Assembly: GCA_964023275.1 (NCBI GenBank)
Contig: OZ029917.1
Coordinates: 31,076,005-31,140,004 of the forward strand
DNA from: Norana najaformis
Taxonomy: Eukaryota; Annelida; Clitellata; Crassiclitellata; Hormogastridae
DNA: 64,000 nucleotides
Direction: 5' to 3'
Every line of letters starts with the position of its first letter. Positions within the stretch are counted from its first letter, which is position 1. Under the pieces are notes generated by a model. It did not search any database, was not told the DNA's origin, and worked only from the letters and a program-made list of their open reading frames with translations. The position numbers were made by a program, and so were the translations under genes. Positions 1 to 64,000 of the stretch are shown here, piece by piece.

Positions 1-1300
1 GCCAAAATTTTATCCAGAGTAAATATGGTCCGCAATACATCTAAGTGCTTTTCGTTGACTTTAACATAGCTGGTGGCTGTCAGAGTCCTTAATCTTTTTA
101 ACTTTCACACAGATATCTATATCAACAGATATCTATGCACATAGTTTTGGCAACAAAAGCGCTGTGCTTTCCTGTGGAAATAATCCAGACGAGGCCAACA
201 TCTGTTGTGTTGCCTATCAGCATCTGATGATTGCGTAGAGATATCCAGCCTAACAGCCGAATAGCAGGAATGTTAGTTCGGTGGCCTGTCACGGTGGCAC
301 ATAGACCGCGTTCAATTTGATAGATATAGAAAATTCATAGTAAAGGTGCACATTTGCCTTCATTAGAAAGGTCAATGAAACATCGCAATGCATGGCATAG
401 AGACAACCTCTGCTTTACTTTTCCTGCCCTTTCCATGCCTAGCGACACCGAAATGCACAAAGGTCATGCATAATGTACGAAATGACTTAATGACTTCCTT
501 AGGCGATTATTCCTTTTGCATAACGGAAAGCTGCAGCTGTGTTGACTAGTTTAGTAAGTTGAACTTAGATTGCGAGTTTTTAGGACACTAAGAACGATGG
601 ACTAAGAGCAGAATTCCTACTTGAAGAGGAAAGCATAGTAGCTTTTGTGTGTAGTCGACTTTTGCCCTCTTGGTTCTACAAATGTACCTTAAAATATCTT
701 ACCCTAAACTTCATTTATGCTTTTGAGACTCATCTTGTACCAGTATTTGTATGATAATGAAAATAATGGTAAAATAGCGTTGTACAATGAAATCTTTCTC
801 ATATCGACGATCCGAGGTCTCAGTTGATTCATCCTTAACACATAGATTTGTGTCTCACTTTCATACATTCCTATGATAGATTTGTATTGTGCTACACATT
901 TAATCGTCTAAGCAGTAATTGATCGAAGTGCAATGACGCTTGGGTGCTTAATTAACAACCTGCAGCAACTGCGAATAATATAATATGGATGGATTTCTGA
1001 CGGGTGCCAGCTGTTCATGGCGTTCGATGAGCGAGTTGAAACAAACCTTAGAATGATTGCATATCATGCAACACGTCAGAAGACCTTGAGATGATATAAG
1101 ACCTCATTAAGTGCTGCCGCTCCTTCCGCCCAATTCTTCTGTAGCAGGAGCAGCAGAAGGAATATGAATAGAAGAAAGAGGGTCATGATGAAGAATGTAC
1201 ATTAAAGGAAAGCAGAAAGATAAGACTTTCAGAAGCACCCGGATGTAGATCACGTGACAAACATAAACAAGTGCAAAGGGGAAAGAGCCAAAGTAGACAG
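1..1300. other. gene-free AT-rich DNA
   Basis: No coding frame with recognisable similarity, splice-consistent exon or mobile-element terminus was seen on either strand. It is treated as intergenic or intronic DNA. Confidence 0.5.
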
Positions 1301-1364
1301 GAACATGTCAGATTAGGAATGCAAGATTATATATATGTATACAATATCGATAGTTACATTTATA

Positions 1365-1500
1365 CATACACAGATAGATAGATAGGCAGATAAGAAGATG
1401 CATACATAGATATTTCAGATAGAAAGATAGGTAGACAGGCAGATAGACAAACAGACAGTTAGATGGATATATAGAGAGGTAGACAAACAGACAGAAAGTC
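1365..1500. repeat. imperfect GATA/GACA simple repeat
   Basis: The stretch is a degenerate mixture of GATA, AGATAG and ACAG units. It produces spurious low-complexity reading frames on both strands. Confidence 0.7.
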
Positions 1501-1807
1501 AATGTTTGCAGTCACTCCTTCCTCTCATTTCTCGCAATCATTTCATCCAGTCATTCCTTGTTGTCATTTCTTGGGAAGCGGGATATTTAGGCGTCGACCG
1601 TTTCGGAGCCATGAACACGCCCATTGCTTGCTTGACAGTTAGTTTTGTATGGTTGTTTTATAGGCCTACGCAGGCTATTATTATACTTTCGGTGAATTGA
1701 ATGAGATCGTTCTGAGATGGGCATATTTTGTGTTTGGATCGTTTGCGCATAAAAATCGTGCAGTTTTGCTGCTGAATTTTCTCTATTTTACTTATCCTTT
1801 CTCTGAT

Positions 1808-2242
1808 TCGAGTTGATTCTTTCTAGGCTGTAATTGTAATTACGTATTTGTATAGCGCCTCTCAAGCGGAAACTCCACAGATGCTTAAAGGGAACACGTC
1901 TCTTGTAATTAGTAACTTCTAATGCGCCGGTGTCTAATGCACACGAAAGACAAACCGCAATCAGGTCAATATTTAGAAGGTCAGTCCAGGAGACAGAGAG
2001 GCAGCGAGAGGCAGCGAGAGGCAGCGAGAGGCAGCGAGAGGCAGCGAGAGGCAGCGAGAGGCAGCGAGAGGCAGCGAGAGGCAGCGAGAGGCAGCCAGGA
2101 GACAGAGAGGTAGCGAGAGGCAGCGAGAGGCAGCGAGAGGCAGCGTATGGCGGATAAGCAATTTGAAAAGGCAAGTCTTAAGCTGAGAACGAAATGACAG
2201 AAGCAACTGAGCAGAAAGAACAGACACAGAGAACGAGTTCAA
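1808..2242 (-). mobile_element. LINE 3' end (CR1/L2-type), minisatellite-expanded
   Basis: The minus strand reads LLSFRSQLKTCLFKLLIRH, the typical C-terminal end of a CR1/L2-type reverse transcriptase protein. A 3' untranslated tail follows and ends in AT-rich GTAATTGTAATTA-like units after a GGCGCTATACAAATA motif. The same tail occurs at 9.2-9.4 kb (+), 42.1-42.3 kb (-) and in the 50.9 kb satellite. In this copy the short segment just after the ORF end is tandemly expanded (separate entry). It is a 5'-truncated dead copy. Confidence 0.65.
1995..2147. repeat. 10-bp minisatellite GGCAGCGAGA inside LINE tail
   Basis: About ten near-perfect 10-bp units run to about 2095. A CCAGGAGACAGAGAG segment is then repeated and a second block of about four units follows to 2147, so the array was itself partly duplicated. 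The unexpanded LINE copy at about 42256 has a single GACAGAGAGGCAGCCTATGG at the matching place. The ORFs crossing it are artefacts of the repeat. Confidence 0.85.
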
Positions 2243-2399
2243 AAGTTAGGTCCAGCAACCGTTTTAACCCCTTCACCAAAAACATGCAGAACATGTATGT
2301 ATTATGTATGTGTGTATTATGTTTACACATATATTTATGTATGTATGTGTATGTTTATCTAGATATGTATTATTCACATATATGTATGTAGCAATGGCG

Positions 2400-3900
2400 T
2401 ATAGAATAGGACCAAGTAGGTTGAGTTGTTGTACACTGTACGCCTTCTGTACATTTTGGCGGGAAAGCCGAACCTTTTGGCGGATGTTGTCTGACCATAA
2501 AAAGATGTCGCGCTTAAGTTCTGCTCAGATTGGAGTTTGATTTTGGTCCTGCGTGACAAGGATTTTTCTTCCCAGTCTATTTCGGCTAGTCATGTTTGAG
2601 TCTCCCTATGCTGGGATGACTTATTTGGTTCTTTTGAGCCTTTTTGCCATTTTGTTTCTTTGTGAGCTGTTTTTATGTGCTATCTTTCGGCGGATGTTGT
2701 GTTTTTCTTCTTTAGAGGCTGTTCGTTGGTTTTCCGCTGCCCAAAGTCGGCATCTTGTTTCTATGCCCAGTCACATCACGCTTGTAAATAGCTTAGGAAA
2801 TAAAACAGTTCAACCTAAAGCTGATATTTCTTCATATCCCTAGACAACCAGTAGCAATATGTGTGTATATTCTTACATTCGTCGTAGAACAGGATCGGAG
2901 TGAGTGGGTTGAGTTGTTGTTTGTCGTCTATTTTGGCGGGAAAGCCGACTCTAACTTAGACTGGCGACCCCCTTACGTCTTCCCTGCGTCGACCTGTGTG
3001 TACTCTGACACTGAGAAGGCCGCTCCCTTAAGTTCGGCCTCGGTAGCTTGACCTTACTTTACTATCTTTCGACTGCCAAAGCTCATAAATTGATTTCTCT
3101 ACTGTAGGCAGCAACTTCTTCACAGTTGAGAAACTCTGTCTAGTTGATCTTCTGAGCAATTTTATTGCAAGAAATCAGCTCAAATACGACGTAGGAACTG
3201 TTTTAGTTACACACCGATAAACCGACTTCTGCTGCCTTAACTCTCCGTCTAGATACAGATTGCATACATTGTCTAGATACATATTGCATACATTGTCCAG
3301 ATACAGATTGCATACATTGTCTAGATACAGATTGCATACATTGTCTAGATACATATTGCATACATTGTCCAGATACAGATTGCATACATTGTCTAGATAC
3401 AGATTGCATACATTGTCTAGATACAGATTGCATACATTGTCTAGATACAGATTGCATACATTGTCTAGATACAGATTGCATACATTGTCTAGATACTAGA
3501 TACAGGTTGCATACATTGTCTAGATACATATTGCACACTTTCAGTAGATCATCACGCTTCACTATCTCAGAGCGCGAATCAACCAATGAACGTAAGTGAC
3601 AAGCAATGTACATCAACTGCAGAACCATACAAGCATTCTGTATACACGTATTGCTTAACTTTTTGGGACCGTTTAGTTATGTTTGAACCGTTTTTGTCAG
3701 CATCTATTGGCGGATGTTTTCTTTTCTCTTCGTGAGGTTCTAGCTGGTTTTTGTCGCCGCCTGAGGCCGACGTCTTGTTGCTCTACGCGAATCAAATAGC
3801 GCCTGTAAAAAGCTTAGGAAATAAATGTATCCTAAAGCTGGTATCCTATTCCATACCTCTGTAATACCTGCAATGTGCGGGGTCTCGTCCAAACCTATTA
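2400..3900 (+). repeat. diverged direct repeats, possible LTR remnants
   Basis: Blocks around 2400-2500 and 2890-2960 share GGTTGAGTTGTTGT followed by TTTTGGCGGGAAAGCCGA. Blocks around 2675-2865 and 3690-3890 share GGCGGATGTT, a GTTCTAGCTGGTTTT-like segment, and a CTTGTAAATAGCTTAGGAAATAAA-like stretch containing a polyadenylation signal. Direct repeats with an internal AATAAA, followed by a gag-like segment at 4.1-4.5 kb, suggest fragmented long terminal repeats. Exact ends and target duplications were not found, so another repeat class is possible. Confidence 0.35.
3247..3535. repeat. 24-bp tandem repeat, about 12 copies
   Basis: The unit is AGATACAGATTGCATACATT plus GTCT. Two variants alternate (CAGATT versus CATATT, and GTCT versus GTCC), and there is one 8-bp slip near 3490. 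Because 24 is a multiple of three, both strands stay open and read repeated HTLSRYRL on plus and SRQCMQSV on minus. There is no other sign of coding. Confidence 0.9.
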
Positions 3901-4094
3901 GGCTATGTTTAGTAAATGGTTGGAATAGTCAGATCACAAAAGGCTTGGGTTTTCAGTTTTCGTTGTTTTGAATTACTGAGCTAGTTGTTGTACTTTCGGG
4001 TTGACTGTGGCTGGCTATGCAACGAATATGTCGGTTGTTAATTTGCATATATTGCGTACAAATTGCAAACTTTCAGTAGAGGGTCACGCTTCAT

Positions 4095-4480
4095 TACCTT
4101 TGACGACAGCCAAACAAATAACACTCGACGACGTTCTTCAAATGTTGGCTAAGGAGTTAGGATGGAACTCGAGAGGATGAGTCAAGATATGAAAGGCTCA
4201 ATAAATTACAGCTGGAGAAAACTTCAGCTAATTGCTGTCGACAGAGAAAGTAGGTGCGGAAGACTGGCGTGTTAAAGTAGAACAATAAAAAATAAGTGCC
4301 AAAAGGAAATTGCGGAGTCTGAACGACGGCAAAATATGGAGGAACAAGAGCTTGAACTGGCTAAGCTTAAATTAGAGACTGAAATAAGAAAAGCCGAATC
4401 TGGGGAGAGAAAGTTACAGCTGGAGGAGAGAAAATTGCACGCGGAATTGAAAGAGAAAGAAAGGCAGAGACGGTAGGAAT
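4095..4480 (+). pseudogene. gag-like remnant of an LTR retroelement (tentative)
   Basis: The plus strand reads DDVLQMLAKELGW near 4125, then after stops and shifts WRKLQLIAVDRES, then a charged run from about 4305 that includes EEQELELAKLKLETEIRKAE and ends LHAELKEKERQRR. A short helical domain followed by a highly charged coiled coil is typical of the gag N-terminus of invertebrate Gypsy-type elements. The reading is broken by stops, and no protease, RT or integrase follows. A chance charged segment cannot be excluded. Confidence 0.35.
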
Positions 4481-4485
4481 TGAGG

Positions 4486-4566
4486 TACGTATGTATGTAT
4501 GTATGTATGTATGTATGTATGTATGTGTATGTGTGTGCATGTATGTGTACGTACGTATGTATGTGT
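4486..4566. repeat. (GTAT)n microsatellite
   Basis: GTAT units run with a few GTGT, GCAT and GTAC interruptions. Confidence 0.9.
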
Positions 4567-5035
4567 GCATGATGGAACATTGTACGCTGCCGTCTTCAGT
4601 TGCAGGTTTGACGACCAATGTAAGAGTTTCGAACCAGTTTACAATCGCTGTTGAATCTTTTGGTACTTCACTGGCTAATGATTCCAGGGTTGAAGGCGTT
4701 CTTGCGTCACACCTATACTATGTATTATTAAGACTCTCAAATTTAAGTTTCCAATTAAATGAAAAGTAATAGGCCTTCTTGTAGTGACTGTAGGGCAAGT
4801 AACGCTAAGAGAAGACGAAATCAGAAATTAGCTCGGAAACATCAGCTGTCTATACAGTTAAAAAGAGAAATAAAAAGAAAAGAAAACGATTCGTTTATAA
4901 CCAAACAAAATTATTCCCAGTAGTTTGGACTAAGCAATGAGATTGTCTAAATTTGGGTGTAGGTGGAACTGTAAAATGCCTTCCAGCGCCTCGCCCAAAC
5001 GCCCGGCGCCCAAACAGCTGCGCCAAAATGTCACG

Positions 5036-5180
5036 TATCCCATTCCTTGCATTCATTCTTGCATTCATTTCTTGCAGTAATTTTTGTATTCATTCATTGT
5101 ATTCATTGCCTACAGTCATTCTTTGCATTCGTTTCATGCATCCATTCCTTACATTCATTCTTTGTAATAATTCCTTGTGG
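5036..5180. repeat. imperfect CATTC-rich repeat
   Basis: Degenerate units around TTGCATTCATTC and TTCATTCC fill the segment. The short frames across it are low complexity and not considered genes. Confidence 0.6.
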
Positions 5181-5984
5181 CAATTCTTCCTGGTCAGTCG
5201 GTTCTAATGACCGTTTGCAATTCGTTCGCTTCGCTAACCGTGCGTCGCATTTTTTCGAGCGATTGGCAGCTGATGACGGCTGCACATAAATCATCTTGAT
5301 TCTGTCAGTTTGCAATCTAATGCAGCAATTTGGTGGAGGGATGAAATTGAGGGTCAGCGGCGAAAGGGGCTATATTACCCCTCCACCTCATACACCAGCT
5401 GCGTTCTCTTTGGCCTGAATAACGTTTGCTTATAATGAAACCACTATCCAAGTCGACGCACACAAAGGGTCGATCGCTGGCCCCTTGGCTGTCCCTCTGA
5501 GCTGACGAGGGACGACGAGAGCCCTCAGCTGTATGCCCTGCCCTGGATTGCGTGACATTCAAGACTCCAAAGACCTGACTCTTAATAACAACTCACGATT
5601 GGCTATACATTTCTGTCTAGGTGTTCATCGGCTTGTTCGTCTGTGTAGACCTCTCAGTCAGTCTGCCTATCTGTCTGTCTGAATGTCTGTCTGTTGTTAC
5701 CTTTTCTGCGTCTCTTCCCCATTCGCTGCCTTTCTGATCATCTCTGTCGTTTTCTTTTTCCTCAGTCATAATGAAGAGCAAAGTGTTTCAATCTTTTGCC
5801 TTCATTATGATCGAGGAACATAATCCACCCGGAATATATTCCCTGAGAACATTCAACAGAAGTTTCTTTGGTTTCTTTCTATCAGCATTTATCTCTGAAC
5901 TGGATGACAGGAGATCAGTGTCAGACCTACATTCATATGTCCTGTGACATTATGTACTCGAGGGATTTTATCTGCCAGTGGAGG

Positions 5985-6055
5985 ATGTTAAGTCCAGTTC
6001 TGCTTGTTGATGCCATGTGCATTAGACATCGGGCAAATGAAATTGTAAATTAGGT
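5985..6055 (+). mobile_element. short LINE 3' tail fragment
   Basis: GTTGATGCCATGTGCATTAGACATCGGGC matches in pattern the tail of the LINE copy at about 9307-9345 (GGTTGATAGCTTGTGCATTAGACACCGGCC). No coding portion is recognisable. Confidence 0.4.
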
Positions 6056-6957
6056 TAATTAGCGATGCAGAGTTGCAGGTAGATTGACAAATGATAGGGG
6101 TCAACATTATTGTAAGTTAGACTAATTATAAATGGTTTACACGGGGAGTGAAGAGGTATAAGGCAGACAGATCATTGGCATATGCTAGTGACCAACCACC
6201 TGAGTTGAGATCTTCCATTGGTTGTCACTGTGAGGAGGGCGTAGACGTCACTGACTGGAAGGTCAGCAAGTTCAGCAGTGGTTTTGCCAGACGAAAGAGT
6301 GCACATAATGTAAGGGCTGAGGGCTGTGCAAAGGTATCTCAGTCTTGGCTCTTCTGGTGGTATTTTCTGGTGGTGAGTGAAATGGGTTTGATTGTGGTTC
6401 TGCTGGAAAGAAGGGAGCAGGCTTGCGGTGCTGATCGCAACAGTCTTTTGAGAGGACGGACGTGAGAAGATCCAATGGCCGTGGTCGCCACACTGCCCTG
6501 GGATGCGTGAACCTTTGACACCAACCTTGTGTATGGTCCCAATACTATCTACTCGTGAGTGCTGGAACCCGGCAGGTCCAACTGAAGTAAAAGCGGGAGT
6601 TTGTCACAGCAGTTTATATGCTGACAAGAATAAACTATAGCCTATGAAGAAGTTTGTCTTAAACTTCAGGGGCCGTATGCACGACGCAGGAGTAAGCTAT
6701 TCGCCGAATAGCGCCTCCTCGTCGAATAACTGTTCACCGCTTAGCCGCCGACGATAAGCGGTATGCACGACGCAGGAGTAGAGAGCCGAATAGCTACTCG
6801 CTGCATCCAGCGAGCGACGGAATATTTCTCACGCAGGGTTCGCCTCTTTTAGCCTGTTTTGGTTGCTGGCGCATGCGCGTAGCTATCTAAAGAGGACACT
6901 AAGCTTCTTTGCTAGGAGGAGTGTTTACATTATTGTCGAGTGTTACTGTTTAGAAAT

Positions 6958-7114
6958 ATTAGCTAGAATGGAGTGCGAGAAAAGGGCAGCGCAAGCCAAA
7001 TTTCATAGACAAATAGGTGCCGTGCATATTGGAGGGGATAGCACAAGAGAAGGACGCTATATAGTCCAAGTTGCAGGGTGCACTGACAGCACGGGGCAAG
7101 AAGGAGGCGTGTAA
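6958..7114 (+). other. short open frame inside Harbinger element, unrecognised
   Basis: A methionine at 6968 opens a short frame (MECEKRAAQAKFHRQIGAVH, ending QEGGV) about 300 bp inside the left end. It could be a remnant of the element's accessory gene, but no Myb/SANT signature is visible. Coding status is doubtful. Confidence 0.2.
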
Positions 7115-7744
7115 ACTGTAATATTACCTGCGTCCCTATGCAATGGTTTACTACTTATAATTATTATTATGTGTTATATGTTGATATGAATAATAAAAGT
7201 TTTACTCTTTCGTATCTTTTAACATAAATAATGCTTATGTGGTATTTCAAGTCAGGCTAATGCCCATATCAACATTCTTCCTCATCACAAAGGGCTGTCA
7301 TAGTTGGTTATGGTTTTTTAATGCAATTTACTTTGGTTAGATTGCCAATCTTTGCCATGCACTCGTGAATGTGTGCATGCCCAAAGCCCACCACATGGAG
7401 ATTTTGACAAGAAGGCCTCCACACTTTATCTGCTTTCAGCTTTCATAAGTGTCTTTCAGATTCCCAGTAAAATTTGGAATTATATGTAACCCTGGTCAAT
7501 GCTATTACCCTTCTCCAAAGACAAAGGAAGAAATACAGATAGACCAATCACAGCAACAAAGACAGGGAGACGAATGAAATACACCCAAACAGAGAAACAC
7601 AGTGCAACAAATGAGAAACTTGTAAGTGTAACTGTAATCACGACAATTTATACAGCATCGTCAGTAGCAAGCTACTTCAAGGGTGTTTTATAATGTCAAA
7701 TGTTTGCACGAACAAGAGTCCAACAATAAATGATAAATGGACGA

Positions 7745-8060
7745 TGTATAAAAATCAAAATCAAATGCTGATACTAGAGTTAGACAGTAAACAGAAAATC
7801 TTAACTGTGAGTAAATAGGATCTCAAAAGTCTCTTAAAAACAAAAACATTCTCGGCTTCTTGGATGGCTACAGGAAGACTATTCCAGGCACAGAAACAGA
7901 CAAGTGAGACAAACCAACAGAGGCTTGTGTATGAGACACAAGAAGGATGCCCACAACGAATAAGTCTCCGGCAGCTGACAAGCAATAGCTCATTTGATTT
8001 GATTTGATAACTTATATGGCGCTTCTTACAGAACAAACTACTCAGAGGGGCTTCCAGCAT
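7745..8060 (-). mobile_element. LINE 3' end nested in Harbinger element
   Basis: The minus strand reads WNSLPVAIQEAENVFVFKRL followed by LRSYLL, the C-terminal motif of CR1/L2-type LINE proteins. At 8000-8060 a separate tail-like core (GATAACTTATATGGCGCTTC and CTCAGAGGGGCTTCCAGC), preceded by TTTGA repeats, matches the piece at 27.51-27.59 kb. The two pieces may be different insertions. Confidence 0.6.
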
Positions 8061-8339
8061 GAGAGCCCCTAGGAAGCTCAGACCCACAGACAGAGACACA
8101 AAAAAGACACAATGACAGACAGAGACAGATAAGTGAACAAGACAGTAGAATCAAGAAAATCTCCTGCAATCTGAACCCACATAATAAATCCTGCATAAAT
8201 CAGCTGACGAATGAGCCATCCAAATGCACAGGGTTTGTTTGCTGAGAAGTGATGCACTTGGTTTTCACTTATCAACTTCCATAACAATACAGAAAATGTT
8301 GCAGTAATGATTCCTGGATTTACAAAAACACAGTTATGC

Positions 8340-8686
8340 ATTAATGATTCCTGAAATTACTAAAAGACATTATCAGATGATCCCTTGCCACCTTCCCTGC
8401 AGCTACTCGTGCCTGCTGCTCGATGTTGTGAGGTTATGGCTGTAGTGCCATTGTCAAAATCATCTTCATCATTGTCCATGATAATGTCGTCAAAGACACG
8501 GTTCAGTTGGGAATCTGGCCTTCACATAGAATTTGGCCTTTGCTGCATCTGCTTCTTGCTGGCTGGGTAGATTAACACATTTTGGCATCTGTTGCATGAA
8601 TGATTTGGCGACACGGCTGATGACTCGACTTGCCGTTGATTGATCAACTTCAAAGAACTCTCCAGTGATGCTTTGGAATGTTCTGG
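8340..8686 (-). pseudogene. Harbinger transposase, second exon (internally deleted)
   Basis: After an acceptor (TTTCTCTGCAG) the minus strand reads RTFQSITGEFFEVDQSTASR, VISRVAKSFMQQMP, then VNLPSQQEADAAKAKFYVKA and RFP. This matches the helix-turn-helix region and the lead-in to the first catalytic Asp of the Harbinger nuclease. The expected GAIDGTH segment and the whole catalytic core are absent. After a stop an acidic stretch (DNDEDDFDNG) is followed, in another frame, by AAGKVARDHLIMSF, the usual C-terminus. A deletion fused the front of the enzyme to its tail. Confidence 0.75.
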
Positions 8687-9039
8687 CTGCAGAGAAACGT
8701 TAAGTCAGCATCACCTGCAATTGTACAATTCCTCCTTGATTAACAAAACAGAAATTTCTATTTGTTGTCATAAACTGTAATACAACAAAATCATCTGTGT
8801 GTGAATTTGTATTTTGTGTATCATTATTAGTTATTGCATTACATCTTGCCTAAAAGTAATAATAAGGTATAAATGAAGAACATATGCCTGTAATTTTCAT
8901 TTGCTGAATGCAGAAACAGCACCATATTCAGCACTTCCTGTTTAGCAAAGGATTTGTTTCAAATTGGGACTTACAGTTTATAAAACATTACTACGGCCAA
9001 CCACAATACATAAAATCAGTCCTTATTCCCAAATCTTAT

Positions 9040-9480
9040 CATTATTCTGCAAGGTCATATGATTGTCTTTCTCTGGTCATACCTTGGACTAGAACTGTTC
9101 TGGGTAAACGGGCTTTTTTGGTTGTTGGACCTAAATTTTAGAATTTCCTCTCTGTGTCTGCTCGTTCTGCTCAGTCACTTTTGTCATTTTGTTCTCAACT
9201 TAAAACTTACCTGTTTCAAATTGCTTATCCACCATAGGCTGCCTCTCTGTCATGTGGACTGACCTTCTGGATATTGACCTGACTGCGGCTTGGCTTTGGT
9301 GCGCCATCGGTTGATAGCTTGTGCATTAGACACCGGCCCATTAGAAGTTTCTTCTTATTTTTATTATTGTTATGGTCGTTGTGGTTGTTTTGTTGTAGTT
9401 GTTATTGTAGTTGTTATTATTATTATTATTATTTATATTATTACTACTATCACTATTATTATTATTATTATGGTGTTACA
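9040..9480 (+). mobile_element. LINE 3' end nested in Harbinger element
   Basis: Plus-strand frames read TRTVLGKRAFLVVGPKFWNF, then SVSARSAQSLLSFCSQLKTY and LFQIAYPP, the standard C-terminus of a CR1/L2-type LINE protein. The tail GACCTTCTGGATATTGACCT and GTGCATTAGACACCGGCCC follows, then a TTA/TTG-rich tract to about 9470. This copy is the best reference for the tail that became the 89-bp satellite at 50.9 kb. It lies in the transposase intron on the opposite strand. Confidence 0.75.
9405..9472. repeat. (TTA)n-rich microsatellite
   Basis: Runs of TTA with CTA and TTG interruptions form the 3' tail of the LINE fragment just upstream. Confidence 0.8.
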
Positions 9481-9650
9481 AAGCCAAATGAATACTACAT
9501 ATAACCACGCAATAAATAATTTGCTTTGCCATTTCTTAAACACAAATACAAAGAAATTTAAGTTAGGTCTAGATGTGGCATGAGTTAGATTCTACTGTGG
9601 CTGTGAAAAATTACTGTTATGTTTAGCACGACATTAATCGAAGGCCCTAC

Positions 9651-9859
9651 CTGCATCGCGCATGGCAGACCCATGTCGTGGTACAGCGAATTCCACATCG
9701 GCCGTAAGTTCGTCACAAATTACTAGCAATGTGACGATAAAAACGAAACGCATCGTAAAGCTCCTCATCCGACAATGAATCGAGAGGATTTCGACGATCC
9801 ATAAATACTTTTTGACGTCGTAAACTGCGTTGAATGCGACGAATTGGGACATCCGCCAT
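9651..9859 (-). pseudogene. Harbinger transposase, N-terminal exon (frameshifted)
   Basis: From ATG at 9859 the minus strand reads MADVPIRRIQRSLRRQKVFM, then RRNPLDSLSDEELYDAFRFY, the N-terminal signature of HARBI1-like transposases. A stop then follows, and the continuation (CDELTADVEFAVPRHGSAMRDA) lies in another frame, so there is a frameshift around 9723-9727. The segment ends at a plausible donor, CAG|GTAGGG. The protein is normally a DDE nuclease acting on the element's own ends. This copy cannot make an intact one. Confidence 0.75.
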
Positions 9860-10051
9860 ATTGAATTCTTTCTCTTACGTTGGAGTAGACCACCTAACTC
9901 CTGCTAGCTGGGTCGAATAGAGATACTCCAGGGATACGCCAGAGTTGTGCGCTACTATGTCGTCGTGCATACCGAAATAGATTCTCTACTCGGAGTAGGC
10001 CGAATTTACGCTAGCGTAGAACTTACTCCTGCGTCGTGCATACGGCCCCAG

Positions 10052-11096
10052 AATTCTTAAACCACTGACTGAGTTCTTTTCTTTGATACAATAAGACATG
10101 CCTATCTCGCTGATAAACTTGCTGATCTTGCTATTCCTGATCACATTTATAATTGGATAATTTCCTTTCTAACCAACCGACAACATTGTACCAAGTTCCC
10201 CGACGGTGTCTCCATCTTAGTTGGCATAAATTCCAGTATTCGGGTTTGGGACTAGTGAACTTCATAATTGCCATATCCAAGTTTAAGCCTTTAGCACCCA
10301 ACAACAGGTTAATTAAATACGCTGATGACAGTTACCTTCTTATACCATCCTGCAATAGTTTGATGGTCCAGATTGAACTAGACCATGTTACCCTTTGGGC
10401 GGCTACGTGTAACTTAAAACTTAATTATAAAAAGACATGTCAAAAATGAGAAATGATAATTCACCGGTCAAGAATGAGAAATCAGTAAGTAATTTTACCT
10501 AATGTGATTCCCGGTTTAACCAGGGTACCAGAGATGACAATATTGGGTGTTACCCTATCAAGTATGTTAAGTTTTGATGCTCATATTGATCGGATTCAGT
10601 CAGGCGCGCCAGTCTTTTTATGCCATAAGAATTCTTGTAGCACATGACCTCACTGGCCCTAGGCTCTACGACTTTGTCCCAGCCACAACAGTGGCCAGGA
10701 TGCTGTACGCCTCTTCCGTGTGGTGGGGCTATGCTGAGGCACAGGCTAGGGCTCGGCTCGAGGTTTTGATGCGGAGACTTGTGCGTCTCCACTGTCTTCC
10801 TGAGGACTCCCCAATGTTCGATGAACTCTGTGGCACAGCCGATGCTTGTCTCTTGCAATCTTGAACAACCCAAACAATGTCTTACACCAGCTAATCCCGA
10901 CAGTTAAAACCTTCAGTTATTCCCTACGGCCCCACTCCCGTGACCATATTATTCCTCCCGCTGATAATTTAACATGTAAATGTTTTATCATTAGGATGGA
11001 TGTTGTATGCATATTAAGTTTTTCTTGTGTTCTTAAATACTTGTAAACCGGCATGCAATTAGCTATTGGTTAATAAAGAATATACTTACTTACTTC
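10052..11096 (+). mobile_element. CR1-group LINE, 3' half, decayed
   Basis: Broken plus-strand frames read FDTIRHAYLADKLADLAIPD and HIYNWIISFLTNRQHCTKFP (reverse transcriptase palm region), then YADDSYLL-like text with the catalytic YADD near 10318, then VARMLYASSVWWGYAEAQAR and LVRLHCLPEDSPMFDELCG, the thumb and C-terminal region. Many stops and shifts are present. The 3' end is AATAAAGAATATACTTACTTACTT, a short TTAC-repeat tail. The 5' boundary lies at the Harbinger target duplication. Confidence 0.8.
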
Positions 11097-11237
11097 TATC
11101 AATAGTGAAAATAGCCCTCTTAACATGGATGCAATTGTTGATAAGTTCACAGAGAGCAGTGAAAGCGTTGTGCAAAATATCTAATCCAGACAGCAATATT
11201 CCAGCCATGGCCATGGTCACATAAATGACCTGAAGAG
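11097..11237 (-). other. possible unassigned exon (low confidence)
   Basis: On the minus strand a good acceptor (TTTGTCTCTTCAG) precedes an open segment reading VIYVTMAMAGILLSGLDILH, then NAFTALCELINNCIHVKRAI and FTID, with donor-like GTAAGTAAG at the end. It is hydrophobic with one potential membrane helix. No family is recognised. The donor-like end coincides with the tail of the neighbouring LINE, so it may be fortuitous. Confidence 0.2.
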
Positions 11238-11939
11238 ACAAAAGCGAACGTTTCTTGATAATAAGTTTAAGAATGGGCATCAGTAGCCACAAAACACAAC
11301 TGACACATGTTAAACAGTAACAACAACTAAGCACTTCATACTTTATCACCGAAACAGGTAACCATTTCACAGGTGTAAAAAGCGTTGCAGTTTACTTGAC
11401 AGTTATGTCATTTCAGTTATTTCCGCCACCCTCAAAATTCGTTCCTAAGCAGCGACGTTTATTCGCATGAGCTAAAAATAGAAGCTCGTTGGATTGACAG
11501 CGGGAAGTAGAAAGCATAGCGTCATATGAGAGGGTCGCGACGAGAGTTCGGAGTTCATCGGATGCCATCGAAGGTCAATGACTTGTAGCTGAACCTGACT
11601 TCGCTGAGTGTTACCGCCGTTGAGGGTTCATGCAGCAGGGCCTATTGCGGTGATACCTCGGCATACACAGATGTCTTCAGTGCAGCCTCGATCAGTCGCT
11701 CTCCAAACACTCGTAGTCAGAAGACCAGCCGATGTGCCTCTGCTAACCAGATATACCCCACAGGGTAATCTGTCTTCTGTTTAGCCGCCTCTTTCTATGC
11801 TTGCCGGTCTCTCAATCTGTCTAGTCTCTCTTTTCCTAGCCTTGGCAATACCAGCCAACCAACCAAACATTTGGTGTGTCCGACTGCTCTTATGTCTGTT
11901 TATCTCTCTGCTTTCCTCTTTAGCTGTCTTTTCATCTGT

Positions 11940-12031
11940 TTATCTCTGTCTGTCTCTGTCTCTGTCTGTCTCTGTCTGTCTCTGTCTCCGTATCTGTCTC
12001 TCTATCTGTCTCTGTCTCTGTCTCTGTGTCT

Positions 12032-12115
<84 letters not shown>
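11940..12115. repeat. (TCTG)n/(TC)n simple repeat
   Basis: TCTGTCTC-type units to about 12030 grade into a pure CT dinucleotide run of about 80 bp. The SLSLSL and RERERE reading frames here are artefacts. Confidence 0.95.
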
Positions 12116-12116
<1 letters not shown>

Positions 12117-12182
12117 ACTTCGTAAGATCGAGAACTCGCGATGGATGAGGTTGCGGTCAGTGGGCAATAAATCGCCCCGCTG

Positions 12183-12183
<1 letters not shown>

Positions 12184-12222
<39 letters not shown>

Positions 12223-12223
12223 T
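12184..12223. repeat. (GCA)n triplet repeat
   Basis: About 12-13 uninterrupted GCA triplets. No coding frame around them is convincing. Confidence 0.95.
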
Positions 12224-12229
12224 GAGGCA

Positions 12230-13060
12230 GCAGCTGTAGTATAATGGTTGTAGTCCTCTTGCAACCTTTATTGTGTGAATAGGCATTAATCTCTACCAAA
12301 TGTTATGAATATGAAAGCCAGCTTGGTTTTTGTCAATCCTTTGCTTCCTTTGGTCACATCCTTTTCCTAGCCTCTCCATCTGAATGCTTCCGAGGTTGGT
12401 CTGCAGGCCAAGACCCTCCATGCAGCCGACCAATGCTTTGACACATTCTAATCGGTGCTGGGAATTAGCTAAACCGAGCGTCACTTAAGCATCCAACATG
12501 AAATGACAGAACGGGGTAATAATCGCTACAGTAGTCGATAAAACTCGTATCAATATTTTTCGCGACCTGTCTATTGGAAATGCTTACACTGTTCCCCATA
12601 TGAAGGTGGGCTAACGTAGACTTACGTTGAATTAAGCAGCTCGGCCATATTATGGAGAGGGATTTTGATAAATTAATGAATTCAGATCTCACGCTAATTA
12701 AAACAGACTTGTATATACGATTCATGTGATATATTATTACACAGATATTCAGTTCGGTTATAAATTTATCTGTTCGGAAATTAATAGATAGGGCCACAAA
12801 CAGAATCAACGCAACGAATCACCACGCTCTCTGCTATGCCTATATGTACTGTACATAGAAAGCGCCGGCAGACAGCACTACGCATACAACGACTTACAGA
12901 GAGATATGCAGTCAGGCAGACAGACAGACAGACGGACATTCACATTCACGCATACCTAGATAGAGACACAGAGACGGACAGAAAATGGTAAAAGTGGATA
13001 AATGAATTGCCCTGGAAGGTGCGTCAGCTGTTGATCGGATATAATGCACAGGTTCTATCT
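12230..13060. other. gene-free stretch
   Basis: No recognisable gene or element was seen. Short frames at 12293-12484 and 12465-12809 on minus have no similarity I can name. Confidence 0.4.
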
Positions 13061-13125
13061 AGTTGCTGCTGCTGCTGCTGCCGATGGTTGATAGAGACGA
13101 TCGCATCGTCGCTGCTTCAGATTCC

Positions 13126-13163
<38 letters not shown>

Positions 13164-13170
13164 TGCTGTT
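13061..13170. repeat. (CTG)n triplet repeats
   Basis: A short GCTGCTGCTG run near 13064-13080 and a longer TGC run at about 13127-13166 are separated by unique DNA. They are in inverted orientation to the GCA tract 900 bp upstream. CGGT units follow at 13170-13190. Confidence 0.9.
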
Positions 13171-13807
13171 CGGTCGGTCGGTCGACCGGTCTATCGAAAT
13201 CGTTTACTTACTAACCAGCTGCAAGCAATTCGTCCATCGTAGAAGCTCTAGTCGAATGTAAACAACGTTTCTGAAGCAACGAACAGCGTATGTAAGCATA
13301 ATAGAAGTATTATATTTACATCATATACAATCACATGTGCACATGAAGGCGCGACAGCTGACAGACGGACAGGGTCTGAACATAGGCCTACACAGTAGCA
13401 GATGGTCAGATGGTTGCGATAGGTACCTGGCCGTCTGTAGAACAGGTAACAGGTACAGCGCTTAATTCCCATCGGTGCCTTCAGCCACCCCTTACGACGA
13501 GTGCCAGTGAAAACGAGACGCCAACGGGGGGTGTCTTAAGTAAGATTCGAGCAACTGAAGAGTCGAAGAATCGAGATGTCTCTTAATTAAACTGACAAAT
13601 AAACAATTGTATTGTGATCATCTTCTTCGGTGATTTGAGAATGGACCGTGCCAGGCAGTCGATTTCCTATGGAAAAGCCCCACTCGCTGAACCCCATGAT
13701 CGAGCATTAGGCTCTAGAAGTGAATCTGGTCCCGCTGGCAAAGTACGAACATAGGAACAGACTAAACTTCGAGTTAAAACTAGTGTCCTAGAAATTAACA
13801 GAAATTC

Positions 13808-14014
13808 ATCTGTTGCAGTGCGTCCGAGTGGCCTTGCGCTGTTATATATTCCATCTTTGTACACAGGTTTGAATCCTGCAAATATAACAATAGACAACAA
13901 CTTGTCTCGGTTATTGGGGCCCAAGTATAATGTCTCCCTTCTGAAAATATTAAGTTCCTCTGACCGTATTATTGGGTTTTTCTCTGCCAAAAGAGGGAGA
14001 CAACTCTTTTGAAG
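13808..14014 (+). mobile_element. tRNA-headed SINE-like element
   Basis: The 5' part has A-box-like GCGTCCGAGTGG near 13822 and B-box-like GGTTTGAATCC near 13867, spaced as in a tRNA with a variable arm. About 130 bp of non-tRNA body follows, ending AGAGGGAGACAACTCTTTT. The GGGAGAYAACTC motif is familiar to me from molluscan repeats. Ends and target duplications were not resolved. The minus-strand ORF across it is an artefact. Confidence 0.45.
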
Positions 14015-14867
14015 TAAAGTCCAGAAGCACATCAGAAAAAAGCGTGGCTTAAAAATTGATTTTCATTTCATTTAAACGCAATCTTGAATAACAGTCGCAT
14101 ATTTAATCAGAAATCTGCGGAAATTGGCGAAATGATAGGCGATTGCTGCAGCTGGCGATGAACAAAGAACTGATGACAAAGATGATTTTACATACACGGC
14201 GAATGTTTTGCTCTTTGTTGCCTCCTTGCCGACACGATACCAAGATTTTTACGCTTGAAACAACGTTCATATTGGTTCAAATCGTCTGAACTCTTCTGAT
14301 TGGCTTTTTGGAGCAACCTTATCCTTATCTAGTTATTTAAAGCACTTATTACGCGCGCAATATCAGTACATCTGAATCTGATTAGAACGCTTCAGATTTC
14401 GGAAGAGGCCCAGAAAGAAGCCGAAGACTCGTATTGCCAAACTGTTTTCTCTTTGAAGACTAGTTCTGTGCTTTGGATCTGAGCATCGAATTCTATTATT
14501 CGTTGGTAAACCAACAATGAATGAAACAAACTGCGTCGTTCGATTTGCAGTATTCATATGAAAATCCATGAGCGATCGGAAGAATTTCAAGCCGACGAAA
14601 GCTTTTCCCTCTCACCAAAAGCAGAGAAATGAGGTCACAACGCATTCGCCACTGCAAAAAGAAGGACGAATTAGATAATGGAAGGAGGTCAGGGTATTCT
14701 TGTGATCCTATTAGAGATTTTTCCTTCATTAGAAGAGTAACGTACACACGGTGTGCTGTAGCAAAAATGTCGAGTCCTATATCTTATAATTTTATTAATT
14801 TATGCCAACAATCGTGAAAGCTCCAAGTGGACGTAACTAGTCAACGAGTTGGTGCTAAGACGAGATT

Positions 14868-14913
14868 GCCATGCATCTATGCATCTATGCATCTATGCAT
14901 CTATGCATCTATG
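14868..14913. repeat. 8-bp repeat ATGCATCT, 5 copies
   Basis: Five exact copies of an 8-bp unit. Confidence 0.9.
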
Positions 14914-15047
14914 CTGGTGAAGTAAACTAATGATAATAATTATTATTATAATCAGTCATAGTCACCTATGTCAAATAGTTAGCTTATGCAAGCAGCTTAA
15001 GAACGTACATGCCCCTCGTGCAGTCTGCCGTACAAAGATTGTCACAC

Positions 15048-15183
15048 GAGGCAGACAGACACAGACAGACACAGACAGACATAGACAGACCCAGACAGAC
15101 ACAGACAGACACAGACAGACACAGACAGACACAGACAGACACAGACAGACACAGACAGACACAGACAGACACAGACAGACAGA
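15048..15183. repeat. 10-bp repeat ACAGACAGAC
   Basis: About thirteen 10-bp units with two single-base variants (ATAGACAGAC and CCAGACAGAC). Long frames on both strands are repeat artefacts. Confidence 0.95.
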
Positions 15184-15989
15184 TTGACAAGCGCACATAA
15201 CTTACGAACTCAACGAGAATGGTGGGTGAGTCAACGCTGGGCAGTCTCTTTCCTTACTTATTCTCAACTCTAGTAAAAGCCAGCTAATGACCCGATTAGT
15301 TACTTCACCGCCCAAAGGCAGCTCGTGTGATTAGACGATTAGCAGTATTAACATCTGTAGAGGACGGTCATAAGTCAGTCAAAGCGCGGTAGGCCTACGG
15401 CTAACAGTAATTAGCCTCTAGTAGACTATGCATTCATCAATGAGCGCGTAAAAGAGGCGCTACATAATAATCGTTTGTGTTATACAGACTGATTGATATG
15501 TGGTGGACCCACTTGTACTGTAGTTGAATTCTGCACATAGAACAACCGATGATTGATATTATTGGCTATTGTTATGATTTTGCATAAATTTGGTATCGTT
15601 GATGGTTGTTTTATGGGTGTTTACGAGTCAAATGAGGTCAGAACAAAGCGAATGGAGTTGATGGCATTCACCATTAATCACCGTCCGAAACTCATCTCCA
15701 CATGGCCTTTCATTGGACGCTGATGGGAAAATTAAATGAAAATGACGTCACCGTAGAAATGCGTCTTCACTGGAGATGAATGAAAGTGACGTCAGACCAG
15801 CTGCTCCAAAGATGATCAATAAGCATGTAGACGACAATTTTTGATGAAATGTTAATGTTAGTAAATTCAGCGGCCCATGCGCTTTTTCATTCGGATACGA
15901 CATCATAGAATAGATGAACACGAGAGATCTCCCTACCGTCTAATCTTTCAATTTTCTCAAACCTTAATGTTATTCTTCTTCTTCTTCTT

Positions 15990-16660
15990 CAAGTTCTCTG
16001 CCCCCGGGCAGAATGCTCTCGCTCGTGCTGTCACCAAAACCCCCAAACACCATCACATCACCCCGGTTCTCAAATCACTGCACTGGCTTAAAATATCAGA
16101 ACGAATAGATTACAAAGTCTTTTCCCTCACCTACAACACACTTCAATCCTCCCAACCCTCCTATCTTCGTCAATTATTTACTATATTTATCCATCCACTC
16201 CGTTCAACCCGCTCCTCATCTGTCCTAACACTTCTTCGCCCTCCCGTCACCTCAACCTTAAAATTTGGAAATCGCTCCATAGCCATAGCTGCCCCACCCC
16301 TATGGAATGAACTCCCGCCAGAATTGTGACAGTTGTCAGGTCCATCATACGAACTCACCAACACTTCACTTTTTTCAGTTTCTGCGCAGGTCTTTCACTC
16401 AAGACTGGAAACATTTCTTTTCCAAAAATCTTATCCTGATTCTTCCTCTTCCCCTTATCTCTCTTCTCGCTTCAATTTCAAACATGGTCCACCGTAGCCG
16501 TCCGACTGTCTGACTGCCTGACTCCTGGATCTTGACCTGGAACCGAACCTTTTGCCTAGCGATTTTGTTTTGACTGAACGCCTGTGAATAAGCTGGTTCC
16601 CGCGACTTAGCTTTCGTTGGGCGCTGTAGAAATCTCGAGATTACGATTACAATTACAATG
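15990..16660 (+). mobile_element. CR1/L2-type LINE 3' end
   Basis: The plus strand reads ALARAVTKTPKHHHITPVLK, SLHWLKISERIDYKVFSLTY, then IAIAAPPLWNELPPEL: the conserved HITPVL..LHWL and A.P.LWN.LP motifs at the C-terminus of CR1/L2-type ORF2. After a stop a frame with FRRSFTQDWKHFFSKNLI follows. The 3' tail has GGCGCTGTAGAAATCTCGAG and GATTACGATTACAATTACAA, ending near 16660. Copies of the same family lie at 46386-47400 (-) and 53640-55930 (+). Confidence 0.8.
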
Positions 16661-16739
16661 TTCGAACGTCCAATGGCGCCAATCCAGACTTTGTGGAGTC
16701 TCCTCCTTCAGTTTTTCGTATCCGTCCAGCTAACAGTCT

Positions 16740-17940
16740 CCATCCTGTGCCATACCAATAACTCAAAAGCCTCCAGTCTTCATCTGATGTCTTCTTTTCT
16801 GATGGTCCATGTTTCCAATCCATTTAAGACCACGCTTCATATCAATATTTCGACCCTTCTTTAGGTTCCTGTTCAGTCCTCCTCTCATTAATTCTTTCCT
16901 CTTCTTAAAAGTATCTTTTCCCATTGCTATCCATCTTTTTCTTTCATTATGACATTTTGCATCTGTTGTAATCATACTTCCTAAGTAGCAGAACTGCTTG
17001 ACCTGTTCCAACTCTTCATCAGTTACTATTGTTCTAACTGTTGTTTCTTCTTTTCTGCTTATCTACATAGCCTTTGTCTTGTTGATATTTATTTTCTTAC
17101 CATATTCTATTGAAATTAGGTTCATTAGGTTCAGGGGTCCATCACCCTTTATAGACCTTCTAGTCTATTTGCCAGCATTGCGTGGTCATCTACTTTTATT
17201 CACGCTTCCATATTTTCTAGCGCTTCTCATACAAGTTCTTCAATATAGATATTATAATAGTAGTGGTGACAGCGGGCATCCTTGTCTTACTCCTATACGA
17301 ATTATTCCCAGTTCTGAATATTATCCTTCTATTCTTATTCTATCCTTCTGACCCATATACAGATTTTCAATGAGTCTTCTATCCTTCCAGTCAATTCCCA
17401 GTTTCCTGAGTGCACGCATCAGTATTTTCCAGTCTATTCTGTCAAATGCCTTCTCATAATCCACAAAACATTCATAAACATCTTGATCATGTTTTAGGCT
17501 TCTTTCTGCCAACACCCTTAGTGCTCCAATGGCATCTCTTGTACCTGTACCCTTCCTGAATCCGAACTGGTCTTCTCCCAAATACTCAGGTCCCTTATGT
17601 CTTGGCTTGTACTCTTTTTGTGATGATCTTTAGCATAATCTTGGAAACATGTGCAAGTAGGCTGATTGTTCAATGATCCTTAAAAGCCATTGCATTATTC
17701 TTCTGTTTCATCAGGATCATGATGGACTGTAAGAAGTCCTCTGGCCATACTCCAGTGTTGTATATGTTCTGGCACAGTCTTACCAGTTCAGCCATTGCTT
17801 TTTCTCCCAGATTTTTTAGGATCTCTGTCTGGATGTTGTCAGTTCCACTCGCTTTGTTATCTTTCATTTCGCTGATGGTTGTAAGTACCTCATCTTTCAG
17901 CACATCTGGTCCTACGTCTTCCTCGTCCTCTGGGGTGAGT
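16740..17940 (-). mobile_element. non-LTR reverse transcriptase fragment (CFDP2-like type)
   Basis: Minus-strand pieces in order are LTTISEMKDNKASGTDNIQT (pre-palm), GEDQFGFRKGTGTRDAIGAL then YECFVDYEKAFDRIDWKILM (first catalytic Asp region, F.DYEKAFD), a decayed middle at about 17000-17330, and EQVKQFCYLGSMITTDAKCH near 17010, the usual post-palm FCYLGS.I motif. This RT type is often misnamed craniofacial development protein 2 in databases. Frameshifts and stops make it dead. No clear tail was found. Confidence 0.8.
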
Positions 17941-17959
17941 CCTGATTAAGATGCGTGGG

Positions 17960-20900
17960 TAATGTAATGTAATGTAGACATTTAATTCGTATACATGTAA
18001 ACACTGCGATACAGTACACCCCAGGATGCTCTGTAAGCTCCCTATCAGGATTTCGGGAAGTAGATATCCATACATTTGGGTTTTAACCTGGCAAAAATAT
18101 TAAAAAGAACTTTCGAATTTAATTTGAATGCACGTTGAAATCAATTATGATCCCAGGCATTCTTAACAGGTTTAAAAATAACTCACAAAACCTCTCTCTT
18201 TTTGAGGCGTACTTCTACAGCATAGCCTTGTCCGTGATGCGGCGCCAAGCCGATCTCTCCTCCAAGCAGTGTGGAGCCCAATGTTCAAAGGTGAAAGATC
18301 TTTCTCCACACTTATAAAATATACAACATTAATGTAATATTCGGTTTTAAAAATAAATCCAAATCAGGTGTTAAATTATTACCTATCTGTGTAGGTGTTA
18401 ATTTATTTTTTCATTTTGTTTAACTGTTATACCTTCTGTCAGAGGTCTGACCACAAAACCTCTAAGTGTTTTGGTCATTTAGACGACTAAAGAAGACACT
18501 TTTGGCCACTGATTTGTAATTTCCGAGCATTGCTGCATGCATTAAAGAGGCTGTTCATTCGCAAAACTTCTTAGACTTTGGATGCAAAACAGCTGAGCGC
18601 AACTGGAAGGTCACTGGATGTAGGGTCAGTCTGTTTGACGACAAGCGAACAGCGATGCAAGACCATCCATTGTCCAGCTTATCGACTGAGATCGATCTAC
18701 CACGTTTTGTATGTAAAGAGACAATAGGCACCGCATTAAGAGTTATCTTACTTCTAAGCTACTGACCTGAACAAGTTATCAGCGATGAGCGAAGTGTTTT
18801 ATCTATCAAGAAGAAATGTGCCGCTGGACAATGGAATTCGAGCGACAGTGCATTAACAGGGTCATGTGGGCCTATGTAAAAGAGGACAGATGTTCAATAG
18901 AGATGCGTGCTACAGATAATCGACGGCATACCAAGTCACAATGAATAGTCGTAGTGTTTGCTTTGCATGCTTAGAATGTCACTTGTCTTCATAAATACCC
19001 GGCCATAGCCTCCCATTATGTATTAACCCCAAGGGCTAAACATATCTGTATGCTTCATTACCGCTTTCTGTCCCGCTCTAGGTGACCTCTGCATGGCTGC
19101 AAATACACAAACATAACTTCTGCTGCTCACAGCTGTTTTGCAATCTACGTAAATGGTAGCATACCTGCGTAACATCGGTCCACCTGTTATTCTGTCTAGC
19201 AGCAAGCGTGCTACCTGCATAACAATCAGTTTGCCTATCTACCAATGAGGCTATCTATCGACATGCTTACCTGCCAGTCTCCTCCCTTCACATTGTAAGT
19301 CTGACTACCTGCTAGTTGACCTTTATGCCGGTAAGTCAGCCTATCCTGTCAGCTCTGTATACCGAATTTTCAGCCAGCCTACCTATGCATCAGCCTGGTC
19401 CTCAGTGTGTCTATCGTCGAAGTCTGCGTGTGTCTGTTAGTCAGTCTCGCCGTCATCAATGTCTGGCTGGGTTGGTGAATTGCATTATCTGCATTGCGGG
19501 GGTATTATGCGACGATCGTCGTCGTGTTCGCTACAACCGGGTAAAAGACTCCTAATGTCGCGTTACAGATTGATACAAAGCGCGCCAAATGACCTCAGTT
19601 TCCCCCCAGCTGCCACCACCCGCCGCCGCCGCCGCCATCCGCTGTATAGGACGATGAGGTTAGAGACGACGCATGCATCGTGCAAGGTCAGTTGCTGAAG
19701 CAGAACAATTATCGTCGCAACAGCCACCCAGGTTTAAGTGCACTAAGCCACGGCGAGTGGGTGTACCGGCGTGATGGAACGCAGACTGGCTGCAAGCGTT
19801 CGCTTCCGAAATCTATAAAAACCGACGTGATGTTGCTGCATCTGCATCTACAGGGATGTTTCGATGATGTTTTCGATAGCATGGAACGGGACTTCGGGGA
19901 ATGATAAGGTTTACTGGCCCATCAATGATGTCTTTCTTATAAAGAATGCCATGAACTCTCGTCTGAGATATTCGTAGTTACGCCTTCACTTCCGACGAAA
20001 ATTCCAGTAAATGGTAGACAGCAGTTTTGTGACCATCTGAGTTTATTGCATCTGCAGATAATTTGCACATTTTTATTAATTATGTCTGACTCTGTGTCTT
20101 CGTCGCAGATGTTTAGAAACTTGTATTCTAAACTTGACGAAAGCGAACTACTTTACAGACTGCAATATGTTTCATAAGCTTTCATAGCTTGCTATGAATC
20201 ACACTTATAGGCTACAAGTCGAGCGGTGACAGAAGATTTAATTAATTTCGCAATCAGTGTCTGTTGCAGAATCAACATTCTTCAACCAAACCCCGCAAAT
20301 CAGGCTAAGTCGGTAATTTCTCGACAAAGTAAACAATTTCTCACTTATTTCACAATACCCAGTTTACATATAACGGGTATATATTCTGCTTTTGCCTACA
20401 AACGAAATCTACACGTGTCTGTTTGTTTATCTGTATGTATGTATGTATGTATGTATGTATGTATGTATGTATGTATGTATGTCAGTGTATTGATTTATAA
20501 ATACGAGACACTGCATTATAAAACAATGCATAAAGAATCATTGTTCTTCAGACTCTTAAAATTCATTTAAGTCTTCTGATTGTCAAATTCTGCTTCATTT
20601 AGGAATTGGAACTGTGCTGAGTCAATGATGTCAGTCTCTATTAGGCTCCGCATGTTGAAATAGGTCGTAGATTTGAGTCAAGATCTAGATGACATTAGTG
20701 ACTCAAATACTGTTGAATGAACAGCATTTGAGAAAGTGTTCTTCATCTATCCTACAGTATCATTAATATTATTCCTATTATAAGTTATTTAGCTGTCTCA
20801 ATCTCTTTTTCATGTCCATTTCTTTTACCTGTGCACAATGGAGCTAACAGATGCCAATTCCTCACTCGCAGTGAAGGCATTTCACAAGATGATTCTACTC

Positions 20901-21700
20901 GTCCCTTCTAATCATCTGAGCTACAGAACTGGAGACAAGCAGACCGGACCACCAGCCCCTTACTGTCATAGTCATTTCCAGCCACTGTAGACATGTCGCT
21001 TGCAGATTCAGAGTCCAAGGCACATAACCCCCTTAAAGATGGGGAAGAGAAAACAACTTGCCTCTGTCAGCGAATAATCTAATTCCTCCTTGTTCCTTAC
21101 GTGGAGTGCTTGTCTACGCGCCTCCGTAGAAACTTCCCAGAATCATAGCAACTGGTCCCGAGGTTGAAGGATTGTACGATTGAAGCAGAAACACTGTCAT
21201 AGCAATCCAACAATAAGGCATCTTGTTAACCTCTCAACTTGTTTTGGCACTCATTTACGAACCCCGAACGGATGGCGTGCGTGCTAAGTTAGGCCCAGTG
21301 ACCTTATATTTCATAAAAGTTAACCCATCCAAGTGTTAATTGGGCTCATCGTTGCTTAATTCACACACGTAGTACTTATTAGTGACGTGTCGATAGGGCC
21401 ATCCATTGATATGCTATCAATGTGTGGCCTGTTGTCTCGCATAAAACATCAGTGCTTCAGTCTCTACTTGAGTCAAGTATGGAATGTCATATTCGTGCAG
21501 ATTTTGTTTGTGGACAAGAAGCGGAGGATGAGAGGAATTTTGCATTAATTGTCGTACGGTGTAATTTGCATATTTCGCTTCTTACAAGAGTTCTGTGTTC
21601 AACCTGATCGCCATTATTTTAGCAGTCTGAACGCTACTGGCTTCTTAAAGCTACACATTTATGGTGCGCCATAACTTTGACAACGATTCAATTGTTGCAG
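17960..21700. other. gene-free stretch upstream of GPCR
   Basis: Apart from a TGTATGTA microsatellite at 20427-20482, no exon, element terminus or RNA gene is recognised. The 60-80 codon frames (for example 19316-19555 and 19680-19904) show no known motif. The 5' untranslated region and promoter of the GPCR should lie in the last few hundred bases, but no TATA box or initiator could be assigned. Confidence 0.45.
20427..20482. repeat. (TGTA)n microsatellite
   Basis: About 13 TGTA units, interrupted only at the edges. Confidence 0.95.
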
Positions 21701-21713
21701 CAGCGTCAACAAA

Positions 21714-23042
21714 ATGGACGACAGATGGACGTTAGATGGCGCTGCACCGGAAATGTCAGTCACGGTCGGTGATAGGATGCTTTCTCTGGCCATTGATCAT
21801 CCTAAATCCGGGAATGACTCGTGCCTCGTTGGGGCTGCATCGTTGCAAGAACTGTACGCTATCTATCGACCGTCGATAGTTTTCATCGACCGTTACGTCA
21901 CTGTCGTCTGGTACGTGGTCGGTTTCCCTGGCAACCTGCTGGCACTGATCGTCTGGATCCAGCCAGGCATGAGGCATTCGTCCGGCTGCTACCTGGCTGC
22001 CTTGGCTGCCGCCGACTTCCTCTTCCTTCTGCTCCAGCTCTGCTTCGAACTCCAGTCGGCCTGGAACGTGACGACGTTGAAGGTGCCTGTGCTATGCGAG
22101 GTCTTTCCAGTCTTCTTCCTGGCTACACAGTACATAGGGCCACTCCTCGTCCTCGGCTTCACGATCGAGCGCTACATCTCCGTCTGCCATCCGTTCCAGC
22201 GGGAGCAATACTGCAACACCCGTCGGGCGCTGACGGTCATTGCGTCGCTGGTCATCGTCTGCCTGACTCTGCACGCCGTCCAGGCCTACTTTTGGACCTA
22301 CGACCCAAAGACGGACGACTGCTCCGTCCGACCGGAAGTGACCGTCAACGACGCCGGGTCCGTCTGGTCGATCTGGTCCTGGGTCACGGAGCTGTTGGTC
22401 TTCGGCCTTGTCCCTCTGACGATCCTCGTTCTCAACCTCCTCGTCATCGCTGAGACGCAGAAGCTGTCGGCCAACGAGATGCGCATGCTTCGCCTTCATC
22501 CGATCAAGTCCAAGTGCAGCCCAACGAGGGCGGCTTCCGGTCCATCGGCAACGACCCTCATGCTACTAGCAGTCTCCTTCTACTTGATCGCCACCACTCT
22601 GCCGGCAACCATCTCCTATGCCATCTACTTCAGCTTCCCCACCGGAAACATGACTCTGACGGAAACGGGAGGCGTGGCCGACGACGTCACGTGGCAGCGC
22701 CACTTCACCTATTGGATGGCGAGAACCATAGTGCAGGAAGTGTGCATGTCGCACTACGCCGGAAACTTCTACATCTATTTGTTGACGGGGGCGATGTTTC
22801 GAGCGGAACTGCGGCGGATCTTCTGGAGGTTAGGACTGGCGAGTGGACTGAGGAAGCGAGGAGGAGGCGGAGGAGGCGGAGGAGGCGGAGGAGGCAGAGG
22901 AGGAGGCGGAGGAGTGGGAAGGAGACATAGGACGCTGGGAAAAGTGGACAAATTAGAGGACAGGTGGAAAAATGGCTGCGGTCACGTGTTCTCCCAAAAC
23001 GATCTAACTGATAATACTTGCTTAGGAATGGTACTTGCGTAG
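21714..23042 (+). CDS. rhodopsin-class G-protein-coupled receptor, intronless
   Basis: The 442-residue single-exon protein should sit in the plasma membrane and couple an extracellular ligand to G proteins. TM1 has the conserved Asn (GN, residues 73-74). TM2 has LAALAAADFLF with Asp101. Cys128 at the top of TM3 pairs with Cys203 in loop 2. The TM3 end is ERY (152-154), TM6 is about 281-303 with Pro297, and TM7 has NFYIYLLTG (351-359) in place of NPxxY, followed by FRAELRRIF. NF/NxxxY with FR.E is typical of invertebrate neuropeptide receptors of the FMRFamide type, so a peptide ligand is inferred. N-glycosylation sites are at N34, N118 and N312. The tail holds a Gly-rich run (383-400) and ends in a minisatellite. 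The first ATG was chosen; the next in frame is residue 14. Coding DNA is much GC-richer than its surroundings. Confidence 0.9.
   Translation: MDDRWTLDGAAPEMSVTVGDRMLSLAIDHPKSGNDSCLVGAASLQELYAIYRPSIVFIDRYVTVVWYVVGFPGNLLALIVWIQPGMRHSSGCYLAALAAADFLFLLLQLCFELQSAWNVTTLKVPVLCEVFPVFFLATQYIGPLLVLGFTIERYISVCHPFQREQYCNTRRALTVIASLVIVCLTLHAVQAYFWTYDPKTDDCSVRPEVTVNDAGSVWSIWSWVTELLVFGLVPLTILVLNLLVIAETQKLSANEMRMLRLHPIKSKCSPTRAASGPSATTLMLLAVSFYLIATTLPATISYAIYFSFPTGNMTLTETGGVADDVTWQRHFTYWMARTIVQEVCMSHYAGNFYIYLLTGAMFRAELRRIFWRLGLASGLRKRGGGGGGGGGGGGRGGGGGVGRRHRTLGKVDKLEDRWKNGCGHVFSQNDLTDNTCLGMVLA
22858..22920 (+). repeat. (GGAGGC)n tract encoding poly-Gly in GPCR tail
   Basis: GGA/GGC codons with one AGA encode an uninterrupted run of Gly, one Arg and more Gly. 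Slippage at this tract would change the length of the cytoplasmic tail without breaking the seven-helix core. Confidence 0.9.
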
Positions 23043-23151
23043 GAATGGTACTTGAGCAGGAATGGTACTTGAGTAGAAATGGTACTTTAGTGGGAATGTT
23101 ACTTGAGTAGGAATGGTACTTGAGTAGGAATGGTACTTGAGTAGGAATGGC
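23024..23151. repeat. 17-bp minisatellite overlapping GPCR stop codon
   Basis: About 7.5 units of AGGAATGGTACTTGAGT occur with a few substitutions. Unit 1 (23024-23040) encodes the end of the receptor, and the TAG stop at 23040-23042 spans the junction of units 1 and 2. Confidence 0.9.
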
Positions 23152-23526
23152 ATCATCACCTGTTTCATTCAGAATTCTGAATCGAAATAGAAGTAACAAG
23201 GGAGTTGCACAACTGCACGCTCGTTTGCTTGATTTGCAAAAGATGTTTGGAGTTCGATGGCCTTTGTTCATGTGTGCATGCTGTTGGACATCACTTGGAG
23301 CCTTTCTGACATATACGAAAGCACTGATCTAAGACATCCTGTATCAACGTGGCTGCTGATGTTTCGCAGTCGACTGATGCTCTGGACAGGGACTGTCGGA
23401 TATGGCCACGCCTACAAGCGCACGCTTACACGAATCTACTCACTGAAAATCCTCTCCATGGTTGGTTTGCGCGATTGCGTTCGCAGACTACGGCAGTAGT
23501 CCAAAATAATTGTTGGCGCATGTCCT

Positions 23527-23596
23527 GGGACCGACCGACCGACCGACCGACCGACCGACCGACCGACCGACCGACCGACCGACCGACCGACCGAAA
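23527..23596. repeat. (GACC)n microsatellite
   Basis: Pure GACC/CGAC tetranucleotide run of about 17 units. The PTDRPTDR and GRSVGRSV frames are artefacts. Confidence 0.95.
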
Positions 23597-23994
23597 TCCT
23601 TTAAGAGTAGGCAGAACGAACCCACAGCGTCCGTTTTGGCTGTTAGAAGAGCCCCTTCATACTGCGAAGCCAACCACCGTCAAAATGCGTCGAAATTCGC
23701 AGGGAATCCTAGGAAAACGCTCTAAATGCAAACTGTGAACATAAAGTAGCGAAATGAGCGCCAGATGGACGAACGACGCCACCAAACGACAGCTGCTCAG
23801 ACACACAGACGACCAGACAGACGGTCGAATATATGCAACAACCGGCCGGCGATTATTCACACGTTTATTACTGGCTTAGAATAATTGGACGACTAAGTCA
23901 GCGTTAGTTGGGAAGAACTCTAGACAATCAACATTGAATCTCTAGTTATGACTTCGCCTTTTGGATTTCCAGTGCAATTATCATGTCATTAATA

Positions 23995-24110
23995 ACAACA
24001 ACAACAGTAACAATAATAATGATAATATCATCATCATTATCATCATCATCATCATAACTATTATTGGTATTCTTATTGTTGTTGTTGATTTTATTAATGA
24101 CACGTGGAAA
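23995..24110. repeat. AT-rich ATA/ATC/TTG triplet tract
   Basis: Imperfect ACA, ATA, ATC and TTG triplets fill the segment and give low-complexity frames on both strands. Confidence 0.7.
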
Positions 24111-24234
24111 ACGATGCAAAAGCAGGAATACCAAAATGGTAGACAAAGGGATCACGGAACACTTCCAGACGAAAGCGGAAGTACGACATCTTATCACCAT
24201 ACCTGTTTAACCTAGCAACAGAAGCTGTAATTAC

Positions 24235-24690
24235 ACTAATCTAATGTAATGACTTCTATAGCGCCGTTATCATAATGCCTAAGGCTTCAATTAATGGTCG
24301 CTTCAAGTGAAATCATAATCAAAGTCTTCATCCATTGGAGAAGCCAGGTTGAATTCTGATAGGTCAGCGAAACCAGAAGTTAGGCTACGGTGGGTGAGCA
24401 AGTTGAAGAAATGAGTCTGAAATTTAGGCCTGACTGACATTAAAGAATTGACTGAGCTAACAGAACTGGGCAGCGACCGACTACCGACTGCAGCACACAG
24501 CATACAAGAAAACCGAACACAGTCCTCCCGGTATGAGGTACATGAAGAGTGACAGCGTCCATTTATCGAGTGCAATATTTGTTCGTATGACGGGTGTGCA
24601 TTTAAAGGCGGTACTCGGTGAACTATAGGAGAGATTTTACACTGAATTCTTTGCTCAGTGGGCAACCAGTGCAACGATTGCAATATTGGC
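24235..24690 (-). mobile_element. CR1/L2-type LINE 3' end
   Basis: The minus strand reads QSLHWLPTEQRIQCKISPIV, RHRVPPLNAHPSYEQIL-like text, then a degraded AVGSRSLPSSVSSVNSL and KFQTHFFNLL, i.e. the LHWLP.EQRI.YKI and LP..F.L. motifs of a CR1/L2-type C-terminus. The tail contains a TAACGGCGCTATAGAAGTCATT-like sequence near 24250. It is a different subfamily from the copies at 16 and 54 kb. Confidence 0.75.
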
Positions 24691-24699
24691 TAATATGTT

Positions 24700-27495
24700 G
24701 ATGTTGATATTTATGAGTTTTGTTGCTGCTTTGGCCAAAGAGTTTTGAACCAATTGTAGGTTGTGCAAATCTCTCTTAGTGCGAAATCGTGAATAATCTT
24801 CAATTTACTGTCGATTCTCACTGGCCTCTTCACTAGAAGCGGAATTGAACTACAAAAATATTATAATATTTGCTACTATATATTGTTATTGTTACTGGCC
24901 TGCGACGTACTTAAACGTTTTAGTATGTACTTAGCAAGAGCTTCCTGCGTTTTTTGATCTACCTCTCACGTTGTACACCAACTTCTTTTCAGCATATTTG
25001 GCCTTTTAAACGAACCTTTGTTTTCGCTTTAAGAGTGCTAAATAAGGGCAAAGAGTTAAGAGAATAGGTGTCTGACCACATTTACGATAATGTTCAGCAC
25101 TGTTGTGACGAATTGATGTGGAATGATGTATAGATGTAGACTGATTACAATGACTGTGATCATAGTCATTTTGTTAAGTGACCTAAGTGACTTTAAAAAT
25201 TAATATGCAATCTACTGTGTAGTTTACGCTGCACAACAGTTAATTCATATAACACCAGAAATAACAGTAGATCAACGAAGTCTGATGAGAGTCCACCGTT
25301 CTTATGTTAGAAGAGCTTTTGATGGTAATCTTTTAAGGTCAGTAACTAGTGGCGTCTTGATTCATTCCTAATATAATCGAACATCAGCAGACCATAAGTT
25401 GGAGGAATATGAGTAAGCTATTTGGATTCATTCTAGGTACTAACGTAGAATGAACTCAGTTTCCTTATTCTAAAATACTCTACTGCCGTAATCTAAAATC
25501 ACTGACTCTAATGCTAACCTGAGCGGTCTAGAAGAGATCACTTCATTTAGATTCAACAGCAAATCCGAAAGTCTGAGTTTGCGCTGTTTGTCTTTTTTTA
25601 GATAGAACTACACGTCTGCGTAACTTGTAAGAATGACGCACACAAGCCGTATAGAGTTCCTAGAAATTCTTTTGCACCAGAGCTCAGGCACGTTTGTTGT
25701 ACGCCTGGCAATCTTGGCAACTAAGTCTTGATTACAGACTTCATACTTATTGATTCATGTCTTGTCGAGGAGGCCTAAGTTGTCACCGACAAACATAAAA
25801 CCTAGAAACGTTTGAAGTGTGATATACATCGCAATGATTAGAACTCTCCATAGGGACAAAATTTTAGATCTATGAAGCACTATATTATAATCCTCAAAGC
25901 ATTAACACTGGAGGAGAAAATGAAACAGAATCCACATAAGACAAAGGTCAAAGGTAACGGAAACTCACTTGTTCACCCTCTTCTATAAAACGCATCAGAA
26001 GTATGATTTCGAGGTCAAAGAATCCTTCGGATGAGGCACACACACGAGACCATATCAGTTAAACAACATGGTACACTTAGGTCCCAATAAAAGGCTTAAA
26101 ATGAGAAGCGAGCAAAACATTTTCGTGTAATTCACTATTTTGCACATCTAACAGTGGAAGCTACTGCGTGCAGCACTCTTGAGTTTGAGGTTATGAGCCA
26201 AATTTGGAGCCTTTAGCCCCGTAGTGCGATGTTGACACCACCAATGGTTGCCAGAGTTAGAATTATCAAAATATATGCTTCCAGATAGCTTTAATGAAGT
26301 AAGATCTGTCTGGTATTATAGAGCTTAGTTACATGTACCGAATTCAAAAACACAGCATATATCGTCAGACACCGCTATGATAAGACACGTTTCAAACGCT
26401 TTTGTCGGGCGTAATATTTATAGCTTATTCGTCTGTTTTTAGGTGCTGGATATTTTATGCTTCTTGGCATGCAATCAAATTAGTTTAAGGCCCGAGTTCA
26501 AATTTCTAGTAAATATTGTCAGGCCCGATTCCAAATTTCTGGTGAATATTTATTCACCTGTCCCTCAAATTCAGGTTTATCACCCATTTGTGCAATTAGA
26601 GTTTTAAATAGGCCTAAATAATTAAATAAATGCGAAATCAAAAGTGAGAATGATATTTAGAAGCACAGAAGATATTGCAATAGAATCATTGGAAGAATAA
26701 TGACGTGATATATTTTGTGAAAAATATAATTGAAGACAGATTTAAAGCATCTTTTTAGAAGTAACCTGAGACAAATGCACAAGGCACGATCATTTGAATT
26801 ATGGTAATTACTTTGTTAATGATTTCGCGCTGGAAATTATATGCGAATTATAATGCTAAGGAACGAAGTGTTTGTGCTGTTATATTCTTGTTTTCTTTAT
26901 CAACGAATAAGTTCAAATTGTTTTAACTACTAGAAAGGGCAAACTCAATTACGTTACAACCGGCAGCTAATTTAATAGGCGTCGAATCTGCTTTGCAATT
27001 CTCATAGTAGGTCTACGCGCTGTGGCGAGAATAACTAAAAGTTTGCTTGAACCTTCAAATAAATTTGTTCAGCGATTTTGAGTTATTTAGGAACAGCAAT
27101 GAAAAACTAGAGCAAGGACTGTGAACTATTAATTAATTATTATTTGGTAAGATTCATTCTTTTGTATATGTAAAATGGTATGCCTATGCTTGAGAGGACA
27201 CGTTAAGGAGTGGTGATCATTGGTCTGACGTCAGCCTTGGTTCATGACCAAAGTTGTTTTTCTGACTCATCTGTTTAGTGACTATAGAAATAAGACAGAC
27301 TTGTGTGTGTATTGCAGCACAGAGCGTTTTTACAGCATTGTGTTTAGACTCAGGACAATAGGACAGTAACAGTTCAGAGTTGTTTGAAGTTGCAAATGAC
27401 GCTGTTTACTGCTGACGATAACAATTTACGGATTTGTGCATGTAGAAGTTTTAATGTTAGCAATAGAAGTAACTGTAGCAAATGAAATATTGTGT
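24700..27495. other. gene-free AT-rich stretch
   Basis: No exon or coding remnant is recognised over about 2.8 kb. The only structure seen is a two-copy direct repeat of about 33 bp at 26489-26549 (AGGCCCGAGTTCAAATTTCT and AGGCCCGATTCCAAATTTCT). Confidence 0.5.
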
Positions 27496-27499
27496 TATT

Positions 27500-27590
27500 A
27501 TTGTATTGTATTGTATTTGATAACTTATATTGCGCTTGTTACAGAACAAATTACTCAGAGGCGTTTCCAGCATAAGAACCCGGGGAAATA
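27500..27590 (-). mobile_element. retroelement 3' tail fragment
   Basis: A core (GATAACTTATATTGCGCTTG, then CTCAGAGGCGTTTCCAGC) next to TATTG repeats matches the sequence at 8005-8065. The adjacent pentanucleotide repeat would be the 3' tail on the minus strand. A related GCGCCACTT and CATCAGAGGCGTTCCCGA stretch lies at 40785-40832. Confidence 0.5.
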
Positions 27591-28119
27591 AAACGTTTAT
27601 TAATATACGAAAGAAATTGAAGAGACTTTGTGTCTTTTCTCGAATAAAAAACCGCTAGAAATCAGGCATATCTAGGATTTAAATCTCTAATCTTGGATTT
27701 AAATCTTGGACTTAAATAAGTTGGCCATAAATGTTAACTTATTAATCGCCCGTTAATTTAAAAGCGATCACCTCCTGATGCCCCGAGCAATAACATAAAG
27801 TAGCAGCATCACAGAAGTTGTTAATCAATACCCGAGATAAATGTTTTTTATCTCTTCCATGATCTCACCGCTGTATGTGTGGTCTGCGTCGTCTCTCGGA
27901 CGAGACAAAATCTTTTTGCTTCTGTAGTACTTACAGGCTCTATGGGAACATTTGGTCACGGTTTAACTGGACCTTTCTGCTGTAAAGATTCTTTACAAAC
28001 TGCTAACAATCACAGCGTGGATTGTTACTCTACAGGTGGATCGGAACGACAGCCAGTGACTCTGGTTGGCATTTCCAAACCATGGATCAAGACATTTAAT
28101 ATTTCAGAACTGCCGGCCT

Positions 28120-28430
28120 TCTTATCTTCGCCAGTAATTCACAATTTAATCGCTCCGATCCATCCCCTCCTCTTCTATAATAACATTACTTCGCCGATTC
28201 ATCAATCGATCTTTAAAATTTGATAATCGTTCAATGTTTCAAGCTGCTCCTCCTTCTTGAAACAAACTCACCATCTGACCCATGATGCTAGTTGACCAGC
28301 TATGCTTCTCTTGCTATTTCTTCCAGCGCCTTAGCAGAACATTTGAAAATCTTATCCAGATTCGACTCTTCCACTTTTCTTACCCTCCTCGTCGCTGCAA
28401 TTCCAAAAAGCTAAAAATGGTTAGGGCAAA
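28120..28430 (+). mobile_element. CR1/L2-type LINE 3' fragment
   Basis: The plus strand contains FDNRSMFQAAPPS followed by a stop and NKLTI, then LSRTFENLIQIRLFHFSYPP, matching the pattern of the LINE C-terminus (AAPPLWNELP, then a basic helix). There is no endonuclease or palm region. It is strongly decayed. Confidence 0.5.
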
Positions 28431-29780
28431 ACTGTTAGAAGCGTAATTTTAGGAACGAACAATCGGCTGAGGTTCAACACAGCCCCCGAAATCCAGCGAC
28501 AAGCCTTTAAACGGCCTTAAATCGACCGATTCAGACAGAATTAGGCACATGCAGACGACCTGATATTTCACGGATGGTGATCCATCCAAGATCTCTCTTG
28601 ACTCAGTGTATTGTTTAATTTTACTAAGCTTACTTAACATCGTATGCTCACCCCTCAAACACACCGTAGCCGTCTGGTTGTTACGTCTATCTGATCTGTG
28701 GATTTTGTCTTATAATTAAGCCTAATCCAGCCTCCATTTCCCATTTCTTTCCATCAAGTTCCGACGACTGCCTTGTTTGCCGCTGAATTATGGCTTTTCA
28801 TTGAACCGCAGCAATAGCAATAGATAGTAAGAAATATAGGCTGTCATCTTTCAGACTGGGTGGAGCAGATTACCCTCATGAAGAAGAGAATCGTTTACAG
28901 GACGTAACAAGGTCCCTTGCCATTGCTGCAGCGTATAGAAGTCACTACCTAGCAACAATATTTTTAGCAATTGTTAGAAACCTCATTTACTCTTGCACAG
29001 ATCTCCTGCTCGTTCTTTCTTTCTCATAAACTGTAACCTAAATAAACTAGAAATCATCAACCGTCGTAGGTCATACCATGTTACCAGGAGTCATGTGGTC
29101 AAATATCCGTCGACAAATAACCTCGGCCCAGAGCTGTGAGGTCTAATGTTGACTTGTAAAAATGATCGATTACTTTACCTTATTACAATTACAGTTCTGT
29201 CTGCTCTATTCTTTCAGCTGGAGCTCTCCAAAATATTTAGCTATTGTCGATTTTGAAGTTAATCGGGTCAGAGGTCAAACTGCGCTCATCTCGGACGTTC
29301 GTTATTCTCCAGATGAGAGTAACGTCGTTGGCGCAGATTCCGTTATCAGTTGCCGAAAATTTCAGATTATAGAGCATCAAAACCCGCATTTCTTTTGCTT
29401 AAGGCTGTGTCGGACTACCCTACTATGCCGTTTATTAATTCTTAAAAACTCTTCCTTCTGTACAAAGATTATTGTAACAATTATTTTATAGCCTGTTTAT
29501 GCATAACTATGTAATATAAGAATCTACTGGACAAATTTAATGGTCCGATGAATAAAGTTTCATATAACTGTTCATAAATATATTCTAGAACATTTACACA
29601 TGAAGCCTATATATATATGTATATAGCCGCAAGAAATGCCAAACAGACTAAGGCTTGTAATAAATGAGCGGACATGAAGATAATCCCAGGTCAGGACGAG
29701 ATGTCACTGAATCGTGGATCATAGATGAATATGCGCAGAAGGCGAGATAACAATTGACAATAATTAGTGTCATAAATATT
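28430..29780. other. gene-free stretch
   Basis: No gene recognised. The 109-codon frame at 29162-29491 has no motif, and its composition looks non-coding. The TTTATT at about 29434 (AATAAA on minus) is a possible but unproven polyadenylation signal for SLC22. Confidence 0.4.
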
Positions 29781-29795
29781 CAGCACCACCATAGT

Positions 29796-29933
29796 CATGC
29801 TGAGCCATGCTGAGCTATGCTGAGCCATGCTGAGCCATGCTGAGCCATGCTGAGCCATGCTGAGCCATGCTGAGCCATGCTGAGCCATGCTGAGCCATGC
29901 TGAGCCATGCTGAGCCATGCATGCTGAGCCATG
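29796..29933. repeat. 10-bp repeat TGAGCCATGC, about 13 copies
   Basis: Near-perfect tandem units lie about 140 bp beyond the SLC22 stop codon, probably in its 3' untranslated region. The AWLSMAQHGS reading frames are artefacts. Confidence 0.95.
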
Positions 29934-30075
29934 TCTTTCATTAATCGACTGATTGACGTGTAGAACTGATTATAGTGTAGAAGCAGCATTCATTGTGTTA
30001 TGGAGTTGTGCTTTTATGTGAGATGATGCCAGATTTCCTTGTAGATGATTATAAATTCAATCTGATGAAAATAGT

Positions 30076-30366
30076 TCAGAGGTCAGGTCTTTCCGAATGC
30101 GAGACTTTGTCGGTTAGCAGGGAGTCATTTGTTGATGGGTCTTCTTCCATCTCATCCTCTGCATCTTCAGTCTTTCTTATGGGACTCTTCTCTTGAACAG
30201 CGGAGGAGGAGTGGCGTGACCTCTTGACCTGGAGACTGTGGACGTCGTCGAGGTTTTGTGGCAGCGGATGACCGGAAGTCTCTGGAAGAACGAGGGTCAG
30301 GAGACCGACTCCGATGGATATGATGCCAAACAGGACGTTTGGTAGCCAGTAGTAGGACGTCTTCAT
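30076..30366 (-). CDS. SLC22 exon 10 (TM12 and C-terminus)
   Basis: Reads MKTSYYWLPNVLFGIISIGV, then LVLPETSGHPLPQNLDDVHS and an acidic, Ser-rich cytoplasmic tail ending RPDL at the TGA at 30076-30078. Acceptor GTCCGTGCAG. Confidence 0.92.
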   Translation of the reverse strand: MKTSYYWLPNVLFGIISIGVGLLTLVLPETSGHPLPQNLDDVHSLQVKRSRHSSSAVQEKSPIRKTEDAEDEMEEDPSTNDSLLTDKVSHSERPDL

Positions 30367-33300
30367 CTGCACGGACAACAGAACAAATAAAAACTCCTCC
30401 CTAAAACTGCATTAGCTACTATCAGATACTTAGGATATGCTAAGCAGCGCTTCAGGGTTGACAGCTTGTCCGTCTGTCCGTCAAGTTCTGCATCGGACTT
30501 CACTGGCCAAGTCAAATAGATCAGTCATACTTTGTAGATAAATAGACTTGTAGGATATATTTTGCCTTCACTAGCACTGAGACTGTTGTAAAGTTGATAT
30601 CTAAATTTCCTAGAGGCCATGATTTTATGTACACATTGAACAAAAGATGGCAATCAATCTAATTACAGAAATAATCTAGAAATTAGTTTTTTTCTTGGCA
30701 TAGCATATGTTTAACTGAGGTTTCGTTATTGTGCAGATTTAAGTCTACAGACTTAACTCTGTAGACTAACGATAGTGAAACTTGTGTTTAACTTCTAACG
30801 TAGTATGACTTTCGTGATCTAATGTCACTAAGAACTAGACAGTAAAGTGACAGCGAAAATGGCTTCTAAACATTCAAACGGAGGTGAAGCTTAAACGATA
30901 AACAGTTGTTCTTTGCAGCAAAAGCAAAGCCACTTGACTTTTCAAGGAAGTGATTCTGATCCTGTGGTCAGATGACATGCAATTTACTTTTAACTTATGC
31001 AGCTATTAGTACAGCATATGCTGCGATGGTGACATATCTGGAAGCGGTTCAACAGAACGAGATCAACAACAGACGGTTGGACATTTTCAGCTAAGATCAG
31101 CGTCGTATCAACATAGCGACCTTATGCTTTGGCGGGATACACCAACTGCAGGTTAAACGCGGAAAAGGAGGAAATTCAGCTGTGATCATTAGGCTAAACG
31201 AGAGACAAAGCAGCATGAAATTTATATCTCTATACGATCGTCAAGGAGGTCTATGCTTTCATGTATTTATTTATTTGTACGTATAGGTCGTCATACAGCG
31301 TAGGCTGTAAAAGGAGCGAAGATGCTTCCAATGCGACCTAGGACCTGGCAAACCCCGCTGCTCGTTCCTCTGAAACAGAAAAAGACCAAAACTTAATAAG
31401 AGAAATGGTGGATCAATATGCAGCATCTGGTGTGATGTTATTTATGGCATTAGACGTTGTCTAATTTAACAATTTGATTAGCTTTACTAAGACAGATGGA
31501 ACCAAAGCCAGACATCGGATGCAACCGCGAGAATACCACTCAGTCTTAGTCTTGCTGTGCATCACTGATGCAAAACTCTGTTCTGTGAGCTTGCGTATGG
31601 ACGTCACAGTTATATACCCCATTACTACATGACAGCTAGATAGCGGATATATATGTGACACTTCCTCATATTTAAGAAGCGCCTGTCGATCTGTGTTGGT
31701 ATTAAACTCGACGCAGGGTTTGACAAGTCTATCGTTCCGTGTTTGGTAATATTCAGCTACAAAACTGGACGAAGTTCCATTGTTCGGTAGGAGGATGAAG
31801 GATCTGAAGGTGGTACATCGGTGGATGGGGACACCCGGTGATTCGTTGGTCGATCGTGCGACGGTGCCAATGATGAGTGGTGCCAATGATTATTGTTTCT
31901 GACCAGGTGACGCTGGAGAATCACCAGCTGATCGTCTGTAACCGGCTCCTTGATGATTGTTGGGTCTTCTGCGGTATGGATGATGTCTCGGAAATATCTT
32001 CTGAGCGTCATAGCATGTTCAGACTTTATGAAATCATATGATCTGATGCTTAGCTGATGCTTCGAGTCAACCAAGCCCCTTATCCGTTCGTTGTTAGAGA
32101 TGAAGATGTAGAGTATATAGAAAATTTATGTCATAGAAATTAGTTTCAGAAATTTAGGTAGTAGCTTAACAGTGTTTACTGTGTACGTTTATGTAGCACA
32201 GTTTCCTCTAGTGATGAGCAGTCTTTGGCGTATCTGGCCAGCAGTTGGCCTTGGGGTCCAGACCCACCGAGTCAAGACCCGCTGAGGAAACGTAAGACGT
32301 TCATTCAGATCGTCCAGCCCTTAAAGGCTTCATGCTTTCGGTACTGGCTTTCCCAGACCTCCGCCCTTTATTCATGTCTACTGTTCTTTTACTCAGTCGA
32401 ACACAAACTATGAGATTTAAGTGTATATTGTCAATTCACAAAACATTTCTATCTTCGACTACTTCAACCTTGACAGTTACCACCATTGTGTCATATCTTA
32501 TTCATATAGACACCGTCTCTCTATATACATCACACCTTAACTAATATGCACACATATACATCACGTGTACGCTTGCACCCTATCCCCTGCACGTCACGCT
32601 TCACTATCTAACAAAATTTTGCTTACAATATTATAAAATGTTATCCTTGTACAAATCACCTTTTGGGTTCAAAGACATCGACAGCAATATAGCTCAACAG
32701 TTTACGGAAACAGCCCAAGCTACTAAAGGAGCTTATACTGGTCAAAGATGAGACCGAGAAGTCACGGCTTAACCAACGTTGAAGGCTAATCTGCTTTTTA
32801 TGTGGGAGGGAGGAACTGCATTGGTTACCTATGCAGAAACGCATTGAGTTTAAGACCGTAATCCTTATAGGTAATTGTTTTGCGGGACAGACTGTGCCCC
32901 TATTATCTCAAGGAGCTATGCATCTCAATCTCGTCAATCTCTGACCTCATATTTCTTTGCTTTGCCGCACAACGTCACAACTGGTAAACACTTGAAAATT
33001 TCTATTCACTCGCGGGATTTTGAGTTATTAGGTCGGGAGCGCCTTTGATTGAATTTCTCCTGAAGTGGCGCTGTATAAATCTGCTATTATAATTTTAATT
33101 GCATTATAGTTATGGTTTGTTTAGATGAATAGACGTGTAAACAGTCGGTGTGCACGGCCTGATTAGTGAACTTTGCCTATTAATGTTCGATGTGGTAGTA
33201 AAGAAGGTCGGCATTGTTTACAAGAGAAAAGCAACACTAAATTCATGATTATACATGTAGCTCTTTTGTGATCATTGTAGGCATAAGTAGGATTAGGCCC

Positions 33301-36300
33301 ACCTGAGGTTCGTGGGGAAAAGTTCTTTTGTGTAGAGAATGATGACGGCGAAGGAAGCCGAGATGGCGAACTTGGACACCATCACCAGAGTTATGATGAG
33401 TGGCGACAAATTCACACCAGAACCTAAAACATCCGCAGACAACTTATTAACGGCCTTCAAAATTATCTCCTGTGCTATTAGTGATGGAGGTTCTATGGCA
33501 AAATCAATTGGATACATCGCTTCTTTGGCATAGCGACGCTGACTGCGTGGGCACTTTGTTTACACATGAGTTCTTCAACAAGCAGTATAAATTGGTGGGC
33601 CCACCTGTATGGGCTGGGAAGTACATGGAATGTCCTAAGACGCAATATCATAAGCCTAGAATCTTTCGACGCATTTTCGGCCTGCTCAGTAACCTAATAA
33701 AAATAAATGATTGCCTCTTCTACCCCCCCCCCCAGTAATAACATGGACAGATTTATACTTATGACGTACAGCCAGAAACGAATTACAGTCTTCGTGGCGT
33801 GTAATTTATAGGCCATAATTGTTTTGTTCTGTTACGTGGGTGCCTCTGCGCACTGCGTTCTCGGTGTAATCATAGATGAAATTCACTTGTCAGAGAACCG
33901 TTGTAATTAAAAGAACGGAGTTGTCTTGTGGATCCTCCTCTCTCGATAAGTGGATATGAGGTCTCCATCTTCTTTATTAAACTGTCTAACTCTCAGCACA
34001 TGTAACACGTAATGTTGTTCTGTGATAGACTTCGTCTGTTTGGTTCTTCAAGGAACGGAATTATGCTGCTCTGACCTTGCAAAGTCGGTGGGTTGGTTGG
34101 TGGGTCGGTGGGTCGGTCAGTCTTAAGCTCCAGTATTAAAAAATGGCAGACTCCGTCCATTACTTGTACTTCTGCAACGCAGCATTTTACATCTTCATTC
34201 TTGGTAACATCTGTCTGGACTCGTCTTCCTCTTGATTATTTCACCTAATTACTTGCCTCAATACGAGCGATGCTCGATTACTCAGATGCAGTTATGAGAC
34301 GAAGGAAGAAACTTCGTGAATGAAAATAACTAAAAGAGTTAATTAGAAAGACACACCCGAAGATAGTAATTATACTTGATGATGGGTGGAACAGCTTCAC
34401 TGAAACCTGCTCGAAATTAGCATAATATTCTTTTGTGTAAGATTTGGTTATTTATTGGCGGCGATGAGTTGCTGCTGAATCGGTTGCAGCTGCTGCTGTT
34501 GGTTTTCTCTTTACCTGTTATCTTTGGAATGAATATGACGATGGTCAGAGGAATTCCGGCGACTATGTGATAGACGGCCGTCGAGAGACGTCGTCCGAAT
34601 CTGAAATTATCAGAAATCATTTATAAGGCAGATCTGCAACCGAAGAAAGTCATCGGCGCTACCACGATTGACTCACTGCATCTGTTACAATCGGTGGCAG
34701 TGTAAGCTATGTTTTGTGCTACAGAGAATTCCTGATTGTCTACTATAGGTTCGTTCGTGCTGTAGCGTTAACCGCAGTCGCTTTCTCCTCGGCGTCTTAC
34801 TCTTCGCTCGCGTCATTGTTAATCTGTTGTACAACTTCAGTTTTCCATCGCCAAAGCAAATGCCGTCTCGTATCTGTAGATTAATATGCTGCCACATTCA
34901 TTTGTTCATCATTTATATGATGTATATTTATATTCATAAACTTATATAACGCGTGTTCAAAATATTTAGTCAGCCACAGCCTTTAAGCGTGGATGAAATG
35001 TGCATGTCAATAGTATTCCGAGTGAGAAGATGTATTTCTAATGGAAGGAAAGGCCAATTCAGGTAGACGACTCAACGACTGATAAAGCACGACGTTGCAT
35101 TACCAAAAGTACGTGCGAACGGGAACCAGTCTTCCTGCGTTGCATAACGAAGGGTATCTGCTGTCCGCCAAACCTGACACCAGGCTCAATATGCAGCTGG
35201 CAATATCAAAGCAACGCCGTCATTGATGTGCTTGGATGGGCAGCCATTAAAGTACACTCCGCATATACTCAAAGACGTTACTACGGCAACATAATGCTGA
35301 ATACAGACTGTGAGTCTGGTCACTAATGCTGTCTTCAAACTTGCAACTGTAACTGACAGAAGTAGGTGGAAAACACTGTTCTCTTACCTTTCTGTGGTGT
35401 ATAGCGCTAGAAAAACTGCGGGAAGTTCGACCAATCCCATGATTAGAAAGTTCAGAAAGCGGTTTCCGGCAAGTGACGGAATACTCAGAATCAGACCGTA
35501 ATAAACTAAACAGTTGGCTAACCTGCAAGACACAAAGTCATGCATGACATCAATTACTTATCTCTGCTGATGTTAATATTGCAGTGGTTTCAAATGAATT
35601 TATTATTAAAAAACTCTGCTTATTAAGATGTAACTTTTTGTAATCCGAAAGCAATCGTATCACTGGTCTGTTAAAACAGACTATTTTGAAAGGTACATAA
35701 AAGCAACTAATACAGGTGTAAACGTGACTCTAGCTGCACACACATCGTTGACACAAACTTCGATCCTTGTTTCAGATATAATTATATATGTATGTATATA
35801 TATGAAATTCTATTTACACAACGTCTAACTACACGTTATCCTATAATATATGTTGAATACATCGGCTTTACACACCCCAGGCACATGTGTTCCAAAGAAA
35901 ATCAGCTCACAACAGGTAAATAGATTTGGCCACAAACTACTGCGTAGTTATAGGATATGTCAACAGTTCAACACATCTGGCCGTTTCATTACAGGTTCTG
36001 GCTATAGTAACGTAATCCATTTGCTTTTTATAACAAGTAGATTCGAAGAATCAGGCATCATATGATTATCTATTGCTCAACTGGATACTGCCGTGGTCTC
36101 CACTCGTGCCTTGCAACTAACTTTTTACAGGTGTACAACAGCAGAACTCCGCCGAAGCAAAAACTCCCAAACAGGAACACAATATGTTCATGTTTGTGAG
36201 TTGGGTAAATATTACTGCCTTCATATTGGCTTCCTATAATATTTCTAGAGAATCGAATTAAGAATTTGTCTCATTTTATAAATTATTGCAGCTAAATTAA

Positions 36301-39300
36301 CCGAATTTTATTTTGTGCACCTCATACTCGTGACATTTTGACTCATTCCATCTTTGCTCACCCATAACGAGAACAATGCTGTGAATTCTCTGTGACTGGT
36401 CTGGAGTTTAGTTGTCTGCTGCTGTCTCTGTTGTCGCTTTGGTCCAGATGCTAAACTCGCATTGTCCAACTTACTTATTCGCCAGAGTGATCCGGTTGAT
36501 CTCCCTCATCTCTCTCGTCTCATAAAATCTGTCTGAAAGAATTGATTACTATATGCTATAACGTGTTTTTGGCGGCGTCTAATGATAGCTGCGCTGTAGA
36601 AGTCCATATAAGACTTTCTTAAGATTTTGCTGACCATAACAGGCTACAGACGACCAAGTAGAGGCGCAAATATTTGTCTCTGAGCAGATCGAGTACTGGA
36701 ACCGCCATATATCGGCTGCTGGCGGCTGCTATTTCGTTGCTCAGGGGCGGAATGGAAACGGATGGATGATCGAATGGCGCTATTCTGTCCCCTGCGGAGT
36801 CCGCTTCCACCACCTGCTGCTCCAGTTTCCCAGGGGATTTCAGGTTGGAATCCGGAAGAAATGAAGAGACGTGTTTCTCTGGCTTGTGCAGCAGCTGAGT
36901 GTTGGGACTGACTGGAACGCCATTCCATCTGGCTATCTTGTGCAGGAGTTTCTCGGCTTCATCGAATCGTCCAGAAGCAACCAACCAGATCGGAGATTCA
37001 GGCAGAATCCTAACACAGGCCAAACAATGATCATGGGGTAACTATAAGGAATTTCAGTTTTGAAGAGCGGAAATGAAACGAACGAATGAGTTCAATGACT
37101 ACTTTATCGTTGGCACAATCAGACGGCGAGAGAGAAGACTGGTCATGGCCCTCATACGCCAAGGCTAAGAAAATGAAGTCGCTCAGATTTCATATCCATG
37201 GCTGCGTTTCAATGTTACCTTAAGTAACTACTCTTTAGCTACATGATATCACTACTGTAGCATTTGCGATTGTTTAAAACGATTGCGTGTCGGCATTTTC
37301 ATTTCTCTGGTTTACGGCAACATCACCGGCTCCAAACACTGGTTCTCGTCCGATCACCGAAGGTAGTCCACGTCGATCCAGGTAAATACTTAGGTAGGAG
37401 GAATTCTGCAGGGAATGGCAGTTTCTGTAGGCTTTGCACATTTGATATGTACTTTGAAGGCGATAAATTAATGTCCAGTTATATTCTAAGTCAATTTAAA
37501 TTTCTTATATAATTCCATTTCACTCATTATCAATATATTTCATGCTTTGAAGCACAAAACATAGAATTTAGTCAAGGCGTACCAGAAGTAAATGATCCAG
37601 ATAGCCGAAGACAAGGATATGACGATCTGTAGTGTGCGCCAGTCAGCGATGTAGTAGGCGAGTAGGGGAAGGGTAAGGTAGCAGAATATCCATTGGAACT
37701 CAAGACCAATTCCCGCAAAAGCTCTTCTTTTGGAGTCGAAGAGCTCCATACATTCGGTCAGACCAGAGTTAAGGTTTGCCTGCAATTGTAATAACATAAG
37801 GCAAACTGAAATGTCACACAACAGGAATTGTTGTTCACTGGTGACTTGTAATATTATGGTACCACGGGGCAAAGAAAACTGATTATTTCTGGGAACTCTC
37901 ACGAATCCATTTGCAAAATTATAATCAACACAAAATCCAGTTTCTAATTTAACCTCCTGAGACCCAGCGTCCAAAAATTGGGACATGGTTCCTATGCCCA
38001 TTATTTCAAAAATAATTTTCATAGAGCTTACGTCCCGATGTCCACGTAGTTGGACATAGATTGTACTACATTCAGCGCTTTAGAAATTTTTAATTTTGTC
38101 ATTCTGTGTTTCAAGACGGCAGCTTTGAATACAAGGTTTTTCTACCAAAAACGTCCGGGTAAGAAATAATGTAACCTGTGCAAAATGTGGAACTTTTTCA
38201 TGTAAAAAAAGGTGAAATATTACTTAACATCAACTGGTGCTTCGTTTGATGCGTTAAATGCATCACCCTATAACGTTGAATTTAGAGATAATACTTGATT
38301 TTCGGCATGTCCAAAAGTTTGGACAGTGGATAATTCGCGTTGTATAAATTATACCAATGACTACAAAATGATGTAAGTTTATCGTATTAGGGTAAATGTA
38401 GTGTTAATATATTTGTAGCGAAGCTACTAACACCAGCTGCCTTGGTGTCTACACCAGCTGCCTTGCTGTCTACACCAGCTGCCTCGGCGTCAACACCAGC
38501 TGCCTCGGTGTCAACACCAGCTGCCTCGGTGTCTACACCAGTTGCCTCGGTGTCAACAACAGCTGCCTCGGTGTCTACAATAGCTGACGGGGTGACATCA
38601 GCCATTGCCAGTGTGCAATCTTTATTCTCAGACAGTGATGCTGTGTCATCTAAGATGGGTAAGAATAGAAAGAAAGTTGTTGATCCATGGAATGCTACGC
38701 CTTTCATGGTTGCTATGAAGAAGCGACTGGACAAAAAAACAAAAGAAACAAAATTTTTCGATGGTAATCACTCAGAGTTATCCGACTTGTCGGATGCAGA
38801 TGATGAAACATACTTGAATGAACCAGACGTCAATGAATCTGGCTCTCCGACTACATCAGATTCACACGAGAGTTCGGATGATGACGATGAAGATGTTGAC
38901 AACATTCTTGAGCTTCCTGCTAAGAAAAATGTTAGACCATTAACATGGAAAGTACAGGATTCATTTGAACCAGGTCTTACCGATTTCCAACCATGTGACG
39001 ATACAACCGACGAGCGGGCTGACTGGGGTACTGCTGAATATTTCTCGAAATATGTTGACCTGGAATTATTTAAACAGTTTTCGCTTGCAACTAACAAAAA
39101 TTGTACGCTGTTAACCGGGAAGAGTTTGGATACCACGCCTGAAGAGATAACGATTTTCTTTGGTATCAACCTGATGATGTCATGCCTTGGTTATCCGTCT
39201 ATGCATATGTATTGGAATAGATCTGTTAGAGTTGGAAGAATAGCGGAAACTATGAGTAGAAACCATTTCTTCAAAATTCGATCATTCCTTAAGGTAGTCA

Positions 39301-42300
39301 TTGATGCAGATATTTCTGAAGCAGAAAAGAGGGATAACCAGTTTTGGAAAATTCAACCAGTTGTTGACCGTATTCGCCAAGGCTGCCTTCAGCAACAAAG
39401 AGGAAATAAGGTTGCCATCGACGAGCAAATGATACCATTCAGTGCAGCATGCCCATTCAGGCAGTATATTCCCTCTAAACCAAATCCTGTTGGAATTAAA
39501 AACTTTGTTTTAGCCAATCCAGATGGTTTAGTCCTTGATTTTGTTCTATATAAAGGAATTAAATCATTTCATCCTGTTGCGGCAGAACCCAAACTCGGTG
39601 TTGGTGCATTAGTGATTGCACATTTGTCTGAAACTTTACCAAAAGGAACAAGATTTATTGTGACCGATTCTTCACTGGTATACCTCTCATTGAGTACATT
39701 TTGACGAAAGAAATCTATTTAACTGGCACTATGATGAGAAATCGTATCCCTAAGGAAGCGTCAGCCAAAATGAACGAGAAACAACTGGCTAAACGTGGTA
39801 GAGGTTCATCACAGATGACAGTGAGACAAGATAAGAAAGTGTGCATTGTTAAGTGGTTCGATAACAAAGCAATAACCTTAGGGTCTTCCTCACATTCCAT
39901 TCAACCGGAAGATACCTGTAGACGTTGGGATAAGAAACAGAAAAAATACATTTCTTTTACGAGACCAGACATATTTAATCAGTACAATGCAAATGCAAAT
40001 ATGGGTGGAGTCGATCTAATGGACAGGATGATAAGTTATTACAGAATTTATGCCAGAACCAAGAAATGGACTGTGAGATGCTTCATGCACTTCATGGATT
40101 TGGCGGTGACTAATTCGTGGATATCTTATCGCCATGACAAGTTTCGGTTGAATTTTGCAAGAAAGGATATCATGAAATACATGGAATTTCACTTGGACCT
40201 GGCAGAGAAATTCATCAGTGTTACAGAAGATGACGATGACAATAAAAGCGGCGAAGATGCACCACCAGCTGCCAAGCATCGATACATCCCAGTACCATCT
40301 ATTCATCTCAGATTGTCTAGAGCCAAACACATGCCTGAGGTTGCAAAAATAAAATCTGCAATGTGTTGTAGACGTCCAGGTTGTAAAGGGAAATCGATGA
40401 TTCGATGCAAGACCTGCAACATTTTCCTCTGCCTCACTGGAAATAGAAACTGTTTTGCTAAATTCACGAACAGTAAAATTTGAGGGACACTGAAATACTT
40501 ATTCCTATGGAACTTTATTAGCTGGAAAAATTAAATTGCTTGTGGATGTCCAAAATATTGGACAACCTTTTTCTGATTTGGTACTGTCCCATTGTCAAAT
40601 TACTTGGACATGAAGCCCATGTCCAATTTCTTGGACATTAGCAGTCATGACCCATTGCACAAATTTTAGGACATACCAATTTTTACTGAAAACGTTCAAT
40701 GGTGTTTCTGAAACTTTTCTTGCATGTATCTCAGTTACATTTCAGCAGGGTAATGCTAATTTAATGTAATTGTAATCTGACATTTATAAAGCGCCACTTC
40801 AAGAATAGACTCATCAGAGGCGTTCCCGACCCTAATGGCTCTAGTTAAAATATTAATTTATAGCAGCTTATTTACAAAGACTCATTTCTTGATCAAAATC
40901 AACAAAGACTGTCATGAAGTCATACAGAAAAGGTTCATCAAACAAACTCTCACAAGCACAGAGCACAGTCATACGGACATTGTTGAAGACTCGAGATTTC
41001 GGCGTTTTTCCAGCTCCACCAGTGGAATGAACCACTCCAAAGGGACCTGACTCGGTAGGGATTCCATTCGCAGCCGCCACAGGCGAAGACAAGTTGGAAT
41101 ATGATTCCGAGTCTTTTGTCAACCAGTCCACCAGTTCCGATTCAACTCGAATCCACCAGGAAACACGAAGACTAAGAAAGTTAAACGCTTCGCCACTTCT
41201 CCAGCTTCCTCCTCATCAGTTACAGCCTCACTTCTCCAATCTGTCCAACCGAAACCTCCTTCGAATTTCCCGAATTCTTCTTCAATTCGCTCTGCCGCGT
41301 AGCGACCAACTTCAGACCCTTCTCGTTCACAGCCCATCCCTAGCTTACAGCCAGCCAGGTCAAATATGCCACGCACCAGGTAAGGTCTCAAACTATAGCG
41401 CATTTTGTGACAAGTTGCTTTGACTTTGTGTAACGTGCTTCAAACTTTCGTTGCAGGCACGGAGAGGTTAATTATCAGCCGAGTTCATGTGTTTATCTGT
41501 CATATTTACTAATACACTGTCACACCTTATTTCTGACGATGTCTTACATTACATACCTTAATTCGCTAAAACTAATGTACGATGCCCTAGTTCAGTTACC
41601 TTCACCGAACATATTTTTATTGGTATGTTTTAACTGTAAAAATATGCACACACATGTTATCTCGCGTGTCTATTAAACGCATTGGCTTACGACACTGATC
41701 ATGCCGAGTATTGTTCGCAGGATGATGAACGTCATGAAGCTGTTGGAGAAGGCGGTGCCTATTCCGACAACGCAGAGCATCAGATGCGAAATGATGTGCA
41801 CCAGCTTCCGACCGTATCGATCAATAAGGTAAGAGAAGACGACCTCTGCTATGAGGCAGCCCAAGTGGAAGGCCGTCTGCGACATCTCCGACAGGTAGTT
41901 GTGTTGGCAGACGAGATCCCACTTTACACCGAATACAAAGACAGATTCATTTTAGACGCAATTCTACGTCAATCACCGAACTGCAATCAATTTACTGCAC
42001 GAATATGATACATCCTATAAATTTTATCTAAAAAGTGTTTCAGACCTTACTGAGGCGATGGCTTGGTTTGATTAATATTTGCATCAGGACGGGGAGGGAG
42101 GACCATGGAGGTGATAGAGTTGAATGCATCGACCGTCAGCACTGTCTCCTAATCGTAATTAGTAACTTCTAATGCGCCGGTGTCAAATGCACAAAGCATC
42201 AATTGATGGCACACCAAAGCCAAGCCGCAATCAGGTCAATATTCAGTAGGTCAGTTCAGAGGACAGAGAGGCAGCCTATGGTGGATAAGCGTCTCCTAAG

Positions 42301-43880
42301 TTGCGATCTGTGTGAAATCAACAACTCACGATCGATTTATAGGATCAAAGGGAAGAAATTGTCTTGTTTTTCAATCGGCGTTGGCCCCATATCTGCAATT
42401 TCCCCGTCTCTGTCGCCCACAATTTCTTGCTCAGGCGATGGACATATAGCTTGTTAACAAATGCATTAGTTACCCTGTTTCATGTTCCTCTGAACAGCGA
42501 GACGTAAAGTGGATATGTAACGGTAAAAACCTTGATGGAAACTTGCGGGGTGCCAAGTCCATTAATTCGATCACTCACCGTGTTGCATTTTGGTACGAAC
42601 GGTCAATCAGACGGATAAAGAACTAGACACAGTGACGTAGGCTCACAGATAAACGGATGGATCGACGGAGGGACAAATAAACAGTATACAAGTAACAATA
42701 GATACGTTATTTTAGCTTGACAGAGTGACTACCCTTTGTGTAGAACGCTTTAGAAACTGCAACATGTACGTGTAGGGAGACTGGGCTTGTAATCGAGATC
42801 GGCGGGAAAGAAGCTGTCCTTTCGAGTAAAAGGCAAACTGCGCAGTGGCGATTTAATGAAGTTTTCAAGCAACGTCTCCATTTTGAAAACAACATCTTCG
42901 TTATCATCTTCCCAAGCTCAGCCGATAGACATATGGCGTGTTAACAAATGTCTTACTTACTTACTAGATGTAGAGTAGGCCTGTGCAATAATTTTCACTT
43001 TTGAAATTATGAAGAACTACTGTCCTCAACTAAACTGAATGAAAAGAGCATTAAATTAGAGTTAATACGCGTCTTGAAAAATAACAGTTAAGTACGGATT
43101 ACGGTATATGTACTTGTTCGACGATTGTATAGTATCCTTGATTATCGTAAGTCCATCCGTTTGTGCAGGCGCTGATGTTATGATCGATCGACGAATTCGT
43201 GTACATGGTGCACTTAGACCGACCCCCAAGATGTCCGCCGTCATCAGCTGCTGCTGGAAAGAAGCTTGTGTTCTTGGCTTCGTATACAGCGCTTTCCGCA
43301 CGACACCAGTGATCTGGTTCCCAACCTTCAAAGTATTGTCTTCAATGCAGGAGTGTTAATCTTCGCTCAACCTATTTCCTTTTCTTCATATTTCATTATA
43401 AAAAAGAAGACTCGAAGCAGCAATTATTACCAACAAGACGGGCATGTGGCAGAAAAGTGTCGATAAGGATGCAGTACATGAACTTCAGTTGGTAAATGAC
43501 GTCACTACATAGCTCAATTTCTCAAATAAATGTTTAGATATTCTTATATAGGGTATATATACACATATGTATTACCATGTATGCCATGCTATGTGTATAT
43601 CACATGAGTGGTTGGGAATTACCGATGAATGATCGTGTACTGACCTCAGGAAAGAATGTCTCTGTGACCCTGTGATGACCCTGTGGCGCGTTAACCGATT
43701 GGTTAGAGCGCTTGGCTTGTAATGCCGAGAGTACGGGTTCGAGCCTCCTACGAGACTGTTACTGCGTATAGTATGTAAGCACCTAAAGCAAGACCTTCTT
43801 TCACAAATGCTCAGCGCCATCGAATGATGCTTAGTCACTAGATGGTGACGCTTAATAGTGCAGAAATAATAAATGTGTGC

Positions 43881-43937
<57 letters not shown>

Positions 43938-44089
43938 TGCTGTTGGCCGTGGCATAATTTACCGGTGAATACGATGATGAGTCCTTGCCAGCTGACAGGC
44001 AGAAAGAGGCTGATGCCGAGGAGGATGAAGATGGTTATGTGCCAGCGTCTGTATCCACCGACGACGTCCAGGGCTCTATCGATATCCAT
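30076..44089 (-). CDS. SLC22-family organic ion transporter, 10 exons, 615 aa
   Basis: A twelve-helix major-facilitator transporter of the plasma membrane that moves organic cations, anions or carnitine; substrate cannot be told from sequence. Coding exons (minus strand, 5' to 3'): 44089-43963, 43325-43114, 41921-41691, 37779-37583, 37009-36635, 35522-35388, 34600-34515, 33423-33303, 31369-31297 and 30366-30076. All introns are GT-AG, phases match throughout and the total is 1848 nt. Signatures in order: start MDIDRALDVVGGYRRW; large loop with DHWCR, C.MY and CTNGWTYD; LIDRYGRK after TM2; DWRTLQIVISL; LPESPIWLVASGRFDEAEKL; YYGL; YTKELFPTNLR; LPETSGHPLP. Length is slightly above the usual 520-600 because of a long loop in exon 5 and an acidic tail. 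Introns are full of mobile DNA. Expression is not testable here. Confidence 0.92.
31297..31369 (-). CDS. SLC22 exon 9 (TM11)
   Basis: A 73-bp exon reading GTSSGVCQVLGRIGSIFAPF TAYA, equivalent to the R..G.G.....R.G...AP region of the family. Acceptor TTTCTGTTTCAG, donor GCT|GTATGA. Too short to stand out as an open frame, but required by phase and by family alignment. Confidence 0.85.
33000..33112 (+). mobile_element. LINE 3' tail scrap in SLC22 intron 8
   Basis: TTGAATTTCTCCTGAAGTGG then CGCTGTATAAATCTGCTATT resembles the GCGCT..A..AATC tail of the CR1/L2-type copies. There is no coding portion. Confidence 0.35.
33303..33423 (-). CDS. SLC22 exon 8 (TM10-TM11)
   Basis: Reads VMVSKFAISASFAVIILYTK then ELFPTNLR, the strongest SLC22 signature in the C-terminal half. 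Acceptor GATGTTTTAG, donor CTCAG|GTGGGC. Confidence 0.92.
34515..34600 (-). CDS. SLC22 exon 7 (TM8-TM9 loop)
   Basis: Completes the ERFGRR motif across the splice junction and reads LSTAVYHIVAGIPLTIVIFI. Acceptor ATAATTTCAG, donor ACAG|GTAAAG. Confidence 0.88.
35388..35522 (-). CDS. SLC22 exon 6 (TM7-TM8)
   Basis: Reads LANCLVYYGLILSIPSLAGN and then RFLNFLIMGLVELPAVFLAL, the YYGL and GN..LN..... E.P. pattern of SLC22 TM7-TM8. Acceptor TCTTGCAG, donor GAAAG|GTAAGA. Exactly 45 codons long. Confidence 0.9.
36635..37009 (-). CDS. SLC22 exon 5 (central loop)
   Basis: Reads ILPESPIWLVASGRFDEAEK (SLC22 signature) and then an unusually long, Ser/Pro-rich intracellular loop of about 80 residues before TM7. 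Acceptor CCTGTGTTAG, donor TTATG|GTCAGC. Confidence 0.92.
37583..37779 (-). CDS. SLC22 exon 4 (TM4-TM6)
   Basis: Reads ANLNSGLTECMELFDSKRRA, then DWRTLQIVISL, ending in TM6. Acceptor TTACAATTGCAG, donor TTCTG|GTACGC. The preceding intron holds the piggyBac element. Confidence 0.92.
37969..38324. promoter_or_regulatory. left palindrome set of piggyBac element
   Basis: Three 16-bp near-palindromes of the form GTCCAA-N4-TTGGAC lie at 37969-37984 (GTCCAAAAATTGGGAC), 38040-38055 (GTCCACGTAGTTGGAC) and 38309-38324 (GTCCAAAAGTTTGGAC). They may be transposase-binding subterminal repeats or operator-like sites. This is inference from repetition only. Confidence 0.6.
38431..38598 (+). repeat. 21-bp in-frame repeat, 8 copies
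   Basis: Eight 21-bp units of the type ACACCAGCTGCCTCGGTGTC plus one base. They would encode TPAASVS repeats ahead of the first ATG of the transposase. Copies differ by one to five bases. Confidence 0.9.
38442..40483 (+). pseudogene. piggyBac transposase, one frameshift
   Basis: The DDD transposase cuts and pastes at TTAA. An acidic N-terminal region (SSDDDDEDVD) is followed by the DDE_Tnp_1_7 domain. The first catalytic Asp is in DEQMIPFSAACPFRQY (codon 39420), the second in DRFFTG (39662) and the third in MGGVDLMDRM (40013). The C-terminal Cys-rich finger (CCRRPGCKGKS, then CKTCNIFLC) is intact. A frame change of one base just before the second Asp (about 39658-39661) splits the ORF, so the front frame ends at 39704 and the back frame runs to 40483. 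Otherwise open over about 680 codons, so inactivation is recent or is a sequencing error. No ATG occurs before 38655 in frame; 38442 is a TTG, so the true start is 38655 or lies in an upstream exon. Confidence 0.88.
40548..40636. promoter_or_regulatory. right palindrome set of piggyBac element
   Basis: Three matching 16-bp palindromes lie at 40548-40563 (GTCCAAAATATTGGAC), 40594-40609 (GTCAAATTACTTGGAC) and 40621-40636 (GTCCAATTTCTTGGAC), just downstream of the transposase stop. A half site (AGGACAT) follows near 40671. Confidence 0.6.
40770..40835 (-). mobile_element. retroelement 3' tail scrap
   Basis: TGTAATTGTAATCTGACATT, then TATAAAGCGCCACTT and CATCAGAGGCGTTCCCGA, resemble in minus orientation the tail cores at 8.0, 27.5 and 1.85 kb. 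About 600 bp beyond it (to 41400) show partly open frames on both strands that I cannot assign. Confidence 0.4.
41691..41921 (-). CDS. SLC22 exon 3 (TM2-TM4)
   Basis: Begins WDLVCQHNYLSEMSQTAFHL and carries the MFS loop motif YLIDRYGRK, ending RTILGMISV. Acceptor TGTAAAG, donor GTC|GTAAGC, phase 0 at both ends (77 codons). Confidence 0.92.
42140..42290 (-). mobile_element. LINE 3' tail in SLC22 intron 2
   Basis: The minus strand reads, in order, the end of the LINE ORF, GACCTACTGAATATTGACCT, GATTGCGGCTTGGCTTTGGT and GTGCATTTGACACCGGCGC, ending in TTACTAATTACGATTAG. It is the unexpanded counterpart of the copies at 1.8-2.2 kb and 50.9 kb. Confidence 0.65.
43114..43325 (-). CDS. SLC22 exon 2 (extracellular loop)
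   Basis: Encodes the large loop between TM1 and TM2: DHWCR, a Cys-Thr-Met-Tyr motif, CTNGWTYDNQGYYTIVEQ, with several N-glycosylation sequons (NTS, NSS, NIS). Acceptor TTTGAAG, donor CAA|GTACAT. The frame is not the one that is longest open here. Confidence 0.9.
43680..43890 (+). mobile_element. tRNA-derived SINE-like element in SLC22 intron 1
   Basis: GGCGCGTTAACCGATTGGTT, then AGAGCGCTTGGCTTGTAATG and GGGTTCGAGCC, form a tRNA-like head. The D-stem is GCGC/GCGC, an anticodon stem TTGGC/GCCGA can form, and the B box is GGTTCGAGCC. The T stem and acceptor are poor, so it is not scored as a functional tRNA. About 110 bp of body follow, then a TG-repeat tail at about 43878. Confidence 0.5.
43878..43936. 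repeat. (TG)n(AG)n microsatellite
   Basis: A TG dinucleotide run followed directly by an AG run, just downstream of exon 1 on the minus strand. Confidence 0.95.
43963..44089 (-). CDS. SLC22 exon 1 (start, TM1)
   Basis: ATG at 44089 opens the conserved SLC22 N-terminus (VGGYRRW), followed by TM1 (FILLGISLFLPVSWQGL). The donor is ACCG|GTAAAT, leaving phase 1. The GPs and start agree with family convention, so no upstream coding exon is needed. Confidence 0.9.
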
Positions 44090-44891
44090 CGCAATTAGTT
44101 GTCGCTGCTGCAGAATCAGGCGCCGTCGCTGCTTCTATTCAGCTGAAGGCTTTGATCCATGCAGAAATTCTCTACCTTCACATTTGTGGACAAGAATTTC
44201 AATGGATCGTGCTCATGCCTTTCACAGACTTTCTAAACTGTACACATGTTACAAGACTGCATGTAGCAGGCCAGTGTACTGTATTAACAGTTTTAGAAAC
44301 TTCATAAAGGGAGAGATTTCGTAGAACCTTTGGAGCAAAGCAACGTGTCCTTAGGATATCTGGCCATCTGGCCTACAACTGTGCAGACCTACAGATAATT
44401 TGGCCAAGATAAAATTCAAGCTTTAAAATTTAAGTATTTTAGCGCAGAAAATCTAACTGCACGTGGATTTTCTACTCCTATTACATTGGAAAGATCAAAT
44501 TGATCAGCAAATGGCGGCTAAGGTTTGCATTCAGCACACGGAAGAAAGCAGACATACAGTATGAAAGATAACGCCATTCGACCGTATTACTACAGAACGT
44601 TACTCCATCTCAACTCCAACTGGACCATTTCAGACATAACTGCAGCATGAAAAACGACAGGAAGATAAAATTCTTCACCGTAGTGCAGATTTGGAAAACA
44701 ATGAGAGTTTTAGGTCTTTGCATGATGTAGATTGTATTATGTCGGATAATTTAGCTTTATGTGTTTGTGTGATTAATTTGTACGGAACATTGGGAAACAG
44801 TTAGGCGAGGCAGATATCTAATAGAAATTATATGGTCAGTAACGTGCACGAAACGAAACGGATAGGACGTGATTGACAGGTGGAGAAAACG

Positions 44892-44914
44892 AGTGAGTGA
44901 ATGAGTGAGCGAGT

Positions 44915-44956
<42 letters not shown>
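44892..44956. repeat. (GAGT)n(GA)n microsatellite
   Basis: GAGT and GAGC tetranucleotides pass into a pure GA run of about 35 bp. Confidence 0.95.
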
Positions 44957-44957
<1 letters not shown>

Positions 44958-45502
44958 GGAACAGAGGGAAGCCGACAGGAGGGCGAAAGGGAGAAGTTGG
45001 ATGACTGACAGACGGTGGGGAAGTTAAGCAATGGAGCCAAGCAGAGAAGGGATTCGCTAAACGAAGTTCGAGGGCGTCAGGTCCCGGAGAGCAGAAATAA
45101 AATAATACTGAATCTCACAAACGGGCCCGCTAAGTTAAGCAGACCGATGCGAATCGATTACTCTGATGTTACTGATGTTGCTGTAAATACTTTGTATATT
45201 GTTAACATATACAGTATGTAAACAAAATAGTCGTTCATTGCATATCGTCACTATCGGACAATTCCATCCACGAACCTGCGTGCTGTGAAAGCCTAAATCC
45301 CACGACGATTAAGCTCCTTATCTTTTAGCACAGCTCTCCACTAAGATACTGAAAGGAGATTTGTGTTCGCCGGCGACCCTTTGGCGGCGCAGGACTCACA
45401 ACAAACAATCTTTCTTTCAGCACATTCACCATTGTTTTATGGAGGGTAACAGCTTACAAAGCCTGGGCCCTGCTGCATAGTTCTCTGGGCTGTGCTTCTT
45501 AA

Positions 45503-45505
<3 letters not shown>

Positions 45506-45573
<68 letters not shown>
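45506..45573. repeat. (AT)n microsatellite
   Basis: About 33 AT dinucleotides, able to form a cruciform. Confidence 0.95.
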
Positions 45574-45577
<4 letters not shown>

Positions 45578-46385
45578 CATATGGAGTCTGTATTGATCGT
45601 GTCGACTCCTTTTGATCCCATCTGGCTAACTCCATCCTAACTCTGACCTGTTAGGTGTTTCTATCTCTGTCTAATGTCTATATGTTTATCTTTCATCAGA
45701 TGATGTTATGGGTTTAGACTTCCGTAGTTTTCCCCTTGAAACAAAGACCTGTAATATCTTGCTCTATTGTGACTCAGATCATCTCGCTGACGTCGCAAAA
45801 GGGCAGCAGGTCTAAACCCTGAATTATCAGATGAGCTGGTTTCTGAAAAAGACAGTGGATGACTAACTGACCTCTTATTGCCTTATGATTCCCGGCCGTC
45901 CTGTCGTCCGTACACATTTTGACTGTGACTTGTTTGTGTACGCTTCTTTTGACTCTATCCTAAGTTTTCCGGACACCTTGTCACTCGTATGATTACATTT
46001 TGTAACTCATATAAACCCGGGCTTTAACGCTTTATATGCTATGTACAACACAGCATAAGATGCACTGCGTCTAGTCATACGATACCAAGTTTCCTCGGAT
46101 CGTGTACATGCGAACTGCCCGCTTTGCCAATTCATATTAAAAGCTCAGCAATGGAAGACAAGTTTGCTCTATGATGTTTGCTCTATGTGCCCTAATGGTG
46201 AGCTGCTTGGCTGCCCTTAACTTGCCTTTCATGCCACTTAGCGTCTACTGCATGAGTGCATCATCTCTTCCTTCGATGTCTCTAGCGTTGGATGCCCTAC
46301 ACACTAGAATCGAGTTATTTTCAGGGCATCCTAAGCTTAGACAATAAGTCCAATGCCAGTGCTATTTGCTACTTTAAGAGCCTAT

Positions 46386-47400
46386 TCGTAATCGTAAACT
46401 CGAGATTTCTACAGCAGCCAGCAAAAGGAAAGTCGCGAGAACCAGCTCATTCACAGGCGCTCAGTTTAAACTAAATCGACAGGCAAGTAAGGTCAGATTT
46501 GGTCCCAGGTCAAGGTAGATGGGTCAGACAGGCAGATGGTCAGACGGTTGCGATAAATTGTGTTTGGAATTGGAGAGATAAGGGGAAGAAGAGAAGTCAG
46601 GATAGGATTTGTAGAAGAGTAGTGTTTTCAGTTTTAATTGAAAAACCTGTGCAGAGATTGAAAATGGTGGTGTTGGTGAATTCATATGGTTGAGTTAGAT
46701 AATTGTCGTAGTTCTGGCGGGAGTTTATTCCAGAGGGGTGGAGCACCTATGACTATGGAGCAATTTTCAAATTTTAAGGATGAGGTGACGAAAGCGTGGA
46801 GAAATGTTAGGGCAGAAGAGGAGCGGGTTGAACGGAGTGGTGGGATTGTAAATAACTGGCTAAGATAGGAGGGTTGGGAGGATTGAAGTGTGTTGTAGGG
46901 AAGTTACAGGACTTTGTACTCTAGTCGTTCTGGAATTTAAGCAAGTGAAGTGATTTGAGAACAGCAGTAATGTGATGGTGTTGAGAGTTTTGTGAAAGCA
47001 CGAGTGAGAGAACTAGAATAGCTTGAAAGCGGTTTATTTGGATGGGGTCTATATTTAAGAAAAGCGAATTGCAGTAGTCTAGTATAGACTATGGAGCTGA
47101 GGATGACAGATGCGGTTTTGAAGGCAAGCATAAAGCGCATTCCCCGAAGGTCACGGAATATGCATGAAGCAAGAGCGGGAGAGATGGATGATACGATCAG
47201 AGTAACTGAAGTTTTGGTCGAAAGATCTCGCTCAAGCTGCGGACAGGAGAATTAGTAGTAAAGGTGTAAATTGAGGCAGTGTCTAAACTGAGGGAGATGT
47301 GGTCAAAAATTTTTCTGAGCTGGTCGGGAAGATCTATAAGTATGAATTCGGTGTTAGATGGGTTCTGTTCTATTGGACTGAAGGGACGGCTAGAAGAGAA
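46386..47400 (-). mobile_element. CR1/L2-type LINE 3' end
   Basis: On the minus strand, LAFKTASVILSSIVYTRLLQ-like text and SYSSSLTRAFTKLSTPSHYC near 47140-46950 are followed by an AAPPLWN-type region near 46740. The tail GAGCGCCTGTGAATGAGCTG, then CTGTAGAAATCTCGAGTTTA and CGATTACGAA, matches the tail of the 15.99-16.66 kb copy. 5'-truncated and frameshifted. Confidence 0.75.
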
Positions 47401-50117
47401 ATAACGACTTAATTATCTTAAATGGAATTACTAAAATGATTGATTAAACTAAACAAACTACTATAACGAGACAGGTAACTTGAAATGTCAAGGTATCATA
47501 TAATGCCTATAAAATTACATAATTATACATGAGACCTTTACATAGACTTGTGATCTGTCCACTACAAAAAGAGATCAGCTGCGAATATTTATATGAAAGA
47601 AAGAACATTTGCAATGAAGCTTCCAGAGTTTCCGAGGGTTAGTGTATACTGCTATGAGCGCCGTAAAAAGGCATAGCAAAATCAAGCGCTGAGATTAGCT
47701 TTTATCACCGATGGAGAAGGATATGGATACTGACTCTATCTCCAAACTTATCCTTTTTCTCTACGACACAGCGCAAAGGGAGATAATATAAGTAGTAGGC
47801 TACACAAGTGTCACGTCAATTAACCTTTACACAATTTAAGAAAAGTACATATTGCACTCGCGTAGACTGTAACATTAAATGGAATCAGACTGACCTTCTG
47901 ACATCACGAGGCTGACTTGGGACGGACGTCAGTTCGTTATGTGACTAGTGAACTTCTGGTGGTCGATACATAGCATGCTTAACTGGATCTACCGCTAAAG
48001 TACTGCCTTCTAATTTACGATTATGCAATATATAATAATCAAAGACAGGCTTACATGCACGCACGCAGTTGTTCGCGTCGTTACATAGGCTTTGATAGGT
48101 CCATAATGATGTCCATTGCAGCAAACAGTTTTACAGTTTTATATAGCTATATGCGAGACCTTGATATCTATATATCTTCTTCTATATAGGCCTATAAATA
48201 TAAATACGTCTATTGCCGCATACAGTTTTATATCTCTGTATGTGAGACCTTGTATAATATATTTTTTCTTCTATACAGGCCTATATATATTGCCGCATAC
48301 AGTTTCATCTGACTGTACGCGAATGTGAGGCTAATGAATATAGCGCGCTATCGCGGCGCCGAGTAGGTCTGAACTTAGCCCTGAAGTACTGAGGATCAGA
48401 GTTAATGTTTGCTTGTTAATCTTAGCGGCACAAAGTGCAGCAAGACGCAGTTCTGAGTGACTAGTGAAGACATAATAAATTCTCACAGAATATGCATGAG
48501 CCGGGGCTTTGTAGTGGTGATCTACGTTTAAGAGCAGCCATTTGGGACCGTTGCACAATGTCTATCGATGTATGTTGAAATACATAATACATGGAAGAGA
48601 CGCGTAAATCCTCACGGCGTGCGAATGGAGAAGGAGGAGCAGTAGGAGGAGGAGGAGGATGATCTGCTCCGTTCATCCATCCTCTGGATGTTCAAAAAGT
48701 TCGGCTGATTATCGTGGTTTCCGTGGCCTTAATGAAGTGACAGATGATCCATAGATCAGGAAATGCGAAGACGTACGAAGATAGGCACCAACTCCATTAG
48801 ACATTTAAACTTCTTTCCCATTTCCAGATTCCTTCTTTCGCTTTTCTTTTCCTTCTCTCCTTATTACGCACGCATCCTAAACACGTCTGTACATATATAA
48901 CATTAGAAGTACTATAGTGTTGTACTCAAAGTGTATATATACATAGAGAGTTGGATTTGATGGGGGTTGGGGTTTGGGGTGGTTCTATTCCACCTCAGGC
49001 CGACAGTTAACTGTGATGTAAATAATGGCCCTTGGGTCGGTTTTAACATCTTCCCGGTAAGCCTTCGGCGAAGTGCAGTCCCATTAACTATACTCACGTC
49101 CACATTCTAGATTGAATAATGCATCGCCTAGCTCAAACGAAGTTTCACGTGTCTTACTGGAGACAATCAAAGACTTTTCTCAGTTTTTGTTTTGTTTTGT
49201 TAAGCTCAGTTTGAGCAGCTTGCAGTTTATGCTGCAGTCAGTCTGCAGTCCTCTCTGTTCACAAACTCTCCATTGCTTCGTCTGCGGACAAGAGTTGTCT
49301 GCAGGCCTGAATTTGTCGAGTGTCTTCGGAATGTTCAACTTTTCAGTCAAAAGTCGAGATTCCAGTCTAAATGAAAAAGATCAGGCCTGGGTGTCGGCTT
49401 AACCTTCTGGCAACTCCCTATAGTTCACCCAAAAGTTGGCTTTAAAAGTCAGATTTCAATAATTTTTAAAAATAATTTTTAAATGCTAATCTCTAATAGG
49501 CCTAACCTCTATTTCCATAACACAATTTACACTTTAAAAGTTGAATTGACAGTAGATATGTCACCCAACTGAGGCAGGGACTGTGCCGACAGTCAAAGAA
49601 ACTAGTCTTGATAAAAAGTTTGGCCGGAGATGTCGGAAACCTCCATTCGCTTTTGCATAATTACCCTCTAAAATTCAGACATCTAATAGAAATTAGATGG
49701 TCTCCGACCTTCCGAAATGAGGATGGACATATACGGATACGGAATAGAAATTTAGGAAGGACTTTGTCTAAAATCGTTGGTAGGATGGGCTGCGTCCTCG
49801 TAGTTTGGAGCAATTGGATGATCCTATCTTGTTCTGCTGTCAACTATGTTTCCCTTCAACTTGTACACAGCTTAAGGTGTCAGTATATAAGGCACGGATG
49901 AGTTCGATAATCTTATTGAGAAGAACTGTTACGAAGGCATCCAATTCCACTGCAACCCAAAACAAAATAAAACCAACACATAGTGATTTTTTCTTAATAG
50001 GTTTATTTTAACTTTATGACTTTAATGGCAACTTTCCGCTTACATTTATTTAGTAGCCTATAATGTCATTCGCCTTCAGCGCCACTGTCTGACCACGTAC
50101 AGCAGGGCGAACATGTT
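47400..50117. other. gene-free stretch
   Basis: No gene recognised. Frames at 49112-49402 and 49608-49901 have no motif. GCAAAGGGAGATAATA at 47770 resembles the SINE motif at 14.0 kb. A diverged tandem repeat is listed separately. Confidence 0.4.
48112..48330. repeat. diverged tandem repeat, about 2.5 copies
   Basis: TTGCAGCAAACAGTTTTACA, TTGCCGCATACAGTTTTATA and TTGCCGCATACAGTTTCATC begin successive copies. Each full copy contains GAGACCTTG and a CTTCTATAYAGGCCTATA motif. Copy lengths are about 95 and 78 bp. Confidence 0.75.
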
Positions 50118-50265
50118 TAAGCCACTGTCATTATGTAGATAATTGCAAAATGTCTAAGCCAATGTCATTATGTAGATAATTGCAAAATGTCTAAGCCATT
50201 GTCATTATGTAGATAATTGCAAAATGTCTAAGCCAATGTCATTATGTAGATAATTGCAAAATGGA
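50118..50265. repeat. 37-bp tandem repeat, 4 copies
   Basis: Four near-identical units with core TAAGCCAATGTCATTATGTA and GATAATTGCAAAATGTC. They differ at one or two positions. Confidence 0.9.
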
Positions 50266-50871
50266 AGCTTTCATTTCAAAATATGCTAAAATGTAAAGAA
50301 TTTCAAGTCAGTTAATAAATTCCATTTCACAAATTTCACCATAAACGCGTCGTTATTAGGCCTATAATTACAGGTTAATTATATTTCCACACGAAAGAAA
50401 CCCCTTTCTTGTTTCATCGATTTGTATTTAGTCTACAGGCAATCTACAGACCAGAACGGCAATTTGCCATGGCAAAATTCTTTTTACCTGGAATGTGGAT
50501 AAAAACTGGTAATAAACTGCAAAAAACTGGGGCAAATGCTAACAGACTGCAATTGTTGGAACCATAACAGGCACATGTGTCTATTTTAATACTAAAAATA
50601 TCCCAACTTTATTTTGACCTAATAATTAATGGATGTGATTGTTTTTAATTGAGTTATTGTTTGTTTTTTTGACTGAATTAGAGAAGTCTGAATTTGTTGT
50701 CATACTCAACTGTTTCAAAGTGCTTCTTTATCAGGCCTATTCTCTTGAACAGGTTTCGTTAAAATTTCCTTGAATTAAGTTGAAAACACAATAAACGCGT
50801 CACCATTGCATTTCTCAATTGTACTTAACTTGTCTGGTTTTATTTGGTCTTTACGTTGTACTGTTCTCAGT

Positions 50872-53185
50872 TCCTGACAACATGCTGTACCACCACAGCA
50901 ATACCTAGAATCCTGACTATGACCTTTTGAATATAAAGCTGATTGCCGCTTGGCTTTAAGTCCTGACAACATGCTGTACCACCACAGCAATACCTAGAAT
51001 CCTGACTATGACCTTTTGAATATAAAGCTGATTGCCGCTTGGCTTTAAGTCCTGACAACATGCTGTACCACCACAGCAATACCTAGAATCCTGACTATGA
51101 CCTTTTGAATATAAAGCTGATTGCCGCTTGGCTTTAAGTCCTGACAACATGCTGTACCACCACAGCAATACCTAGAATCCTGACTATGACCTTTTGAATA
51201 TAAAGCTGATTGCCGCTTGGCTTTAAGTCCTGACAACATGCTGTACCACCACAGCAATACCTAGAATCCTGACTATGACCTTTTGAATATAAAGCTGATT
51301 GCCGCTTGGCTTTAAGTCCTGACAACATGCTGTACCACCACAGCAATACCTAGAATCCTGACTATGACCTTTTGAATATAAAGCTGATTGCCGCTTGGCT
51401 TTAAGTCCTGACAACATGCTGTACCACCACAGCAATACCTAGAATCCTGACTATGACCTTTTGAATATAAAGCTGATTGCCGCTTGGCTTTAAGTCCTGA
51501 CAACATGCTGTACCACCACAGCAATACCTAGAATCCTGACTATGACCTTTTGAATATAAAGCTGATTGCCGCTTGGCTTTAAGTCCTGACAACATGCTGT
51601 ACCACCACAGCAATACCTAGAATCCTGACTATGACCTTTTGAATATAAAGCTGATTGCCGCTTGGCTTTAAGTCCTGACAACATGCTGTACCACCACAGC
51701 AATACCTAGAATCCTGACTATGACCTTTTGAATATAAAGCTGATTGCCGCTTGGCTTTAAGTCCTGACAACATGCTGTACCACCACAGCAATACCTAGAA
51801 TCCTGACTATGACCTTTTGAATATAAAGCTGATTGCCGCTTGGCTTTAAGTCCTGACAACATGCTGTACCACCACAGCAATACCTAGAATCCTGACTATG
51901 ACCTTTTGAATATAAAGCTGATTGCCGCTTGGCTTTAAGTCCTGACAACATGCTGTACCACCACAGCAATACCTAGAATCCTGACTATGACCTTTTGAAT
52001 ATAAAGCTGATTGCCGCTTGGCTTTAAGTCCTGACAACATGCTGTACCACCACAGCAATACCTAGAATCCTGACTATGACCTTTTGAATATAAAGCTGAT
52101 TGCCGCTTGGCTTTAAGTCCTGACAACATGCTGTACCACCACAGCAATACCTAGAATCCTGACTATGACCTTTTGAATATAAAGCTGATTGCCGCTTGGC
52201 TTTAAGTCCTGACAACATGCTGTACCACCACAGCAATACCTAGAATCCTGACTATGACCTTTTGAATATAAAGCTGATTGCCGCTTGGCTTTAAGTCCTG
52301 ACAACATGCTGTACCACCACAGCAATACCTAGAATCCTGACTATGACCTTTTAAATATAAAGCTGATTGCCGCTTGGCTTTAAGTCCTGACAACATGCTG
52401 TACCACCACAGCAATACCTAGAATCCTGACTATGACCTTTTGAATATAAAGCTGATTGCCGCTTGGCTTTAAGTCCTGACAACATGCTGTACCACCACAG
52501 CAATACCTAGAATCCTGACTATGACCTTTTGAATATAAAGCTGATTGCCGCTTGGCTTTAAGTCCTGACAACATGCTGTACCACCACAGCAATACCTAGA
52601 ATCCTGACTATGACCTTTTGAATATAAAGCTGATTGCCGCTTGGCTTTAAGTCCTGACAACATGCTGTACCACCACAGCAATACCTAGAATCCTGACTAT
52701 GACCTTTTGAATATAAAGCTGATTGCCGCTTGGCTTTAAGTCCTGACAACATGCTGTACCACCACAGCAATACCTAGAATCCTGACTATGACCTTTTGAA
52801 TATAAAGCTGATTGCCGCTTGGCTTTAAGTCCTGACAACATGCTGTACCACCACAGCAATACCTAGAATCCTGACTATGACCTTTTGAATATAAAGCTGA
52901 TTGCCGCTTGGCTTTAAGTCCTGACAACATGCTGTACCACCACAGCAATACCTAGAATCCTGACTATGACCTTTTGAATATAAAGCTGATTGCCGCTTGG
53001 CTTTAAGTCCTGACAACATGCTGTACCACCACAGCAATACCTAGAATCCTGACTATGACCTTTTGAATATAAAGCTGATTGCCGCTTGGCTTTAAGTCCT
53101 GACAACATGCTGTACCACCACAGCAATACCTAGAATCCTGACTATGACCTTTTGAATATAAAGCTGATTGCCGCTTGGCTTTAAG
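50872..53185. repeat. 89-bp satellite, exactly 26 copies
   Basis: The 2314-bp block divides exactly into 26 units of 89 bp. I noticed one substitution only (a TTTTAAATA for TTTTGAATA unit near 52353). The unit begins TCCTGACAACATGCTGTACC and ends GCCGCTTGGCTTTAAG. Its GACC..TTGAATATAAAGCTGATTGCCGCTTGGC part aligns with the LINE tail at 9262-9300 (GACCTTCTGGATATTGACCT then GACTGCGGCTTGGCTTTGG). The first half aligns more loosely with the end of the LINE ORF (GCTTATCCACCATAGG). The 70-aa frames on minus arise because 89 is not a multiple of three and each unit carries a stop. Confidence 0.95.
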
Positions 53186-53225
53186 ACGCCAAGGGTTGAT
53201 GCCTTGTGCATTACATACAGGATCG
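53186..53225 (+). mobile_element. remaining LINE tail flanking the satellite
   Basis: Directly after the last unit comes ACGCCAAGGGTTGATGCCTT GTGCATTACATAC. It continues the same LINE tail (GCGCCATCGGTTGATAGCTT, then GTGCATTAGACAC at 9300-9335). The satellite is therefore in place within a LINE 3' end. Confidence 0.6.
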
Positions 53226-53639
53226 ATAGAAGGTACTAACTGAGAATAGTAACTATACAACCCTAAACAGGAAGTGGATTATTCGAACTGTGCATTGAGA
53301 GGACTGAGGTGACTCCATGTACGCGTCACTCATTATTAGTAGCCTACTCATTCATTGGATTCATTACGAAATTACACATTACTAATAAAAGTACTATCAG
53401 TTAATAATAATCTCGTTGCTGCTTATCATGTTATGACTGTCATCAACTTGTCAAGATGTAATTCAAAAGTCTGTCACTTTTACACATTCATCGTTACGTA
53501 TGGATTCTGGATAAGTTCATTCAATCTATCTCATTCCCATGGCAGTACTGCTTTTGAATTCGGTCATACTTTCTGTTGCTATGCAATACGACTAACATTA
53601 TTTTCCGTCCTAGGTTGAATGTAAATCCATGTAAAATAT

Positions 53640-55930
53640 CTTGGATTGTCTATGGATTTGTTTCTGTTGCTTCTTTTGGCTGGTGATGTTAAAATAAATC
53701 CAGGACCAGTAAGACTCAAAGTTTGGTTATTGGACTATTGAACTTTTGTTCTATTCGAAGTAAAACTGAAGTCCTTCATAATTTTCTTTGTGAGAATTCT
53801 TTGCTTATACTTGCTCTTACTGAGACCTATTCAACCTAGTGACACACCTGGATTCATTTCTGACCTTACTTTCTCAACCTTCTCAGTGCTGACTGAGCCT
53901 CGCTGCAGCAGTAAAGGTGGTGGACTCGCCTTTCTTTTCAAGTCAAACCTGGCAACGCACAAATTCATTTTGCCTATTCCTGCACCCGAGTCATTTGAAG
54001 TCCTGGCGGCTACAGCCATTTCTGGCACAACTAACTGATTTTTTAAAATGAATTCCAGTTACTGTTTGAATATTTTAAATAGTTATTATAGTTGATTTTA
54101 ATTTTCATCTTGATGTGGCTGGTCATTGTTCTTCAGCATTTCCTGATATGTTGGAAGAATTTGCAACAACTTGTTACCTTTCCTGCACATAATAAAGGCC
54201 ACACCTGGGATGTTTTGACAACTCGTTCTGATTGGAAATCGCTTCATACTGTCACTCCTGTCGAGTCATATCTTTCAGATCATATTGCAATTTCCTCAAA
54301 GTTTGACTTTCCATTTAAACTGCCCAAAATTATGAAACTGTTAAATTTCATCCTTGACATAAAAATGATTTAAATAAGCAGAAGCATGATATCTTAGCAT
54401 CTCCGTTGTAGTTAACTTCTGCACAAACAGCTAATAAACTAGCTATGCTGTTCCAGTCCACTTTAACTGAGCTTCTTGAAAGGCAAATTCCTTTTAGAAT
54501 AAGCGAGTAGCAGAGCGCACACCATAGCCTTGGTTCAACGCTACCATTTCTTAAGCTAGGCGTCGAAGAAGTCAGTTAGAGCGTTGGTGGCGCCACTCTC
54601 GCCTTCCCTCCAATACACAACAGGTTTAAGCAACAGTGCAAACTTGTATACAAACTTGTTTAACCTGCCAAATGTGGATATATATTTAACAAATGTAATT
54701 GCTGAAAGTTCTGCATCACCAAAAACTTTGTGGATGCCTTTGATTAAGTTATTAGGCAGAGAAATTAAATTTATCCTCTGCTTCGTTCTCTGCTACCCAA
54801 GAGCTAGCCAGTAAATTTTTGACCTGTGGTATAAGGCTGAAAGTTGTTGGTCATTCGATATTGGTAAATGTCTTCATCTTAGTTCTTCACCTCCAGTCTT
54901 AGGCTATTTTCAACCAACAACTCTTCCAGATGTTCGCAGACTCATATTTTCTTCATCTAACAAAAGCTCTCTTCCCACTTCTTTTCTGACAGAATGTTTT
55001 GATGTCCTAGGTCCATTGCTTGAGGGATCCTTCCCATCTGCTTTTGCTTATGCTATAGTTCATCCTCCGCCTGTTCACAATCTTGGCATCATCTCTGACC
55101 CACATCTCTCGTTTTTAGACCACATCACCAGCCTCTCTCGCACTTGGTTCATTCATATTCGTGACCTTCGCCGTATTCATTCCATGCTCGATTTTAAAAC
55201 TGCCTCTGCCATCGCTACCTCCTTTGTCCACTTCAAGTCTGACGACTATAATTCTGTTTTTCTTAACCTTGACTCAAATTAAGCTTTTCAACTTATCCAA
55301 AATTCACTTATCCGAACTGTCACCAAGACATCGAAGCCTGACCATATCACTCCTTAAATTACTCCAATGGTTGAAAATCTCAGAAATTATTCATTTTGAA
55401 GTTTTCTCTCTAACCTGTAACTCTCTACAATACTCCCATCCTACTTTTATTCGCAAACTCTTTACCATCCAATCAGCCCATTCATCCTCTTACCTCACTC
55501 TTGCCCATCCCCCTCTTACTACTCGTCTTAGGTTCTCTAAGCTAATTCATCTACAACACCACAACTCGACTCTGGAACGATCTCCCTTCTGAATTTCACC
55601 CGCCATCATCTGTCTCAAGCCCCCCCCCCCCCATTCTTTAGGCCTACACCTCGGGCATTCCATTCAAAACTGAAGTCTCACCCTGTCAAGAAATCTTACG
55701 CTAATCCATCCAATCCGCAGCCTTCCCATTTCTCTCAACCTAAACACAATCCACCATAAAAACTTCTCCTTCTCTCTGGTCTTCTGGCAACCGGACTTTT
55801 TCTTCCTATGTCATCTTTGGACAATCCCTCTGACTTGACACAGCGCTCGTGAAAAGCTGGTGCCCTACGCTTAACTTTCATGTAACGCTTTAGAAATTCT
55901 CGGGATAACAATTACGATCAGCTGACGTCA
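53640..55930 (+). mobile_element. CR1/L2-type LINE, internally deleted
   Basis: Endonuclease start: LLLLLAGDVKINPGP near 53660, then TPGFISDLTFSTFSVLTEPR and GGGLAFLFKSNLATHKFILP. Endonuclease end: HTWDVLTTRSDWKSLH and YLSDHIAISSKFDF near 54200-54310. After a decayed spacer (54420-54820) the palm motifs are missing, and the sequence resumes with HNLGIISDPHLSFLDHITSL, LRRIHSMLDFKTASAIATSF and LLQWLKISEIIHFEVFSLTC. The tail is GATAACAATTACGAT near 55910. Many stops and frame changes make it non-functional. A poly-C run lies at 55620-55632. Confidence 0.85.
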
Positions 55931-56500
55931 ACTGCTGACGACATCAAATGACGTTTTCAGCATACGTCATCAAATGACGTTTTCAGCTTACGTCATCGTT
56001 GGAGAGTCAATATAGTGTGAATGAGAAAACGAAACTCTTGAGAGGAAAAGACTTGAAACGGTTTTCGTATACAAAAATATAAGCCTTTGGTACATCGTCA
56101 AAAAAGCAATCGTCACTCTCAAGAATGAAGGAACGAAGAAAGGAGGAAAGGAACAGCGTCTAAGCAGAGCATCAACCGTTTCGGTCTCAGCTCATTTGAC
56201 GACGACGAGAATGACGAGACGACAAACAACAGAACGATTCCGATGAAGACGACGACAGCGATAGCAACGACACAGATGAACTGACTTATCTTCGGATTAT
56301 ATCACATACAACTATGCATATTGCGCATGCATATTAAAGTGCATATAATTATATCTAGACAATATATATATATAATATATATAGAATGGTGAAAATACAT
56401 GGTGTAGTATTTCATTTCAATATTAGTTCTAGCTATAATAGTAGTGTGCGTTGTATTAATGTTAATCCGACGTTTATATCGTCCTAATCATTAACGAATT
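55930..56500. other. gene-free stretch
   Basis: A GCTGACGTCAAC and repeated CATCAAATGACGTTTTCAGC segment at 55920-55995 is a short direct repeat with CRE-like TGACGT cores. No coding sequence recognised. Confidence 0.35.
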
Positions 56501-56504
56501 AACC

Positions 56505-56960
56505 TCAAAAGCGCAGGTAGCTGAGGAAACTCCTTAATGGTTTGTGAAATAAGAGCAGAGCAAGGATAGGTCCTGCAAACTTGGTTGACAGTGGCAGTGA
56601 ATCCATCAGGTGGGAACCGGTGTGCGAAAAAGCACGGAATTTAAAGTCTTTCTTTGTCTGGGTGGAACAAATAAACGGCCCTAGAACGCTGATCATAAGC
56701 TTTTCCTAGTTTGAATAAGCGAGTTAAAAGAGAACAAAGGATTGAGTTACAATAGTTCAGGCATTGTAAGACGGGTGAACGAACAAGAGCATGTGCAGCA
56801 TCCTAACTTAGAGATCAACAGGTAAGTCGAAGTTGCTTCAGGTAACAGTGTAATATTATTAGGAAAGACTCAGCTGATGAAAATTAGCGAACGGAGAGAC
56901 CTACTCTTCTGTTGCTGCAACAGACTTAAACAACGACGGTCGTTGGAGAGATGGCTAATC
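56505..56960 (-). mobile_element. LINE 3' end fragment
   Basis: The minus strand reads LGPFICSTQTKKDFKFRAFS, then HTGSHLMDSLPLSTKFAGPI and LRSFLSYLRF, in the pattern RAFS.A.P.LWNSLP..... of LINE C-termini. Strongly decayed. Confidence 0.5.
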
Positions 56961-57450
56961 ATCTCTTGTTGCTCCCTCTTTGGGGACCAAGGACTGCAAT
57001 GCATTCATGTTATGCAACCTGTACTGAGGGAACACGAAGCCTGACTGACTATCACATGTGGACAACATAGCTTCGATAACTGAAGCCACAAGCGAGACAT
57101 ACATATAAATGTAGAATTACCTTATGAAACGTTAGTACTGCCCTCTTACGCAGTCATATGTATCATTATATAATGTACCATACCATTATGCATATTATAT
57201 ATCGTGATATTAGACAATATTACATGTACTGTAATGTAATCGAAAATTTATACATATATGGCTTATATGTACATAGTTACATATAAATATACAATACTCA
57301 AGTCCTAGTTTAAGATACATCGTAATTATCAGAGGCTAATGTTTAACATTACTCATGTATATAGGCCAAATATCGTGCATCAACAGACCCCAGATGAAAA
57401 TAGTTTCATGTGTCATGTTGTGTGAAATTCATGTGCTGCGAGATTTCGCT
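56960..57450. other. gene-free stretch downstream of KCNMB-like exon
   Basis: AT-rich with TATA-type repeats. Expected to include the 3' untranslated region of the minus-strand gene. No AATAAA on minus could be placed with confidence. Confidence 0.4.
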
Positions 57451-57453
57451 CAG

Positions 57454-58281
57454 TTATTTCGGCGCAAGTGACGACTTGCAAGGAGTGAGTGTACCTCCCA
57501 GTTGGTCGTTGTTGACAACACCATTAGTCATCGTCGTCATCGTCGCTGTCGTGTTGTGTTTCTTGTGCTTGGAAGAATGAGAGGGAGAGGAGAAGGATGA
57601 CGACGACGAGGAAGATAGGTCGATGAATCGGAGGGCATTCGATGTCGGCTGCTGATGATGGCAGGAGTGGCACGTGACAGCGTCGAGGCTTCTTCTCTTC
57701 ATCTCTATCCGCTTCGGTTCATCGAAGGCAGAAGACGACTGCGCATGACTGTTCGACGATGGTGAAACGTTGACCATCGACGAATGCAGCTTCCAGTTCG
57801 TTCTATCGACCACAGTCAGCGACGGTCGAGGACTGGCCAGGGACGACCTGTGGCTGACCAACGATGGCCGAGGACTGATCAGCTTACACTGGACGCCGCC
57901 GTAGTGACTCAGCCTATCGTCGCGCAAGATGACTTGCGTCTCGAGGCCGTCGATCGTTTCCGGTGTCGACTTCCGGCTGGGACTACTTCCTATGACGTCA
58001 TCGTCGAGGTCCTTTTGGCTGCCGCAGAACGTGAGCTTGCGTCGGCGTGTCTCTAGGCGGAGGAATACCATTGCACAGATGACGATGACGAGAGACGGCC
58101 AGAACATGCTGTGTACGACATCCGACAGAGTGTACGTCTTGTTCATGATGACATCGTCGTAGTCGACTGTGTTGTAGAAGCAGTCGAGCCGTTGGCCGCG
58201 CATCGAGCGCCACTGAGTGGCGTATTTATCGACTTCTCTGAAATTCTCCTCTCGGTCCTTGAGACAAATGTTGAACGAACA
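57454..58281 (-). CDS. BK channel beta-subunit-like protein, last exon
   Basis: Beta subunits of calcium-activated BK potassium channels are two-helix membrane proteins that tune gating. After an acceptor (ATCTTTTGCAG) this exon encodes 275 residues. It holds the end of the extracellular loop (CSFNICLKDREENFREVDKY, then RLDCFYNTVDYDDVIMNKTY with a glycosylation sequon) and TM2 (about residues 58-76, VVHSMFWPSLVIVICAMVFL). The CFYN...DV....Y and H..FWP patterns are KCNMB signatures. The cytoplasmic tail of about 195 residues is Ser-rich (runs of 8 Ser) with repeated SPRPSL/SHRSSL, far longer than vertebrate tails of 10-50 residues. The earlier exon(s) with TM1 should lie at higher coordinates and were not found. 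Family call is fairly sure; the subtype is not. Confidence 0.75.
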   Translation of the reverse strand, partial: CSFNICLKDREENFREVDKYATQWRSMRGQRLDCFYNTVDYDDVIMNKTYTLSDVVHSMFWPSLVIVICAMVFLRLETRRRKLTFCGSQKDLDDDVIGSSPSRKSTPETIDGLETQVILRDDRLSHYGGVQCKLISPRPSLVSHRSSLASPRPSLTVVDRTNWKLHSSMVNVSPSSNSHAQSSSAFDEPKRIEMKRRSLDAVTCHSCHHQQPTSNALRFIDLSSSSSSSFSSPSHSSKHKKHNTTATMTTMTNGVVNNDQLGGTLTPCKSSLAPK

Positions 58282-58284
58282 CTG

Positions 58285-58900
58285 CAAAAGATAACAGTAG
58301 CGCCAGAAGAATTAGGCGAAATTGCGACAACTAAGCACTAGGACAACAGATAAACAGGCGCCGCCCACACACGGCTCCCATCCACGCCCCGCCATCTCTC
58401 CCTCGATCCCTCTCTCCATATATGTGCACATTCGATCGCCTACTTCTGCATCTGTCTGCCTATATTTTTGTCCATGCCTCACCCGCTCTTCGTCTACGTC
58501 TGCGTCTGTCCGTCTGCCTCCCAGGACAATCCCAAGGGTCACCGCTACCCTTCTGCCTTCCCGTCTTCTTCATAAGCCCTTTATCTACTTTCGTCCGTTT
58601 CAGGCCTCGTTTAGGCCTCGTTTAGACCTCGCTTAGCGCCTGGAAATCTCCAAACAAACGTAATATATTCTGTCCTCGTGCAAAATAATTTAATTTTTGT
58701 AGAAAAACTAACGACAATTACCCAGCTGACCACCATTAGACGAGATTCCACAGTCAACGTATCACTGTCTCAAAAAATGCAAATGCCGATGCCGGCATAA
58801 AACAGTATTCTAATTATTAAACCGCTTACCAATTAGCGGAGGGAGTTAGGCCGTCACGTGTTCGCGCTCTCCAACCTAACACATGACGGCAGCTGCTGTT
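58285..58900. other. intron or upstream DNA of KCNMB-like gene
   Basis: CT-rich at 58370-58630, with short artefactual frames. A TTTAGGCCTCG motif is repeated twice near 58601-58622. No exon recognised. Confidence 0.4.
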
Positions 58901-59240
58901 TGACAGCCTAGACATCGGAGAAGCTCTTTTCAGAGCTGTTCTGGTGACTGTGCCAAGCTGCTGTAATTCCCTTCTTCAGTCGATCTGCTCTGCTGAGTCT
59001 CTGTTGTCTGTCCAAACTCTGGTCAAGACTGACTTGTCTATGATTACCAATTGTAATTGTAAATGTCTGTGATTCTTTTCTTTGAAGCGTGCTCATCCTC
59101 CATGGGTCGTCTTTCAATCTAGTCCGATATGTTCATCTGGAATTTACCAAATTTGCCGATAGTGCATTGATACAGGCTCCATCAACTGATGTCTTTTGCA
59201 TTGTTATAGCGGCGCTATAGAGGTTTGATTATGACTTGAC
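58900..59240 (+). mobile_element. LINE 3' end fragment
   Basis: The plus strand reads ALFRAVLVTVPSCCNSLLQS, then ICSAESLLSVQTLVKTDLS, matching A..VA.P.LWNSLP.SI.SAE.L..FK..LKT. A tail-like GTTATAGCGGCGCTATAGAG near 59206 follows. Confidence 0.55.
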
Positions 59241-59249
59241 TTTCTTTAC

Positions 59250-60000
59250 ACCTTCACTAAATGAAGCAGCTAAGTAGAGGAGAGGTTATTTAGTTATCTC
59301 TAGTTATACGTATTGAAATGTCTATGTTCATTTTATTTATACAATATAATATAATACACAATCAAATGTGAAACCCTATTACATGCAAATGAAAGTATTC
59401 AAATGGATTTCTTCACAGGATATATAAAACTCTGCTGTATTTCTGCGCGGCGAGATAATCTATTTCAGAGTTTTTGAGTTCGTGTTGTTTCTTCCAGTGA
59501 AATGCGACCGACTCAACGCAACTGTCTCTGCTTCTGACACAAACCCAAACTGCTGCACAGAATGAAGCAAAGTAGAGTTTCAGTCGATGCCAATCCGATG
59601 TTTTAGCCACAGCACTGAGCAGAGTCAGAGTCTCTGGGTCATGAGTTCCATTTACTGCGTGTTCAACAGTTAATCGCAAGATGATCGGAAGGAAATTAGA
59701 TCATCGTCCATATTAACAAATAACGGTTTACAACCGCAGAAAAACATTAATTAGCTAAAGCTGTTAAGCGTTATAATTGCTGAAATCCATTTGCTTGAAA
59801 AATGGCCATTTAACCGTCGACCAAAAGTCGCTGATTTGTCTTCTTTCCCAGTCGATCGGTCGTTTCACATTTCCACTTTTAGAGTAAAATTTCTTAGAGG
59901 TTCACGAGTGAGCAGATGATCTCATGAGTGCAACGGAATGATCAGCTGATAACAGCAGCCCACTAGGTCGAGGGCAGCCTGCTCTTCGGTGCCAGTGCAG
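59250..60000. other. gene-free stretch
   Basis: The only frame of note is 59413-59679 on minus (88 aa), examined as a possible KCNMB first exon and not supported. Confidence 0.4.
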
Positions 60001-60460
60001 GCCACCGCCCACCTTTCTTGCCTTCCTTCCAGCATCCACTCCCGCATCCGTTACTGCCTCCCAACCCTTTCATGTATTCCTTTCTGCCTCCCTCCTTGCC
60101 TAAGTCCCTGCCTCAGTTTCTGCCTCCTTCCTGTCCCCGTACATGCCTCCGCTCATGCTTCCCTCCCTGGCTTCCTACCTGCCTCCGTTCATCTCTCTGT
60201 CTCTGCTTCTGCCTCGCTCCCTACCTCCATTACTGCCTCCCTACCTGCCTCCGTTCCTTCCTCCCTCCCTTTCTCCCTACCTCCTTCCCTCCCTCCCTTC
60301 CTGGCTTCCTCCCTGCTTCCGTTCCTGCCTTCCTACTTGCATGCCTATTTTCATGCATCCCGTCCTGCCATCCTTCCTTTCTCCCTCCCTGTCTACTTCT
60401 CTGCCTCTTTTCCTGCCACCCTTCCTTTATTCCTTCCTGCCCTCTTCCGACGTTGCTTAG
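60000..60460. repeat. pyrimidine-rich degenerate repeat (CCTTCCTGCCTCC)
   Basis: Imperfect units of CTTCCTGCCTCC and CTCCCTACC run for about 450 bp. All plus-strand frames are kept open by composition and read Pro/Ser/Leu-rich text, so they are not genes. Confidence 0.8.
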
Positions 60461-60792
60461 AGCGATTGTCCTGCAGGGCGTCGGGTGGTTCGTCAGTGAG
60501 AAGAGGGTACATGTGCTGATGGGGAACGTGATTGTTGGAGTTTCACTGGATTCAGTTGGCCCGCGGTGGGTCGTCTGCTGCCTAGGAACAAGTCTGCTAA
60601 TGGCAGGCGACAAACAGCGCATGGAGGACCAGAGTGTAACTGATTAGAGGCTGATTAGAAACATACAAGCCAGTCATTTATCTCGCCTCACTGCAAGACT
60701 TCCACGCGCATGAAAGGACTTCAAAGTGTATAATAAGTTAATAATTTCTACTAACCATTAAGCAGGCTACTACTATGATCCTACATCATTCA

Positions 60793-60856
60793 CCCGTCCG
60801 TCCGTCCGTCCGTCCGTCCGTCCGTCCGTCCGTCCGTCCGTCCGTCCGTCCGTCCA
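60793..60856. repeat. (CCGT)n microsatellite
   Basis: About 15 CCGT tetranucleotides, uninterrupted. Confidence 0.95.
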
Positions 60857-60859
60857 AGA

Positions 60860-61425
60860 TGTCCCTTCCTCATTCCACTGGAACTTTTAAAGTGCAGTTT
60901 GAAAGCCAGACAAAGAAGAGTACAACGAGGCATGCAGACGTCAGTTCGTCTATGTCTGCCCGTCTGCTTTTATGCCGGTCGAGGAGATAGATATAGGGCA
61001 AAGCAAATAGACAAGAGATTCAGGAGGCATGATGTATTATCTTTCGCATCAAATTATATCTGAAACACGCTTTCCTACAAAACAACAGAGGCTGGCAGAG
61101 GCGCTCGTCGCCTCAGATCGACTTGGTTTGCTCAGTGAACCCACCTGAGCAATTTGTAACCAGTTTTTAAATCCAGATGAATAGAGTTGACTGTCAGCCT
61201 GTTTCTCCATAAACACTTAGGCCTAGCTATAAGACCTGGCTATTATGGTTTTGACCATTAGGTTCCCCGATGTACGTTAGCGACACCTTGTGCGTGACAG
61301 TTCTATAGAAACCAATAACACAGGAAAAAATGCCGCTAAACATAGCCTGAAGCAAATGGGCGACTGCTGGATTTTTGTTTCAGTCACGAAATGAGTCTGT
61401 ACAACACGTGATTCGAACATCACCC
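60860..61425. other. gene-free stretch
   Basis: No gene or element recognised between the CCGT repeat and the LINE that starts near 61430. Confidence 0.4.
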
Positions 61426-61429
61426 GCGG

Positions 61430-62780
61430 CGTTTGTACACGTGGACGTCACCAGATAAGCAAACACGGAACCAAACTGATTACATTACAGTAGCACGGCG
61501 TTTGAAAGCTAGCGTCATGAACTGTAGAGCTCACCCAGGGGCGGATTGTAATTCTGACGAACATCTGCTAGTGGCAGTGACAAAGGTTAGATCTGCTCGA
61601 AAGAAGAAACTGGAACAGCCCAAAAGTTAAATCTGGAGGAGCTAAAGGGTGAGAAGGCAGCAGTTTACACAGTGGAAGTTAAAATCGTTTTGAGCTATTA
61701 GAAGTGGATGAAGGGGAGAGAAGACCAGATGAGTTCTGGCAAGAGACGAAGACAATTCTATTTGATGTAGCAAAGAATACGCTGGGATACAAGAAAGGTC
61801 AGAATCGGAAATTATGGATATCTGATGAAAGCTTTGTGTTAATTAAGGCAAAAAGTGAAGGCAAAACAAAAGATCCTAAACAGTGTATAGAACAGTGTAT
61901 ACTGCGAGTTGAAAAGGGAAGTTCAGAGAAAGTTGAGGGAAGATAAACAAGTGCAGCTTGAGGTTCTGTTCGAGAAACTGGAGGGAGCAAATCGCAAGGG
62001 AAACATGCAATAACTTTTGCAAACAGTCAGGTGAGACATCTAGTGGCAAGAGCACCGGTCCAGATGAAGTTCCAGTTGAGTTGCTCAAGCATGGTGGTGC
62101 AATAACAGTGGATAGGATGCATCGAAAATGAGAGGCATTATGGGAGACTGGGAAATAGCCAGCAGATTGGACAAACTCGTTTTTTATTTTTTTATTCCTC
62201 TTCCAAAGAAAATTGATATGATTCGGTCAAGACCGACAAAAGGGCAAAGTGTAGGGGCAGAATTAAAAAACCTATGAAAAAGTCACGACATATTGCTTGC
62301 AACAACGATATGACTTCTGAAAGCTCTTATATGGCCAGTGGCACAGTATGGATGTGAGAGTTGGACCATAAAGAAAGATGAAGAGGCAAGAATCAACGCA
62401 TTCGAAATGAAATGTCTGCGGCAGATTCTTAGAGTACCGTGAACTGCCAAGAAGACAAACAAATGGGTCCTGGAGACGGCATGAGTAGAGAGGAGTCTGC
62501 TCAGTTTGCTGAAAAAGAGGAACCTTTCATAATGTTGGCATGTGCTATAAAAGAGTGGAGACCACCTAGAAGAAGATGTCATCCAAGGCACAATTTCTGA
62601 ATCCCGAGCTTAGGAAAGACCCACGATGACATGGATCGATAACATCATGTCGTGGACTGAATTATCGTTCCACCAGTTATTACAAGAGACCAGGGACAGA
62701 AGCAGATGGCACAAAATTGTCCATGGTGCAGTCAGTTCTCGACTCGAGGGCGGTTGACGACAAGACAAGACAAGAAAAGG
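61430..62780 (+). mobile_element. LINE (CFDP2-like type), palm region deleted
   Basis: Front: YTWTSPDKQTRNQTDYITVA and RRLKASVMNCRAHPGADCNS, the endonuclease C-terminus (Y.W.SPDG..RNQIDY and PGADC.SDH.L), then DEGERRPDEFWQETKTILFD and SGKSTGPDEVPVELLKHGGA-like text near 62040-62100. The reverse transcriptase palm is absent. Back (from about 62310): ALIWPVAQYGCESWTIKKDE-like text, then EARINAFEMKCLRQILRVP, KKTNKWVLETA and ERPTMTWIDNIMSW-like text. It ends with GACAAGACAAGACAAGAAAAG near 62780. Same type as the 16.74-17.94 kb fragment, but that one keeps part of the palm. Confidence 0.8.
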
Positions 62781-62784
62781 CAAA

Positions 62785-64000
62785 CACAGCCTGCATTAAC
62801 AGTTGATGGCTGAACCCTGGTGGTCTTGGACTCTTCAAAAGGGGATCAGCTGATAAGCACAGGTGCAAACAACGTGTTATTATTTGCATGAAATTTCTTG
62901 CGTTTGAAATGGGCTGATGCAAAAGTGAATTTGGTGAAGGGAAGGAGAATGATTAGAATTCGCCGCTGTACTTGAGTATGGCATACTGAGTTATGAGGCT
63001 CAGCATTAAATGGTATGATGGAGAAGGAGATATTGTGGAATGCTACTGAGGAGTGAGATTTTGGCTGTGCCCAGCAAGTGGGCCGAAGGTGCTAAAAAGG
63101 ACCTGAACAGAGTTCTGGTGATCATGCATTTATGTTTTTTACTAGGATCATATATCTTCGCAGTGTAGAGCAATTTTCTGTCAGCCATATATCTCAGTGT
63201 ATCCCAGGTTTTGGTCCTTTAGTTTCTTACCTGGGGCAGCCTCAGCCGAAAGCAACTCAACAGCCGGGACAACATTTCCCTAGTTATTCAAAATCAAACC
63301 GACAGTTTCACATAACACTCTGCAGCTGTAGCAAGACAACTCTCTATTCTTCATACTATGCTACACAATGGAAAGGCTATATAGCTTCTGTATTACAAAC
63401 CTATCAAGAGAGTAATTTTGCAATACACGATTTTCTAGAATTTTTCCTTTTCGTATTTTGCCTAATGCCGACTCTTAAATAATGACATTTGTGTTGCTTT
63501 TTATCTTGATCCTTCTTGGTTCAAGCGTTTGACTTCATCATCCTTTCTTTTTCATCAGGCCCTCCTCCTCCTTCTCCTCTTCCTGCTTTTCCTCTTTCCT
63601 CTTCTGCACAGCAACCGTGCGGCAGATGAAGAAAGTGTCGAGGATGCTAAACGTGACCTGCCTGTGATTGGTGTCACGTGGTATCTTCCGCTGTGGCACA
63701 CGGATCGCCGAAACCCAGACCAAGACCGATTCAAGGTCTGCCTACGTAGCCGTGTGTGTAACTGTCTGCCAATGCTTATGCGTATCTGAGCACTGTCTGC
63801 CAATATCATTGTATTTGTGTGTGTGTGGGTGTGTGTCTATGTATCACATGACCACTATAACCTGCCTGTCTGCCTGTATTTCTCTTACTGTGTGTACGTG
63901 TCTTAATGCCTGCTGGTCTCGGTAGTTTGTTTGACTTCGAGTTCGTGTGCTTCTGTTTGCATGTTTGTGTTCTTCATTGTGTGTGTGGTCGAGTCTAAAG
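62785..64000. other. gene-free stretch at window end
   Basis: A CT-rich tract ending TCTTCTGCACAG at 63612 is a plausible acceptor, followed by a short open segment (ADEESVEDAKRDLPVIGVTW) and a GT at 63736. No family recognised. TG-rich simple sequence fills 63810-64000. Confidence 0.35.

Follow-up and report, generated by a model that had tools for sequence, protein, structure and literature searches.

In the genome of Norana najaformis we observed a near-perfect tandem array of 89-bp units which is probably nascent and would have originated in three steps, namely an old dispersed repeat (here Host-R), a LINE insertion into this repeat and a late expansion of 89 bp in place. We assign this reading a probability of roughly 0.82. 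On the evidence of sequence comparison, the unit begins with about 50 bp of Host-R, ends with about 40 bp of LINE tail and straddles the 5' junction of the nested insertion. All positions refer to the window, i.e. the whole analysed stretch of 64,000 bp (C5:31076005-31140004 of an assembly of 608,420,607 bases in 17 contigs).

The extent of the array was determined with Tandem Repeats Finder and by direct comparison of the units. This analysis revealed exactly 26.0 units of 89 bp between 50872 and 53185, corresponding to 2314 bp, with no partial unit on either side:

50872..53185, plus strand: tandem array, 26.0 x 89 bp, 25 units identical
52296..52384, plus strand: unit 17, the sole variant unit, G>A at 52353 (unit position 58)

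With 25/26 units identical, the between-unit difference amounts to 1 in 2314 bp, as the first-pass annotation had read it (26 units, essentially one substitution). Units 1 and 26 carry the majority sequence. The interval originally proposed ended at 53225; its last 40 bp (53186-53225) are a continuation of the LINE tail and lie outside the array. Each unit contains one CpG, which is intact in 26/26 units, and the observed/expected CpG ratio of the whole window is 0.79.

Extreme unit identity and a whole-number copy count also speak for an assembly artefact, in which a short duplication or a single copy was blown up to 26 units. Such an artefact is unlikely, since one unit carries a distinct variant, the assembly is of chromosome scale (17 contigs for 608 Mb) and typical long reads exceed the 2.3 kb of the array. 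The assembly would nevertheless be the sole basis for the copy number and even for the expansion itself, and the sequence as assembled likewise underlies the conclusions that the array is recent, arose in place and occupies a single locus.

Folded as DNA, the plus strand of the unit ranked modestly above its shuffles (z -2.07, 4/200) and the minus strand gave z -1.54 (16/200 shuffles). This excess is too weak as a basis for hairpin-driven slippage. An Rfam scan of 50200-54000 yielded 0 matches up to E = 1, and a retrozyme, a hammerhead-type satellite or another known RNA was rejected for this region on that ground. In viral contigs, one 22-mer query found nothing related to the array. A separate minisatellite (37 bp x 4.1, 96% matches) is located at 50113-50263, 600 bp upstream of the array.

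Three LINE-tail copies present in the window served for comparison with the second half of the unit:

50920..50960, plus strand: LINE-tail-derived half of the monomer (first unit, positions ~49-89), present in each unit
53186..53251, plus strand: remainder of the LINE-tail fragment, single copy, running on from the last unit
9260..9347, plus strand: LINE-tail comparison copy
42159..42253, minus strand: LINE-tail comparison copy; its fragment is flanked by a perfect 9-bp direct repeat (42299-42291 / 42152-42144)
1909..1983, minus strand: LINE-tail comparison copy, degraded

Unit positions 49-86 are 81.6% identical over 38 bp to 9260-9297 (plus strand), while the second half of the unit shares 84.2% identity with 42253-42216 and 78.9% with 1983-1946 (both minus strand). 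Past the last unit the tail continues without gaps against the 9-kb and 42-kb copies, where the match reaches 53232 and 53239, respectively; the 2-kb copy shows deletions. The alignment of unit plus tail scored above 500/500 dinucleotide shuffles with each of the three copies and under both scorings. At the array locus the LINE fragment measures about 105 bp, is 5'-truncated and shares its 3' end with the family.

A genome search for the tail family gave 4483 candidate places at first look, 40 of which were scored. Of 112 candidates for relatives of the array's own tail, 40 were scored, and the two with the highest scores were 79% and 80% identical. The family may be of the CR1/L2 type. Variable 5' truncation together with the 9-bp direct repeat of the 42-kb copy points to LINE-like behaviour. 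One coding fragment of the family (109 aa) was scanned against Pfam without a match. When 30 loci of high identity were examined over their first 1760 bases, as far as the tail, the longest forward frame measured 77-130 aa in all 30, and because these frames are short the copies may be non-autonomous.

Two further loci of the tail family contain repeated DNA. A minisatellite of 15 units of 10 bp (1996-2145, minus strand) lies within another tail copy, a position with a chance of 0.0075 under random placement in a post hoc test. A 30-mer of this minisatellite occurs in the assembly at its own locus only. The reading of the tail as a hotspot for tandem repeats was set aside. At G000:C3:20507357-20518156 tail copies (L048, L049, L050, L057) recur at intervals of ~3.5 kb. 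Between L049 and L050 no difference was seen along 3261 bp (100% identity), which suggests that a larger segment was recently duplicated in tandem.

The first half of the unit behaved differently from the second. When its 48 bp were aligned to the 9-kb, 42-kb and 2-kb tails, the score was reached by 53, 382 and 418 of 500 shuffles under 1/-1 scoring and by 169, 448 and 330 of 500 under 2/-3 scoring. An anchored test of the first half gave 106/1000 and 560/1000 shuffles as good. Summed over 30 LINE loci, the first 48 bp were equalled by 28/300 shuffles; over the 18 of these 30 loci that contain the search motif, the others, reverse-oriented ones included, being left out, the first 50 bp were equalled by 26/300. 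The LINE match of the first 48 bp is no better than chance.

The same boundary appeared when the array locus was set against the majority sequence of 15 LINE copies (two from the window, eight of 39 tail-search hits outside the array and five of 30 family loci). Over unit positions 1-48 the array locus agreed at 21/49 positions and the individual copies at 38-47 of 48-49. Agreement at the array locus was 32/41 for positions 49-89 (copies 36-41) and 41/52 for 53186-53237 (copies 44-50). The LINE homology therefore stops abruptly near unit position 48. The left flank was rejected as LINE sequence, 319-479 of 500 shuffles being equally good at all seven flank lengths; of two control stretches in this test, one (53401-53560) gave 14/500 against the 2-kb copy, and this control overlaps the right end of Host-R.

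Host-R occupies both sides of the array:

50447..50871, plus strand: left part of Host-R, running without a break into the first unit; approximate at its outer end
50872..50921, plus strand: positions 1 to ~50 of the first unit, the monomer half derived from Host-R, present in every unit; junction ambiguous by ~2-4 bp
53252..53453, plus strand: right part of Host-R, resuming past the LINE fragment; outer end approximate

The left flank together with the unit start was used as the query against the genome. Host-R was found at 17 places beyond the window with 67-89% identity. Fifteen of these were fetched, 13 were aligned (without L040 and L041) and eight were used for the join scan described below; L032 and L035, with inserts of their own, and L031, L039 and L043, for which BLAST supported the left part only, were left out of it. 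Both array flanks are present in 10/15 fetched loci according to BLAST, and the copies are ~62-86% identical to these flanks. Most copies with a right part end at 53451-53478. At the point of the LINE fragment 11/13 aligned loci show no insert, a count that includes the three loci whose right part BLAST does not support. L032 (G000:C5:37325000-37328000) carries its own tandem array of ~31 bp x 4.1 over this point, and L035 (G000:C11:9827400-9830400) contains an insert of ~374 bp very close to it, presumably resembling a different LINE tail. These two of 13 aligned copies led us to consider the point a hotspot at which breaks or insertions recur and start tandem repeats, a reading we regard as rather doubtful.

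For the join scan, pieces of the array locus were joined and scored against the eight Host-R copies, with the right end moved in 2-bp steps. The best joins combined 50 bp of the unit with 53252 and 52 bp with 53254, both with a total of 560.5, compared with 502.0 when no unit and 468.0 when the whole unit was kept. After shuffling of the kept 52 bp, 0/300 sequences reached 560.5 (maximum 529). Taken separately, 5/8 copies preferred 48-53 bp of the unit and 3/8 preferred 13-26 bp. The first 50 bp alone scored clearly above shuffles in 5/13 copies (at most 14/500 as good) and were equalled by 49-486 of 500 shuffles in the other 8/13; single copies are too diverged to show the composite unit one by one in every case. 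The sum over the copies was reached by 1/500 shuffles. By these alignments the 89-bp monomer is a composite of more than one element. A SINE head was rejected as the source of its first half, which runs on into Host-R.

According to the first-pass annotation the whole monomer was a recently amplified LINE 3' tail. Its statements that the second half follows the tail and that the sequence adjoining the last unit continues it agree with our alignments, as does the recency of the amplification. The expected alignment of the monomer to the tails above shuffled sequence was obtained for unit plus tail and failed for the first 48 bp. An entirely LINE-derived monomer could draw on the match of unit 49-89 and flank and on a weak alignment of the first half that requires gaps and is strongest with the 9-kb copy. 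We judge it quite improbable, since that half fares no better than shuffles against the tails, agrees at 21/49 positions where the 15 LINE copies reach 38-47 of 48-49, and fits Host-R.

An imperfect repeat (13/18) connects unit positions 32-49 with 53239-53256. It was equalled or exceeded by 79/2000 shuffles and by 62/2000 random draws (draws that overlapped the array were discarded, and no others were made in their place). This repeat is a possible decayed target-site duplication, and the best Host-R join does not need it.

Directly downstream of the array, 53600-55800 contains what we take to be degraded LINE-like coding remnants, and the stretch after the right end of Host-R (~53453) is presumably also degraded, resembling a different LINE. 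The sequence GDVKINPGP near the start of 53600-55800 resembles, in our assumption, a 2A-like motif. The pieces of this region that were tested gave no Pfam match above the cut-off. Elsewhere in the window, transposase pieces (Pfam DDE_Tnp_1_7) extend across two frames at 38442-40483 on the plus strand; we assume them to be piggyBac-like.

The distribution of the array was investigated with its 22-bp head-to-tail junction. Allowing up to 2 mismatches, this junction was found 25 times across the 608 Mb of the assembly, 25/25 within the array, and a reversed control occurs 0 times. Queries of 201 bp and 204 bp likewise detected full-length units in the assembled genome at the array locus only. 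The count covers assembled DNA only, and the lack of a match by a search tool does not prove rarity. A genome search for the repeat had been suggested at the outset and is answered by these results; the designation as a satellite has to be dropped, since there is no family and the junction is confined in the assembly to the array locus. A satellite in the strict sense is abundant, long or multi-locus, and here all junctions lie in one 2.3-kb array. The unit is arranged head to tail and has homology to dispersed elements, as in a TE-derived tandem repeat. Within the assembly, the array is a nascent, single-locus, TE-derived tandem repeat and not a dispersed satellite.

Dispersed satellite-like arrays borne by Helentrons have been reported from the Pacific oyster (PMC7492417). 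A similar origin of our array, as a member of a dispersed or mobile family borne by a Helentron or MITE or as the product of a re-inserted circle, is very improbable, because the junction has no second locus in the 608-Mb assembly and the flanks have kept the arrangement of the locus before the array. As to the extrachromosomal circle considered by the first-pass annotation, re-insertion of its product elsewhere is likewise not needed, as the left and the right flank are collinear with the locus before amplification.

The order of events was deduced from sequence divergence. The units differ by 0.04% (about 0.001-0.24%, Poisson interval for one event, calculated by hand), whereas the LINE copy is 21-22% diverged. 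Provided that the assembly is right, the amplification would therefore be far younger than the LINE insertion. The LINE divergence is equal inside and outside the array, which indicates that the old copy at this locus was the template. Formation of the array during retrotransposition, by a reverse transcriptase slipping on LINE RNA, would account for the direct involvement of the LINE fragment and is hardly credible in view of the ~50 bp of pre-insertion target DNA in each unit, which is not expected in LINE RNA, and of the divergence of 21-22% for the LINE copy versus 0.04% for the units.

We thus favour the three-step origin. In the first step an old dispersed Host-R copy stood at the locus, as its left and right parts on both sides of the array demonstrate. 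In the second step a ~105-bp 5'-truncated LINE-like tail entered Host-R; the fragment-free copies show this insertion, whose precise mechanism is inferred. Long after, 89 bp across the 5' junction of the nested insertion would have been duplicated and rapidly brought to 26 copies in place. The first duplication may have been a break-and-join or template-switch event without microhomology, whichever repair pathway was used. Growth would then have proceeded by unequal sister exchange or by replication slippage between the 89-bp copies, two routes between which the sequence does not discriminate. Growth in place is favoured by the whole-number copy count and by flanks that remain collinear with the locus as it was before the array. 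Majority-sequence units at both ends and a whole-number count are also expected for one recent expansion from a microhomology-free joint. A function of the array is neither needed for this origin nor indicated.

Comparable systems have been described before. In reviews, the 3' regions or other portions of LINEs are listed as sources of satellites (PMC9659126, PMC6947457). The chicken HinfI satellite derives from the CR1 3' UTR and part of ORF2, and the common cetacean satellite from the L1 3' UTR (PMC9659126). Both share with our array a LINE 3' region in the tandem unit; they are named satellite families, whereas here a single 2.3-kb array has a unit that is about half non-LINE. PcH-Sat of the limpet Patella, derived from Nin-SINE, also contains a retroelement piece (118 bp) in its monomer (PMC11121367). 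Its monomer of 179 bp makes up ~10% of the P. caerulea genome with 91.6-99.8% identity, in contrast to the one locus reported here. For maize CRM1TR and CRM4TR, illegitimate recombination, possibly at nested insertions, was proposed (PMC3648361). These arrays are retrotransposon-derived as well and, according to that source, lack short direct repeats for the single step; they stem from LTR retrotransposons in or near centromeres, and our array from a LINE-like tail nested within a different dispersed repeat. Composite monomers have further been proposed to arise from "TE graveyards" (PMC12628747). Like the present unit they join pieces of different transposable elements from one locus, but their origin is debated, whereas here one locus holds near-identical units with both progenitor flanks intact. 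The origin of composite satellite monomers is an open question in that 2025 review (PMC12628747).

TE-derived satellites are well known, and the array is a clear, not an unprecedented, example with intact progenitor flanks; we make no claim that it is the first published single-locus array to straddle a junction. It is one locus with no sign of function. Its value lies in the combination of fragment-free copies, the nested junction and a near-perfect array in one genome, which makes the order of events visible, and the expansion of the array could be tested in living populations.
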